A DNA stretch of 64,000 nt. It comes from Tubulanus polymorphus. Taxonomy: Eukaryota > Nemertea > Palaeonemertea > Tubulaniformes > Tubulanidae. How positions within the stretch are numbered: the stretch's first letter is position 1; each line of letters begins with the position of its first letter. The position numbers and the translations under genes are program-made. A model generated the notes under the pieces. The model saw nothing but the letters and a program-made list of their open reading frames with translations. It searched no databases and was not told the origin of the DNA. Shown piece by piece: positions 1 to 64,000 of the stretch. Location: NCBI RefSeq assembly GCF_964204645.1, contig NC_134029.1:9538850-9602849 (forward strand), in the 5' to 3' direction.

Positions 1-658
1 AGCTACACTTACACGCGCATCTCAGATGTCATTATCAGCCAATCAGATATCCCGTTTTATTCTATCCTGGGTTTTTCCTAGGCTAACTTTACTTATTTAG
101 TTCTTCCTTGAAATTTACCTACTGTCTATCACACCTGCTCTCCGTGCGACGTTTTGGTCCGTAATTTCGTTAATAATCGGTTCATCTCTAAATATTATGC
201 ACATATTTTTATGCCTCCCGCCAAAGTTAACAAACCCTGGCCACAGACTCTTCGTTGGTCTATTACACAAAATAAGATAAGATTTCTTGAGAGAAGATTC
301 ACAGGTTTCTTGGGCAGATACTGGCATAGGTTGCCTTGTAAGCCTATCAGATGCATAGTTTTCCACCGGTAGGGTTGCTCTATATTAATACCATGCATCT
401 GATTGGCTACACTGGTGGCCACAAGCAGTGACCTGTCTGCCCAAGAAATCTTGAGTGGTGTAATAGACCAATGAAGAGGTCTGCGGCCAGGGTGTGTGTT
501 GGCAGTGAGTCGCAATGAATCAAACTCTGGCAAGCAAGGATGTGGGGTTACTTTGAAAAATAATCAATTTTAACCCCTTCAAGAAAGTGCATGTGTTGTC
601 ATAATAGGTCTAATAGCCCTCAATTAGACATAATAGATGCGCAATTATTTCATTTCAG
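1..658. other. Sequence upstream of the first visible DDA1 exon
   Basis: No exon could be supported. No ATG is followed at the required phase by a GT donor, so the DDA1 start codon is probably to the left of the window. Short open frames here overlap one another and lack family similarity. Confidence 0.5.
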
Positions 659-739
659 GGTGACTTTCTGAAAGAACTGCCTTCTTACAATAAGACTAAT
701 TTTACAAGATATATCGCAGACAGTAGCTGTCGAAGCGGT
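659..739 (+). CDS. DDA1: DDA1 coding exon (N-terminal)
   Basis: The acceptor is ATTTCAG at 652-658 and the donor GTAAGT starts at 740. The exon is 81 nt, phase 0 at both ends, and encodes 27 residues beginning [15 protein letters not shown]. It aligns with human DDA1 from residue 2-3 onward (DFLKGLPVYNKSNF). The initiator Met must come from an upstream exon. Confidence 0.93.
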
Positions 740-3700
740 GTAAGTACTTTGTCATTTCATTCTCAAATTTTATACGAGGTCAACTGGCTGACCCTTGACG
801 TTTTCTTGTCAAATTTTCCCGTATCAGAATAATGAAAATCAATAAACCTATGCATTTGTTGTTCATGCATTCATTCCTTTCCGCTCATCAGCTTCTAAGG
901 ATAAACCACCTTCAGAGAAGTATGGCTTAGAATTAACTTCATTAAACAAATTGAATGATGTTTGGGAAAAAAATATATGCGGTCAAAAAAACAAATTGCA
1001 CATTCACTTCTTAAATTGATTGTTTAGTTTGTATGAACATCTGGGCCAATTTTCGTGATTTTGTCCACCCAGCAATAATAAAAACGCTAAGCCACCCCAC
1101 TAATTGTTGCATTGGCAATACATTGGCTTGGTGGGGTAGATGTGAACGCGACATATTTAACACACAAACCATGCACAACTTAGGCTAAGCTATAGGCCTA
1201 CCGTAAAAACTGAACTGCTCGATCATCGCTGAGTCTAAAGGTCATGTGATGCATAATTCGTCACTGATTGGCTACAACGATCTGATTGGGTCGTAGAAAT
1301 AGAACTTGTTCTATCCTTGGAATTTGGCTTATGACGGGTATACGATATCAATACATCGCGGTCGTAAACACACTCATGTCGAAAAGGTTTCCGATGAAAA
1401 AATTGCAGACCGTTCGGATGATCGGGTTGTAAGTCGACCTGAGCTTAACTTAAGACATCCCCGACAGTAAATTCGTGTAGTAAAATCAAACTGCGTCATT
1501 CATTGATGGTTACAGAATAAAGTTATTAGACACCACGTGTTTATAGATATGTATAGGCCTACGGCATGTACGTAGAAAATTACTATTGTTATTTCGTGAA
1601 CATAGCTGCCCCGTCACACATTCCTAATAAATGACACATATTATCTTTCTGTTCGCCTGAATAACCCCCCATTTATTGCTATCAAGCGTCTTCTTCGGAT
1701 GAAGATTATAACAACAGGATTTCCAAATTGATTTCACCCACGATATAATCAATGGAAAGCTTTCTGTACCCTTTACCCATAGCTTTATCAACGATATTTT
1801 GTTACTAAACATCAAGGTCTTCAACACTTTATATGACGCTCGTTGCCTAGATTTGATTTATATGGTGACATTTTTAAGGCATGAAAAAATTAAAAATGGC
1901 TTCGGTTTTATTTGTTGTACCGATATTTCTCGACCTCTTAATTTGTATTCAGAGGTCTTAAGTTAATCATTTTTTTTCTCATATTTACAGGCTAGAAAAC
2001 CGTCAGTTTATATTTCAACTACAGATCATCCATCAGAACAAGGTTTGTTTTCACATGATTTATCATACAGGTCCTGTGATATCTAACTTCCGTTGACTAT
2101 ATAAACTAAAGTCTCAATCGACATGAAACTATGTCTATGCATACATGTATACATGTCTTCATCTGTTGAAGTTGTTTTTTGTCAATGTTTTTTCGGGGTT
2201 GTTAATGTTGAAGTTTTCTACGGATGGGTCCATCATTGAAGATAAAATTAAAAATTTGATTCATATCTTAACATGAAATGATTTACGATTGATGAATAAC
2301 TTTGTCGATGTTGTCGAGTTATTATCTCAGCATAGAATCAACAATTCTCTTCTTGAATTCAGAATTAATTTAATATGGGAGAGACATCATATATGAATAT
2401 GAAATATTTAATTTTATATGTCCAGTTATATCTCTAGTAGATTAATTTATTTAAGGTCTGTGAGAATCAGTTAGCAGGATTCTTGTAGCATGTCTGCTTT
2501 TAGGCTGCTTCACCAATGATGCAATTAATTAGTTTTAAAGGTTTGATAAGGGATCATTCATTTATTGCGTATGCATGAAATTTGACTTTTTCTAAGACGC
2601 ATGGTGCAATATTATTCGGCCCAGGCTACAATAGCATGTATTGCCCATCATTTTCCTGTTACAATAGCCCCTGGTAAGAACATAAGCTACATGTATTTAC
2701 TGTCGATGGCTTGATCAAAAAGTTTTTTCAAGAAAGTAATACTTAACGCAGGTCGGACTTGGAACATTCAATCATTGGCTGAAGCAAAGACTCTTTGTCG
2801 TTCGCATCTATAGCCATTGGGTAACAAATAGTAGGCATACACTCAGAATACAAAGACGGAGACAATATTTTTTAGGCGCTTATTTACGAGAAGCTTCAAA
2901 CCTGTGTCAGGTCATATTACTTACTAGAAAGACATGAATTGTAGCACTGATATCATTGCAAAAAAAATGTCGTAGAACATTGGATATAGATCATTAGCGT
3001 GCGATGTCAGAGTCGATGAATAAGGATGGCTCTGAGAATTTTCAAATTGTGACGACGGTCCTTCGCGGTAGTTGTCAAATGCATTGCCGACCAGCAGATA
3101 ACAAACCGTAAGGGTTCATTACATTTCCTGTATATATGACCCTTCCTATCAAGAGAGAGTTTAACACACAACAGCCAGAAAATAGTTTTTTTAGAATGGC
3201 TAGTCGATATACACCGTGAGCAATGGTGATGCAACCGTCTGCTTGCCAAAAACCAAATTTCAAGTAGGAGGCCTATATATTTAATAGCTGTACATGGGGC
3301 AAAGTGATTTGACCCGTTGGCTCTGTACTGAGACTAAGAGCATTTGACTCGTAGTCGGCATTGTCTTTATCGCTCCATGGCAGCAGTTTGAGTGTCGGGT
3401 AATTTATGAGTCGATGAAAAAAGGATAGAATCCAAGACAGTCATTGAGGTCTGAAATCACTTGATATAAATGATAATGAAACATTTTATAACCTGAATCA
3501 AATACAACAGTAAGCATTGAAAATTGTAATCCTAAATTTAGCTGCTTAAATCGTTGAGAATCAGCGGCTGAGAATCAAGGTGTGTTCTTTCCATTATGCA
3601 TAGATGGCAGCGCCGATTGAATTTGGTGATTATAGAATATAGATTCAGGCTCGATATGAATTTATTGCTTTAAAGTAACTGATCAACTAATGTAGAAAAC

Positions 3701-5741
3701 CCGTTATCGCTGCTTTGCGGCTATGTTGTTTAAAGGTCACTGGTATGTTGTCATTGAGGTCACAAGTCATAGCACATCGTGCATAGCCTACACGTTTGGT
3801 ATTTAATGTTTTCATTTATCACAATCAATGAAAAGAGGATGGACAACCTATTATATCAAGTTATAAGAGAATAACTAGTAATATTGTAATGTTTTGATGT
3901 TGCATGTTTTTTCTGTAGCGGTGCAGAAAACTCATTATCGCTACTTTGCAGCTATTGTTGATACTATTTCTATTGTTTTTTTTTCAGTGATAACAACCGA
4001 TAAAACGAATATACTGTTGAGATACCTTCATCAGCAGTGGGATAAAAAGGTAAACATCGATTGGCCTACAATTCAAGTAAAAGCAATGCTATTGTGTTCA
4101 CTTCTCGCAATAATAAATGGAATCTAGTTATTTTGGGAAGTTTTCAACAACTTCGATATCTTGATATTTGGTTTATGGTAACAGGTAAAAATCCCCCATC
4201 AAAATATGGTAAAAATCCCCCATTTCAGTTTTTTTAATCGAATTAGTGTTATTGGTAGTACAAATCAAACTTGAATGAACTGATAATTATAACCTTTACC
4301 ATGAAGGTTATGTTTGTTTCGCAAGCAAAACTTTGTCAGTTAGCAAAATAACTTCTTGTATGGCTTGCTGTGAAATTTTTAGAATTTCTCAACGCATCAG
4401 CAAGTGCCCTTAAAATCAAGATAAATTCCTCTTGATTGAAAATAATTCCAATGACCACTTAATTAGCCAGAGGTTTATATCTACAATTTAAATGGATGAA
4501 ATCATTAAACTTGAATCAAAATATTTTCGCTAGAGCTGCTTATTCCTATTATTGCAGTGATCTCATTTTATAGGTAATTGAAGGAATAACTGTCATCTAG
4601 AGTGTATAAGTGCCATGATTAAAATCATACAATCTTGTTCATAATCGATGAGAGAATATTGATACATTTTTTTGCGAAATTCAACTTTGGAGGACTTTTA
4701 CCTATGGGGGATATTTAAAAGAGGGATTTTACCTTCATTCTTGGTTGATGTATATTTTCATAGACTGAGTACCAAACTTATCCCTAGGGATAAATCTTCA
4801 ATCTGCGTGACAACCACCATAGTTAAGTAACAATAAGAAACCATGGTTATAACTGACAAATGTCAAAATATTCCTAGGGGATTGTTTTGCTTCCATATCT
4901 ATGAAACCCAGCCCTGGGTTGTTACAGGTCAGGGATTTGTTTTTCTCTGCAATGAAAACCAGAGAATTCTGAGGTAATTTTTATTCTGAACATTTTTATA
5001 CAGAAACCAATGATCAGGTAACTCCGCACACATTATTAGAAAATGTTATGAGCACAACTTTGCGCTCGCTTGTGGTGACAAATGAAGCCTCACCAATATA
5101 TGCAGTAGACTTGGTTACCGGTTTGTAGAAGCATGTACTAACAATAACTTCCCTGATTTTCAAGTAGTTGGTCACTAATATCTTCAGCAAACCTGCAATC
5201 GCAGAATGAACATTGCCCTACACACTTGCATATCCTTATGATAAGGCCCTGCCACACTTGCATGTCCTTATAAATAGGATATGCACGTGTGCAGGCCAAT
5301 GTTCATTCTGCGATTGCAGGTTTGCTGAAGATATTGGTGACCAACCACTTGAAAATCAGGGAATTTGAATAGAGCTCTGTCATTTTTCTGAAGCTTTGTA
5401 TTTTAGAAAGTTCTCGTGTGAGAGAATTGTATAGTTTGTCACCAATATCTTCTGCAAAAACTGCAATCGCAGAATGAACATTGCACTGCAACCGGCCCCT
5501 GATTATCTAGAATTTAAAGTCTGCGTGTCCCCGGACCCCTATTTTTTAAAATGGGTCTTCTTCAAAATAAGGTTTTTTTTAAGTCTGAAAAAATTCGAAT
5601 TACATTTCAATTCAATTTTTCTTTTCTCCCTAGAATTTACACAAAAAGCGTGACTGTAACCGTGCTGAATTGGACCCATCAACTGAACAGACACCATCGA
5701 GTAAAGTTCGACGCTTGACTAGCACTGATGATCAGAACTGA
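659..5741 (+). CDS. DDA1: DDA1, DET1- and DDB1-associated protein 1 (gene span, 5' end incomplete)
   Basis: Four coding exons join in phase: 659-739, 1991-2042, 3988-4049 and 5634-5741 (TGA at 5739-5741). They give 100 residues against 102 in human DDA1, so only about two N-terminal residues are missing. Conserved blocks are [46 protein letters not shown] and a basic-then-acidic tail (KKRD ... TSTDDQN). All introns are GT-AG. In animals DDA1 binds DDB1 and is a core accessory subunit of DDB1-CUL4 E3 ligases (the DET1-DDB1-DDA1 module), helping recruit E2 enzymes and substrates; that role comes from family knowledge. No ATG ending in frame before a donor was found in 1-658, so the start exon is probably off the left edge. 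USE1 follows 97 bp downstream on the same strand. Confidence 0.95.
740..1990 (+). other. DDA1 intron
   Basis: A GT-AG intron of 1251 bp. Nothing recognisable is seen in it. Confidence 0.85.
1991..2042 (+). CDS. DDA1: DDA1 coding exon (RPSVY block)
   Basis: The acceptor is ATTTACAG and the donor GTTTGT starts at 2043. The 52-nt exon starts in phase 0 and leaves one base over. It encodes [17 protein letters not shown], matching the human RRPSVYLPTREYPSEQ block that lies along DDB1. Confidence 0.94.
2043..3987 (+). other. DDA1 intron with repeat fragments
   Basis: A GT-AG intron of 1945 bp. It holds a short copy of the GGGATCATTCATTTATT repeat end (2547-2575), a decayed tRNA-like stretch (about 3316-3405) and two direct copies of a dispersed motif (3693-3725 and 3919-3955). 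Confidence 0.8.
3316..3405 (+). repeat. Decayed tRNA-derived sequence (possible SINE head)
   Basis: The segment GAGCATTTGACTCGTAGTC resembles the D-stem/anticodon part of a tRNA, followed about 35 nt later by CAGTTTGAGTGTCGGGTA, a worn B-box and T-arm. Acceptor stem pairing is lost and no tail is seen, so it is not a functional tRNA gene. Confidence 0.4.
3988..4049 (+). CDS. DDA1: DDA1 coding exon ([12 protein letters not shown] helix)
   Basis: The polypyrimidine acceptor TTTTTTTTCAG ends at 3987 and the donor GTAAAC starts at 4050. The 62-nt exon takes the one base carried from the previous exon and ends in phase 0. It encodes [20 protein letters not shown] plus a final Lys. The [15 protein letters not shown] stretch is identical to human DDA1 and is the most diagnostic part of the protein. 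Confidence 0.97.
4184..4733. mobile_element. MITE-like element with doubled termini
   Basis: The left end reads GGTAAAAATCCCCCATC and repeats as GGTAAAAATCCCCCATT 24 bp later. The right end, on the other strand, begins GGTAAAATCCCTC and has a second inward copy (CCCCCATAGGTAAAAG). About 550 bp with inverted ends and no coding capacity suggests a non-autonomous DNA transposon. No clear target-site duplication was seen. Confidence 0.55.
5151..5361. repeat. Foldback sequence with arms of about 65-88 nt
   Basis: The left arm 5151-5215 (CCCTGATTTTCAAGT ... AATGAACATTG) pairs with 5297-5361 on the opposite strand with only two differences. Weaker pairing continues inward to about 5238/5276. The loop holds another copy of the CACACTTGCATRTCCTTA word. 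Confidence 0.85.
5436..5485 (+). repeat. Direct third copy of the foldback arm
   Basis: GTCACCAATATCTTCTGCAA ... CTGCAATCGCAGAATGAACA repeats the left arm of the 5151-5361 foldback in the same orientation with a few changes. Confidence 0.8.
5634..5741 (+). CDS. DDA1: DDA1 terminal coding exon
   Basis: The acceptor CTCCCTAG ends at 5633. The 108-nt exon encodes 35 residues and a TGA stop, starting [19 protein letters not shown]. The basic KKR patch followed by an acidic/Ser-Thr tail fits the human C-terminus. There is no AATAAA or ATTAAA between the stop and the next gene; only a weak AATATA variant occurs near 5754. Confidence 0.94.
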   Translation, partial: NLHKKRDCNRAELDPSTEQTPSSKVRRLTSTDDQN

Positions 5742-5838
5742 CGTATGAAATAGCAATATATACAGGCTACAAACTATCTCGTACATTTTAGCGCGTTTAA
5801 ACTGTGATTATTTTCGTTGTGAAAAAGTAGCGCCAAAG

Positions 5839-6609
5839 ATGGCTCCGGCAGCAATGCAGCCTCGTTCTCGTTTAGAAATAAGTTTCGTTCGACTGTTGAA
5901 CTCGTGCATTAATATGGCGTCGGAGAAGAAAACGGCCGATTGGCGTTTGCAGAAATATATTGGCACGTTGCAGGAGAAGTTGGCGGAGTTGCGTCAGTCG
6001 CCATCATCTCCAACACAAGAGGAGCTGAATGAATACAACCGTAAAGTCGAATTTCTGAAGGGCTTGCTAGAAATCGAGAAAAAGGCAACCTCAGTCGAAA
6101 GAGCGAAGGCTGCCGAGGAATTGCCATCATCGATCAGCATGGTAACAAGTAACATTACGAAACAGAGTAAAGATTTACATAACGAAGCCCGAACACGTTA
6201 TCAAAAAGAAATGAGAGACGAACTGTTCAGCAGAATTGACGACCAGCAGACGAACGCGGGAGGAGGCGTTCGTCAACGTAAAACGCAGCTGCCGAATGAT
6301 GATCTTGATTCGGTGTTGCAACATCACTCGCACATGCAGGAAAAGATCGCCGAAGAGATGCTGCATTTGGCGAGCAACATGAAAGCGACGGCGTCGGCTG
6401 CGGGGAAAATAATTCAGGATGATAATCGGCGACTGCTTGAGTCGAATCAGCTCGCAGACACTAATTATGCAAAGTTGAAGGTGGAAAGCGATCGGTTGGA
6501 GGTGCACACGAAGAAATCATGTAATTGGTGGCTGTGGATAATGTTGTTCATGGTTTGTTTGACTTTTATTTGGATGGTTATATTCATTCGACTATTCCCT
6601 AAATCGTAG
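5839..6609 (+). CDS. USE1: USE1, vesicle transport SNARE (p31/D12), intronless
   Basis: This is a 256-residue single-exon ORF. Residues 10-45 (SRLEISFVRLLNSC ... ADWRLQKYIGTL) match the human USE1 N-terminus (SRLELNLVRLLSRC ... EWRLEKYVGAL). The SNARE motif lies at about 155-225 (LDSVLQHHSHMQEKIAEEML, then NRRLLESNQLADTNYAKLK), and a C-terminal membrane anchor at about 229-253 (NWWLWIMLFMVCLTF ...) is followed by only a few lumenal residues. USE1 is an ER-resident Qc-type SNARE that works with syntaxin-18, SEC20/BNIP1 and SEC22B in COPI retrograde traffic (family knowledge). The first ATG (5839) was chosen; ATGs at 5854 and 5914 are alternatives. Human USE1 is about 259 residues, so length is normal. 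Human USE1 has several introns; this copy has none and is intact, with no poly-A tract or other retrocopy signature. Confidence 0.97.
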   Translation: MAPAAMQPRSRLEISFVRLLNSCINMASEKKTADWRLQKYIGTLQEKLAELRQSPSSPTQEELNEYNRKVEFLKGLLEIEKKATSVERAKAAEELPSSISMVTSNITKQSKDLHNEARTRYQKEMRDELFSRIDDQQTNAGGGVRQRKTQLPNDDLDSVLQHHSHMQEKIAEEMLHLASNMKATASAAGKIIQDDNRRLLESNQLADTNYAKLKVESDRLEVHTKKSCNWWLWIMLFMVCLTFIWMVIFIRLFPKS

Positions 6610-6875
6610 TAGCAGCACTGTCATGCAAGATAGGTTTACTATATTGATGTGTTACAGATCTTTTTAAAGCGGTGAATGATTCTATAGCTTTTCAATTTTG
6701 GGTGGTGAATTGATGATATATTCTTTTTGGGTGCTTAGATTTTGAAGGACTAGAATGATGGTGGTTGTGTGGTATATTTTTGCCATGTGGAAATTACTTA
6801 AACTGATGAACTCAAGCCCATTTGTACAGTCAAATCCAATTAATCCGGATTTTCATTAATGTCGCGTAGACTCCA

Positions 6876-6881
6876 AATAAA
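6876..6881 (+). promoter_or_regulatory. Polyadenylation signal of USE1
   Basis: An AATAAA lies 267 nt after the USE1 stop, followed by a T-rich stretch (ATTTTTATTTTTTATG), as expected for a cleavage/polyadenylation site. It might also serve read-through DDA1-USE1 transcripts. Confidence 0.6.
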
Positions 6882-9775
6882 GCGTGACAATTTGAACTGT
6901 GAAATTTTTATTTTTTATGTTATGCATGATATATTACAGTAAACCAACCCCCCACTTAAGTGAATATACGCGTCATATCCGATCAACTTGGATAACCGTT
7001 CAACTCAGATGTTTTTTGAAATATTATTATGACACTTTATATGAAATACATTACTTCTGACTCTGATATCACTCAAGTTGGACACATGTGTACGGTCCCA
7101 GTGATCCGATTTAAGCAAAGTCTACTGTATATGAATGATGTAAATCAGTGTAAATGCAGAACCTTGTCGAACTCAGACATGGCCAATTCGTTTCGACAAA
7201 ATTAAAATCATTTTCTGACTAAGGCGCGTTGGAAGCAATTTTTGATTGCTGCGGCCAAATACTGATTTTCGACTGGTTCTAAATATTGCTGCAGCGAATT
7301 TAGTTAAAAACTCTTCAAAAACGTGGTATTCAAAGAAAACAATGTCATTTAGTAAATTATGTTGCCACAGCTTTCGCCGCTGCAGTAGCTGCACTTCCAA
7401 CGCCACAGTGACTGTCTTACGTATTATTCGATCCTAAGCTTTGCAATATTTCCTGTCCCATTGTTTGAGTTAAGGTGGGCATAGGTCGACTTGTGACACA
7501 ATCGCTTGCAATTGGTAATAAATGGATGCATTGGTCGACGTTTGCTGTGCAAAACACACTGCAAAGCCTGTTAGTCTGATCTTTTTGGAAGAGGGATTTG
7601 TGTCGGACTAAGTGAATATCTGACGTAGGAAACATATTTCATACTGCAAGTATAGAAATGGTCCAAAACGTTCAATACTGGTTTGCCTCTTCGTGCAGAA
7701 ATTCAGCTTAAAAGATCCAACTTAAGCAGGCTTGACTTTGATTGGTTCGCAGTGCCGTGTGCATTGAGCTTTACGAATAACCTCTTGATTGACATGTTCA
7801 CTGCCATACCGGAAGTTGTATACAGCTAACTATACCGGTGCGTGTTTGTAATTCATTTTGATGCTAAAAGTATCTCTACGTATTTCTGACATCATTCTTA
7901 TCGATTTAGGGAAAACCCACATCATGGAAATACATGTATGTGTGTTTGGCACTTGAGATGTACTCATCATTTCTATTAATTGCCGCAGTATCACCTAAAA
8001 CCTACATACATGGCATTACCAGGTGTGCCAAGTGCTTTAAAAATGCATTGATAACCGACTACCGGTACTGGTAGCATTTGGTACACTTTGTATATATACA
8101 TAGCTAATATATGAAAAGAACAGGTTATTATTCCATGAGTCATGGATCACAGCTTGAAAATGTTACCTCCAAAGCTCAGAGGTACATGAACATTAATTCC
8201 TAGCCTTTCCTCAAAATACCAGAATTATTGTTGCCAGGGTATAATATTGGGTATAGATTGATAATGAGAGTTTATTGATTTCGGTACAGTGTTGTTCATT
8301 TTAATGCTGCGCCATAAAGTCATATCCTGACCAGGATACTTGAAATTATCCTATTTGAAATGAAGGTCATATTTAACTCATAAAAATAGTTAGCGTTAGA
8401 CCTCTCTGGTTATACAAACTTTGAACCAGTGACCCATTAATATTAAACATTTGATAACAATGATTTACGCCAAGCTTAGTTTTGAATTATGTGATTTGTT
8501 GGTAAATGTAGATTACATTGAATTTTTTGGCATTTACATTGAATTTCTTGGAATCATTGGGATGAGTTAAACATAACTTAAGAGTAAAATGATACATTCA
8601 TCTGACATCTTCATGAACTGACGCATTGTTCCCAAATAGCCTTGGACACACTACAATTTTGTCTCGGCCAAATGTTGGTCATGGTAAGATAAGCAAAATA
8701 TTTTTAGCGCGTTTGAATCAGAAAAATGAAAATTCGGCATCACAACTGGATGGACTAGCCAAATTGATTAGTGCAAATGATTCGTTTAGTGTGTCTGAGG
8801 CTTTATTGAGATATGACATTGATGGCATTGCAAAACTGCCATTGGGTGTAAACCCATAGTTGTAGACTGGGTGTGCAGGTATTCACCGGAGTAACTGCTT
8901 AACTAATCATCTGAGGATGGGTTTGAATCCTTGCATGGGATTTATAAGAACATATAACATGTCATTTTTCGTTCTACGTATCATACTGAAATAGTGGATA
9001 TTTTTCGCTTGGCTATATTTTTATATTTAGGCCAGAGTGTGTGTGTACACTACGCCTAAGTATTAAGAAAAAATTACATGTACATGTAATAATCATTAAT
9101 GAAATGAAATTCATGTATTAAGTTAAAGATATTACACTTAATAAACGCATTCATTGAATTATGATCTTCTTCATCTATGTTTTATATTCAATATGTTCAA
9201 CAGATTGTGACAGAGCTAAGTGTGTTGACATCGATTAAGATTTTACATAGGCCTATCCGCTAACTTCAGATTAGATGGAAATAAGTTTAAACTAGGAATA
9301 GGACCTTTCTTTTATGATAAAACTCGACTCTACTCAGAGGATTTGAAAACTAATTCAGTGTACCGAAAATACTAACTGATCAGATCAAAATCTAGATTGA
9401 GTCGATTTTAATGTACATTGTGTATGAATATGCAACAGAGCAGCAATAATAGGTTTTCTGTACATCTGTGGCATATACATGGGGGACATTTGCACGCAAG
9501 AAAACAAAGAAATTCATGATTTCACAGCCATATTATGGATGATTCGCACTTCATGCATTCATGAAAATTGTTGGTAGAAAAAAAGATGCATTAAAGTAGT
9601 AACACTCCAAACCATTACAATTGACGCAAATGAATGGCAACTACGTAGCCGTATATTCGGACTGACCAAATGAAGCTCGAATCCCCGTCCTGATCAATTT
9701 GTTGCTTGCCAAGAAATTCATCATTCAGGGAAAATACATTGTATACCAATAGATTCATGAATCGTGCAGATTTTT

Positions 9776-9870
9776 GTCCTTTCCTTCCAAAAATAGCTAG
9801 TTGATCTTTGAATGGAGATGTGGGAACTACCCTCATCATACAACCTTCTTTTTAATTGTTTGTAGAATGA
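9776..9870 (+). repeat. Dispersed repeat, copy 1
   Basis: TAGTTGATCTTTGAATGGAG, ATGTGGGAACTACCCTCATC and CTTCTTTTTAATTGTTTG correspond in order to segments of 13295-13380. The family is unknown. Confidence 0.6.
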
Positions 9871-12800
9871 ATAATGTGAATTGATTCAGCACTTTGGTCT
9901 TGAAAATCGATTTAGGGGCCTTGAATTTTAAAAATGTTGCCAATCTACGAAGTTAAGATTGTTTTTTGGAATGATAATTTTTGCAGTGACTAAAGACTCA
10001 AATTTTAGTCGTATAGTCGCCAGTCATTACATCACAAAATGGTAAAGGGCCCTCATTACTCAATCACCAAAATAAGTGTTTAAAGTTGTTTTGAAGATAA
10101 AGATGGAACAGCCAGTAGTGTACTAGTGACGTTTTGTTGTTTGAAATTTCATCCACTAGCTTAAAGTTGTCGGTTTTGATGCTTCTCAAATGGCCTTAAA
10201 TTTGGGTTGTCCTCGAGGCTATGAGTTCACCCCGTTTGTCATTGAAATATTTCTACCTTTAGGCTGATCTTAATCAACAGTGGAAGTAGTTTCAGAGAGG
10301 ATTAATTCAAATCCTTTTTATTTCTTCATTAATTCAGTATATCTTTCTTGAAAAAATTTTGGAGTTGATCCTTAAGTGAAACCGGGTCCTGGCTTATGAT
10401 TAAGCATCATCTAGAAAAATTAGTGCGAAATGTTCCTAGACAGAGAAAAATGTTGAAATTTTTGGTACTTTTTCACCCAGAATGTATTGCGACTGTGGTC
10501 TATGTTCCCATTACACAGCCATGTATTGACCGAAGGGAATTCTCATCAATTCAAGTACCACCTAGAGGATGTATGATCACTCCTGAACTTGTGAACATAC
10601 ACAAAAACTGCCCAGACTGGGCAAACAAAGTAAATAAACAAATTGATTAAAATAAACATAAATATTTTATTATCTGTCACATTAAAACATGTCAAAAATA
10701 ATGAGTTAGACAAGTCTTTTCTTGGGGAAATATGTAAGGAGGAGATCAAAACTACTATTGAAGATTTATTATTATTATTAACTTGTTGGTAAAAACTCTT
10801 TAAAATGCAATATTAATGAAATAATGAGGGTTTACAGTAGTAATATAGCAATATATAATATATATCGCACAAGGTACATGATACATTTACGTTATAGTTT
10901 TATGTATATATATATATATATTTTTCATTGATGTAACATATATGTACATATACATATAGCTAATGAAAAGACACAATATCCTCCTCAAAACATGATGACT
11001 GCCATATTAATACTTAGTCATATTATTAGGAATTTCCCAATCAGATTAAGGGTGCAGAAGAATATGTCCACAATGCTAACCAATCAGCACTTATGTTCAT
11101 TTTGATAGCCCATGTGAATGTATTGAACTGCAAACAAGAAGGGTCATCAATGAGTTCACTCATAGGTGGCAATAATGTAAAATCCGGAACGTATAAGATA
11201 ACTTGTCATAGCTGGCAGTCAACGCACGTAAAGTGATTAATAATGAATTCAAAGAATAATTTATTTAAAAATACATTCGTATCATACATGTATAGGAAAA
11301 TATATATAGATATTAGCATGTATATATACATATACATATCCATAGCTAGGTCAAGGTCACTTGTAGATAGTAATTAAATTACAATACGGAAAACAATGAT
11401 AATAACAATAATTTAATTAGTAATAATATTAAAAAGGATGATAATAATCGTAAGGCCTTGACAAAAATAATGATTACATACATTAGGCACAGCTAGCTCT
11501 ATCTGCTTTTTATACGTTCCCAAGGAATTTTGTATTCTTACACCTTTAACTTATCATTCGTATTGATCTATCGTGATGGACTAGTAGATAACACACCCCT
11601 ATCACAGGTATACTTCAAAATATAGTGACGATGCTTTTTCTTTTGATTAATCACTCTCTATTCCTATATGATATTTTTCAACCGTCTTCAGTATACCGAA
11701 AATGAGCTGCCTGCAATTTTTGAAAAAAATCTGACCATCCAAATTTTTTTGAAACGACCCAATTTGACCAAGCTTATGTTCCTTTTCATTTAGAGAGGTC
11801 TTAGCTATTTACTCAATAGACTTACATTCATATAGTTGATGTAGAAATATGATAAAGAGAATATTAAAGCTACGAACTCGCTAAATTCAACGATTGGCAC
11901 ATTACACTTGATTATAACCAAGCAACATGTTTCTGAGTTTGCGATCAAGACATATAGAATGTGAGTTAAATAACATGACGTCGCCATTTTGATAGGGCAA
12001 ACACAATATGTGACTTGCATGACAGATCCCCAATGTTTCCAAATCCCCACTTTATGTTTTGCTGCTATAATGTTTAGCAAGTTACCAGCTCTGACAGACT
12101 ACGTCACATGCTTGGCCTCTATACGTAGTACAAGTTGTTGAAATGATTGCAATGGATAAACACATTTAATAAGGAATGACGTGGAAGTTTTTTTTTAAAG
12201 GTAAATGCAAATATTGTTGACTTTCCTTTAAGAGATATGCACCAATTCTAATGCATTCATACATGAATATTCATACATGAACATACGTCTATATGACGTA
12301 CATATAATTAGCATGATAAATCCTTTTTAGTGTATTCATAAGGAAAAATTAATATTATTTACAACCTACTTAACTTTTATATGGGATACTCTAAACAACT
12401 TACCTTAATATGTATATATATATTGAAAATAAATTCTGAAGAATTAGCATTATAATAGATAAATAATTCATGATCAGTACCAATAGAGTAATTATATTAA
12501 CATTGAATTTATAAGGTTTTTTTCATATACATCAAAAACATACCTTGGCAGTTTTAACGCTGGTTTCTCAATAAAAAACATTTTACAATAAAAATGATGA
12601 TTTATGATATAACATCACTATATCATGAAATAGTCATGAGAGCATTATTAGAATACTTTGCACAATAACCTTCAAAATAACGTAACAACAGCAGACAAAG
12701 ATTTGGCTACAAATATCAACCGATAATGGATTTTTCATATGAATTTATACAGCACACGAGGTCAGCTATTGTCATAATCTTTTAAAAGTACATCTGTATG

Positions 12801-13294
12801 AGAATAATGCGTAATCCCCTCAACAAATATTCTATAATAATTGTGAAGAGTGACAATGGTTTTCTGTATCAAATATTCTCTAATACTGTTATCATCTGAC
12901 TAGGTACAGTAATCAAAATTTACTTGAGCAAATAAAGAGATGGAGCCTGCATATAACGATAACAGGATTTTATAATTTTTGATATTGTTAGCAGGGGATA
13001 CACTTACAATAAATAATCATTTACTTGATTGAACCATGTACGCACTAATGCTTGAACTACTTTATGCAGTCAATGCAAAGCAACAATAAAACCAGGAGAA
13101 CAAGGCTGTTTTCAAAAGGCTGTTCCACAGATGTAGAAAAATGGGCTTTAAATGACTCTGAATGACATCTTTTTTCATTGTCAACTCGAATTCAATGGAT
13201 CAGTTATGGTGATACAGGGGCTGATTTAGACTGTGTCAGCCAACACAGTCAATTTTAATAGCCCTTTCGAAAAATTGTCTTCTTTTGCAAAAAT

Positions 13295-13380
13295 GTTTTA
13301 GCTAATTGATCTTTACAAAGAGATGTGGGTACTTCTCTAATCATACCTTCTTTTTAATCGTTTGAAAAATAAATAATTGT
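13295..13380 (+). repeat. Dispersed repeat, copy 2
   Basis: TAGCTAATTGATCTTTACAA, GATGTGGGTACTTCTCTAAT and CTTCTTTTTAATCGTTTG are a diverged copy of 9776-9870 in the same orientation. Confidence 0.6.
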
Positions 13381-15059
13381 CAACAGATTTTGCAACTTGA
13401 AATCAATCTAAAAATGTTCCCATTTTCTGGAAATTGCCTGTTCTACTTCTTGTCTTGACACAGTCACCACACGCTCCAGGATCCAGCCCCGTTATAAGAG
13501 TATAGTATGGTCTCATGAACAGGGGAAAGCTATTGTTGTTCTCTAAATTTTGACTAGAGTTAAAAGCCAATTTATTTCCAATTGTTTTACCATAGTCAAA
13601 TAAGAACAGATGCCAGATCACCAATAAAATGCCGCAAATACAAACCTCAAGGTTGTCATATAATTCCAAGTAGAGACAACGGTCTATACGGACATAGAAT
13701 GCTGTTCAGAAATTTTCAGCTCAATTAAAACGACGAATACACACATGAAAAATCCATTATCTGCTGAATTTTGTATTCAAATATATTGTGCCACAATATA
13801 TGTACATATTGAGGCACTTTGTTTCTCTCACTACATTTGGATTTCACTGACAATTACGCATTATAAACAATTATAAAGTATCTGAAATCCTGTTTCCAAG
13901 AAACAAACAACATTATGGTCAGTTACCGGTAGTTTTGATGAATGCTATTAGATTATAACAGCAGAGTTCAGACGAGATTATTGGCTTAGAGCACACTTAT
14001 GTGGTGCCAAATTTGAGACAGAATACAAAACCAGTTGCATTCACACGCGATTTGGTGCTTAATAAGCATGTTTTAGTTTGTCATTCAGTATGCCAATACA
14101 GAAAGTGTTTTCAAGATGGTGTTTCCATGCTTTCTTAGGATCTTTTATTTTCATAATAGGAGTCTCGGATTCGTATAGGTAATTTTTGACTTCTCTGGGT
14201 CTCCTGTATTTTCATTATTACTCTATATTGAAAAAAAATTCACACGAAACCCCGTCAATTTTTCTATTTTATAATGTAATTTTGAAATGCAAAATAAATT
14301 CAATATTCAATAATCCTATAGCCCGGTTTCTTACAACCAAGCATCATAAAAATGATTGAAAATGGCTCTTACTGTGAATTTGGGTCGATTCTTATTATGT
14401 GCCTTTTTTCTGTGTGATGCAGTAGTCTAAGTTGAACCCTGGATGATCCACCCTTACATTAATGGTTTTAGTGACCATCAAATCATGCAACTAAAATTGC
14501 TAAGGCCTATATACTTTGATAATTTTGGTGATAATTGACAATCATTAAAAATGTTATCATTAAGCACCGAATCTGGTCTAGTTAACATGCAACCCGAACC
14601 GAGATCAGCATTTAGGGTGGAACCACTAACCACATTTGCTAAGTCGGTGTGTCGGTACAGTACTGAATAAGCTGCAAATGGACCTTGGATAATTCAAACG
14701 TGTGAACACTAAATACCATACTGAAATCGTCATGTGAACACTGCTAATGCCTTGTAGCTCAACAAATATGGACACAAAAAACAGATAAAATTACATGTGC
14801 CTGTATATCAGAGGGTTAATGGTATTGTTTTAATAGTTGCTATTGGTCGAAACCACTTATTCAATCTTATTTCCCGGTACTCAAGTATTGAAAGAAAGCT
14901 GTTTTAGCCATGGTCAAGTATCACAATAAGAAATCAATTTAACACTGCGAATTCATCTAAGATGATATTTGTTGAAGCTTTATGACTCATTATATATTTA
15001 CCCCTTGAATCGACTGTTCACTATTATAGGAGGGTCACTATGACGTTGATCTTTATGAA

Positions 15060-15290
15060 AATGCATGTATTTTTTGCCTGATCGCAGCAAATTTATCAAT
15101 CGCCCGAAAAAATCGATCGTGCGACCACTCGCTGCGACGACGATTTTGTCGGCCGACTCGATCGCCCAGTGAATCGCCCATACCAAACATGTTTGATATT
15201 TTTGCCCGATTATTTACGCTGGCGATCGGATCGCCCGCAAATTCGCTCATCTATCCGCACTCGGCAAATTCCCCCGAGCCATCAATTTTA
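15060..15290. repeat. CpG-rich GCGATCG/ATCGCCC motif cluster
   Basis: Within 230 bp the words ATCGCCC, GCGATCG and their variants recur many times (near 15090, 15165, 15175, 15225 and 15230) in an otherwise AT-rich region. It looks like a recent mobile insertion or a degenerate short repeat. No coding similarity was seen. Confidence 0.5.
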
Positions 15291-15458
15291 TCAACCAATA
15301 GGATGCATCGTTGATATCATGTGATTTGTTAACTCTCTCACACTAAGTTGCGATCGCTGACCGAATTTTGGTTTGATCGCTACGTGTCCCTACCTTTACC
15401 TGTATACCACATAAAATAGTGCTTAAAACAAAAGAAAATCACTGTTAAGCATTCTCTT

Positions 15459-15619
15459 GGGGATCATTCATTTATTACGTACGGGAAGAGGGAAGGGGTC
15501 AGTGCAATTGCGTACTGTAATGCTTAAATAATGAAAAATTGGCCGATTCTGCGTACATGGGGGAAGGGGGTTGAAAAATTCAAATTTTATGCGTACGTAA
15601 TGAATGAACGATCCCTTGA
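15459..15619. mobile_element. Short inverted-repeat element (GGGATCATTCATT family)
   Basis: It begins GGGGATCATTCATTTATTAC and ends with the complement (GTAATGAATGAACGATCCCT); about 160 bp with no ORF. A related left end is at 2547-2575 and a weaker one near 31790. It is typical of a small non-autonomous element widespread in marine invertebrate genomes. Confidence 0.7.
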
Positions 15620-18600
15620 CCCAGTTTTGAAAATTTATAACACTGCTAGTCAATCACTCATGACAATTTTATTACATGTACTTCCAATGACATTAAAACT
15701 TGGAATAATTCTTAGTGAAACTGGATCCTGAGGTTGATATATTATTACTATTTAATAAAACAAGACTTTGCAGATCTATCGATGAAAGAATAATGTAGCA
15801 CCACAACTTATTGAACAGTAGTGAAGGACAGGCACATAAAAAGGACATCACAGCAGGTTTGACTATGAATACAAATAGAATTAGGGACAAAATTTAACAT
15901 CTTAACAAGCGTCGAACAACAATCCCGATAGAACAAAATCTGTACCAAGCCAACCAGAAATACAGCCTAATAATTCTTAGCTAAAATGATGATCGACCAA
16001 AAGCAACTTCTTTGTCATTCTTCAAGAGAAAGTTGCATTCATGAATTGAATTGTATGCATATTACCACCCAGGAAGGGCATGTATTTTCTTATAGGATGT
16101 ACCTCTCACAAAAGACAATGGTCAGCCGCCCATCAAGGAGGTCAGGGTGCTCCCCAGAAATATTTCTAAAGGAAACTTAGACAGTTTCTTAACCCATTGA
16201 GCCCCTGGGGCAGATCCCATCAGCCCCTTACTTAGTGACGAACAAAAATAATTCCTATATTCAAAATCATTGCCGGCACTCTATATCTCTCTAGGGATAT
16301 CTAGCCCAGGGCTGAAAGGCCAATTAATCATTGCGCCCGCCAACAACAACAAATTGGCCCGCGTACGCCAGCCCTTACAGGGGAAGGCACACAATGTCTC
16401 CCCCTCCACCAGGGAAACATAATGATTCAATACAATTGAGCAAAATATATCAACACAGCATTTTGGAATTGGGTCTTATAGTCAAACTGATCAAAGCCAC
16501 GATCACACCGAGATGACATGGCCCAAGTCGAATTTAGCCAGTGCCTTATAAGAGTGCATTCAAAATCAATCACTTGTTAACAATTCAATGAAATTATCTT
16601 TTTGGCTCATCCACAAAACAATGGAAAAAATCAAGGTAGTTTAAGAAATTATTATCTCTATTCCAACTTATCACACAGAAAAATGGCCGACGGAAAGAAA
16701 ATGTAAACAATCTAAATAGAAATTAATTTCCTATGTGATTTTCTCACACAGACAATGAATTTCTAATCAAATAACTATGTTTCCGGAAGCTACATAGAAG
16801 ACAAATATAATTGTCATCAGCATGCTGCTGTAAAGTTTCCTGATCGTTATTCACACATTTTGACAGCAGTAGGGTAAACAGCATGTGGAAACACGGAAAT
16901 AGATGGCATATCAACAATGCGCATCTAACTGCAAGCTGTGCTATCATGAATTAGGCTCGTGTCTGAAACCAGTTGTGTTTACACGGAATAACTTGATCCA
17001 TGCTAAAATTTGGCACAGGCCTGGTCAAACATTATTGGTCAGGCCAAAGTTGGTCCAAGTCAAACACATACGTGCCCATCTGGCACCAGTGTGGACGGTT
17101 GACCTGTGCCAAAAAACACATGTGATCGCGGCTCAAATAACTGTTAGTACTCTGAATGAACAATTTAACTGAATCAAATAATCAGTAAGACAATTTTACG
17201 TATAGCATCCGGTACATATTGCAATAAAAATGTATTATTCACAAAATTTGTTTGCAAATGTAATCCGAACTTAAGATCAATAACGAAATATTGCACTCGC
17301 TCTCTGTGACTAGATAAGTATTTTTGGTTATGATTTGGTTTTTTTTTCAGAAAGTGCTGTTGGCGGCTTGGTGACTTGACTAAACACCAGACTAGAAGAC
17401 ACTCATGACGTACATAGTAAAAGTATATAAATAATATTTAATGTATGCACAATTAGCACGCAGACAAAAACAACTCCAAAAGGAGATTAAAAAAAATAAA
17501 GTGATTCTTCATTTTACCAATCACTGGTTTTTTCATTTTCTACAAATGTATATCATCTCTGCGTTTTTAAATAAATCAATTAGATACATTTGTTTCGGTG
17601 AGTGTCATAGAAGTAGGATCAACATTGTCTCTATAATAGTAGTAACGTAAATCACACCACTCGCATTTTATAGAACACGCAATAAAGGGTACGACTTATC
17701 ATCATTACATACATACGTTAGATAATGTACTAATTATTACTTTTATTATTCATTAGAAAAGGATTAATAAATACTATTAGTTGACTTATTTGTTCATAGT
17801 ATTCATTGAATTTTAATTCATTTAATAAGTACTGGTACAATTTATAGGTTTTTCATTATTATCATTTTGACTACATGAATATTTACTATGCTTTATTTAT
17901 ATTTATATACATATTTATATATAGAGGGATTTGCATTATTTTGAAAAAGGAGTGCGATTAGAATGAGCAAATCATGTGAAAAATCAAAAGCGATGTCATT
18001 CACTAGAGTATATAAGGTGATGGTTCGATTGGGTTTCGAAGGGGAGATATGGTTTTGAATGTACGGTTTTGAATGTAGGTTTTTGCCCACCTTATATACA
18101 GTATCAGCTCATAGATATTTTCATTCACTAGATTAAGTTTCATAGTGAAGGTGAATTCAATCTTTGGTTTAGAACTTCATGCTATCGATATGACCAACAA
18201 TCAAGCTTTAATATTTCTATGAAACCGGGCCTTGAAGTACTGGCATTTCATCACTACTTTAACATATTCGCTGCAAACTATGACATATCTCCTATTTCCT
18301 ATTCAGGAGTGCAAACACAATGCTTCTATGATTTATCTTGTAACCAAACGTTTTAAAAAATGTCCTAGTACCTTATTGGGTGGTATTGTTAACTAACTCT
18401 GCTTCATTCTCATTGCTCATTGGTTCATTCTAAACAATACGGGGGATACAGGATGAGTACAATTACGGGACATGGTACTTGGGCATAATGCAGTATCCCA
18501 TCAAGCTCGACAATGGAGGGTATAATATTTCCTAGAATATCATATTTCATAGTCTCTTCAGTAGTTAAGATTTATCATGACTCCAGCCAAAATGTAATGG

Positions 18601-19211
18601 GCACAATACAATTAGAAATTTAAATTTCATCGGACAAAAATTATTACTACGATTTTATCAGATAAAAACCAAATTACAACGTAAAATCCTGAAAGGAAAG
18701 AGCTGAAAGGTGTGTCATGAAATGTTAATTCCTGGTAACACTTAACAATTATTGAATTAATGAAAATTGGTTTTGTGTGTGGATCAGTAAATTTCTCAAA
18801 AAGGTTTTATTCTTAAATCGATTTAATTTCTTCATTAATCTAATCCTTTTTGTGAACTAAATGATGGTTAACACGAAATGATGAATACTTAGTTTATTGT
18901 GATGGAGGTTAGATTTCAGTAAGCCATGTATGTACATACGTATATTGTACACAAGGTATATAGAATATCTGAAGTAGTTTTAAACGGGTTCTGAGCGATA
19001 TATTGCCACCACATACACACACACATACATGCATAATACATACACATACACACTCACTCCCACCATAGTATAAGAGCTTAATAAGTATAAACATTTGGAT
19101 ACAGTAGGAGGGAAATTATCATTTTGTGCAATAGATTTGGCATTTGAAGACAACCTTACATGAAAATTGCTAATATTTCATCATCAAAGAGTGACATATA
19201 TTCATTTATTC

Positions 19212-19218
<7 letters not shown>

Positions 19219-19280
<62 letters not shown>
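19219..19280. repeat. (AT)n microsatellite
   Basis: About 31 uninterrupted TA dinucleotides. Confidence 0.98.
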
Positions 19281-19283
<3 letters not shown>

Positions 19284-19365
19284 TATATCGTATAGCCTTA
19301 TATACATTTATATATCATTAATGCACCGATAAAACTTACATATACAAGTACATGGTATCAATTAT

Positions 19366-19366
19366 A

Positions 19367-19397
<31 letters not shown>

Positions 19398-19424
19398 TAA
19401 TAATCATAATAATAATAATCAATA
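19366..19424. repeat. (AAT)n/(ATG)n microsatellite
   Basis: Imperfect AAT trinucleotides with ATG interruptions. They make an artificial isoleucine-rich open frame here. Confidence 0.95.
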
Positions 19425-20083
19425 GTAAATTCAGTAAACTATTTCAGTGTTTAAAACAACGACTCTGGGGTTGGTGGGGGAAGGAGGAATATTTTACATA
19501 CATCCACACAAAAACCACTAGTGACACATCATGTCTTCCATGTACCACAGTAATTTCATTATGGGTACATAAATAACATGGCTAAACTGAGCAATGACCA
19601 AATTCACGTATGAATCAAATTTTTCGAACCCATCCACTGACCAAAACAATATGACCCACCAGGCTCTGTGACGGCCTTTGGTTCATAAAGTGATTATGAC
19701 ACTTGGGTGACGTTTAACGAGACAAGCGAGCTTATTCTTTATAAATCCATCACCAGGGGGACTACAGTCTAATAATATACAAAATCTTAAGATCACCTAT
19801 ACATAAGAGTTTCATATCTATATATATCGTTGACACTTCAGATACACATTGATTCCTAGTTACATTTCGCACTAATATCTCCCATCAACAACTTCATTTG
19901 ATATTAGATCCTTTCTGTATTAGTCTCAAATTTGCTATGCATCTACTGTGTACCTAGCTGAGGTTCCTTCACTTGCGAAAAGTTCGACCAACTCACTAAC
20001 ATTATCACTGAAATATGAATTTATTTACATTTAATTCATTGTTCATTAGTAAACTACAGATCTGGGAATTCAGGTTAACTAGG

Positions 20084-20750
20084 GGTCCAGGGACACCATG
20101 CCCACTTGGAAAGTGGTTTCAAATGCTCAACAATCTAACAATTTCAATATTCAACGCCCCTGGTGACCATATACAAAAACCAATGACTTTGAAACTCACC
20201 AAAATCAAAGAACATGTTAGCAGCTACGATTTTGTAATTGATTGTGATAACAAAATATGCCTCGTTACTAATCTAATAAGGAAATGCTAAGTTATTCTAC
20301 TATTTAACGCCCCCTGGTGACCATATGCAAAACCCAATGACCTTGAAACTCACCACAATCATAGAACCACAATGTCATGAACTACAACTTTGCAATTGAT
20401 CATGGTAACAAAATATGCCTTGGTACCAATCTAATAGGGAAATACTAAGTTATTCTACTATTCAACACCCCCTGGTGACCATATAGAATAACTAATGTAC
20501 TTAAAACTCACCAGATGATGATGTCATGAGCTACAACTTTGCAATTGATTGTGGTAACAAAATATGCATAGGTACAAATATAATATAGAAATACTAAGTT
20601 ATTGTATTATTCAACGCCCCTGGTGGCCATATACAAAAGCCAATGAATTTGAAACTCACCACAATCATAGAACACGTTATGAGCAACAACTTTCCAATCC
20701 ATTGTGGTAACACAATATGCTTAGGTATCAATATAATGTGGAAAAACTTT
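20084..20750 (+). repeat. Tandem array of about 155-bp units (pearl/Helitron-like core)
   Basis: Four units start near 20151, 20303, 20462 and 20611, each beginning CAACGCCCCCTGGTG with small changes and containing TTGAAACTCACC, CAACTTTGCAATTGAT and ACTAAGTTATT. The array is preceded by GGGGTCCAGGGACACCATG. Bivalve 'pearl' elements have a tandem core of this unit size (family knowledge); assignment is by resemblance. Confidence 0.8.
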
Positions 20751-21110
20751 CTCCCACCTACGAATCAGTACTGATGACACCAAAATGGCCGCCAATTGTG
20801 TCATAATTGGCTGATCAAAAATACCTGTCTCAGGTATAAAAGATCCCTTTTCAAAGAATACCCATCACAAATTGCAATGAGAAATGGCAAACCAGTAGGA
20901 AGCTACAGAACTCAGAATTCGGGCCAAAATTGACATTTTTGGGCACTAAAAAGGTCATAGGACGGCCATCTTGAGTCCGATCGACCCAATTTTTCTTAAG
21001 CTGATGGGCCCTTGGGGGAATCAAATATATACAAAACATCAAGGTAATTGATCAAAGTGTCTTTAAAATTTCCCTCAAAAAGTTCAACAAGAGGCCCATG
21101 AGCCTTGAAG
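20751..21110 (+). repeat. Right-hand flank of the composite repeat
   Basis: It contains GGCCGCCAATTGTG, GGGCCCTTGGGGGAATC and CAACAAGAGGCCCATGAGCC. The GGGCCCTTGGGGGA word recurs near 23115, and AACAAGAGGCCCA(T/C)GGGCCT near 27366. Confidence 0.55.
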
Positions 21111-21560
21111 CATTGGTAGATTATACTGTGGTATTAAGTGGTTATAATGTTTTACATCTGCCGGCAAATCTTCTATGACGATGTTGATTGGGAGGACCAC
21201 AGACTTAAAGGTCTATTTGTCTAGTACGATTTTATTCCTGAAAATGAATTTATTTTCTGCCGAACGATTTAGCCTAGGCTATTTGTACTGTTAAACCTCA
21301 TTAATGCGATTCTGTTAAAAAGACGAAACTAGCCAAGACATTTATATCAATCAAGATTTGGATACAAAAACCCATTTTTACGCATGAACTGTTAGGCCCC
21401 ACTGAATAATGAAAACAAAAACAGAACGATTTTTCTGAATGCAATTGCAAGACCCTCTGATCTTAGAGATCTTAGATCTCCAAGCTCTAATGCATGTACG
21501 CATGCAAAACGTCGCAGAGAGCGATGCCAGCGTTGGTGTCACTGAGGCCGGCTGATGATT

Positions 21561-21783
21561 GTTTGTTTGTCTTTTTGTTTGTTTGGCTTTACGTACGTCG
21601 TTTGGATCTTGGTTTCCCAAGACTATTCCTATTGGATTGTTCATTTAACCTCACGACGGTACGGCCTTTGAAGTGTTGCCCGCACACTGTTCGCAGCCAG
21701 CAGGACTCGAACCCACTTGTCACTCAGCATTGATAGTGGATTCAACAGCATCACGTCTTATCTCACTGAGCTACTGAGGCCGC
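21561..21783 (-). mobile_element. tRNA-derived SINE
   Basis: On the minus strand the head reads GCGGCCTCAGTAGCTCAGTG (A-box-like TAGCTCAGTGAG, 21773-21762), with a perfect B-box GGTTCGAGTCC (21713-21703). The body contains GGTTAAATGAACAATCC and GATCCAAACGACGTACG, ending in an AAACAAAC-type tail at 21561-21585. Spacing between the boxes is longer than in a tRNA, so this is a SINE and not a tRNA gene. Confidence 0.8.
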
Positions 21784-22768
21784 TCGATTCAATTCAAAAA
21801 AACTACAGCAGCGGCAAATAACCATCGCAATATTGCAATTTACGACAAACAACGCGTAAATTCAATCACTGTTGTTTAACGCATGGAAAAGATAATAAAA
21901 GGTATTTTTTCCCGACGCGCATCACAAAGCGAATCTCTGCCGAGTGCGTAAGAGGGTGCTACCGCCTTATGAGTGCGCAGCAGGCGGGTAGGGCGTCCTA
22001 AAGTGAAAACTTATATTAGAATATAGCCGAATCGAATTTTACAATGTCAGTCAACTGATTGATGATACAACATGGTTGTTCTCGGCGTACTTCACAATGA
22101 TATTTTCCTCCAATAAACAACTCTGGTAAAATTGAATAAAATGATCTATCTTTACTGGTGATATCGTATCATGGCGGTAGCCTACAGTTTACCGTTTGAT
22201 GTTTCGTGTCATCATGAAATGGTTTTAACTTTAGTAAAGGCGTTCCCGCACGATCACATACGGGTTTCAGTTACGAGTAGGCTGCCATTCCACTGCTCTA
22301 GAAATACGTATTCTGACCCTGAGAATTAATCCCAAATAATCCCATGGATACTGATAGTTTGAATAACAGCGATATCGAAACACTGTGATATTTATAAACC
22401 GGAGGTACATCATTTTATGTTTTTCTATTCAGAAGAGGCTGTTCCCCATTCTTTAGTGCCAATGTCAATGCGGACATATCGCTACGCGATTGTTTAACCC
22501 ACCCTCATCTACCAGATAATGAACGAGAAAAATGCGATCGAATAACTTTTTGGACCATTAAATCAGAAATCTGGCGACGCTATGTTGTGGGGAATAATTG
22601 TAACATTTTTTTTTTAGTCATTTTCAGCTGTTTCTAATGTTTTACGTGAATGGAGTGACAATTTGAAGTTACTATGAAAATGAGAAGAGTCAGCGCTATT
22701 TTTTTGTACTACTATTTTCGATCCATTTTACTAGCATTGGCATGACGTCATAGACGTCAACCAATGCT

Positions 22769-23038
22769 AAAAATGTGTAAAAAGTGCTGATTCTGGCGAA
22801 CAACAATGGCTGCCAGTGGGCCATCTTGATTCTGACAGGGCCAGTTTTTGGGCTGAAGATGTGTCTAGGGTAGATACATGTGTAACCCAAATATCAAGAC
22901 ATTACATTGAAGTGTCTTCAAAACTTCCCAAAATAACTGGATTCCGTCTACGGACGGACGGACGGACGGACGGACGGACGAACGGACGGACGAAAAGTGA
23001 ACACAATAACCCGCTGGGACTAAAGTCCCAAGTGGGCT
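22769..23038 (+). mobile_element. Composite repeat copy with (ACGG)n and hairpin terminus
   Basis: It contains GTGCTGATTCTGGCGAACAA, AGATGTGTCTAGGGTAGATA and TCTTCAAAACTTCCCAAAAT, an (ACGG)n run (about 22950-22994), then AGTGAACACAATAACCCGCT and a terminal palindrome around GGGACTAAAGTCCC ending AAGTGGGCTAA. A 3' hairpin followed by CTAA is compatible with a Helitron-type end. Related copies are at 24038-24243, 32752-32947 and 54471-54675. Confidence 0.75.
22950..22994. repeat. (ACGG)n tetranucleotide microsatellite
   Basis: About ten GGAC/ACGG units with one GAAC interruption, embedded in the composite repeat. This microsatellite type is described as part of bivalve pearl elements. Confidence 0.95.
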
Positions 23039-24037
23039 AAAAATGACCTCTTGGGCATGGAAAAAGGCCACAGGATCTCGAGTCTGATTGATCCAACTTT
23101 TCTTATGATGATGGGCCCTTGGGGGATACATACAGATATGCAACATAAAGACAATTGGTTCAAGAGTCTTCAAAATTTCCCTGGTCTTGTAGCTCTCCTG
23201 ACCATTAAATAATGCACAGTTTAGACTTGTTAGGTCTACAAAATGGATTAGACACTGGTCTTATTGTGGGGGCCAGTGGCACGAGGAAGATCAATACATT
23301 CATTGCCTGTCACACCTTCAAAGGAGCAATGAAATATCAAACGGCAACAACTCTGATTCAATAATCATATTCATTAATCAGAAAATAATATTCATATAAA
23401 AGATACAATGGTAGGCTAGGCCTTATCATATCAGGAGTTTTGTCTTAGAATATATCATTTTAAATGTTTTTTTTTGTGAAATATTGATAATTTACCTCGA
23501 TTAATTCGAATTTAAAAACAAAATCCAGCATTAGGCACATTCCGACCACACTTGAATTTTGGAAATGTTACTAATAGGCTACCATATTTCTTGGCTCTAT
23601 GCAAGAAACAAGTTTAAAGGTCAAGCCACGTTATTTCAGTCAGGTGCGATTGGGACCCCTGCATTTAGATGGGCCTGGGAGTAAATCAGAGGTGTTTTCA
23701 GCGAAAATAATGTGAAAATGTATGAACAACATCTAAACTTAAATAGTACTAGCAGTCCAGGTCTATTTTGATTTCAAACAGAGACGTACGTATAAACGAA
23801 AAAGCCGCGATTTTGGTTTATTTTTGATTATTTCACAAAAAATCAAGGTCCGATTTATAAGAAGTTTTCAGATCATAAAAAAGACACTATATGACACTCT
23901 GTTGAAAAAATCAGACCTGGGGGCCATCTACATACTAAGTGCCACCCTTTTTACTGGAATTATTTGCGATAGGCAAATGAATTGGAAGGATGATGTCATC
24001 AGCTAGTGATAGCAAAAGCGAACCATAGGCTTGCCGA

Positions 24038-24243
24038 AAATGTGTTGAGTGCTGATTTTGGCGAACAACAATGGCCACCAATCGGGATCAGCTACTTTGA
24101 ATCCGATCAGGCCTGTTTTTGGGCTGCAGATTTGTCTTAAGTAGATACATGTATAAAGACTTCAAAATTTCCCCCCAAAAAACTGGATTCCAGATGGCGA
24201 CAGAGATAATACTCCGCTGGGGACTTAAGTCCCAAGTTGGCTA
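24038..24243 (+). mobile_element. Composite repeat copy, microsatellite lost
   Basis: Same order of words as 22769-23038 (GTGCTGATTTTGGCGAACAA, TTTTTGGGCTGCAGAT, AACTGGATTCC) and the terminal palindrome GGGGACTTAAGTCCC ending GGCTAA. The tetranucleotide run is absent. Confidence 0.7.
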
Positions 24244-24304
24244 ATGAAGGCAGTGCTCTTATCTATCACTGCTATAATAGTTTACTTGATTATTCTTAAT
24301 GAAG

Positions 24305-24310
24305 TTTATT
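24305..24310 (-). promoter_or_regulatory. Candidate polyadenylation signal for RASGRF
   Basis: The plus strand reads TTTATT, so AATAAA on the gene strand, about 595 nt after the stop codon. It is the first canonical hexamer I see downstream of the stop. AT-richness makes chance occurrence possible. Confidence 0.35.
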
Positions 24311-24903
24311 CTATTCCAAAACTTCGCTCATTCAAAAACTGAATGAAAAAATTCATGCGCAGCAATGTACAGTACTTAGCAGGATATCTATTTTGAAGGT
24401 TTCCACCTGTATCCATAGTTATATGTCTCCACAACAGAAATTTCACCACTACAGTGACAGCAGTAGTAATGTCTGTAGCGAGTAATGCATGCAGTAGCCT
24501 GATGTCTATAGACACTGCAAAGCACTTAACAGTGCAGCATGCATGAATGTATTGCTTTACATGGCGTTTCAATGAAAGAAGTTTTTCTGATAAAATATGA
24601 TCATTTATCATGAATAATCATCTTACCTATTATAGCCGTGATAGATAAGAGTACTGTTTTTTTTTTGTTTCATGGAATTTGTAACAAATCTTTGCTGATC
24701 AATATTTTTTGGTAAATCGGGGCATAAAACCTTGATTTATACGCTTACAATCCATCAATGCTTCATGATGAAGAGCACGTATATCAAAGTTTCATGATGA
24801 GCTGAACATCTATCAGTGCTACCTGTTAAACCATATAATCTACAAATATCAATGCAATTGAACTGAGCAAACATTAATTTTATGATGAGCTGTACTTACA
24901 ATG

Positions 24904-25056
24904 CTATGATGAAGACGTCGGTCCAGAGAATGAATGTCTACTGACTGTACCACTACTTGGAACTGCAATTGACTGTCTTGGTTCAATCATTAGTGAATAA
25001 CGATACGTATCTTCTTCTTCTAATAACCGAGTCGGATCCAAAAGATAATTAGTGAC
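24904..25056 (-). CDS. RASGRF: RASGRF terminal coding exon
   Basis: The acceptor is CCGTTACAG. The 153-nt exon encodes [20 protein letters not shown] then SLMIEPRQ, matching human VTQYLLDQSFVMDEESLYESSLRIEPKL. It continues with a short Ser-rich tail ending SFSGPTSSS and TAG at 24906-24904. The tail is about 15 residues longer than in the vertebrate proteins. Confidence 0.97.
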   Translation of the reverse strand, partial: VTNYLLDPTRLLEEEDTYRYSLMIEPRQSIAVPSSGTVSRHSFSGPTSSS

Positions 25057-28000
25057 CTGTAACGGAAATCCAATACATGCAGTTTTGTGCCACAGGCAAA
25101 CCATGGTAGCTTATGAATATATGTTTCACTCCTTTGCTTCTACTGTATGGTAAGACACTTAAGTGCTTATTACATCTGGTAATACCATGAGATTGTAGTT
25201 ACAGATAGTGGATACTCCATTGCACTAACTGCTTGCAAAACATTGCATGCTCACTGGAATTCATGGCATTTAATGTTGCTGAAATTTGGTTTTGGGAGGC
25301 AGACAACAGGATACCTGCTATAATCTATTGCTCATTGGGCAATTAGGAATAATAGCTGACTATGTAAAGATGTAGTGGCAATAAATAATACAGGGAAGAC
25401 TGATCATAGCAATGATTACAGTTACATATCTTCAGTACCAAATAATTTGCATATTTCATTTTGACTGCTCGTTTGAATATCTGGTTAGTAGAGTGATGTC
25501 TATTAAGAACTAACCCTTGAATGATGTTCAATTCTATATGTCGTTTGTTGAAATAATTGAATTTCCCTGATAACATGGGCAACCTAAAATCATAGAAATA
25601 GATATACCAGTTGTCAATTGAGGCCGAGTAAATGAATTGATGATTTATGTCACAATCAACAAACATCTTACCATCCTCATTTTTGAGAAATTAACAAGTC
25701 CTTCTTCTGTGACATTAGGTGTTCCTTCCTCAATGAAGGACAAGTCTGTAAGGTACATACCCAGGTATGGGATACAGGGAGGATCACATCTACAATAATG
25801 AAATAATTTTCTATAAACATTCTAAATCTGGTGATATTTTACCAAAAAGTTAAAATCACAGGATTAGGATTTTTAGCTAGGCAGGGAGGAGGGATGGAAT
25901 AAATATATATTTTCACAGTGAAAACCCAAGAATTGTGATATTTCCTTGAATACATTCTTTGTTAAAATCAGGGTTACCACAGTTATTTTGGAAAATTCCC
26001 AAAAGCATTCTCAAGCATTTAATGAGTTACCGTATTTTCCGGCCAATAAGCCGATTTTCTAGCCTCAGATTTTTACCCGAAATATCATGATCGGCTTATT
26101 GGGCGGATACGATCTGACATAAAAAATCACTTCCTGATCTATGCCACTCTAATGCTCTCAATGATCGTCAAAATCAAGAAAAGTGGTCGATATTTATTTG
26201 AGGTCATTATTTACTACCAATTATAATCTATTTTGAACTATTTTATTTTTACTTTGATTGTTCTATCACCGCACAGCGGCAATGGTATACATTTATATAA
26301 TGCGCGAGTTCATCGTACTACCACCTGTCAGTTCAAACATTAGTATATATGCAAATCAGCAGTGAGCCGCGTACTGCGTGTATGGCTGTGTGTATAGTAA
26401 TCAGCTGAGTGAGTCTATATATAGCACAGTCACTCCGCGATGATAGTATACACAGCACTCTCACACATCGGCGGGTGCTACTGTCAGCCTCTTAAATTAA
26501 GACGAACTAATTGACAAATCAGTGAATTAAAATCTCTGATGAAGGGCCTCGGCTTATTGGGCGAAGCTTTATGAAATCCATGTATTTTAGGCTAAAAAAC
26601 TGCCCTCGGCTTATTGGCCGGAAAATACGGTATTCTTTCAATTTTTTCAAAATGGAATTGGGGTCTTTATTTAAGAAAACATATCATTGTACTACAGGGA
26701 AATCAACATTTAGTGGTGACTGGTTGATGATGGTGATATTCAAGAAAAGACGTTTGCCCTTGATAACGAAACGTATGCTACGTGAAGTGAAGAAAAAATT
26801 GCCAGATTAGACAATAATTAATCAAATTCCCAAAACATTTCCGAACAGAATTTCCAAGCCTTGCACACCTGAAGCAAGAACCGCCCATAAAACTGCCCAG
26901 GAGATTGTTTTAATGACTAGCACCTCAAAGAAATGCGCCACCATTGCTAAACAGAAAAAAAAGGCAAAGACAAAATGGTTCATGCAGCTGATTCATCTGA
27001 TATTACAAAACTACCATTATGTCTGACCCTCTGCTGCCCTTGTTTTTTTTATCAGTGTAAATCAATTGGGTGATTTGAGGTCCAAGGCAACTAGTGGAAG
27101 ACCAGTACACCTATCAGTGTGTGTAAAAGCGGTAATGTAACTGTTTTATAGTTGTCCCCGGTCTTCTCCTTAAAGAGAAGTGGAAAAAGTCTATCACAGC
27201 AGGACAGCCAGGATTGACCACTCACCCACCTCATCAAACAAGGAACCCCCACTTCCAGTCATTATGGTCGTTTTGAGTGGAAAATTCACCCAGTAGGGTT
27301 TGCTTGACAGCATCCACACATAAAGATTCATCGATGAAATCAGCCTTGTGACAACAGAGACAGAACAAGAGGCCCACGGGCCTTATACCTTCATGACGCA
27401 GTAGAAGAAGATTCAGTATTCAAAGTTTTACAGAAAGATTGACATTGTAATGATGTAACAAGTTTTAAAATAGTTAAGATAGTATAGGCTATGTGGCGAT
27501 AATGTTCATTTTCTGTTAATATATCCTTACATGAAAAGACAAGCCCATTTTAGCTGCCCCAAAGATCACACTACATGAAAAAATGCATCAAGAAAGATGG
27601 ATGGCAATCCTGGTGGCCATACTTGAACTCAATTTTCAATAAGGGGTAGACATTTCACCTACCAAAATTCTTACACCTAGTATCATGAAAATGCATCAAG
27701 AATTGCAGGCCATTTCGTGTAAGAAATTCAAGATGGCTGACCTGGCAGCCACATTTGAAAGCCGATGACCTCCAAATACTAAAGGCATGGACAGCTTACC
27801 TACCCTGATCCTCACACAAAATTTTGTGATAATCCATCAAGAATTGCAGGCTGCATCGTGCAAACAAGAAATTCAAGATGGCCACCCCAATGGCAGCCAT
27901 ATTTGATCACCAATAACATTTCTTTACAATAGGGGTGCACATCTCGCCAGACCCAATCTTCAAGCTTATTTTCAAAAAGATTCATCGCAATTTACAGGCA

Positions 28001-31000
28001 AATTACTGTCGAATTCAATTCAATTCCGGAGGGCCTGGCTTAGTCCTATACAATAGGAGTCAATTAAGATTCGACTTTGAAAAACCAGCACAGATGCCTA
28101 TTCAAATCACATGTAATTAAAAAATTCAGTGCTTCTTAGTTTGATGTCCCTATTTTCATCGCGCACGTGGTTAAAATTATTGTTTACATCAAATGTCTTC
28201 AACAGCTGATACAAACGCACCCGCGTCTGTCAATCATCTTAATTGATTCATATAAAAAAATGCTCACTATGAAAAAACTATGCGGTGAATCAATCCGGAA
28301 TTTTTCAGTAGAATGTCAGATACTAGGTACCTTTCTTTAAAGGTTAATTTGTTGTATGTCATTAACAATCAGTTATATAATACTATTCATAACTTTGAAG
28401 CGGCGCGCCGGCAGCTAACGCTCAAGCAAGGTCAGTCACGTAGGCCAACGATAACACGAAACAGACCACGGTTTTGCCGGTTAAGAGTGTCTTTCCACAT
28501 AAATTAGGGGACTGTAAGAGACCATTTGTTGACACTAACCTTTAATAAACTTCGTATGGATACAATCAAGATAATTCAACCCTATAATTCCACTATTCAA
28601 CGATCGACGCGCAGCTTAAACATGGCGCCGCCAATCAATACGCTAGTCACGATGTATCTCTACACACATCAAAATCACACTTGAATTACAAGTGTTGACT
28701 TATGAGAAACGATCGAAATCTAGCAATTTGATTGGGAAAATAGCAGCACTATGAGTTTATTAACTTTGAAAAAAGTTAATAAACCACCTCCGACTGTCTA
28801 ATAATTTAAAAGCTTTGCCTTCACATGGAACTATTTCCGCCTTATCACAGGTGCACTCTGCCGCCGCGATTCGCCCATTCAACGATAAAAACTTTCCCAC
28901 GGTCTTACTATCGGCATTTTCTAATAATTTAGGGAAATATTTTTAAAAAGCGAAATTTCACACTCTGCATTAATAAGATTAAAGTATTTATTCGTTTGAC
29001 AAATCTTCCTCTGAACTCCCACCAACAAGTTATGTGGCGATACGAAAATGACGTCATCGACTCGCTACCATCTTATAACCTTCATGACTACGTCATGAAG
29101 GTAAAAATCAAGTAACGCTGTGTGACTGAACCATAATTGAGCCAGCCAGCAGGGAGCCATGAGGAGCAATTCACCTTTGACATAATCAGGTTCATTAGCA
29201 GAAGACAAGTGGTGGAAAGGTATGCACTGAGATTGCTCCATGCCAGAGATATGGAGTAGGATGCGCATGCCCGATTGTCTGGGAATGGTGAGACAAAAGC
29301 TGGGCTCTGCCCATTGACACTGTGATCAAATTCAATGGGAGGTACCAGATTTTTGCTGGCAACATCTCGAAGACAGTCGAACAGTCAGAACAGGGCATCC
29401 ATCACCACAATGAATTCCTGCTAGGTGAAACACAGACAGAGATATCTCAGGAACAGGTTGTAGGACCTGGTGCCTACCTGGTTCTGCAGGTAGGCATTGA
29501 CTATGAAATTCTTGGAAGCTAACTGAATATGACAGCCTACTACCATCTATTGAAAGAATCTCAGGGCCTTTCACACTGTGAAGATTTCTAGATTATGGGG
29601 CAAGTCTTTTCCCAAGGTGGAAACCATACATCGAACTCGCATCATCTCTCCAGGTGTGCCCCAAAACAGTGATTGCCATCAGTGAAGAGCACTGGGCATC
29701 CAAGAAGCATTAGAGATTCTATGGTCAAGTGCTGAGGCTTCATCTACCTAAGAAGATCTCATGGGTGAGAGAAGAAAGCTGCCATAACACCCTATAGAGC
29801 AAGTCCACTTAGCCAGGTCCAAAGCCCGAATTCTTCACTTTCAACTAATCATAAGGAATGAAAAGTCAAACATTTTCTCCTGTTCTCCTGCAAAAATTTT
29901 TGGAATGCATTCACAAACTTGGTTAATACCAAAGGTTCCAAGCTCATCCTGAACTGAAGCATGATAAACTGGTAGGGAGCACTTCCAATATTAGTCTTAG
30001 CGATTTCATCCAAAATTAGAGAAAATTTTGCGACCTGGCAGGGGGAAAATGGGGACCTGAAAAAAGGCACACTTGAAACATTTGACACCACAAATTGCCT
30101 GGGCTTGACGTTCTTTGCATGTAGAGCTGAATTTTTGTAGAAGTATACTTCATGTTTTATTGGAGCCTTTGTCCAAAAGGAGTTAAAACCATGAATCATG
30201 TATTACCGGTGCAGTGCATCCCTCATATTCTTAAATCTTCCATCCGATGAAACCAATGTCTGTAACTTCTCAATCATTTGTTTAGTCTGGAAAATGAATA
30301 GAACCATTTTGAGGTTTTCCATGAACTAGCTTAATCATTGCATAAAAATTATATACCAAAAATAGGTTACAAAACATTAGGAATGACTGAAGGAAATGAT
30401 ATAATTTCATTTCTTTTACAATGCCTTAGTTAACAAAACAATGCAACCTGTGCTGCGCCTGTCAATTTGGTTTTCTCATCTTCAGATATTTCCAAATGAT
30501 AATTACTTTCGATCTTTCAGTCAAAACAAAATACCTGCTTCGGTAATCTATCCCAAGTGCGCTTTAATCTATATACAGAACTATTCACAAAAGCGGCACA
30601 AATTTGTAGTACTCCATTGTAATTATGCATGCAGCGACAGATATCAGCTATGGCTGCCCATTTCTCAATACATGCAACGCGATCTTGTATGTTTGATCTT
30701 CCAACTATTTCCGATACGACCAATCGACTGACCTAACATACACAAAAAGAATTATTATTTTTACAGTTTTGCCACTGCAAAGGGTACCTATGATGAGCCC
30801 TCTGATAGGGGCCTGCAATTTTTCTCTGGATGTCCCGCAGCAAAAGTAAATGCAATGGGTAGAAATTAAACACGCTTGCTGCAGGCTACAAATACACTCA
30901 TACTTCCTGTTTTGTCATTAATGCCATTAAAATACATTCGTAGCTGATTTTTCCTATTTACAGTTAGATAATTGTTCTCTGGCACCCGGGAATGACACAG

Positions 31001-34000
31001 TTTCTAATGGGGTAACCGCAAAACCAGCTATCCCGCTTGATGGCCTGACGAGCAGAAGGACATCCATTCTCAAAATTAGTTCATTTTCAATGGGCTTTGC
31101 ACTGGATTTTTTTAATCTTCAATCCATATATTATCACAACACCCCCTACATATACAATACTTTCATTCTTCTACTCGTTTTCATAAATAATTGATTCATT
31201 TAAGAGAAAAGTTCATTTAGATTTAATTGAAATGTAGAAGAAATCAAACGCGGACGACCAACTATCTACTAGCAAACCTGGCGGACTCTTGCCTGCCATA
31301 AGTGGAATGGTTGATTGCCACAGTAGCGCTGTGGGTACCCCATTGGCAGGCAATGTGAACAAACTCAGCTTCATTCTCAATGCTCATTGGTCAATTTTGA
31401 AAAAAGCTGACTACGTAACAGTTCCAGTGCCGACCTATGAGAATATTTGTCATGGCAATTGAGCTGGAAGCGAATGTGTTGTTACGAAGGCGATAACACT
31501 ATTTTCATTCGCTAGAACGTTTTAGCCAGTAAAAATCTTGAAATGGAAAAGTTTATACTTGGGTATGCCTAACCCTGCACTCCCTTTGAATACACCATAC
31601 CTGACTGATGTATTTCAAGAATCTTCTCATCATAGGCAAATTGACTAACAGATACTTACTTCATTGAAGCGTTTGCTGACCAGCAGCACATGAGGAGCTT
31701 TATGTTGCTTGTCAGGTTTCATCCAGGCTTGACACAACAATTCCCTACAAAACAAAACCAAATCCCTTATTATCTACTTCATTGAGTATAGGAAGTATTC
31801 ATTTATTACATACATATAGGCAGAAGGGACCTATTATACTTCTATTTTGAACTACAATTTTAACCTATAATTCTAACAGATCTTATTCATAGGGTCTAGT
31901 AAAGATGTTCAAAACATGTGCATTGTTTAGAGTTACTGATAAATGCTGTGATTTAGCGGCCAATAAGATATTTGTAATTTTTTTCAGAATTTTGATTTTT
32001 GCGAATGAAAAATCTTGATTTCTAAGTGAAACCAAAATTGTTATTCTTCCTATGAGCAATTTAGGATCAAGACTCGCCAAATGTGTTCATTCGATTTTAA
32101 GGAGGTGTCAGTCACACATTTTGCACATTTTTTTAATGTAGTATATAGTGATAGCTGCGGCTATGAGCTGCAGCTAAAAAACCAAATTCTCCATATACAT
32201 GCAAGAACTGGAAAACTAAGATGGCTGCTGACTGCGTAATTATGAACTAATCCAAAAACCCATCTGATATGTCAAAGATATTTTCCTAGTGAAGTTAACT
32301 TATCTCAAATTTCAATGTTATATGACAAACCATTAAGGGGAAGAACCATAGAGGCTTAAGAATTCAGACCTGAAATGACCTTATTTGGACAATACAATAA
32401 AATATTTCTTGTGATGCTAGGCCCCATGGATATACTGGATATACATAAACATACCAAACCTCAAGATGAACGTCTTCAAAATTTGCCCCGAAAACTTCAA
32501 CACGGGGTCCAGGGATGCTGTGCCCACTTAGTAAAATGCGGCTTTGAACCAGTAGATTTCACAATGAAATGAATCATCCAGGTATAAAATCAATGAGGTA
32601 CATACATGTACATGTATTAGTCTATAGTAGTATTTTGAAAGCATTGATGAAAACTTGGTCAGCAGCTCAGTAACTACGAAGGTGGTTTACTGACGACTGA
32701 TGTGCAGGAAGGAATGATTGCACTAACAACAAAAGCATGCGTTTATTGACAAGTTTGTTTTGAAACTGGTGCTGTCTAGGATAGATGTATAAACAAAATA
32801 TCAAGACATCATATGTGTCTTCAAAACTTCCCAACATAACTTAATTCCATCCACAGACAGACAAACAGACAAAAAGTCAACACAATAGCCTGCTGCGACA
32901 GTTCAGCCATTCGACTGCTGCGACTGTTCAAAGTCCGAAGTCGGCTGAATATATGCAAAGGTACCCATTAAGCTTAACCACAATAGCCATCTCGATTCCA
33001 GTCAGGTCAATTTTCGGGCCACAGATGTGTCTAGGGTGGATACATACATAAATCATACACAGATATAAGATCTATGATACAGTGGATTGCCATTGATTGA
33101 AAGCCTGTGGTACGCTCAAAACTCAAAAAAAGTTTTAATGTTTATATATTCAATTGACATGAAACAAAAACGCGCACTGACATGAAACTCTTTATGGCCA
33201 TATAGATTCAGAATACACTGATAATCATTGAGAATTAGTGAGATGTAACAAATAAAAGGACCAGTGGATTGTTTTCCGGAATATCTTCTCCAGCAGCAGT
33301 ACCAGTACAGTTGAACCCAGCAACGTCATTAGGTAGTCCCATCACTGATGTTGTTCTTTTAAGTGAATGTCGACATTATCATGGTCCCAGCTATGATGAC
33401 TTCAGCCAGTTTTACAGAATTTGTTAGTGTCAAAACGTTTCTGGTTGCTTATCTGATATCATAATGAGGTGAGGCCAAACAAATGAAATTTCTGTCACAA
33501 CTTACTCGCTTCGTATGGATTTGAATATCTGATGGTCTAGATAGGTGAGCTGTTCGGCAATGTCAAGTGCTGACAATGTATCAAAATTGTCTTTTGATTG
33601 TAGCTGAAAAAAAGAAATAAACAAGAACTGAATTTCACAACATGTACTTGGTGACATACTAGCACATGATCACCCGTGTAAGGAACTATAACACCAGCCT
33701 AAAAGAGTGGGTTGGCTCATTAATGGACTAGTGACAGATTTGAGCGCTCACTTCGAATTCAAGTAAGTTTGGATGAATTTCAGGGGGCCAAAAGGACACG
33801 ATTTTGATGGCTCACCTCATCAAATCTTATATCATATGAAAGTTTTGACTACTTACTACAAAATATCACGAACTTGTAATGCATGGAAATAAACAGCAAA
33901 TGAGCTATTCGGTATCGTGATGAACTTGGATTTTACCTGGAATTTTCTGAGGAGTAATTGACACTACATAGTGAAATTTCTGAGTGCTAATGGGTTAATC

Positions 34001-37000
34001 AAGCTAAATGAATTTTTTTGTGACAGACATTATTTTGTTTGGAAAAAAATACTCCTGATTTTTCCTACCTCCACATTCATTTTCGAATACAATTGAATTG
34101 AATTTTCATATTTGATGGAATAGAATTGATTGGAATTTGTGAATAGCGCCAATAGTTTTGATCAAGTACGGATAATATTGGGGCATTGTGACAATTCAAA
34201 GTTGATTTATGATACCAGGTGGGTGTGATTATGATAAATCCAATCATTTATTTACGTTTTTCTAACATCATTTTCCAGAAAAGGTGTTGTTGTGACAATC
34301 CAAACACATGGCTTATTAAACATGGTACACGATACTGTGAGAATGACGTGTGCGTGCAGTAATACAAGACCTCTCACACATAATACCTCCACTGAGGCAG
34401 CAAAAATCACAACATCAGTCAGATTTTTCTAACGTCACGAAAAAGCTACTAATTTAGTAATTAAATGAAAGGGAGCTTGCTGTGTGTGTTTGAGCAACCT
34501 ACGAAGTCTGTAACTTAAGTTTTCATGTTTCCTAGAAAAAAGTAAAGCTGGTGATAAATTTTCTATTTGATATTCCCTAGAGCTATTTCTGTAAAAGATC
34601 CTTTAGCCAGAGGAGAAAAATGTAGGTAGGAATGATCCAAGGTATGGCAGCCAAACTAGGCAGTGTCTCTAGCTTCTTGTTTCCTTTTGATTATTTATAA
34701 ATAAATTGCCCATGGGAAAAGTGTGGTTTACCTTGAAAGCTAGAGATTGTTGGGAGTAAGGGCATTGCTTGAAAAATCTTTTAAATTCGTTACCTCAAAG
34801 TTCTAGAAGTTTATATTGTATTTCATCTTTCTTAAAGAATTATTTTGTAGTCAAATAAGACCAAAGAGAAACATTTGTTTATGGTCTACCCCAAAAATTT
34901 CGTAGGGTACAGGTAGGCGCGGCAGGGAAACTATTATATATTTTCAAAAACAGAAAACACAGCGCTCATCTTCTGCTACGATGATTATTCAGCCTGTTAT
35001 CATACCGAACGTGCACGCACCAAGCAGGGGTAAAGCATCACCATCTAGTAGTCTGTATGAGCGTGTGTTTGTGTGTGCAACAGTCTAATGTTTAGCACTC
35101 CCGCGCACGTGGAGGCCTTGTGTAGTGAACATTCGCTTCACTTCAATCTCAATCAACACGATCACCGGGTATTAAAATGAAACAATACCTATGGCGATAT
35201 GTGAATAATGATTCTCTCACCAGCAATGAGCATTCAAAATTCGCACATACGGCACCTAGTCCAATGAAACGTTCGCCATTAATGGCTTTCCCATAATTAT
35301 TTTAGTAGCGCCAGAATTCCCCGTATATCCCAAAAAAGCCAATGACATTCGCTCGTAGAGACGATGCCCCCCAATCGAGGTCATTGCAATTTGATACGCA
35401 AGAGCTAAGGATTTTCCTGCCAAAAACAGATTTTCGTCGAATTTAAACAAAGTTGACCATGTAGTCGACGGAGGTTTGACATGTCTTCAATCGCATCGAT
35501 TATACGTTGTTTAACCCTTACAATACCACCACTGTATGGCATATGGCACAAATTGGCAAGCTAGCATACCCGTACCGTATGTGATACGGTATCGCTTAAC
35601 CATTCTTCTAGAAGGGCATATCTATCAGTATCAGCCGGTGCTGCCATCTGCATAAAATCCAAGATGGCAAAAGCCAGGAAAAAAACAATTTGGCTGGATG
35701 AAACGGTTCAGCAGCTCATATATGATGCTGACAGTGATGCTGGTGACTTGGAATTTGGTAGTGAACAAATTGAGAGTGACAACGAATATGACAGCAGCAG
35801 TTCAGATGATGAGACTTAGTCAGAAAATAGGTTTATAGTGCCGGCAATGATTTTGATGATGAAAATGAAATCAGTGACAATAATGAAGAACCAGAAACTG
35901 TCCATCCTCAAGGTCACATACATCCAAATAATTTGTCTTATTTGTAAGCCCAAAGGTTATCAACACCATGGTATACAATGTATCAGTGTCAAATACATAG
36001 GTAAAAATTTTCTGAGGCCTGAAATTATACGCCAATGAAACCCCTTACATCTGGCCTTCCGACATATCGGTGGAAAAGTGGGTAAATGAGTGGAAAAATA
36101 AATTTTCAGTTGTTCTATTGCTTTGAAATTTTTACTACATAAAGTAACGATATATGGCATACAATTTCAGTTGGAATTGAATAGATCAGTGCATTTTGCT
36201 GGGAGACAGAGCAGTTTATCTGAAACTTTTTTGTGAATTTTTTTCATGGCGGCCATCTTGGAGTATGTGGCCTTGACCTCAAGTTCAATTATATTCAAAT
36301 TATTTATGTCTACTTTGTTGGCCCAAAAGTTATCAACAACATGCTATATAATTTTTCTGTGTCAGATACCTTGGTAACTATTCTATGAAGCCTCAAATAT
36401 ACCCTTATAAACCCCTAAATTCCCTCCGGTATAGCAGCGGAGACACTATGTGGTATTGAAAGGGTTAACCAGAGAACCAATGAAAAAATGCTCACATAAA
36501 AAAAACGTACCGCCATTTTACATGAATTGCCTCAATGCCAACCTCATACTGCTGACAAAGGTAAACCAAAAATAATTGATGTAACCTCGAAAGTTGGGAA
36601 GAAAATTGGGAAAAACAGGAAGATAGGAATGATCCAACATCTGGAAACCAAACTAGGCTGACAAGCATACTAGAATGGTATTTGGCAAACAGTAAGAACT
36701 TGCCTGAAATGCTGCCTGCCCGGTCACTTGGGCATACAGGTTTCCTTTATAAATGAGAAAAACGTTATCATTTTTGTTTGGCCTGAGCACCTAACAAAAA
36801 GTTCCAAAATCGAAGCCCCCAACAATATGTCTAGCTGCGGGCCTGCAAAACCAAAGATACCAAACCGGTAGGCCATGAAATCTCCTAGTTTGCATTTGAA
36901 ACTAAGCGCCTTGACTGATACGAGTGTGTAGTATTTCTAAAATTCTAACTGTGGCACCGTTTAGAAGGTTTACTAAAGCTTAAAGTATTATCATCATTAT

Positions 37001-40000
37001 TCAAGTACTTCATCAGGAAATACAATGAATAAGTATATGTAACATCACATCTGGGGATTACGAGACTTACAGGTGGAGGCTCCAGTAACTTGCTAAGCTC
37101 TACTTTTTTCCCATCCTGAAGATCATCTTTCATGATAGTCCGTAATATACTAGCGGCTGCTTTATGCTCAGCTGGTAGTAGATTACTACAGCACACCATC
37201 TCCTCAAGCACATCTTTCACTCGTTGTTTCAAACCAGGATCAGATTCAAAGTCCTAGAATGTTATCAGATAATTTCAAATGATCTGCATTCCTATATTCA
37301 GACTCATAGACATCATAAAACTCAATCAGTACCAGGTATATGTCAGAAATTTCTGAACTTACCGATGAATGCTTTGATACCCAATGTTTTAGCACATTTA
37401 GAACTCTCATAGTTGCAGCTGTACTGATCACTGATTCACGTTTTTTCACAAACGGTTTCAAATCTGTAGCACCTAATAGAAACCATACACACACACTTTC
37501 AAACGTTGTAGCTCTGAGCATATCTTCACTTTACTTATTGATAATAACAAAACGTACTGACCTGCACTCGGGTACCGACTAACAGTACGTGGATGACCAG
37601 GTGGGTTCGCTGCTCCCGCTGTCGCTACAGCAAAAGCTGACGCAGCAGCCGTACTGCTAGATCTGATAAAAAATCCAGCATAAAGAAAATTAATGAACAG
37701 TTTCAAATGTTGTACATAAACTTGGGGAGTGTTCGCAACTGGCAGATCTAAAATATGGATGTATAAGTAAGAACAGATATTCCTTGAAAACAATTTGAAA
37801 CAGAGAACATCTGGATACCTTCAAAAGCTCAGTTACCCAGTTAATACATTTAAAAAAGTAAGATCAAATTATGTTAGGTATGGAGCCATAATCATGGCTG
37901 CTGTTGATGAATATAAGTAGTAGTGCATACAACTCGCTGGAACATTAATACTATGTGGTTAAATAATGATGATTCCATTACCTAAGGCAAGATATTGCAT
38001 GCATTGTATATAGATTGGAATGCAGATTATTTGTACTTTCATTGCAAGGATATATTTGTATATACATGCCCACAACAGATGGCCGGTAATATTGATTATA
38101 CAAAATGGATATATAAGTGTCCACGTAGAGATCATATCATATATAATACATATTCTTCCAAGAAAATATTTACAGCACTGAACAAGACAAGACATACAAT
38201 GTATTTGGTACAAATCCTTATACCGCATATTGTATATATGGACAAAAATACGTATACATGAAACAGACAGATGTTCAGTATGTTGTATGTATATATACAG
38301 AAAGAAAGGTAATAGAATAACAGGATGCAGGATGATGATGCCTATAAATTTCTTTGAGCATATTTTACCTGTAACAATCATTTAGGGGGTTATCATGCGT
38401 TTGCCAGTTACAACAGAAGGTTGCCTTTGCTTTCATTATCGATCGATACAAATACTAAGGATTTTGTGCCACAGCAGAGTCTTGCAATGCCATAAGGTTT
38501 CGAATCCCTGCCAAGGGAAGATACTACAAACCATGCATATTCATGTGCGTAAGTATCATAATAAATGCGTATATCATGTGGGCGATGACAATACTTCATT
38601 CCAATATGCAACGATGTGCATGTTTACATTGATCATGGATCTAAAAGACCTTGATAGAATTTGATTTGTTATCTTCTTTTCACATAAAATGGTGGCCAAT
38701 AAGAGGTGAGCATCTAAGCTAATTTGCATATACCTGACACCCAAAATATTAAGTCTGCAAAATGAACTTGGAATAGGTCCTGTTATATAGATTGTAAGGA
38801 ATTGATTGGGATTAACTGAACTGGGCTTATTTCAGTAACTTGTGTTTGCCGTTTGGATGTTTCATTGAGACACGAGAACACACGGCAAAAAGAGTGCAAG
38901 TTCACGAAATAGAAATGGGAGGCTTGGCACACTGCAAATAGAACATACTTTATGAAAAAAGTGCTTTAGCTGAAGAAGAAAGACCTACAGTTCATATAGA
39001 AATATATAATATTCATAATAAAGTCATGCAACCATTGGAACAAAGTTTGATCAAGTGAAGGTTTTGTGAACCTTCCAATGACAATTGTAGGGGGAAAAAT
39101 TCTTTTTTCAAACAGTATGAATTCGGTTAAACGCTTTTGTTTCATTCCAGATTGTGCAGGCAACACCGGAAAAATTCATCTTTCCTTTCCACCATCAACC
39201 TTATCATCAAAAGTATACTTTTAAGTAGGAACAATTTTCATTCTGCAGACCAAGACTGCGGTGTGGGGGGTTGGTTAAGACCTGTAAAAAATCTTATCAA
39301 TTTTTTCTATCTACATAATGTCCAAGATATTCCAGTTTTTCTTTTTTTTCAGTGAGTTACAAAAAGGTGACGATAGAATAAAGTATATGCTTGCTTGCTT
39401 TGCTTAAATAGTGCGATAATAAATCATTTCAAGCTTTGAAATCAATTTTGATAAGCAACAAGAGTTAAAATATATCACAACGAATAATATATCATCTAAA
39501 ATTATTTAGAACTAAATGGAAAAAATATTTCAAATAAAAAACTTTTATCTACCATATGTTCTTTTTAAGTATTAGCACAATATGAACTTAAGTGCGATAG
39601 CAACTGGTAAAAATCTATAAAAGGCTTTGAAAGGGAGGAATTTGCAACAAGCTAAAAACAAATGGTGAAGACTGCACATCATATGTGTAAGTAGTAATTA
39701 GAAATCTAGCCATTGAGCCAATGGTAGAATGTACATGTACACGTACATGAATGTACTGTTGGCTACATTTTATACACTACTTAATGTATGCAAAGATAAT
39801 AATATCGTAATATATTTATCATATTAAGTCGATAGATTCCAGGGTTTAAATTTTCTAAGCGATATGTATATAAATACTGAAAAAACATGAATATATTGGA
39901 AATTAGCGTTCAGCAAATGTATAATGAATGGAAAGGAAAGGTAAAAACTTGAAAAAATATGGAAAACAGATGACAAGGTTGGCATTGGTTGCTAGAATTC

Positions 40001-43000
40001 ACTTTTGTCTTTACGAATATGCATAAGTAAAAAATATCTGTACATGGTACATGTAATTTACTATACAGGCTGTGTGCAAGATGAACTCTTTGTACATTCA
40101 ATTTACTTTAACCCTTTCAGTGCTGACTAATCAATAGCCTATAGTGCTGGAGATAATTTGAAAATTTTGAAAAATTCCGCCCTAGTGTTGAATAACGGGA
40201 ATACCACTAAAGTGCGTCTACACCGCGGCGCAGTGTATCGTTAGTTACTAATATTTCACTATGTTTGACAGGTGCTGCCATATTTCAATAGCGATAAAAA
40301 CTAATTACTCATTATATCAATACACCGCAATGCGGTATTCTGGCAAATCCATCACTGATTCATACACCGCACTGCGGTGTAGACGCACTGAAAGGGTTAA
40401 TGACAATCATATTTGAGCTTAGTTTTATCATAAACCCTGGTAACTTTAATAACGCTAATATTGGGCTATTGAAATGATGTTAGAAAAGCTGTTATTCGAT
40501 GTTTATTCTATATTTGAAAATTATTCAAAACACGTAATAGGTCGAGAAGTATATTTAGAGAGACTTGAGAATGAAGAAATTTATCATTAAACGGAAATGT
40601 TTGAGTAAGTTGAAGGAAAGTGCCAACCATGTCATCTTAAAAATTATTCTCAACCAAAACCTCACTGCGGGATCGGACAATACCTTCTGGTGTTTTGGAG
40701 CGCAACCAACAACATACTGCAAGAAACGGGAAACAATATTAGCGAACACACATAACTGGCATGCTAAATGATTGTTCGCAAAGATTTTTACATTGCATGA
40801 TAGTCGTCTTCAAGCTCTAAAAGGCGTCCATCCCTGGAATTGAGATACAGAGGGGGACAAGATTCAGAAAAATGTGGAAATCATAAACGAAGAATTGAAG
40901 AAATTGTTGAGAAAAAAGACTGGAAATATTTCACATGAGAAAAAGTTGAAGAATAATAAGAAAATGAAGAAAATGAGAGGAGTATACATATTGTAAACCA
41001 GTAATATGTAAATCATCACGTACGAATCAATAATATGATAATAATAGTAATAATAATGATAAATAGTAATACGATAATAAACAAGAGAAATTAGATAAAT
41101 GATTATAACAGGACATGGACGCACAAGTTATGTCAAAAACGAACAATTTTATTTTCATAATGCGTATAATGTGTAAGTTTCAGTATTGTTTTTGTATTTA
41201 ACACATTAGCTGTCACTATAGTCATTTTTGCAGGCTGCCACTTTATGACATATCCTGTATCTTTGGAGCTGTATGTATAATTGGACATTTTTGGCCATAA
41301 CTCGGTCAATTTGGGGGCTACACCTGAAAACTAATCATAACGCCAAGCAGCCGACCAAACACATCGTATTTAAATTTGTTTCACATGGATTGTCAAAGTC
41401 ATCATTCACAAAGAAGTGTTAGCATTTTGTAAAAAGGCGAAAAGGGGTGTTGAGTTATGTTCCAATATATGTTCAAGTTTATTCTTACAAAATTTACAGT
41501 TATGGACAAAAACATCCACCCATTCCCAAAGAAATGGATATAAGTATGTCTGGTACACACAAGAGTTAACTGCTGAGGTTAAATTCTTATGATGTACTAA
41601 TCTCATCGGGCTGTTGCAGAACTGATTATGTAAGTTATGATATCATATGTGTTCCAAATATGGTCAAATAGCTTAACTTTAGCACATTACAGTGAGAATT
41701 TGTGTATGCTCTTCCTCATAATCTGATCTGGTGTTTTTCTGTGAGCGAATTTTACCTTCTGCCAATAGCTTTCGAAGGTGCTTGGCTTTAGATACTAAAT
41801 CATTTTTAAGAATTAACCTATGAATGAGAAGGCAACAAGGTTGATAATGTAATAAGATATTAGCAATGTTTGTGCCTAAACACTAGGACTCCATTATATG
41901 TAGCTAGTTAGCCCATCGGATAACAAATTCATGCCTCGATTCAATGCTCATTGCTCCAGTTCAAACCACCAAGCCGCATGTATATTGTGTACATTGCACA
42001 CCCAAACCTTATTTTAGAGAAAACTCTCGTGGGAAAAATTCACTTAGAGAAAAGTGTGCATATAGCATAGTTTACAGAACACACTGATTTGAAGATGAGT
42101 AATGGAGGAACTCATATTATTCTCTGCTTCGAGTGAACAGATTATCATAATATGTGCATATAGCAAGCAAATTTGGTTGCAACGTACCTTCGTTTAGATG
42201 CCCGTGATGACGTTACAACGGCACCAGCTTTCGCTTGTGGTGGTGAGCCTTCTGACGCAGCGAAACTTGCTCTTGGCGAGAATGTCCCTACGCTTTCCAG
42301 GTCTGAAGCCGTTTTACCTAAAAAATCATACAAGCGTAGAAACAATTGAGCAACAAACAGTCAAATGTTTTTCACCAATTGGTAAGAACCGGCCAAATCA
42401 GATTTTGAAATGAATGCAGAAGTTCATCCCATTCATGAGAAAATCCATTATAGGAAATCGGGATTTGGAATCATATTCCTCAGTGATATATCAGGATACA
42501 GTAATTATTAACTGAGTACATCGAACTTCGTGAGTTAGAAAATCTGTTTGTTAAGATCGATGGTTCAACGGTTTCAACCAGTATGAAATCACCGTCAACC
42601 TTCCATATAATGCACTAGGATAAACAGGATACTTGCTTATATCATACTGAAACTCCAGGTCCGGGTCCCGGTTCTTCCTTAACATAATTCCGATAGAGAA
42701 TATTGCATATAGAGGGCCTCTGTATATCGGACATTCAAATATCCCACCGAAATCGCCGGTCCAAGTGTAATGCATTTCGTTAAAAATCGGTTTCTATATA
42801 CCGTAAAAACCGGCGTATAAGTCGAGTTTTTAACCCTTGATTTTACCACTAAATTATTGACCTCGACTTATACGCCGAGTACAGTTTTCTACAAGTATTT
42901 TCAGGTCACAAGAAATATTGATCCTACCAGACAAAAAAGACTATAACAGTGCTATAACAGTTTGAATAATTATTCATGATAAATAAAGTTATTAAATGAA

Positions 43001-45554
43001 AAAAACTTCTTTCATTTTGACACAGCTTCATTTAAAACGATGTATTCATATATGCGCGCGCTCATAGCAGCGCTTAATACATTAGGCTATATATAGCATG
43101 TGACTCACACTACTGTATCACTGTATGGTAGTGTATTATACCTGAGTGTGTGTAACAGTCTATTGATTAACACACAGCAGCAATCAGGCTGACGTGTGGT
43201 CGCGTGCGTGAAGGCACACATCGTTATCAAAACAATCTATTCAATACAATGATACTAGTAAATATAGCTGCAAAGCAGCAATAACGGGTTTTCTGCACAG
43301 TCTTAGAATCCTGTTCAACGGTGGATTTCGACGAAGCATTTGATAAGGCACAACATCAGCCATTACTAAACAGGCTATTAGGAAACAGTATCAATGATAG
43401 GTCGCCCAAATGGCTCAGCAGTTATCTCTGAACGAAAACTTGTAGCCGAAATCAACGGAACGCCTCATCTTGGAATAAGTCGGTCAAACTAGTGGAGTCA
43501 CGCAAGGTCTATCCTAAGTTGTCTTCTGTTTAATGTCCTGACAAATAACATACACAGTAATCCAACATATACCAGACCGAGTAAATTTCCAAATCGACCT
43601 TAACACGCTGTTCGACCAAAAAACTTAATGTTCCAACAAGAAAATCTTGTTCGAATGAAAATAATTCTGTTTGATCGAACAATACGCTTTTTGCTTGAAC
43701 CCAAAATTTTCTTCATTCTGACAAAAAATGTGTTCAAATAAAAAGCTATGTTATTGTTGAAATGAAAAATTTTTAGTCCCGGCAAAAAAATTTGGTCGAG
43801 CGAAAACAATTTTTTCAAACGAATGTTTGAATGAAAACAATTCTGTTCGATTGAACGAAATAGTTCATACTTTCAGTTCGGAGAAAAAACTTTTTTCAAT
43901 ATACTTGTTCGAACGAAAAACTTAATGTTCTGACAAGAAAATTCTGTTCAAATTAAAAAAGATTCTGTTCAATTGAACGATTGTTCGAACGAAAAACCTT
44001 TCGTTTGGACAAAAAAAGGTTTGTTCAACTTTGTTCTTCCGATTTTTTCAAATTGGTTCAATCGTATAGAATATTATTGGTTCAAACGAAATAAATTTTG
44101 TTCCGACGAAAGAATTTTCAAGCGAAAAGTCTTTTGAACGAAAAAAAAAAATATTTCTGGTGCTCCGCAGTAACTTAAATCCGGACGTAGGTTGGTCTTG
44201 TGACACGAGGCGATCCTTGCGTTGCACCGCAAGTTTCGGTGCAAGTCGGTTGCAATACGATTGTGTGCAAATAGTTTCTGCCAGTCGCAAGAGCGCGTCG
44301 GTTGGTTGTGACAGTCGTGTCGCGTCGCAGAAAGTAGAACACGTGCGAATCCATGTGACTGGCGTTGCTGAAAGATGAGGACGCCAGTGATATGACGACT
44401 GAGTTTCAAGTCGTCAAAACGTCACGATATGTCAACATATTTATGTTGACTTGATGCGATATATCGCGATATATCGACATAAATATGGCGACTTGTCGAG
44501 TTTGAACGCGACAACTCGAGGCCCTTTATGAAGTTCAATCCAATGAGTCCGTTAATAAACGCAACAATTATACTGTGTTTGTTTGAGACAGTAAAGCTCA
44601 GTACCGGTAGGCCTAAAGCCGCGTCAAACTCGATAAACGCTTCAAGCGACAAAGCGAACGATCTCCTTTCCCCCACAGCGAACGCTTACTCCAAATTTCA
44701 AGTGTGACTCCAGCATACGGAAAGGAGTGTGTTATATACTTGTATTTAGTAAATACCTTGTGCATTTGACAATGATCGGTATGTACTGTAGGAACTATAG
44801 AGTATTGATGGTATTGATATAGAGGTTGAAGCCCGCGGTCGAATAAAGTAATATATTATTTTATTTTGATACCTCGTCGACATAACAGCTTTTCTCCGCT
44901 ATATCTCTTCGGCGTGTTTCGTTTAGGCCTACGACTCCCCGGTACACTCATGATTTATCTTAGTAAATACACGGTTAATTCGGTAAAGAAAAACAGGTAT
45001 TGCTAAACTAACTGCTTGACGCCCGCAGCCAAATCACTGGTAGTTATAAATTAATTTGTACTTGATTTGATTCTCATGATGAGGAGAAACTCGCAGCTGA
45101 TCCCCGGAACGACGATGTAGTGACACACGTCGATTTGTCGATGTTTACGGCTCGACAGTGCTTTTAAAATCTAAAGTAGTAAATTTCCTGTGTATCGGTA
45201 ATATGATTTGATGAGGAAATTGGGCTATTGTTAAAATTAGTTTTTAAAAACCGCGACAGAATGTGCAATCTTTGGGTAATAAATTTGTTAATTTATGCTT
45301 GAATTGATAATCGACGTGACAAGAAACGTGCGGTAGATTTCGGAAAGACGACTTAGAAAAACATGTCGGCTCTTTGAATGGGGCTCAATTTTCGATGTTT
45401 ACGGCCCGACAGTGCTTTTGTAACGTTGATTCTTCAAAATTCGCACGGAGTATTTGTAGATTGAAGTGAGCTGAATGATATCAGACGGATTGTATCGGCA
45501 ACAGCGGTAATGGTTAAAAGCCTATGTACTTTTGACAAAAAAAGTGTGGAAAAA

Positions 45555-45586
<32 letters not shown>

Positions 45587-46211
45587 GAAACACGCGAATC
45601 TCAATAGGGTTTTCTGTGATGTAACAGAAAACCCTAATTATTCTTCTAAGAGAAGGGACTCGACTTAAAAGCCGGATATATGTTAAAATCATGAAATGTA
45701 GGTCTAAAAATCGACCTCGACTTATACGCCGCGTAGACTTATACGCCGGTTTTTACGGTAACACATAAACTCCTACGAGATGAAGTGTAGGCTAACCTTT
45801 GTGTAAAAAAAAAACAGTCAGAATCTGTACGCTAATTCATTTAGGAGGCCTGGCATCCCCACTGAGAATTGCCAAATGTGTGTAATTGGGAATAGGTTTC
45901 ATTTTGATTTGAACATATGTTGGCGGTTGCAGTTCTCGGGAAAATGGCAACTAAATTGAACTACTTAATCTAGTTTATCTGATCAGTACAGATTTGATGT
46001 GAGCTGCTTTTGAAGCTCTGCTTTACACCCAAAATATGGAATACATTAGAATCATTTTCAGCAAAGCTTCTTTCCTTTTGTTTTACTGTATACTTTGTAA
46101 TGAGGTCTAATACCATTGTTTTTATTATCATTTTACTCTCGTGTCTCATTCAAATGTATATATCCTAGCGTGCAGTATATATGTAGCGGACAGCGTGTAT
46201 AAAAAATTTCA

Positions 46212-46290
<79 letters not shown>

Positions 46291-49200
46291 CCTGTCAAGG
46301 TCCTGTTTTCATATTTGTAAAAATACTGATATCTGTACTAATATCATAAATACCCTTAATCGTGCAAATTGAGTCGGCCATTTTCAAACATTCACACACA
46401 TAGATATCACTCGGATGGCCAAATTACGAATGGATCAACAGGACAGGTTGCTTAAAAGCCATCTTGCATCAGGTGATGTGATCCAGAAAAAAGCATCAGT
46501 CACTCTGATGGGTGATACTTTCGAATTAAACCATGGTATCAGCAACGAAACGCCAGCATAAAGCCCCAAGCTATTGTAAGGATACCCAAGCAATGACAGA
46601 ACGTAGTGGATGAGTTGCACTGACAACTTCATTTTTTCACAGTATCGTCTTCTGTTTTAAGTTTAAAATGATCAATATCGTATATGTGGTCAGTATAAAA
46701 AACCTGAATTTGATCCAGTTAAAGCTAAATCAATTCTATATTGTAAACACTTTTTCATAAATTATACACATGCCTTGCTCACGTGCAACACGCGCACACA
46801 CACACAACACCTTGAACCACAAAAACACTTCCAGAATGCCAAGGCATGAGAAAGAATGAGAAAAGGATGAAATAAGAATTTGTGTTGAAGGTTAGAACTT
46901 GAGGTTAAAATTTTGCTAGTAAAATTCAGTTCTCATGTTCAAAAAAATTGTATTATTTGGATTTCTTTTAATTGCTTTTATATATAATCTCTGCAGATTT
47001 TTATCTGTCAAGCATTACTGATCTGAAAGCATGTGAAATAGCAAAGCTCCTCTAGCTTTTCTAGTCAAAAACAATCCGGTAGAGCCAGGTTACAATGCCC
47101 CAATATATGATAAAAAGAATTAAGTGCACATTTTTCACTCATTGGGAAGGATAATGTGTATAGAAAGATAACAATACAACACAAGACAAGAAAGTGCTGT
47201 AATCACAATCGAGGGTAACACACAAAAATCAATTCAATACAAGTTACATTTACTCTTTTAATATGAGTTAAAGCTTATACCACACTAAAAGGACAACAAG
47301 AATAACATCGCACAGGAAACAAAACAATAAGAAAGATCATATCATGCTTATGTATAGCACAAGGATCATGCTATTATTGATTACATTAGCCACAATACAG
47401 CCCTTAACTTACTTGATCCACGACGAATGTTGATTGGAATACTCGGTGAGGAATAACTCCAGCTGATTGGCGATGGAGCACGCTTTAGCTTCGGACTGGA
47501 AACTGGCGATTTGGCAGACTGGGTTTGGGATGGTTGTATGATAGCAGGCGAAGACGCACGTCCAGGTGAACGAATAGGTGAAGTTGCTCGCATCAATTTT
47601 GGACTTGAGGCTGGTGAAAGCGACGCATCCAGCGACTGACTACCACCGCTGGCTGGGATCTTAATTGGTGGTATGAATTTCTTCGGTCGCACAGCCAACT
47701 TCGTGGGACTTTTTGGCACTTTTTTTGGACTGGCCGTAGGTGATGTATTTGGGCTATCAAGCGGCGAGCCGGGAGTGAGTGTGTCTGAACTCGGTAAGGA
47801 AGCAATTGTAACTGGACTCTGTGGTCCACTGGTAGCTGAGCAAACATTGTCAGATATTATGTCCACAACTATACTGTGCTGTACAGGAGACAAAACTTTC
47901 GAATCAACCGTGTCTGTCGATGATTCCCCAGGTGGTTCACTGAGTGTTATACTCGTGACTCCATTTTGATGACTTGTACTGGTCGTGGTTATCATTGGAG
48001 GTGATATGCTCTTTCCTTTTTTGTCTTCAGGGCTGTCTTCATCGGTTGAGCCTTTTTCACATGTAACAGTGACATCAGAAAGTGTTTCGCATGAGGCGAT
48101 TGGAGCAAGTTTCATTTTGAGAGGAATGTCAAGTGTGTCAGCCTCTGCTTCTTCCTCAGCTGCTACAGTAGCTTCAGGTACAGAAGCGGGTTTCTCATCT
48201 GAAATATAATCAATGCATTATGTAAAACATTTGAGTAGGAAACAATAGAAAAAAGTAATAGGCCTATATTTGATAACTGGATAGGACTTTTTAAGAGTAA
48301 AAAATCTATGTTCCAGAGACATAATCTATTAATTAATTGTTGTGAATAAGATAAACATACTGGAGGGTCCAGTTCCACAATTGTGAGTTAAGAGTTAAAC
48401 AGAGAGTAAAAATTGGGGCACTTTCAATGAGTCAACTCTGAATCAAATCCTAACCCAGACTGTGGAACTGGGTGCTAAAAGTTACCAAAGTAATCAATCA
48501 CATTAAAATATTCGGGATGACCAAATCACCAATGACAGGGCACCAATGCCCCAGAATAACAGACATAACAAGCTTAGCATATGATATTTACCCAAACCCA
48601 TCTGTGAAGTCTGACCAAATGATAAACGTTTCTCTTTTGGAAGATGACCGCCGGACTCGCGTCGAAGGCCGCCTTTACTGACTAGAAATAGCGACAGAAG
48701 AAAAGTCACGAACAGAGTAACATGGAAAAGATGCAGCAGATATACATGTACAAGATAATATGCTTAGGGCCTCTAGCTAGTCTCTTAATGTACTTTATGA
48801 AATGCTTTTGAAAGCTTTATCAGTCATTATAGAAGCTTCAACTGAAAGCTGCTTAGAGTTAAAATGTTGATGAGTAACTGGACGTTTTAATCAAATCCAC
48901 TCATTTTTAAATGCAATTCATCTTCAATCAATCAGATGTTCTGTTATCAATGAACATTCAATGCCAGTCTTGAAAATTCAAACAAATTACGATGGACATA
49001 GGACGAGGAGCTGGTTATATGGGTTGCAATTTATAGATATCCCTAGTCCTTAACCTACCCAGTAGTACCAATGAAACAATGATAAAATACACAAGTCAAT
49101 CTATAAATTAAGATTTTTGCCACTAAAAATTGTATTTTTGAATGTTATATTTTTGTGCTTACCAATTTCTATAGTTTTTTGACAATATTCTCTGAATTTG

Positions 49201-52200
49201 GATTGATCACTAATCTTAAATCAATGCCCCCTGAAATTTGTCACCCAGGGTGATAAAATTTCCTAAATCAATGACGAGAGCCAGCGGGCATCAGAATCTT
49301 GAGAAATATTGCCCAAAGGTGATCCAGAAATAGAATAAACAAGGAATTTTTGATACTTTCATGTCTAGGTCCCTGGCAGCATTTTTCATAAAACAGCACT
49401 AGTTACTTGTGAACAGTTTACAGCTTTATACTCTAGAGGATTGACAGGTAAGACCTCGTGCTGCTGGCGCATCCTGATTGCTACTTTCTCCAAGGAACCA
49501 GTCAGGATGATTTGGTCAGCTCCTCTCAAAAAATTTTCAGAGCTTGCCAAGTACAGGTATGAAGGGTCAAGAGGAAGACCCTAAGTGAGCTCTCAGCAAA
49601 TTGAATATGAAACCACCAAATCTAGGCAAACCCCGGATCCAGCATCCATCACTGTTGACATGCCGAGACAAGATTTTGCCTTCAGATAATGGAATGGCAC
49701 GTAAGACAGACTGAGCCAGTGGTTGTATGAACTGATCAATCCCTTCTAATTTCTGAGCCACTGACTCTGAATCAGGGCCCCAATGAACAGTTGTGACGGT
49801 TTTACGCAACTCACCAATGAGGACTTTAACGACCCTGTCCTGAAATGATCTCACCCAGATAAGGTTATCAAGATTGGGCTGGCCTGCATCTGTAGGAGGC
49901 AACCCGTGATTGTTGGCAGGTGTATTCAACCTCCAAGGGGTCCTCCTAAAAAAACTTATACCCCACTAAAGCATCCAGGAATTTGGAGTTTGAATGGAAT
50001 ACACAATAATTTGGCATCCCTTGGACCCCAGCAATCTTATTTTGGAGACAAGAAAATCCCCTTGAGCAGGAGACTTTTTAGAGTCATTATTTTACTCATG
50101 GCAACCTCTGAATAGGTCGATAGCTGGGAAACTGGATTGTACCAGAATAGCGTCGTCTCCCTCCGTAAATACCAATGAGATTGACAAATGATGGACCTCA
50201 AGACAATAGTGGTCATGTGATCTCTTTTAAACTCCAGGAAGGATACATTGAAGTTTTACGCTTACCCAAGTGTCTGTGGGAGTATGACAATTAATCAATC
50301 AATGGAAAAACAGAAGATCCCAGACGACTGCAACAGACACACAGCAATGAGAATGAAAGCCTCCTGATATTCATAAATCCCCGTTTTATGGAATCACAAA
50401 TTCGATGCTTTTGGAGATTGCCATAGAAATAAGAAGGTAGTTTATCAACCCAAATGACACAGCCAGGTAGTCAAATCATAAGCGATCAATACAAATTCAG
50501 AGAAAAGTAGCAAAATCCAGGAAAGGGTCTAGTATTTGAAAGAAAAATTTTAAAAATATTAAAATCAGACCTTAGTTGTTCAATGTACATGTATGTTTTA
50601 ATCCCTTAAAGGTTTCATTCCCAGTGTTTCATTTTATTGCACAAAATTTATGACTTGCACTTGCAATCATTCAGTCTTCCTTGGATCTTCCAGGGTTCTC
50701 TTGAATGAAGAGCAGTGAAATCTATGTATTTGATGCCAAACAATGAAAGTAACAGTGTGGATACATAACAAGAAGAGGCCCAAAGATCACTACGGCCAGC
50801 CTGTCAGCTTTTTCGTAAAATGGCAAATGATGCATTCTGTGGGTTATATTTATCAAAATAATCTCCCAGCTATAGAGTCAATATCCATAATTTACACAAT
50901 ACCATTGTGTTTTCATAAGTAGCACAGACAGTGACTAGAGCTGGCAGGAACAAAGAGAGAACATAGAGGAGTCTTTGCTCTCTGCTTGGCTTCTTAAAAC
51001 AAATATCTTTGCATTTAGATTTTCGCGAATAAGCCAATATAAATTTTAACAAGGCACTTTTTCAAAGTTCAGCTTCATAGGAGAATGGATAATGTTTTAA
51101 TGAATGATTTGTATGAGTATAAGCTCAGTTGCACAGTCAAGGAGCCTTTGCTCTGAAGGAAACCATGTCATTTGAATACGCTCCATTTGTATAGTATGAG
51201 GCTCAGCCTACGGCTGGCCTAAAAATCCAAGAACAAGAAAAGTATTGGGCATAAATATATACTCAAAACCATTAAGGGGTTAAGATTATCCAGAAAAATG
51301 ATGAGATCTATCAATTGAAAATCTTTCTATATTTAGAAGTTGATTAAGTTGATTAAGTTCCCAATGAATATCAGTGGCACGAATCACTGACTCGAATTGT
51401 TGCGATAGCTTTATCATGTACAAACATGAAGTTTATGTCTATGTGAACATATCATAAGCATAAAAAACAGATTAAGGAACTTTACTCTACTAGAGATTTC
51501 AAAATGGAAACTAGAGTGGAAAAATACAATAACAAGCTAGAAACCAGAGATATGAAAATAAAGAGATTAAACGATGATGATGAATGTATACACATCATAC
51601 AAAACATACAACAAAATCCCGACACTCCATCTTTAAAAGTAAACATTCATATTACATAACAAAGGTAGTATAAATATATAGAAGGAAGTTTTGAAATGGA
51701 TAAAGTTACAAATATAAAATTTGTGAGGGAAAGTAAGCGAAAATTGTTCAAAATAACTAAAGGCTGTCCCAGATTTTCCCAGTAGTTTGAATGTTAATAT
51801 AGGTTGTTAGTGTTTAACATTGGAAACTATCTTGTTGCCAATGTATTTGTAAACACTTGCTAGCATTAATGAACATAAATTAAGCAAGTGGCTTACAGAT
51901 GGCAAGGATTGACTTATAATCAAATAACCTGGGACAACCTTTAACCAATACCAGATCACCTCACATTTTCAGGGAAATCGCCAATATCCGCAACGGGGTT
52001 TGAATATTCTGATTGCTTATATGAAACCCTGCTTCAGCATCAACAGATTTTCAAGACTTTATTAGAAGAGAAAACTATTCAATTATTTTGATGCAAATGA
52101 AAATCATAGTGAGTGATCTTTTCAAGAATTCACTCATTTCAGTATGAATAAATGAATTTCAAAAGCAGAAGTGCAGTTAGGGTTTCAGGAATGAAGGTGC

Positions 52201-55200
52201 ACTAATCCGTAAATACTATGCTTCTTTTCCTTTGAGTAGTATCTGCTATTAGCCCATAAAATTATTTCTTGGGAAAGGATTGTGCTTGGTGGCTATCATC
52301 ACTTTACTATGAACTCACAACATATATGTACAAAGAAACACCAGCTCCGAATATTTCATAAAAATGCAGCAAGAGCTCAAAAAAGCTGTATATCATATTG
52401 AAGAATATACAAAAAGATGTATTAAAGTAGTTACAGTGCAATCTTAGTTGATATGCAGCATGGATATAATCGCTATGTTACATTGGTGGCTGTTATAAGA
52501 CATTATTCATATAATTTCAATATGGCCAAAGACTATCCACGAAAATGCAAAGCTTTGGATATACAGGGTGTCTTAGAAAATGTGTTAGATAAGACCTTTT
52601 TTGGGACGGTTGAATCTTGGAGCAAATATATTCTAACATCAAAATGTTTACTCCAAGCATCACCCGATCAAGTGTCAACCGACTAAGATTACACATATGT
52701 TAAGATAATAGATAATTTATATAGGCCTATTTCCACAAAAAGTGGTGGAATAATATTGTAATAATCTGATTCATTTATCAAGATGACAAATTTCTCTTTC
52801 TTATTCTACCATAAATAAATCTGACGGATAGGTAAATATGTAAATAATAAATGTGGCGTGTATTATGCATGTATAAATGTATAAACAGAATGTGCAAATA
52901 TTCGGAGCTGGCATTGACCCTTGAACGTTGTTTCTTGACAATATGTCTTACATCTGCGGAAATGGCTGTTTTTCCCGTCAAGTTGGCTGACCTCACCCGT
53001 GACCTCTATTTTCATCATACCTGTGCTGATTCGGCGAGGTTTCTCAGCCTGGGGCTTTATCAGAAACCGATTGTCTGGAGGACTTAAACTGAATGCAACC
53101 CCTGTTGGTGGGCTGGTTGCACCAAACTCATCATTTGAACTAGTTTGGAATGCATGAGCCCTGAAAATAGACAGTTATTCTCAGCATTTGAAGGATTCAA
53201 TTCACCACATTGAACCTAAATTTAATAATTATCCTCATTATATGGCTTCAATAGTACGTATCAATGGTTCAACCATATGTCATGTTCAAACATGACAAAA
53301 CAAATACATTATTACATTTGAAACGAAGGCATTTTTTGTTCAGGTAATTTGTGATCAACATTCAGGTAAATGCACAGGTTCCTGTTACATACCTTCATTG
53401 GGGCTACCTTGCCCCACCAGAAGCGAGCTGCTCTCATTTGGTGTTAACCAGAATTCAAATACAGTGGTAGTAATATGATTTCAATTGTTACCATGGCCAT
53501 ATGAACACAGCAGTTTACTATTAACAGACTTTGAGCAAATGGCCTCTTCAAAAGACTGTGGTTATGGCGAAATTGATTTATCATAGACCATGAATACAAA
53601 CTACATAACCATTTTGTATAGAATAGTTAGCTTTTTTGTTATGATATTGCTTATTTACTGTGAAGAGGTGCGCATTTCTATATCTTCAGTAATTTTCATA
53701 ACCTGGATTTCCTGCATTGAGACTATCTTGGTGGATCAGAATGGCAGTAAGAGCGTATGTTGACCCATTTATGAAAGCAGGAATTGAAAAATACAAAACA
53801 GCTTCTGGTGACCATGACCTTTGACCTAGAGGACCGGAAATCTAATCAGTTACCCACAGTCTCTAGGATAACTCATCCATCAAATTTCACCTAGTTACTT
53901 TAAAGGGTTCATTAGTTAGAGCCGGAAATGAAAAACACAAAACAGCATTGGGTAACCTCATCTAGTACAACATAATTGTTGAATATCAGGAGAATCTGTC
54001 AAAGGGTTTAGGTGATAGGACACAGAAACCACTGCGGACAGACAGACGGAAAGTGAACGCAATAGCCACTTAAGTTGCAAGTGGGCTAAAAATGTACACG
54101 TGGCACTATTTTAAACGCTGTCTTACTTATGCAATATTTAATCAACCAAGAAACAAAAATTTACCATATACGAACTCAACCTTCTGTATTTCATATTCAA
54201 GAAGCTGCGAAAGTTTCAGAACCGTATGTTGCATTAAATGGATGTAATCGTTTGATGTGACATGTACTACGTACAGTCATCCTGAAGACCTGATCCAAAA
54301 TGACTACTTTCTGAAGGCAACAATGCTTGTCAGTTAGCTAATATCAGTAGAGATGTATCTACTACCATTTTTTTGGAAAAGATGTATGTTGATTTGACTG
54401 CTAAAACCAGTCCATTCGATCAACTTCTATTAACTCTTCTATCAACTAATTCCCTAAAAAACTTCGAAAATGTGTAAAAAGTACTGATTTTGGTTAACAA
54501 CGTTCACCATTTTCATCACGCCAGTTTTTGGGCTGTTGATGTGTCTTGAATGGATAGATGTTCGAACCTAATATCAACACTATCTTCAAAACTTCCCAAA
54601 CATTAGGATTCCATCTACAGATAGCAAACGGACAACAAACAAACTGCGAAAGCAATAGCCCCTATGTGGGCTAAATAGGTTAAATAGTTTTTTTTGCATT
54701 CCACAGGTAATACTGCTACCCCCAGTATCCTCAAGCTTCGTCAATGGTATGATATGTCAGTGAAGGAATTGTCATGATTGGCTATCAAAAAAATTCGCAA
54801 CACCTACTTAATCTAATAATTCATGGTTAATCAGTTGTGTGAGCCTAGTTCCCCTGGAACCTAATATTCAAAAGGGCACAACCTATGATATTTTGGTCTT
54901 GCATATACTTACGGCATTGAAATAGTACTGTATCGTTTATTATCAAGGTTTCCATGGTATTCCGGATTGATAACGACTCGCCTCAATGCCTCGAGAACCA
55001 TACGACCAGTTGTGAACACTCGGTATGTTAACAGGAATGTATTTAAGAAATCAATACTCAGAAAACGGAGATCAGTGAGTCGATCTAACAAACGATCAAC
55101 TGATGCATGACGAATCTGAAAAAGAATTGAACTCATTATCATCATATGGTCAACTACATTGTTGAATCATGAGTTCAAATGCCTTTGTTTGACAAGTCAG

Positions 55201-58200
55201 TCACACATTTTATTTTTCCCAGTTGTGAGATTATTTCCAACCATTAGCAAGTCCTTGCTGACCAACTGGTGAAATGTTCGATGTCATCCAAAAATATTGG
55301 GCCGTTTCCAGCACGCACTTCTTCCAATTTTGTCCGATTGGTGGCCTAATGATCTGGCCAATCCACTTAAGTGTAAAGTGCCATTTCGAAAATTAGTAGT
55401 GTTACATTAGATATCTCAATACCTGTGGAACTTTGCACGAATTCAGAGTTCGGCTGAATTTTATATCGATGTCATCTCTGAATAGCTTCGGATCTGACCT
55501 GCAATTGAGTCAAAGCAAAACAATAATTATAGCTAAATCTTTCATGAATTCAGGATACCTTTAATAAACAATATCATTTCCGGGAAGAAGTGTCTTTGGA
55601 AGAAATAACGAAAAATGTTGCTCTGAAAAAGATGTCAAAATTATAAAGCATAGCATTTATAGCATAGGCTTCACAAGTAACAGACTGAATGATTTCACTT
55701 AGGGAAAACTGCCATGCTTGTTACGTTTGAATGATTAGCACAAGAAATAAATTACATGTATGTACAATACAAATCACGATACAATATAAAATTCTATGTG
55801 ACGTAAGCCATATGATAAAAGTCTCATAACTTTTCAAACAGGGGAACACTAAATGATAGTGCCAGATACCATAACTGAAGCTGTTGGCAAAAACATGTTC
55901 ACGCACTTGTGCTGATCAGAGATAATGGATCTAGCCAGAAAACATCAATGCTCAACTCCTATTGGAGTTCAGGGATTTGGAAACAAATCAAATGTTTCAT
56001 AGATCATAAATCTCACCCATGAATTGTAAAAATATCACAAGTCACCAATTCATGATTTTCTTTGCCAAGTATCGCTCACCCCTTCATTGAGCTGTGGTAC
56101 TGATATCTGTGAAACATGAATAGTGATATTCATGTAGTGCTCACACAGAAGAAATACCATTTATTCTAGATTAATATCATAATAAAAAAATGTAACTCAT
56201 CAGGTTTATGGAGAATCTTGATTTAGGAAATATATACCTGGTTATTCTACAAAAAAGTGAACTATGATATCCCGGTTAGACCAATACCTGGATTGAGCTA
56301 ATCTGGACTAAGTGGGTTTTATTATATTATCATAACTACAGTCAATGACTGTTATATATTTCTATGGATAATACACTTTCTAATTAGTTACCGCCACGGA
56401 CAACAATAGTACGTGAAGCTTATGCTGGCTGCAAAGCAAAACTGACTATCACAGAATCATTATTGAATCTTCAGGGAACCCCTGGTTTCTATCATTGAGC
56501 TAGTAAATGAAGAATATCTAGCGAGACTAAATGTTGGCATTTAGACAGGTTAAGATGAAGACAATGTTTTGATTTGTAAACTAGCTTAGGCAAATAAGCA
56601 CAGGAAAAAATGATAGGTATAGGTATGTTATGTCGAGTGCCATTCCTTCTTGTTGACTAGATGAGCATTACGTAAATGTTAACCTAGGGGATCAAGAGAA
56701 AGCATGATTTTCTAGTATCGATAAAGCTTAAAAGTAAGTGTGGATTTAAATTTGTACCCAGTACTTAAGACAGACTGGACTGTCTTGAATGGCTAAGTTT
56801 CCGGCCCAGAAACTGAATCCAATAGTTATCTCCGGGACATTTGCAAGGTTTTGCCCAGCACATTAACAGAAAATAACTTAACCCTTAGGAACCTGCTCTC
56901 GCAAATTTGCGAGAGAACAGAAATGACACCGAAAGGTCTGATCTTGCAAATTTGCGAGAGGTGAGGTTTAGCCCAGTAACTGCAAAAGCACCGTGAAAGT
57001 TTTAAATTTAGTATCGACAAGTAGTATGCGTCTGGGGAAAGCCATGTCTGTACACAAACTCATAGCGTACCACTAAAAATTCTCGAGAAATCCACATTGA
57101 GTTAGCAGGGTGCCACAAGGTGGCGGTTTCTTCGATTTTACAATCAGGAAACAGACAACGTTACGCTGTTCATTTTGCTAAAAAATGCCTAGAAATTTCG
57201 AACGGATGACTAGATTGTTTAATTGATTGCCGACGAAGGCTCGGAAAATGAGGATGTTGTTACGGCTTGGTAATTAGGTACTTGTTTCCTTTGTTTTTAC
57301 CCTAAATTAATTCAGTCTTGCTCAGTTCATTGTTGTAAAAGAAATCCAGGTTCCTAAGGGTTAAGACATTACATGGAATGATAGTTTTCTCATAAAAGAA
57401 AAGAATTTAGATCATCTTGTACAAAAGCCCTAACCAACTTTTAGTGGACCTGAACGCCAAACTAAACGCCAAATGCTGGTTTCGAGGGATTTCCGGGAGA
57501 TTCTCAGGAGATTCTGTCAATGTTTTACTAACACCGAAAAAACATGCTTAATTTGCTCCACTAAAGCAATAATAGCATGTTATGTTATAATGAATAACAG
57601 CAGCTGTTAAACAGCCTTCTAACGAACAGACAAAGTACATGTACATGATATTCTATTTACACATTCTAATTTAATCATTATGCTCTGCCTCTGTTGTGGC
57701 AGAGTATTCATCAACATCTACAAGTCCCAGGGCTAATATATATATATATATATATGGTAAAATGGAATAATTGTAGGTGTAAATCAAGGCTGGAAGGAGG
57801 TGCAAAGTGAATTTGTGGAGAATTAAGAAAAAGTTACTCCCGTCCCTGTTTTAGATGGGATTTAACAAACCGAGCTCATAAGTCATACAAAATTGTGCGT
57901 CATCCTCACCTGTGTTGGATATATCCCTATTCAATTTTCAATTAATTTACAAATAATGATGTCTTAAGTGCACTGTATATCTATGATTAATCAATCAAAC
58001 TTGACTAGAAACTCTTTACCCCAGTTCCACAGTTATATTTGACACTTAAGTTAAAATGAACTTCAAAGTCAAAATCATCTTTAAATTCATTCCAAAGAAA
58101 AAAATTATCTAATAATGAACCTAAGTAATAGTTAAATCTTATTCCACTAGAGTTCCATGGCTGTAGACTGAAATTTGATTGTAGCTGAATAAGTCGCTTA

Positions 58201-61200
58201 CAGCAGCCATAGGCCGACTTGCAACCCTATTGGTTGCAACTCCGATGCGTCCGTCAAGTAAGGGTGTGCGAATAATCTCTATTAGTCAAAAAAGCAGCGT
58301 CGGTTGCCACTAGGAGAGATGTCTGTGCGACACGATTGTCGAAATAATTGTACTGGATTTGATGGACATATTTCTATATCATCACTCCACAGCGTAATGT
58401 TAACAAAACAAAACTTGGCTGAAAAATGTTTCATGAAAAAAAATTCAAATAGGCTTTGGTTTGAATGATTCAAATTCTAGTGATCATCAACAAAAAGCAG
58501 CTGGATCGAAACAACTCAGGTACAACTGTGGATCTTTATAGGGGGATGAATATTCAGCCCTTGCAAGGGAGGATGTCGCCGTATATTATATATAAATGAT
58601 GATATAAAAATGCACTGTATGCTCTTTCTAAAAGAAGACAAGGAGCTCCTGTAACTAACAAGGACAACAGTACTGCACATTGACAGACTCACCACAGTTG
58701 GTTGCTGTACACACTGAACCTGTTTGGAAAACAGTGCAATCAGATCAGACAATGTGAAAATCAAGCGACACAATAACAGCAACAATACACAAAACAGCAC
58801 TACAATTGTCTTAGTTTATAAACTCTCCACAAATGGTATGTATGATATATGTATGTTGCATGTGGTTATCTTCTGATTGAAGTTCTTGTTTATAATCTTA
58901 AGACGACCACATTAACCGATCAGAAGAGTTGAATATGTTATGAGAGTTTTTTTTTCAATCATGTGGCATTGCAGTGTGTTTGAGTACGTAGCTGTTTCAG
59001 TGGCTGAGGTGAAAGGTACTGTAAGCAGTGAAAGGGTCAACGAAACAATATTAATGCAGGAATCCACGTAAAAGTGGTTTGGCTCCTTAAGTTGATGGTT
59101 CTTATTCAGCAAGGATAATTCTAAAAATATAATTTTGTTCTGATAATCAGCATGTTCGATGAAGTGATTGTATTAAGAGTGTATTCCAACATGTACATAC
59201 GTTAATACAGCATACTATCATATACATGTTAATGTATGTTAAAATATTGTAGTATATACAAATCTACAATAAGTATTCAAACATGTACAGGTATTATACA
59301 AGCCAAAGTAAATGTAGTGTGCAAACATGTTCATAAAGTTAACTGCCATAACATGTTGTATACAAACATGTGCATGCAGTATGCAAACATGAATGTGAAG
59401 TATGCAAATATAGACATTTAGTATCCAAGCATGTACACGCAGTACCGGTATACTGCCACAACATATTCATGTAGTACATAAAAGCGTGAATACAGTATAG
59501 TGTCATAAGATATGCATGTACATGTTCATTAGTATGCTGCAATAAAACATGTTATGCATATTCTATGCTAGCCTGTACATGTAGTCTACAAAAACATTTA
59601 TGGGCAGTATATCAACATGTGTACACAAATACACTAACTTACGTATGTATGCATACATGAAATGTACATAATATACATTCCGTTCTAGAGTATTTACTGG
59701 TATATGAAACCAGGGAGGTTTCACTCCCACCTCCCTGATGTAACATACAAATGTACATGAAGTCTATAAGAAACATGTAACATATTACGCAAATACTTGC
59801 AAATGCTGATATTATTCAATTTCATTTCAGACCAACAAATATTTTGATTTCTTAAATTTTTGGTTTCATTGCACGATTAGGTCACCCTTTCAGTTGAACA
59901 GTCAGACAAAAACATGTTTTTGTGAACTAGAAATTGCATGCAATCGAGGGGACATTCCAGCGTTACTTTGATCCTGACAATGCGCAATAGTGAGAATAAA
60001 ATGCGACGTGACTCTTGTATAACCACTTTCATAAAATATCAATGATGTAGCTGAATTCTGTAAGGTGAATGAAATGATGCCAAGTTTATTATGTTGGAAT
60101 GTGGTTCTGTTCCAAATTTGCAGCCTTAATATTCCTCTTCTATTTATCATGATGGTAATACCTTCATATAGGTTCTTGAAAGTCTTTGTCTTATTATGAA
60201 GGTATTACCATCATGATAAATAGAAGAGGAATATTAAGGTTGCAAATTTGGAACAGAACCACATTCCAACCTAATAAACTTGGCATCATCTGCTTCCACA
60301 TACAGGTTCTTAAAAGTCTTTGTCTTATTATGTGGAAGCAGATGGTAGGCAGGAAAAAATCTATTATCCATTGACATTTGACAAAAGTGGTTGGCAGTTT
60401 TTAGTTATGCCAAAAAAAGCGTTTTTAATCATAATGAAAAACCATGCCTGACACACACAGGTTGCGCAATCGTGGACAAGTTCTAGACGAATACAAGATG
60501 AAGACAGGGATATCTTGGGAGACAAGATCATGAGCAATCCTGATAGAAATACGCCAAAAAATTTAATAAAGATATATCAAGGATAAACAATTGGTTAAAA
60601 ACGTTATGAGGGTAGTACTGAATGTAGGTGCGCAGGCATAGGTCATTGAATGGTTTGGGTATATTTGGTTTGGCACTTGTAGAGTTTTGAATGATTTTAG
60701 CATTAGTTACCTTCGATGATTCATTGACCTACCTCACTGACTGTGGCATCGTCACAGATGATGTATCACTCATCGATGTATTCAGTAAATCACTGTAGTG
60801 CAGATTCTCAATACACTACAAACATTCAGAAATAAGCTTTTTGACAAATCCCCAAATCAGGCTAGATCCTCAGAGAAAACTATGATTCATTATTCAGTAT
60901 TATTCGGTATTCATCAGTACAATTTTCACCTAGTAGAAATCTTTTGTCATATCTTTATTGCAAAATCCACAATTTCTCAAACACATAAACAACACAATAC
61001 ATCAACTAAGTGGATTTAACCAGTCTCAAAAAGCCAAGAAGTACTACATCTTTATATATAATCTAAATTGAAATCATAGCGATAACTTTTATTCAGACGC
61101 TAGAGATATATAAACAATGTAAAATTCGCTGGCTACAGCAGTCAGTGGTCTTCAAGACATTTAAGTGATTTAAAAGTAAACGCCCCTAAAGGTTATTGGC

Positions 61201-61494
61201 CAATGGGACCAATGACTCAGTTGAGAGAGTCAGTCCGTACCATGTTCTACTTACCTGACTGATATCGCTACACCATGCTGCCTTTTCTTGTAGCGTTGAA
61301 GCGACCAATGTGATTGTGACTGGCGGTCCACTTTTTGTATCGACTATAATCCGGAAGTCGAGGCCATTGTAGTCGATGCTTGATCGATGTTCACATGACT
61401 GCGTCGATAGGAGGTTCGCCTGTGAGCCGGCACTCATACTGGAATCTATGGAGCACGCTGGAATAAGAGTGGGGGTTCGGGAATACACGTGACA
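24904..61494 (-). CDS. RASGRF: RASGRF1/2-type Ras guanine-nucleotide-releasing factor (gene span, N-terminus off window)
   Basis: Eighteen minus-strand exons join in phase, read from high to low coordinate: 61494-61255, 60815-60733, 55498-55423, 55115-54913, 53160-53021, 48681-48592, 48198-47413, 42317-42188, 37662-37562, 37472-37363, 37253-37071, 33603-33506, 31744-31660, 30732-30535, 30286-30207, 25789-25672, 25583-25515, 25056-24904 (TAG). They give about 980 residues: end of PH2, REM/RasGEF_N, a Ser/Pro linker of more than 350 residues, and a complete CDC25 domain ([46 protein letters not shown]). The order is that of vertebrate RASGRF1/2, which are Ca2+/calmodulin-responsive exchange factors for Ras (CDC25) and Rac (DH). 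The PH1, coiled-coil, IQ and DH exons are not seen and should lie beyond 64000. Mollusc-like genomes probably have a single ancestral copy, so RASGRF1 versus RASGRF2 cannot be assigned. Confidence 0.95.
25515..25583 (-). CDS. RASGRF: RASGRF exon: CDC25 domain, [10 protein letters not shown] helix
   Basis: The acceptor is ATTTTAG and the donor GTTAGT. The 69-nt exon (23 codons, phase 0) encodes [20 protein letters not shown] then HSR, matching human ISHIIREIRQFQQTAYKIEH. Confidence 0.97.
25672..25789 (-). CDS. RASGRF: RASGRF exon: CDC25 domain, [11 protein letters not shown] block
   Basis: The acceptor is ATTGTAG and the donor GTAAGA. The 118-nt exon encodes [20 protein letters not shown] then [19 protein letters not shown], almost identical to vertebrate RASGRF and including the SCR3 signature. 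Confidence 0.98.
26030..26630. mobile_element. TA-flanked DNA element, CCGTATTTTCCGGC termini
   Basis: The left end CCGTATTTTCCGGCCAATAA and its exact complement at the right end (TTATTGGCCGGAAAATACGG) are both flanked by TA. Inner inverted words CGGCTTATTGGGCG lie near 26090 and 26550. It is 601 bp and non-coding, so a non-autonomous element of a TA-target superfamily. Confidence 0.85.
27555..27960 (+). repeat. Tandem repeat of about 110-145 bp units
   Basis: Three diverged units share ATGCATCAAGAATTGCAGG, AAATTCAAGATGGC and GGCAGCCA(T/C)ATTTGA. These AAGATGGCYGCC-type repeats are common in molluscs. A GAGGCCCACGGGCC word precedes the array at 27371. Confidence 0.65.
29100..29830. other. 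Unassigned higher-complexity segment inside a RASGRF intron
   Basis: Base composition is more balanced than the surrounding intron and there are several interrupted open frames on both strands. No transposase or reverse-transcriptase motif was recognised. It may be a decayed retroelement or pseudogene. Confidence 0.3.
30207..30286 (-). CDS. RASGRF: RASGRF exon: CDC25 domain, [10 protein letters not shown]
   Basis: The acceptor is TTTTCCAG and the donor GTAATA. The 80-nt exon encodes [20 protein letters not shown] then MRDALH, matching human [26 protein letters not shown]. In related Ras-bound structures this region precedes the helical hairpin. Confidence 0.97.
30535..30732 (-). CDS. RASGRF: RASGRF exon: CDC25 catalytic core
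   Basis: The 198-nt exon (66 codons, phase 0) contains [20 protein letters not shown] then NYNGVLQI, the most conserved RasGEF core (R-x-x-x-I-E-K-W, ADICRC-HNYN), and ends [13 protein letters not shown]. The acceptor is ATGTTAG and the donor GTATTT. All core residues expected for an active Ras exchanger appear present. Confidence 0.98.
30733..31659 (-). other. RASGRF intron
   Basis: A GT-AG intron of 927 bp. It contains a short word shared with about 18405 (CTTCATTCTCATTGCTCATT-like, near 31370) and nothing else recognised. Confidence 0.8.
31660..31744 (-). CDS. RASGRF: RASGRF exon: CDC25 domain, SCR1-SCR2 region
   Basis: The acceptor is TTTTGTAG and the donor GTAAGT. The 85-nt exon encodes [20 protein letters not shown] then LVSKRFNE, aligned with human [29 protein letters not shown]. 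Confidence 0.95.
31745..33505 (-). other. RASGRF intron with composite repeat pieces
   Basis: A 1761-bp intron. A weak GTATTCATTTATTACATACA repeat end lies near 31795, and composite-repeat words occur at 32460-32530 (GGGGTCCAGGGATGCTGTGC) and 32752-33060. Confidence 0.75.
32752..32947 (+). mobile_element. Diverged composite repeat copy
   Basis: It contains AAACTGGTGCTGTCTAGGAT, TGTCTTCAAAACTTCCCAAC and ACAGACAAACAGAC, then AAGTCAACACAATAGCCTGC and AAGTCGGCTGAA. The terminal hairpin has been disrupted by a duplication of CTGCTGCGACNGTTC. Confidence 0.6.
33506..33603 (-). CDS. RASGRF: RASGRF exon: start of CDC25 (RasGEF) domain
   Basis: The acceptor is TTTTTTTCAG and the donor GTAAGT. The 98-nt exon encodes [20 protein letters not shown] then [12 protein letters not shown], the first helix of the catalytic domain (human SALEIAEQLTLLDHLVFKKI). 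Confidence 0.96.
33604..37070 (-). other. RASGRF intron, 3.5 kb
   Basis: It contains a piggyBac-derived element (35515-36464) and a lone GCTAATGGGTTAA terminus at about 33987-33998. The rest is AT-rich with no supported feature. Confidence 0.8.
35515..36464 (+). mobile_element. piggyBac-type element with broken transposase start
   Basis: It is flanked by TTAA on both sides (35511-35514 and 36465-36468). The termini CCCTTACAATACCAC and the complementary GTGGTATTGAAAGGG form an imperfect inverted repeat. From 35665 an ORF beginning [18 protein letters not shown] continues into an acidic Ser/Asp stretch ([13 protein letters not shown]) and stops near 35819. This is the kind of N-terminus seen in piggyBac transposases; the catalytic part is missing, so the element is non-autonomous. 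Confidence 0.85.
37071..37253 (-). CDS. RASGRF: RASGRF exon: helical segment before CDC25 domain
   Basis: The 183-nt exon (61 codons, phase 0) begins [20 protein letters not shown] and contains [13 protein letters not shown], matching human QDFETNDELKCKVIGFLEEV ... QERKAAANIIRTL. The acceptor is TTCTAG and the donor GTAAGT. Confidence 0.97.
37363..37472 (-). CDS. RASGRF: RASGRF exon: [14 protein letters not shown] segment
   Basis: The acceptor is TCTATTAG and the donor GTAAGT. The 110-nt exon encodes [20 protein letters not shown] then [16 protein letters not shown]. This aligns with vertebrate [25 protein letters not shown], the helical segment that completes the REM module. Confidence 0.97.
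37562..37662 (-). CDS. RASGRF: RASGRF exon carrying the conserved [11 protein letters not shown] motif
   Basis: The acceptor is TTTATCAG and the donor GTCAGT. The 101-nt exon encodes [20 protein letters not shown] then [25 protein letters not shown] matches the vertebrate RASGRF AASAFAIATAGA, a small island of conservation inside an otherwise diverged linker. Confidence 0.95.
37663..42187 (-). other. RASGRF intron, 4.5 kb
   Basis: It contains a 285-bp TTAA-flanked element (40112-40396) and AT-rich sequence with trinucleotide runs (about 41028-41090). Long open frames at 37959-38381 and 37995-38261 lie on opposite strands of the same AT-rich stretch and are not supported. Confidence 0.75.
40112..40396. 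mobile_element. TTAA-flanked MITE, CCCTTTCAGTGC termini
   Basis: TTAA at 40108-40111 and 40397-40400 flank CCCTTTCAGTGC and its perfect complement GCACTGAAAGGG. Internal words ACACCGC(A/G)CTGCGGTGTA are also self-complementary. It is 285 bp, non-coding, and piggyBac-type by target site and CCC start. Confidence 0.85.
42188..42317 (-). CDS. RASGRF: RASGRF exon: linker
   Basis: The acceptor is TTTTTTAG and the donor GTACGT. The 130-nt exon encodes [20 protein letters not shown] then [20 protein letters not shown]. It is low-complexity and in frame with both neighbours. It has no recognised domain; support comes from phase and splice sites. Confidence 0.85.
43265..43298 (-). repeat. Dispersed GCAGAAAACCCGTTATYGCTG motif, one copy
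   Basis: On the minus strand it reads GTGCAGAAAACCCGTTATTG then CTGCTTTGCAGCTAT, matching 3693-3725, 3919-3955 and (minus strand) 9432-9462. Confidence 0.7.
43322..43560 (+). pseudogene. Dead non-LTR retrotransposon reverse-transcriptase fragment
   Basis: The translation contains [18 protein letters not shown] and WLSSYL followed by stop codons and a frameshift before a GVTQG-like word. These match the FDKVxHxxLLxKL, WLxSYL and GVPQG spacing of LINE reverse transcriptases. It is inactivated by in-frame stops and at least one indel. Confidence 0.7.
43600..44130. repeat. Degenerate GTTCGAACGAAAA repeat
   Basis: The words TTGTTCGAACGAAAAA, TTCTGTTCGATTGAACG and GACAAGAAAATTCTGTTC recur many times over about 530 bp with irregular spacing. 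It is an old minisatellite; TTCGAA-centred self-complementary words make it hairpin-prone. Confidence 0.75.
45556..45586. repeat. (AAT)n microsatellite
   Basis: About ten AAT units. A short hairpin AGGGTTTTCTGT / ACAGAAAACCCT lies just downstream at 45608-45637. Confidence 0.95.
46215..46284. repeat. (AT)n microsatellite
   Basis: About 35 TA dinucleotides in a RASGRF intron. Confidence 0.98.
47413..48198 (-). CDS. RASGRF: RASGRF large exon: Ser/Pro-rich disordered linker
   Basis: This 786-nt exon (262 codons, phase 1 to 1) has acceptor ATTTCAG and donor GTAAGT. It begins [20 protein letters not shown] and is rich in Ser, Pro and Thr, with many SP sites: [25 protein letters not shown]-like repeats and a basic patch near the end ([11 protein letters not shown]). 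It lies where vertebrate RASGRFs have a phosphorylated, PEST-like linker. No folded domain is visible; proline-directed kinase regulation is inferred. Confidence 0.93.
48592..48681 (-). CDS. RASGRF: RASGRF exon: basic Ser-rich linker
   Basis: The acceptor is TATTTCTAG and the donor GTAAAT. The 90-nt exon is phase 1 to phase 1 and encodes [20 protein letters not shown] then [15 protein letters not shown] resembles the human RRRKLSL segment at the same place. A second donor 6 nt upstream (GTTTGG) would remove two residues without changing frame. Confidence 0.82.
48682..53020 (-). other. RASGRF intron, 4.3 kb
   Basis: No exon was recognised. A minus-strand open frame at 49567-49929 ([20 protein letters not shown] ...) has balanced composition and may be a decayed repeat, but no family could be named. 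Confidence 0.65.
53021..53160 (-). CDS. RASGRF: RASGRF exon: start of linker after REM
   Basis: The acceptor is ATTTTCAG and the donor GTATGA. The 140-nt exon stays open in the carried frame and encodes [20 protein letters not shown] then [20 protein letters not shown]. Similarity to vertebrate RASGRF is weak here, so the call rests on splice sites, phase and position. Confidence 0.8.
53790..54088 (+). repeat. Composite repeat copy, variant body
   Basis: GACCATGACCTTTGACCTAG and TCACCTAGTTACTTTAAAGG are followed by GGACAGACAGACGGAAAGTG and the shared terminus GCAAGTGGGCTAA. It shares the 3' end but not the body of 22769-23038. Confidence 0.6.
54471..54675 (+). mobile_element. Composite repeat copy
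   Basis: AAAATGTGTAAAAAGTACTG, CCAGTTTTTGGGCTGTTGAT and CTTCAAAACTTCCCAAACAT, ending ATGTGGGCTAA, follow the same order as 22769-23038. Confidence 0.65.
54913..55115 (-). CDS. RASGRF: RASGRF exon: REM (RasGEF_N) domain core
   Basis: The 203-nt exon begins [20 protein letters not shown] and continues [20 protein letters not shown]. This is the RasGEF_N signature that braces the catalytic helical hairpin in SOS and RASGRF. The donor is GTAAGT. The segment after VFTT is more diverged than the helices. Confidence 0.97.
55423..55498 (-). CDS. RASGRF: RASGRF exon before REM
   Basis: The acceptor is ATTGCAG and the donor GTATTG. The 76-nt exon encodes [20 protein letters not shown] then CKVPQ, matching human RASGRF SDASLYCDDVDIRFSKTMNSCKV. 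Phase is 2 in and 0 out. Confidence 0.95.
56882..57360. mobile_element. TTAA-flanked element, CCCTTAGGAACCTG termini
   Basis: TTAA at 56878-56881 and 57361-57364 flank CCCTTAGGAACCTG and its exact complement CAGGTTCCTAAGGG. The interior has two copies of a perfect palindrome-like word (CTCTCGCAAATTTGCGAGAG at 56896-56915; a shorter one at 56943-56960). Near 57220-57280 the reading [12 protein letters not shown] recalls the acidic N-terminus of piggyBac transposases. Non-autonomous, 479 bp. Confidence 0.85.
57736..57756. repeat. Short (AT)n run
   Basis: About ten TA dinucleotides. Confidence 0.95.
59160..59780. repeat. Degenerate ACATGTAC minisatellite-like stretch
   Basis: The words AACATGTACAT, GCAAACATG, GTAGT(A/C)TG and ATACAAACATG recur about every 25-35 bp over 0.6 kb with heavy divergence. 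It is rich in self-complementary ACATGT. Confidence 0.7.
60074..60344. repeat. Twin adjoining hairpins with a shared loop
   Basis: Hairpin 1: arms 60074-60168 and 60195-60289 match over 95 nt with two differences; loop 60169-60194. Hairpin 2: arms 60287-60302 and 60329-60344 match 16/16; loop 60303-60328. The stems are unrelated in sequence, but both loops are 26 nt, read YAGGTTCTTRAAAGTCTTTG then TCTTAT, and differ at only two positions. Both loops are bordered by CATA and TATG. Confidence 0.95.
60733..60815 (-). CDS. RASGRF: RASGRF exon linking PH2 to REM
   Basis: The acceptor is TTTGTAG and the donor GTAGGT. The 83-nt exon starts in phase 0 and leaves two bases. It encodes [20 protein letters not shown] then VTMPQSV, matching human CVDNIRCNGLM ... 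SKVTVPQMI. It exactly fills the phase gap between the PH2 exon and the next exon. Confidence 0.9.
60816..61254 (-). other. RASGRF intron
   Basis: A GT-AG intron of 439 bp. No recognised feature. Confidence 0.85.
61255..61494 (-). CDS. RASGRF: RASGRF exon: C-terminal half of the second PH domain
   Basis: The donor GTAAGT follows DISQ at 61255. The exon encodes [20 protein letters not shown] followed by [20 protein letters not shown], the last strands and C-terminal helix (with the invariant Trp) of RASGRF PH2. The stretch [10 protein letters not shown] aligns loosely with the human SLIDCTLLE. The 5' boundary is uncertain: 61494 (after CTACAG, phase 0) is the choice here; 61507 (after ATTCAG) is possible. 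Confidence 0.85.
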
Positions 61495-61507
61495 CTGTAG
61501 TGACATG

Positions 61508-63395
61508 CTGAATGCTTTGCAGAGACCTTATGTACTCTGTAACTATTAAATTTATCAGAAATCATTCTTATTCACCAATCCTAATCTACGAACAGAGCGA
61601 CTACAAAAATCTGCACTCACACATCTATTTCAACCTCAAATTTAAACAAAAACCTAACATTTTTGTATGTATATGTATAAGCCACTAAGTTATTGCAGTG
61701 TAATTTGAATTCTGCACATATTCGTGAGAATTGAAGCTGAAAATCTTTTGAGACAGTTGGTGCGTTCAATGATTGTGCCTGCAAAAATGATTGTGCCTGA
61801 TTTTTCCGCATCATCCTATCAAAACGAATGAGCCAGTGAATTCCATGCCACATATTATGTGATCTTAAATCAATAATAATAATAATGATAATAATAATAG
61901 GTGAAATGTAATAATATGAATATGATATTGTAAATATATAATTATCAGCATGTCACTCATAACAACAATGAAAGCCACCAAAGCAATTTGACTCGATGGT
62001 TTTTATAAAAATAAACTTGCGATATAGGATAATCCAGATAACTAGGTTACATTTTACTATAAGTCTAAAGAATTGTATTGTGAAACGTTTCGATATGTAA
62101 GTATATATAAGTATATGTAATTTACGACAATGCATTCAATAGTATCAAGATCAAGAGTTATACATAGTCCGAATCAGTTTAAGCAATTTTCATGTTATAC
62201 CAAGGGCCGGGAAGGTTGTAGCATTACAATGCAAGAGAATAAACAAGGGAAAATGACCATGATCAGAAACAATATAGTAAGCATGTACACTGTATGTACA
62301 TGCATGCTTCTGTCTGCACCAGTCAGTCTGTGTCAATGAAACTCATTCTGACAATGATTGGAATCTACTTTACTGAATAATCAGTGAATTCTCACTACAT
62401 TTGCAGGTGAACTATGCTAACTAGTGATTTAAAATAATACAGAAAACCTCTGTTGAACAATACTTTAACATAGCGGAAACGAATACAAACCAGCCACTTT
62501 CGGTATCCTGTAAAACTTCGCTGGTTGGCATTTAGTAATTTCACTATATGCACTTACAGTACTAAATTAAGCAGTATTCTTCATACAGAGGTTTTAGTGT
62601 ATTTTGTGCAGCCATACTTAGAAGCCTACGCATATCTGACTGGTGAACACTTGAGCATTTGAATATTCAAGAAGTTTTTCAACATCTAATGACATAAAAG
62701 CTTCCATGCACTAGTTTTCCCATCATATTTCTCCTCAATAAAGCACTTTCTTAATATCAAATGTGCTCCACACCCAAGAATTTACGCCTTGTAGGTTAGT
62801 CAATCAGCAGGATATTTGTTTACATTCCCCTGTTGGGGAGTTGTTAAGTTTTTTCTTTACTTACTATCCTCCTCAAAAAAGAAGACGTCTGACGTTGAAT
62901 CTTCAACTAACGTACAATCAGCTAATGGAATTTTTCCATAATTCTGAAAATGATGATGCAAACTACATTCTCACACTGATTTCACACATCAAAATTCCAT
63001 AACTCAATATTTGATGCTACTATCATATTCTTACGTATTATACCTGTCAATTCTATGTAAAATGTTCAACAAAACATCATATTTGAAACATCAAATTTGA
63101 TCTTGGATATACTGTAAAAACCAAGTCACTATCACTTCCTTATGAAACGTATGAAGGTTGACAATCAATTTTGGTCAATAAAGAAGTTTCCAGTTTCTAG
63201 GCGCCATTTTGTGGCGGTCCCTCAAGGTTCCCATTGTTGCGATAATTTGCGTTCATTTTTAAAACATAAGTTTTGATTGAATGTCATATAGCTCTGCAGT
63301 CCCTTGCTTGATTAAATTCATTTATAGACCATTTTAAAGGAAATTAAATGCAGATATTTGCGCCAGCGATTCTTGGATTTTTTTTAACGCAACAA
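61508..63395. other. Region upstream of the visible RASGRF exons
   Basis: No DH or PH exon could be recognised on the minus strand. It contains an (AAT)n patch at 61872-61900 and AT-rich sequence. The earlier RASGRF exons are inferred to lie beyond the window. Confidence 0.5.
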
Positions 63396-63806
63396 TTAAG
63401 AGCAGTGACGATTGTGTAACCAAGGACCGCATATTTCAACCGTGCGTAAAAAAATTGCAATTTCTACAGATTTTGAAATATCTAAGTGGTTATTAAAGCT
63501 AGATTCCCCATCTTTTCTGAGGTTAAAGAGCGTTATTTGCAGGTTTAGCCTGGGTTGAAAATTTTTAAATATCTTTCCTGACGACTGATCTGTAACCACT
63601 AGAGTTTGAGGGGATATTTTGAGATTATAATTCCAATCTTGTTTGTACAACGTTTGGCGGGAGCATTCGTTTAAGCTTGCTTTCGCGATCCGGTTTTTCC
63701 CACTATTGAAGTTTGAACCGCGCAGTTTAGGAATTGTCATATGCAGTTCGTCCAGCTTAGCGCCGATTTTGTGTTCGGTGAAATCATGGACTCGTTTGGA
63801 GTCCAT
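63396..63806 (-). CDS. Unassigned 136-residue ORF with a strong start context
   Basis: The ORF starts at 63806 in CACCATGG, a near-ideal animal initiation context, and begins MDSKRVHDFTEHKIGAKLDE. It is lysine- and asparagine-rich, has no signal peptide, membrane segment or domain I recognise, and runs to a stop at 63396. The first 80 codons lie in a locally CpG-richer stretch. It lies upstream of the visible RASGRF exons but shows no similarity to RASGRF N-terminal domains. It may be a first exon of another minus-strand gene, a nested gene, or chance. Confidence 0.3.
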   Translation of the reverse strand: MDSKRVHDFTEHKIGAKLDELHMTIPKLRGSNFNSGKNRIAKASLNECSRQTLYKQDWNYNLKISPQTLVVTDQSSGKIFKNFQPRLNLQITLFNLRKDGESSFNNHLDISKSVEIAIFLRTVEICGPWLHNRHCS

Positions 63807-64000
63807 GGTGAAATGGGGGCTATCAATTCAAACGCTTATGACATGTTAAAAACATAAGTCTCTCTCGTAATCCCTCATTCTGGGATCATACGATGAATTT
63901 ACTGAACATCGACTTTCTTGCTGGAAAACATGACCAGAAAACCTTACTGATATCAAATTCCAATATCATGAATATCATATCTGTCCCCCATTTAATAATC

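Follow-up and report, generated by a model that had tools for sequence, protein, structure and literature searches.

A double hairpin with one loop and two unrelated stems in the Tubulanus polymorphus genome, apparently a slightly decayed scar of microhomology-guided template switching

How can two hairpins that lie side by side come to carry nearly the same loop on stems of unrelated sequence? The question is raised by positions 60074-60344 of a 64,000-nucleotide stretch of the Tubulanus polymorphus genome, hereafter the window (C5:9538850-9602849, in the 24.9-Mb contig C5 of a 267.8-Mb assembly of 77 contigs). Stem 1 is paired at 93 of its 95 positions, the mismatches falling at 60092 and 60123 in the left arm, and stem 2 at all 16. 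Both loops are 26 nt long and identical at 24 positions; together with their CATA and TATG borders, they form 34-nt cores that agree at 32 positions, both differences lying inside the loops. The two hairpins abut, with a stem overlap of 3 nt (60287-60289). The order across the locus reads A-core-A'-B-core-B'. All of this bears out the description in an earlier note on this DNA, which had reported two adjoining hairpins with near-identical loops and unrelated stems. The parts of the locus are as follows.

60074-60168, + strand: arm A, the left arm of stem 1 (93/95 paired with 60195-60289) and left flank of the core, taken as the original; its last 4 nt, CATA, are part of the core.
60165-60198, + strand: core copy 1 (CATA, 26-nt loop, TATG), 32/34 identical to 60299-60332.
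60195-60289, - strand: arm A', an inverted copy of A; in the best parse, from a single-copy precursor with three jumps, copied from 60168 back to 60077 (92 nt).
60287-60302, - strand: arm B, an inverted copy of B' (16/16 paired with 60329-60344), parsed as 12 nt from 60344 back to 60333 and then the CATA that opens core 2; its initial CAT (3 nt) forms the junction with A'.
60299-60332, + strand: core copy 2, a direct repeat at a spacing of 134; according to the parse, re-copied after a return to CATA.
60329-60344, + strand: arm B', by pairing and parse the right flank of the core in the putative precursor, running on into the rightward DNA.
60199-60332, + strand: the predicted net insertion of 134 bp (A', B and the second core), by simulation and parse; its removal gives the presumed empty site.

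As DNA, the locus folds with a z-score of -26.5, none of 100 shuffled sequences being equally stable, and as RNA of the minus strand with a z-score of -26.3 (0 of 200 shuffles). A weak inverted pair, 60021-60044 and 60369-60392 (24 nt at 83%), flanks the double hairpin on both sides, possibly by chance.

On its minus strand, the window contains an exon for a RasGEF_N domain (54909-55166) and RasGEF pieces (C5:9569384-9569584 and C5:9564524-9564685, about 30.5-30.7 kb and 25.7-25.8 kb of the window). Beyond it to the right, again on the minus strand, comes a RhoGEF piece (C5:9618127-9618327). The order RhoGEF, RasGEF_N, RasGEF matches what we take to be the architecture of a RasGRF/SOS-like gene. 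This domain order suggests that such a gene spans the window on the minus strand and that the hairpins are probably located within the intron between its RhoGEF and RasGEF_N exons. For the open frame that covers stem 1 (59902-60204, minus strand), Pfam gave no match at an E-value of 0.01, and comparison of the minus-strand reading frames 54909-55166 and 61186-61527 with solved structures gave none at 0.001 and a single irrelevant match at 0.27. A putative minus-strand transcript would carry the 95-bp hairpin, and the locus would need no function to account for it.

To give a base rate, inverted repeats were scanned in 245,022 bases of the same genome, made up of the window, two short pieces and a further 18 of 10 kb each. 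The filter set minima of 14 nt for the arms and 90% for pairing and a maximum of 200 for the spacer, and it dropped arms of low complexity. Forty inverted repeats passed, and 60074-60344 is the sole pair within 600 bases that has similar loops of at least 10 nt. The two longest (arms of 95 and 88 nt) both fall in the window, which was picked because it holds the double hairpin and is not an unbiased part of the scan sample.

The observed sequence was parsed by dynamic programming as a succession of pieces of a precursor, read on either strand, with jumps and mismatches counted, for three precursors. The simplest of these, a single-copy A-core-B', is the present sequence minus 60199-60332. From this precursor, two jumps leave 9 mismatches and three jumps leave 4 over 531 bases, with every base assigned and only four substitutions left over. 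The three-jump path proceeds forward as far as the TATG border of the core, in reverse from 60168 to 60077, in reverse again from 60344 to 60333, and then forward once more from 60165. Solutions with four jumps (3 mismatches) and five jumps (2 mismatches) were not accepted, each further jump saving one mismatch by way of stray short pieces. When the 134-bp insert was shuffled, three jumps from the same precursor left at least 65 mismatches in all 20 trials. With a tandem duplicate as the precursor, two jumps suffice for 4 mismatches. With a precursor that already has two cores, three jumps leave 9 mismatches and four jumps leave 2, which tells against a single core; the lower count arises because both of the differing cores are taken as given. 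A simulation in which the single-copy precursor underwent the 134-bp duplication followed by an inversion reproduced 59900-60500 (601 bases) with 4 differences and no indel. A plain direct tandem duplication, with no inversion, was rejected, as it leaves 84 mismatches. Separately, the DNA to the left of A resembles B' in an extension of 111 nt at 93% that runs through the edge of core 2, a similarity judged by eye to be due to chance.

These results argue that the locus arose by local rearrangement of a single-copy A-core-B' sequence, by one route or another (a single burst of template switching, a duplication with an inversion, or a two-jump switch with a later correction), a reading to which we assign a probability of roughly 85%. 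The locus is apparently a slightly decayed scar of microhomology-guided template switching in intron-like DNA, of an ordinary kind and unusually tidy. Most likely, it was produced in a single burst of three jumps with fold-back priming, although the only segment that calls for the third jump is the 12 nt of B, two jumps already bringing the mismatches down to 9. From the sequence, we infer the precursor, the number and order of the events and the polymerase mechanism.

In the proposed sequence of events, the starting order would have been A, then the core between CATA and TATG, then B', in one intron-like stretch. A nascent strand in replication or repair synthesis, having reached TATG, would fold back on CATA, leaving a loop of 26 nt, and copy A in reverse for about 92 nt, which would create stem 1. 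Its CAT end would next land at the outer end of B', from which 12 nt would be copied in reverse to create stem 2. On arriving at CATA, the strand would switch back to the original template at the core's 5' boundary, and the core and B' would be copied again. The loop would thus be common to both hairpins because it is the re-copied segment, in the same direction each time, and the stems would be unalike because each pairs one of the two flanks with that flank's inverted copy. A fold-back of this kind, with TATG annealed to CATA and an inverted duplicate of the flank as the product, had been proposed in the earlier note; in the best parse, it corresponds to the reverse tract that comes first and is the longest. 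The further suggestion of two independent events side by side did not hold up, a single-core precursor explaining both cores and both stems with three jumps and 4 mismatches.

The junctions are compatible with this course. Both the fold-back and the return use the 4-nt CATA/TATG, and at the junction of A' and B, GAA[ATG]ATGCC and CAG[ATG]GTAGG are joined at 3 nt, ATG/CAT, into CAG[ATG]ATGCC. Among 100,000 random placements in the window, 2.4% of 100-bp inversions had microhomology of at least 4 and 6.8% of 134-bp duplications had microhomology of at least 3. The junction microhomologies are short and each is only modestly improbable. A stronger argument than microhomology is the exact abutment of the stems with all bases assigned: a single connected rearrangement would be expected to leave the stems abutting, whereas separate events would do so only by coincidence. 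The 12 bases that open B are present at only two places in the window, 60287 and, on the opposite strand, 60333, so B is templated from B' or vice versa. Of the four differences between the copies, 2 fall among the 103 arm positions outside the core and 2 among the 34 positions of the core (Fisher p = 0.26); the divergence of arms and core is compatible with a single age and one event. The event is not brand new, although gene conversion between the arms could mask a greater age.

Two other routes share the probability given above to local rearrangement. The first proceeds in two steps, a 134-bp tandem duplication at ATG and then an inversion of 100-108 bp between the cores at TATG/CATA. Duplication and micro-inversion are both ordinary types of event. 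The simulated reconstruction and the two-jump parse from a tandem precursor, each with 4 differences, fit this route, which yields a final sequence identical to that of the single burst and is, in that sense, formally equivalent to it. The assembly yielded no intact tandem copy. The inversion would have to span about 100 bp with arms of 4 bp, whereas in PMC8604942 spacer inversions go with short spacers and arms of more than 9 bp. We consider this route possible, taking up a substantial minority of the probability of local rearrangement. The second route, which takes a smaller part of that probability and which we regard as doubtful, consists of a two-jump switch that creates stem 1 and the second core, followed by a quasipalindrome correction from B' that perfects stem 2. 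From the single-copy precursor, the two jumps leave 9 mismatches, and the 5 extra ones, by eye, all fall within 60290-60302, the B segment; conversion of imperfect to perfect inverted repeats is documented in yeast in PMC8604942. The cost of this route is an extra event, where one further jump in the same event would do.

A foldback or MITE-type transposon, or a functional RNA locus with paired hairpins, could be suspected from the long near-perfect inverted repeat, the strong RNA fold and the weak outer inverted pair at 60021-60044 and 60369-60392. A whole-genome search for repeat families, in which very common words are skipped and copies may be missed, returned only self matches for the locus (441 bases) and for the 656 bases to its right and the 674 bases to its left. 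The right-hand version of the outer inverted pair has no other genome match within 3 mismatches, and Rfam gave 0 matches at the gathering score for 59000-61500. The genome search turned up no second copy of the locus, its flanks or the right-hand version of the outer repeat, and a transposon would leave the combination of two stems with one loop unexplained; we hold both possibilities to be very improbable. An artefact of assembly or library preparation is similarly improbable. Palindromes are prone to chimaeric reads, but the locus lies inside a 24.9-Mb contig and the copies differ at 4 positions, as fits decay after an old event; that the event is not brand new also argues against a read chimaera.

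The earlier note had offered a different explanation, a small mobile or self-annealing core that was inserted twice and each time rendered its flanks palindromic, and had proposed a genome-wide check for cores at the centre of palindromes with other arms, considering that the idea would fail if the core occurred only here. At up to 3 mismatches, the 34-nt core was found at 2 places in the 267.8-Mb assembly, both at this locus, in a search that is blind to stretches reading N and to more diverged copies; within that scope, the inserting core fails by the note's own standard. A 25-nt part of the core gave 2 further places with 3 mismatches, as many as the reversed control pattern (also 2), and the DNA around both (L003 and L004, about 0.5 kb each) contains no inverted repeat that passes the filter. 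Accordingly, the core looks neither mobile nor repeated. Although the fold-back step fits, the core is the part common to both hairpins and, two cores granted, four jumps leave only 2 mismatches, the mobile-core model was dropped as next to negligible in probability, given the search results and a two-core precursor that requires an additional jump without accounting for the second core.

The locus resembles several published systems and differs from each. Among them are short-range template-switch mutations, in which a local reverse-complement copy is likewise made by transient template switching (PMC7954356 and PMC8794818). PMC7954356 presents a four-point model and reports, in great apes, events in which the return point lies before the departure point; under the model, such events would duplicate the intervening DNA. 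According to PMC8794818, short-range switches can produce perfect hairpins. The locus shares the hallmark of these mutations, A' and B being inverted copies of A and B' that lie tens to hundreds of bases away. The four-point model, as presented there, has one reverse tract and two jumps, whereas the best parse here calls for a second reverse tract and a third jump, leaving 4 mismatches as against 9 with two jumps.

Small inverted triplications (SIT) are reported in PMC13334657 with a median spacer of 30, junction of 6 and inverted fragment of 160 bp. They share with the locus direct copies on either side of an inverted fragment and short spacers and junctions, the present loops being 26, the microhomology 3-4 and the tract about 100. 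In particular, the 26-nt loops and the complementary 4-nt CATA/TATG junctions compare with those medians of 30 and 6. The defining DUP/IN/DUP arrangement, as we read it, is absent: the direct copies here consist of the 34-nt core only, and the inverted tract is A' plus B. In SIT, with DUP/IN/DUP so understood, the stems agree and the loops differ, whereas here the loops agree and the stems differ.

Fold-back insertions at double-strand breaks, with a 41-nt loop, and inverted double insertions are described in PMC11724301. They resemble the locus in that a microhomology-primed hairpin forms with a loop of tens of nt and the flank is then copied; there, the product is captured by end joining at the cut, whereas here the strand would return and re-copy the core. 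Inverted-repeat spacer inversion by template switching (PMC8604942) similarly flips the segment between inverted arms, with arms of more than 9 bp and spacers of a few bases as against 4 bp and about 100 bp here. Within the open-licence literature, as far as the portions of it covered extend, no description was found of a hairpin pair that shares its loop but not its stem sequence, which is limited evidence.

In itself, the locus would be one decayed scar of low general interest. Its broader significance is that what appears to be a mobile core that makes stems can arise by local rearrangement of a single-copy sequence. The general rule is that, when a core and its two flanks are duplicated and the DNA between the cores is inverted, two hairpins with one loop and different stems result. 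The double-hairpin pattern could thus serve as a simple signature of multi-jump template switches that can be sought within a single genome, and a 95-bp intronic hairpin could arise in one or two mutational steps. It is conceivable, though in our estimate unlikely, that the locus represents a recurrent class that mirrors SIT, with a fold-back, copying of one flank and then of the other, and re-entry at the start of the loop. Members of such a class would always show a pair of abutting hairpins whose loop is common and whose stems are unrelated, would provide a readable signature of three-jump fold-back synthesis and would supply introns with paired hairpin transcripts in one step.

Other repeats were encountered in the scanned DNA. 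A second long hairpin in the window, at 5149-5490, has 88-nt arms with 5 mismatches and a spacer of 39. A third, partial copy at 5432-5490 is direct, so that direct, inverted and direct copies of about 58 nt follow one another with 51-53 identities per pair; three places elsewhere in the genome match about 48 of 361 bases of this hairpin, which may be an older small inverted triplication. A tandem array at 20148-20748 has a period of 158, 3.9 copies and 80% matches, and its unit resembles, by eye, 5000-5090, just to the left of the 5.1-kb hairpin. In one of the other scanned pieces (L019), perfect inverted repeats with a motif like TTTTGAATCGGGAGCCGAA are clustered at 6621-6752 and 8104-8244, probably as a local repeat array.
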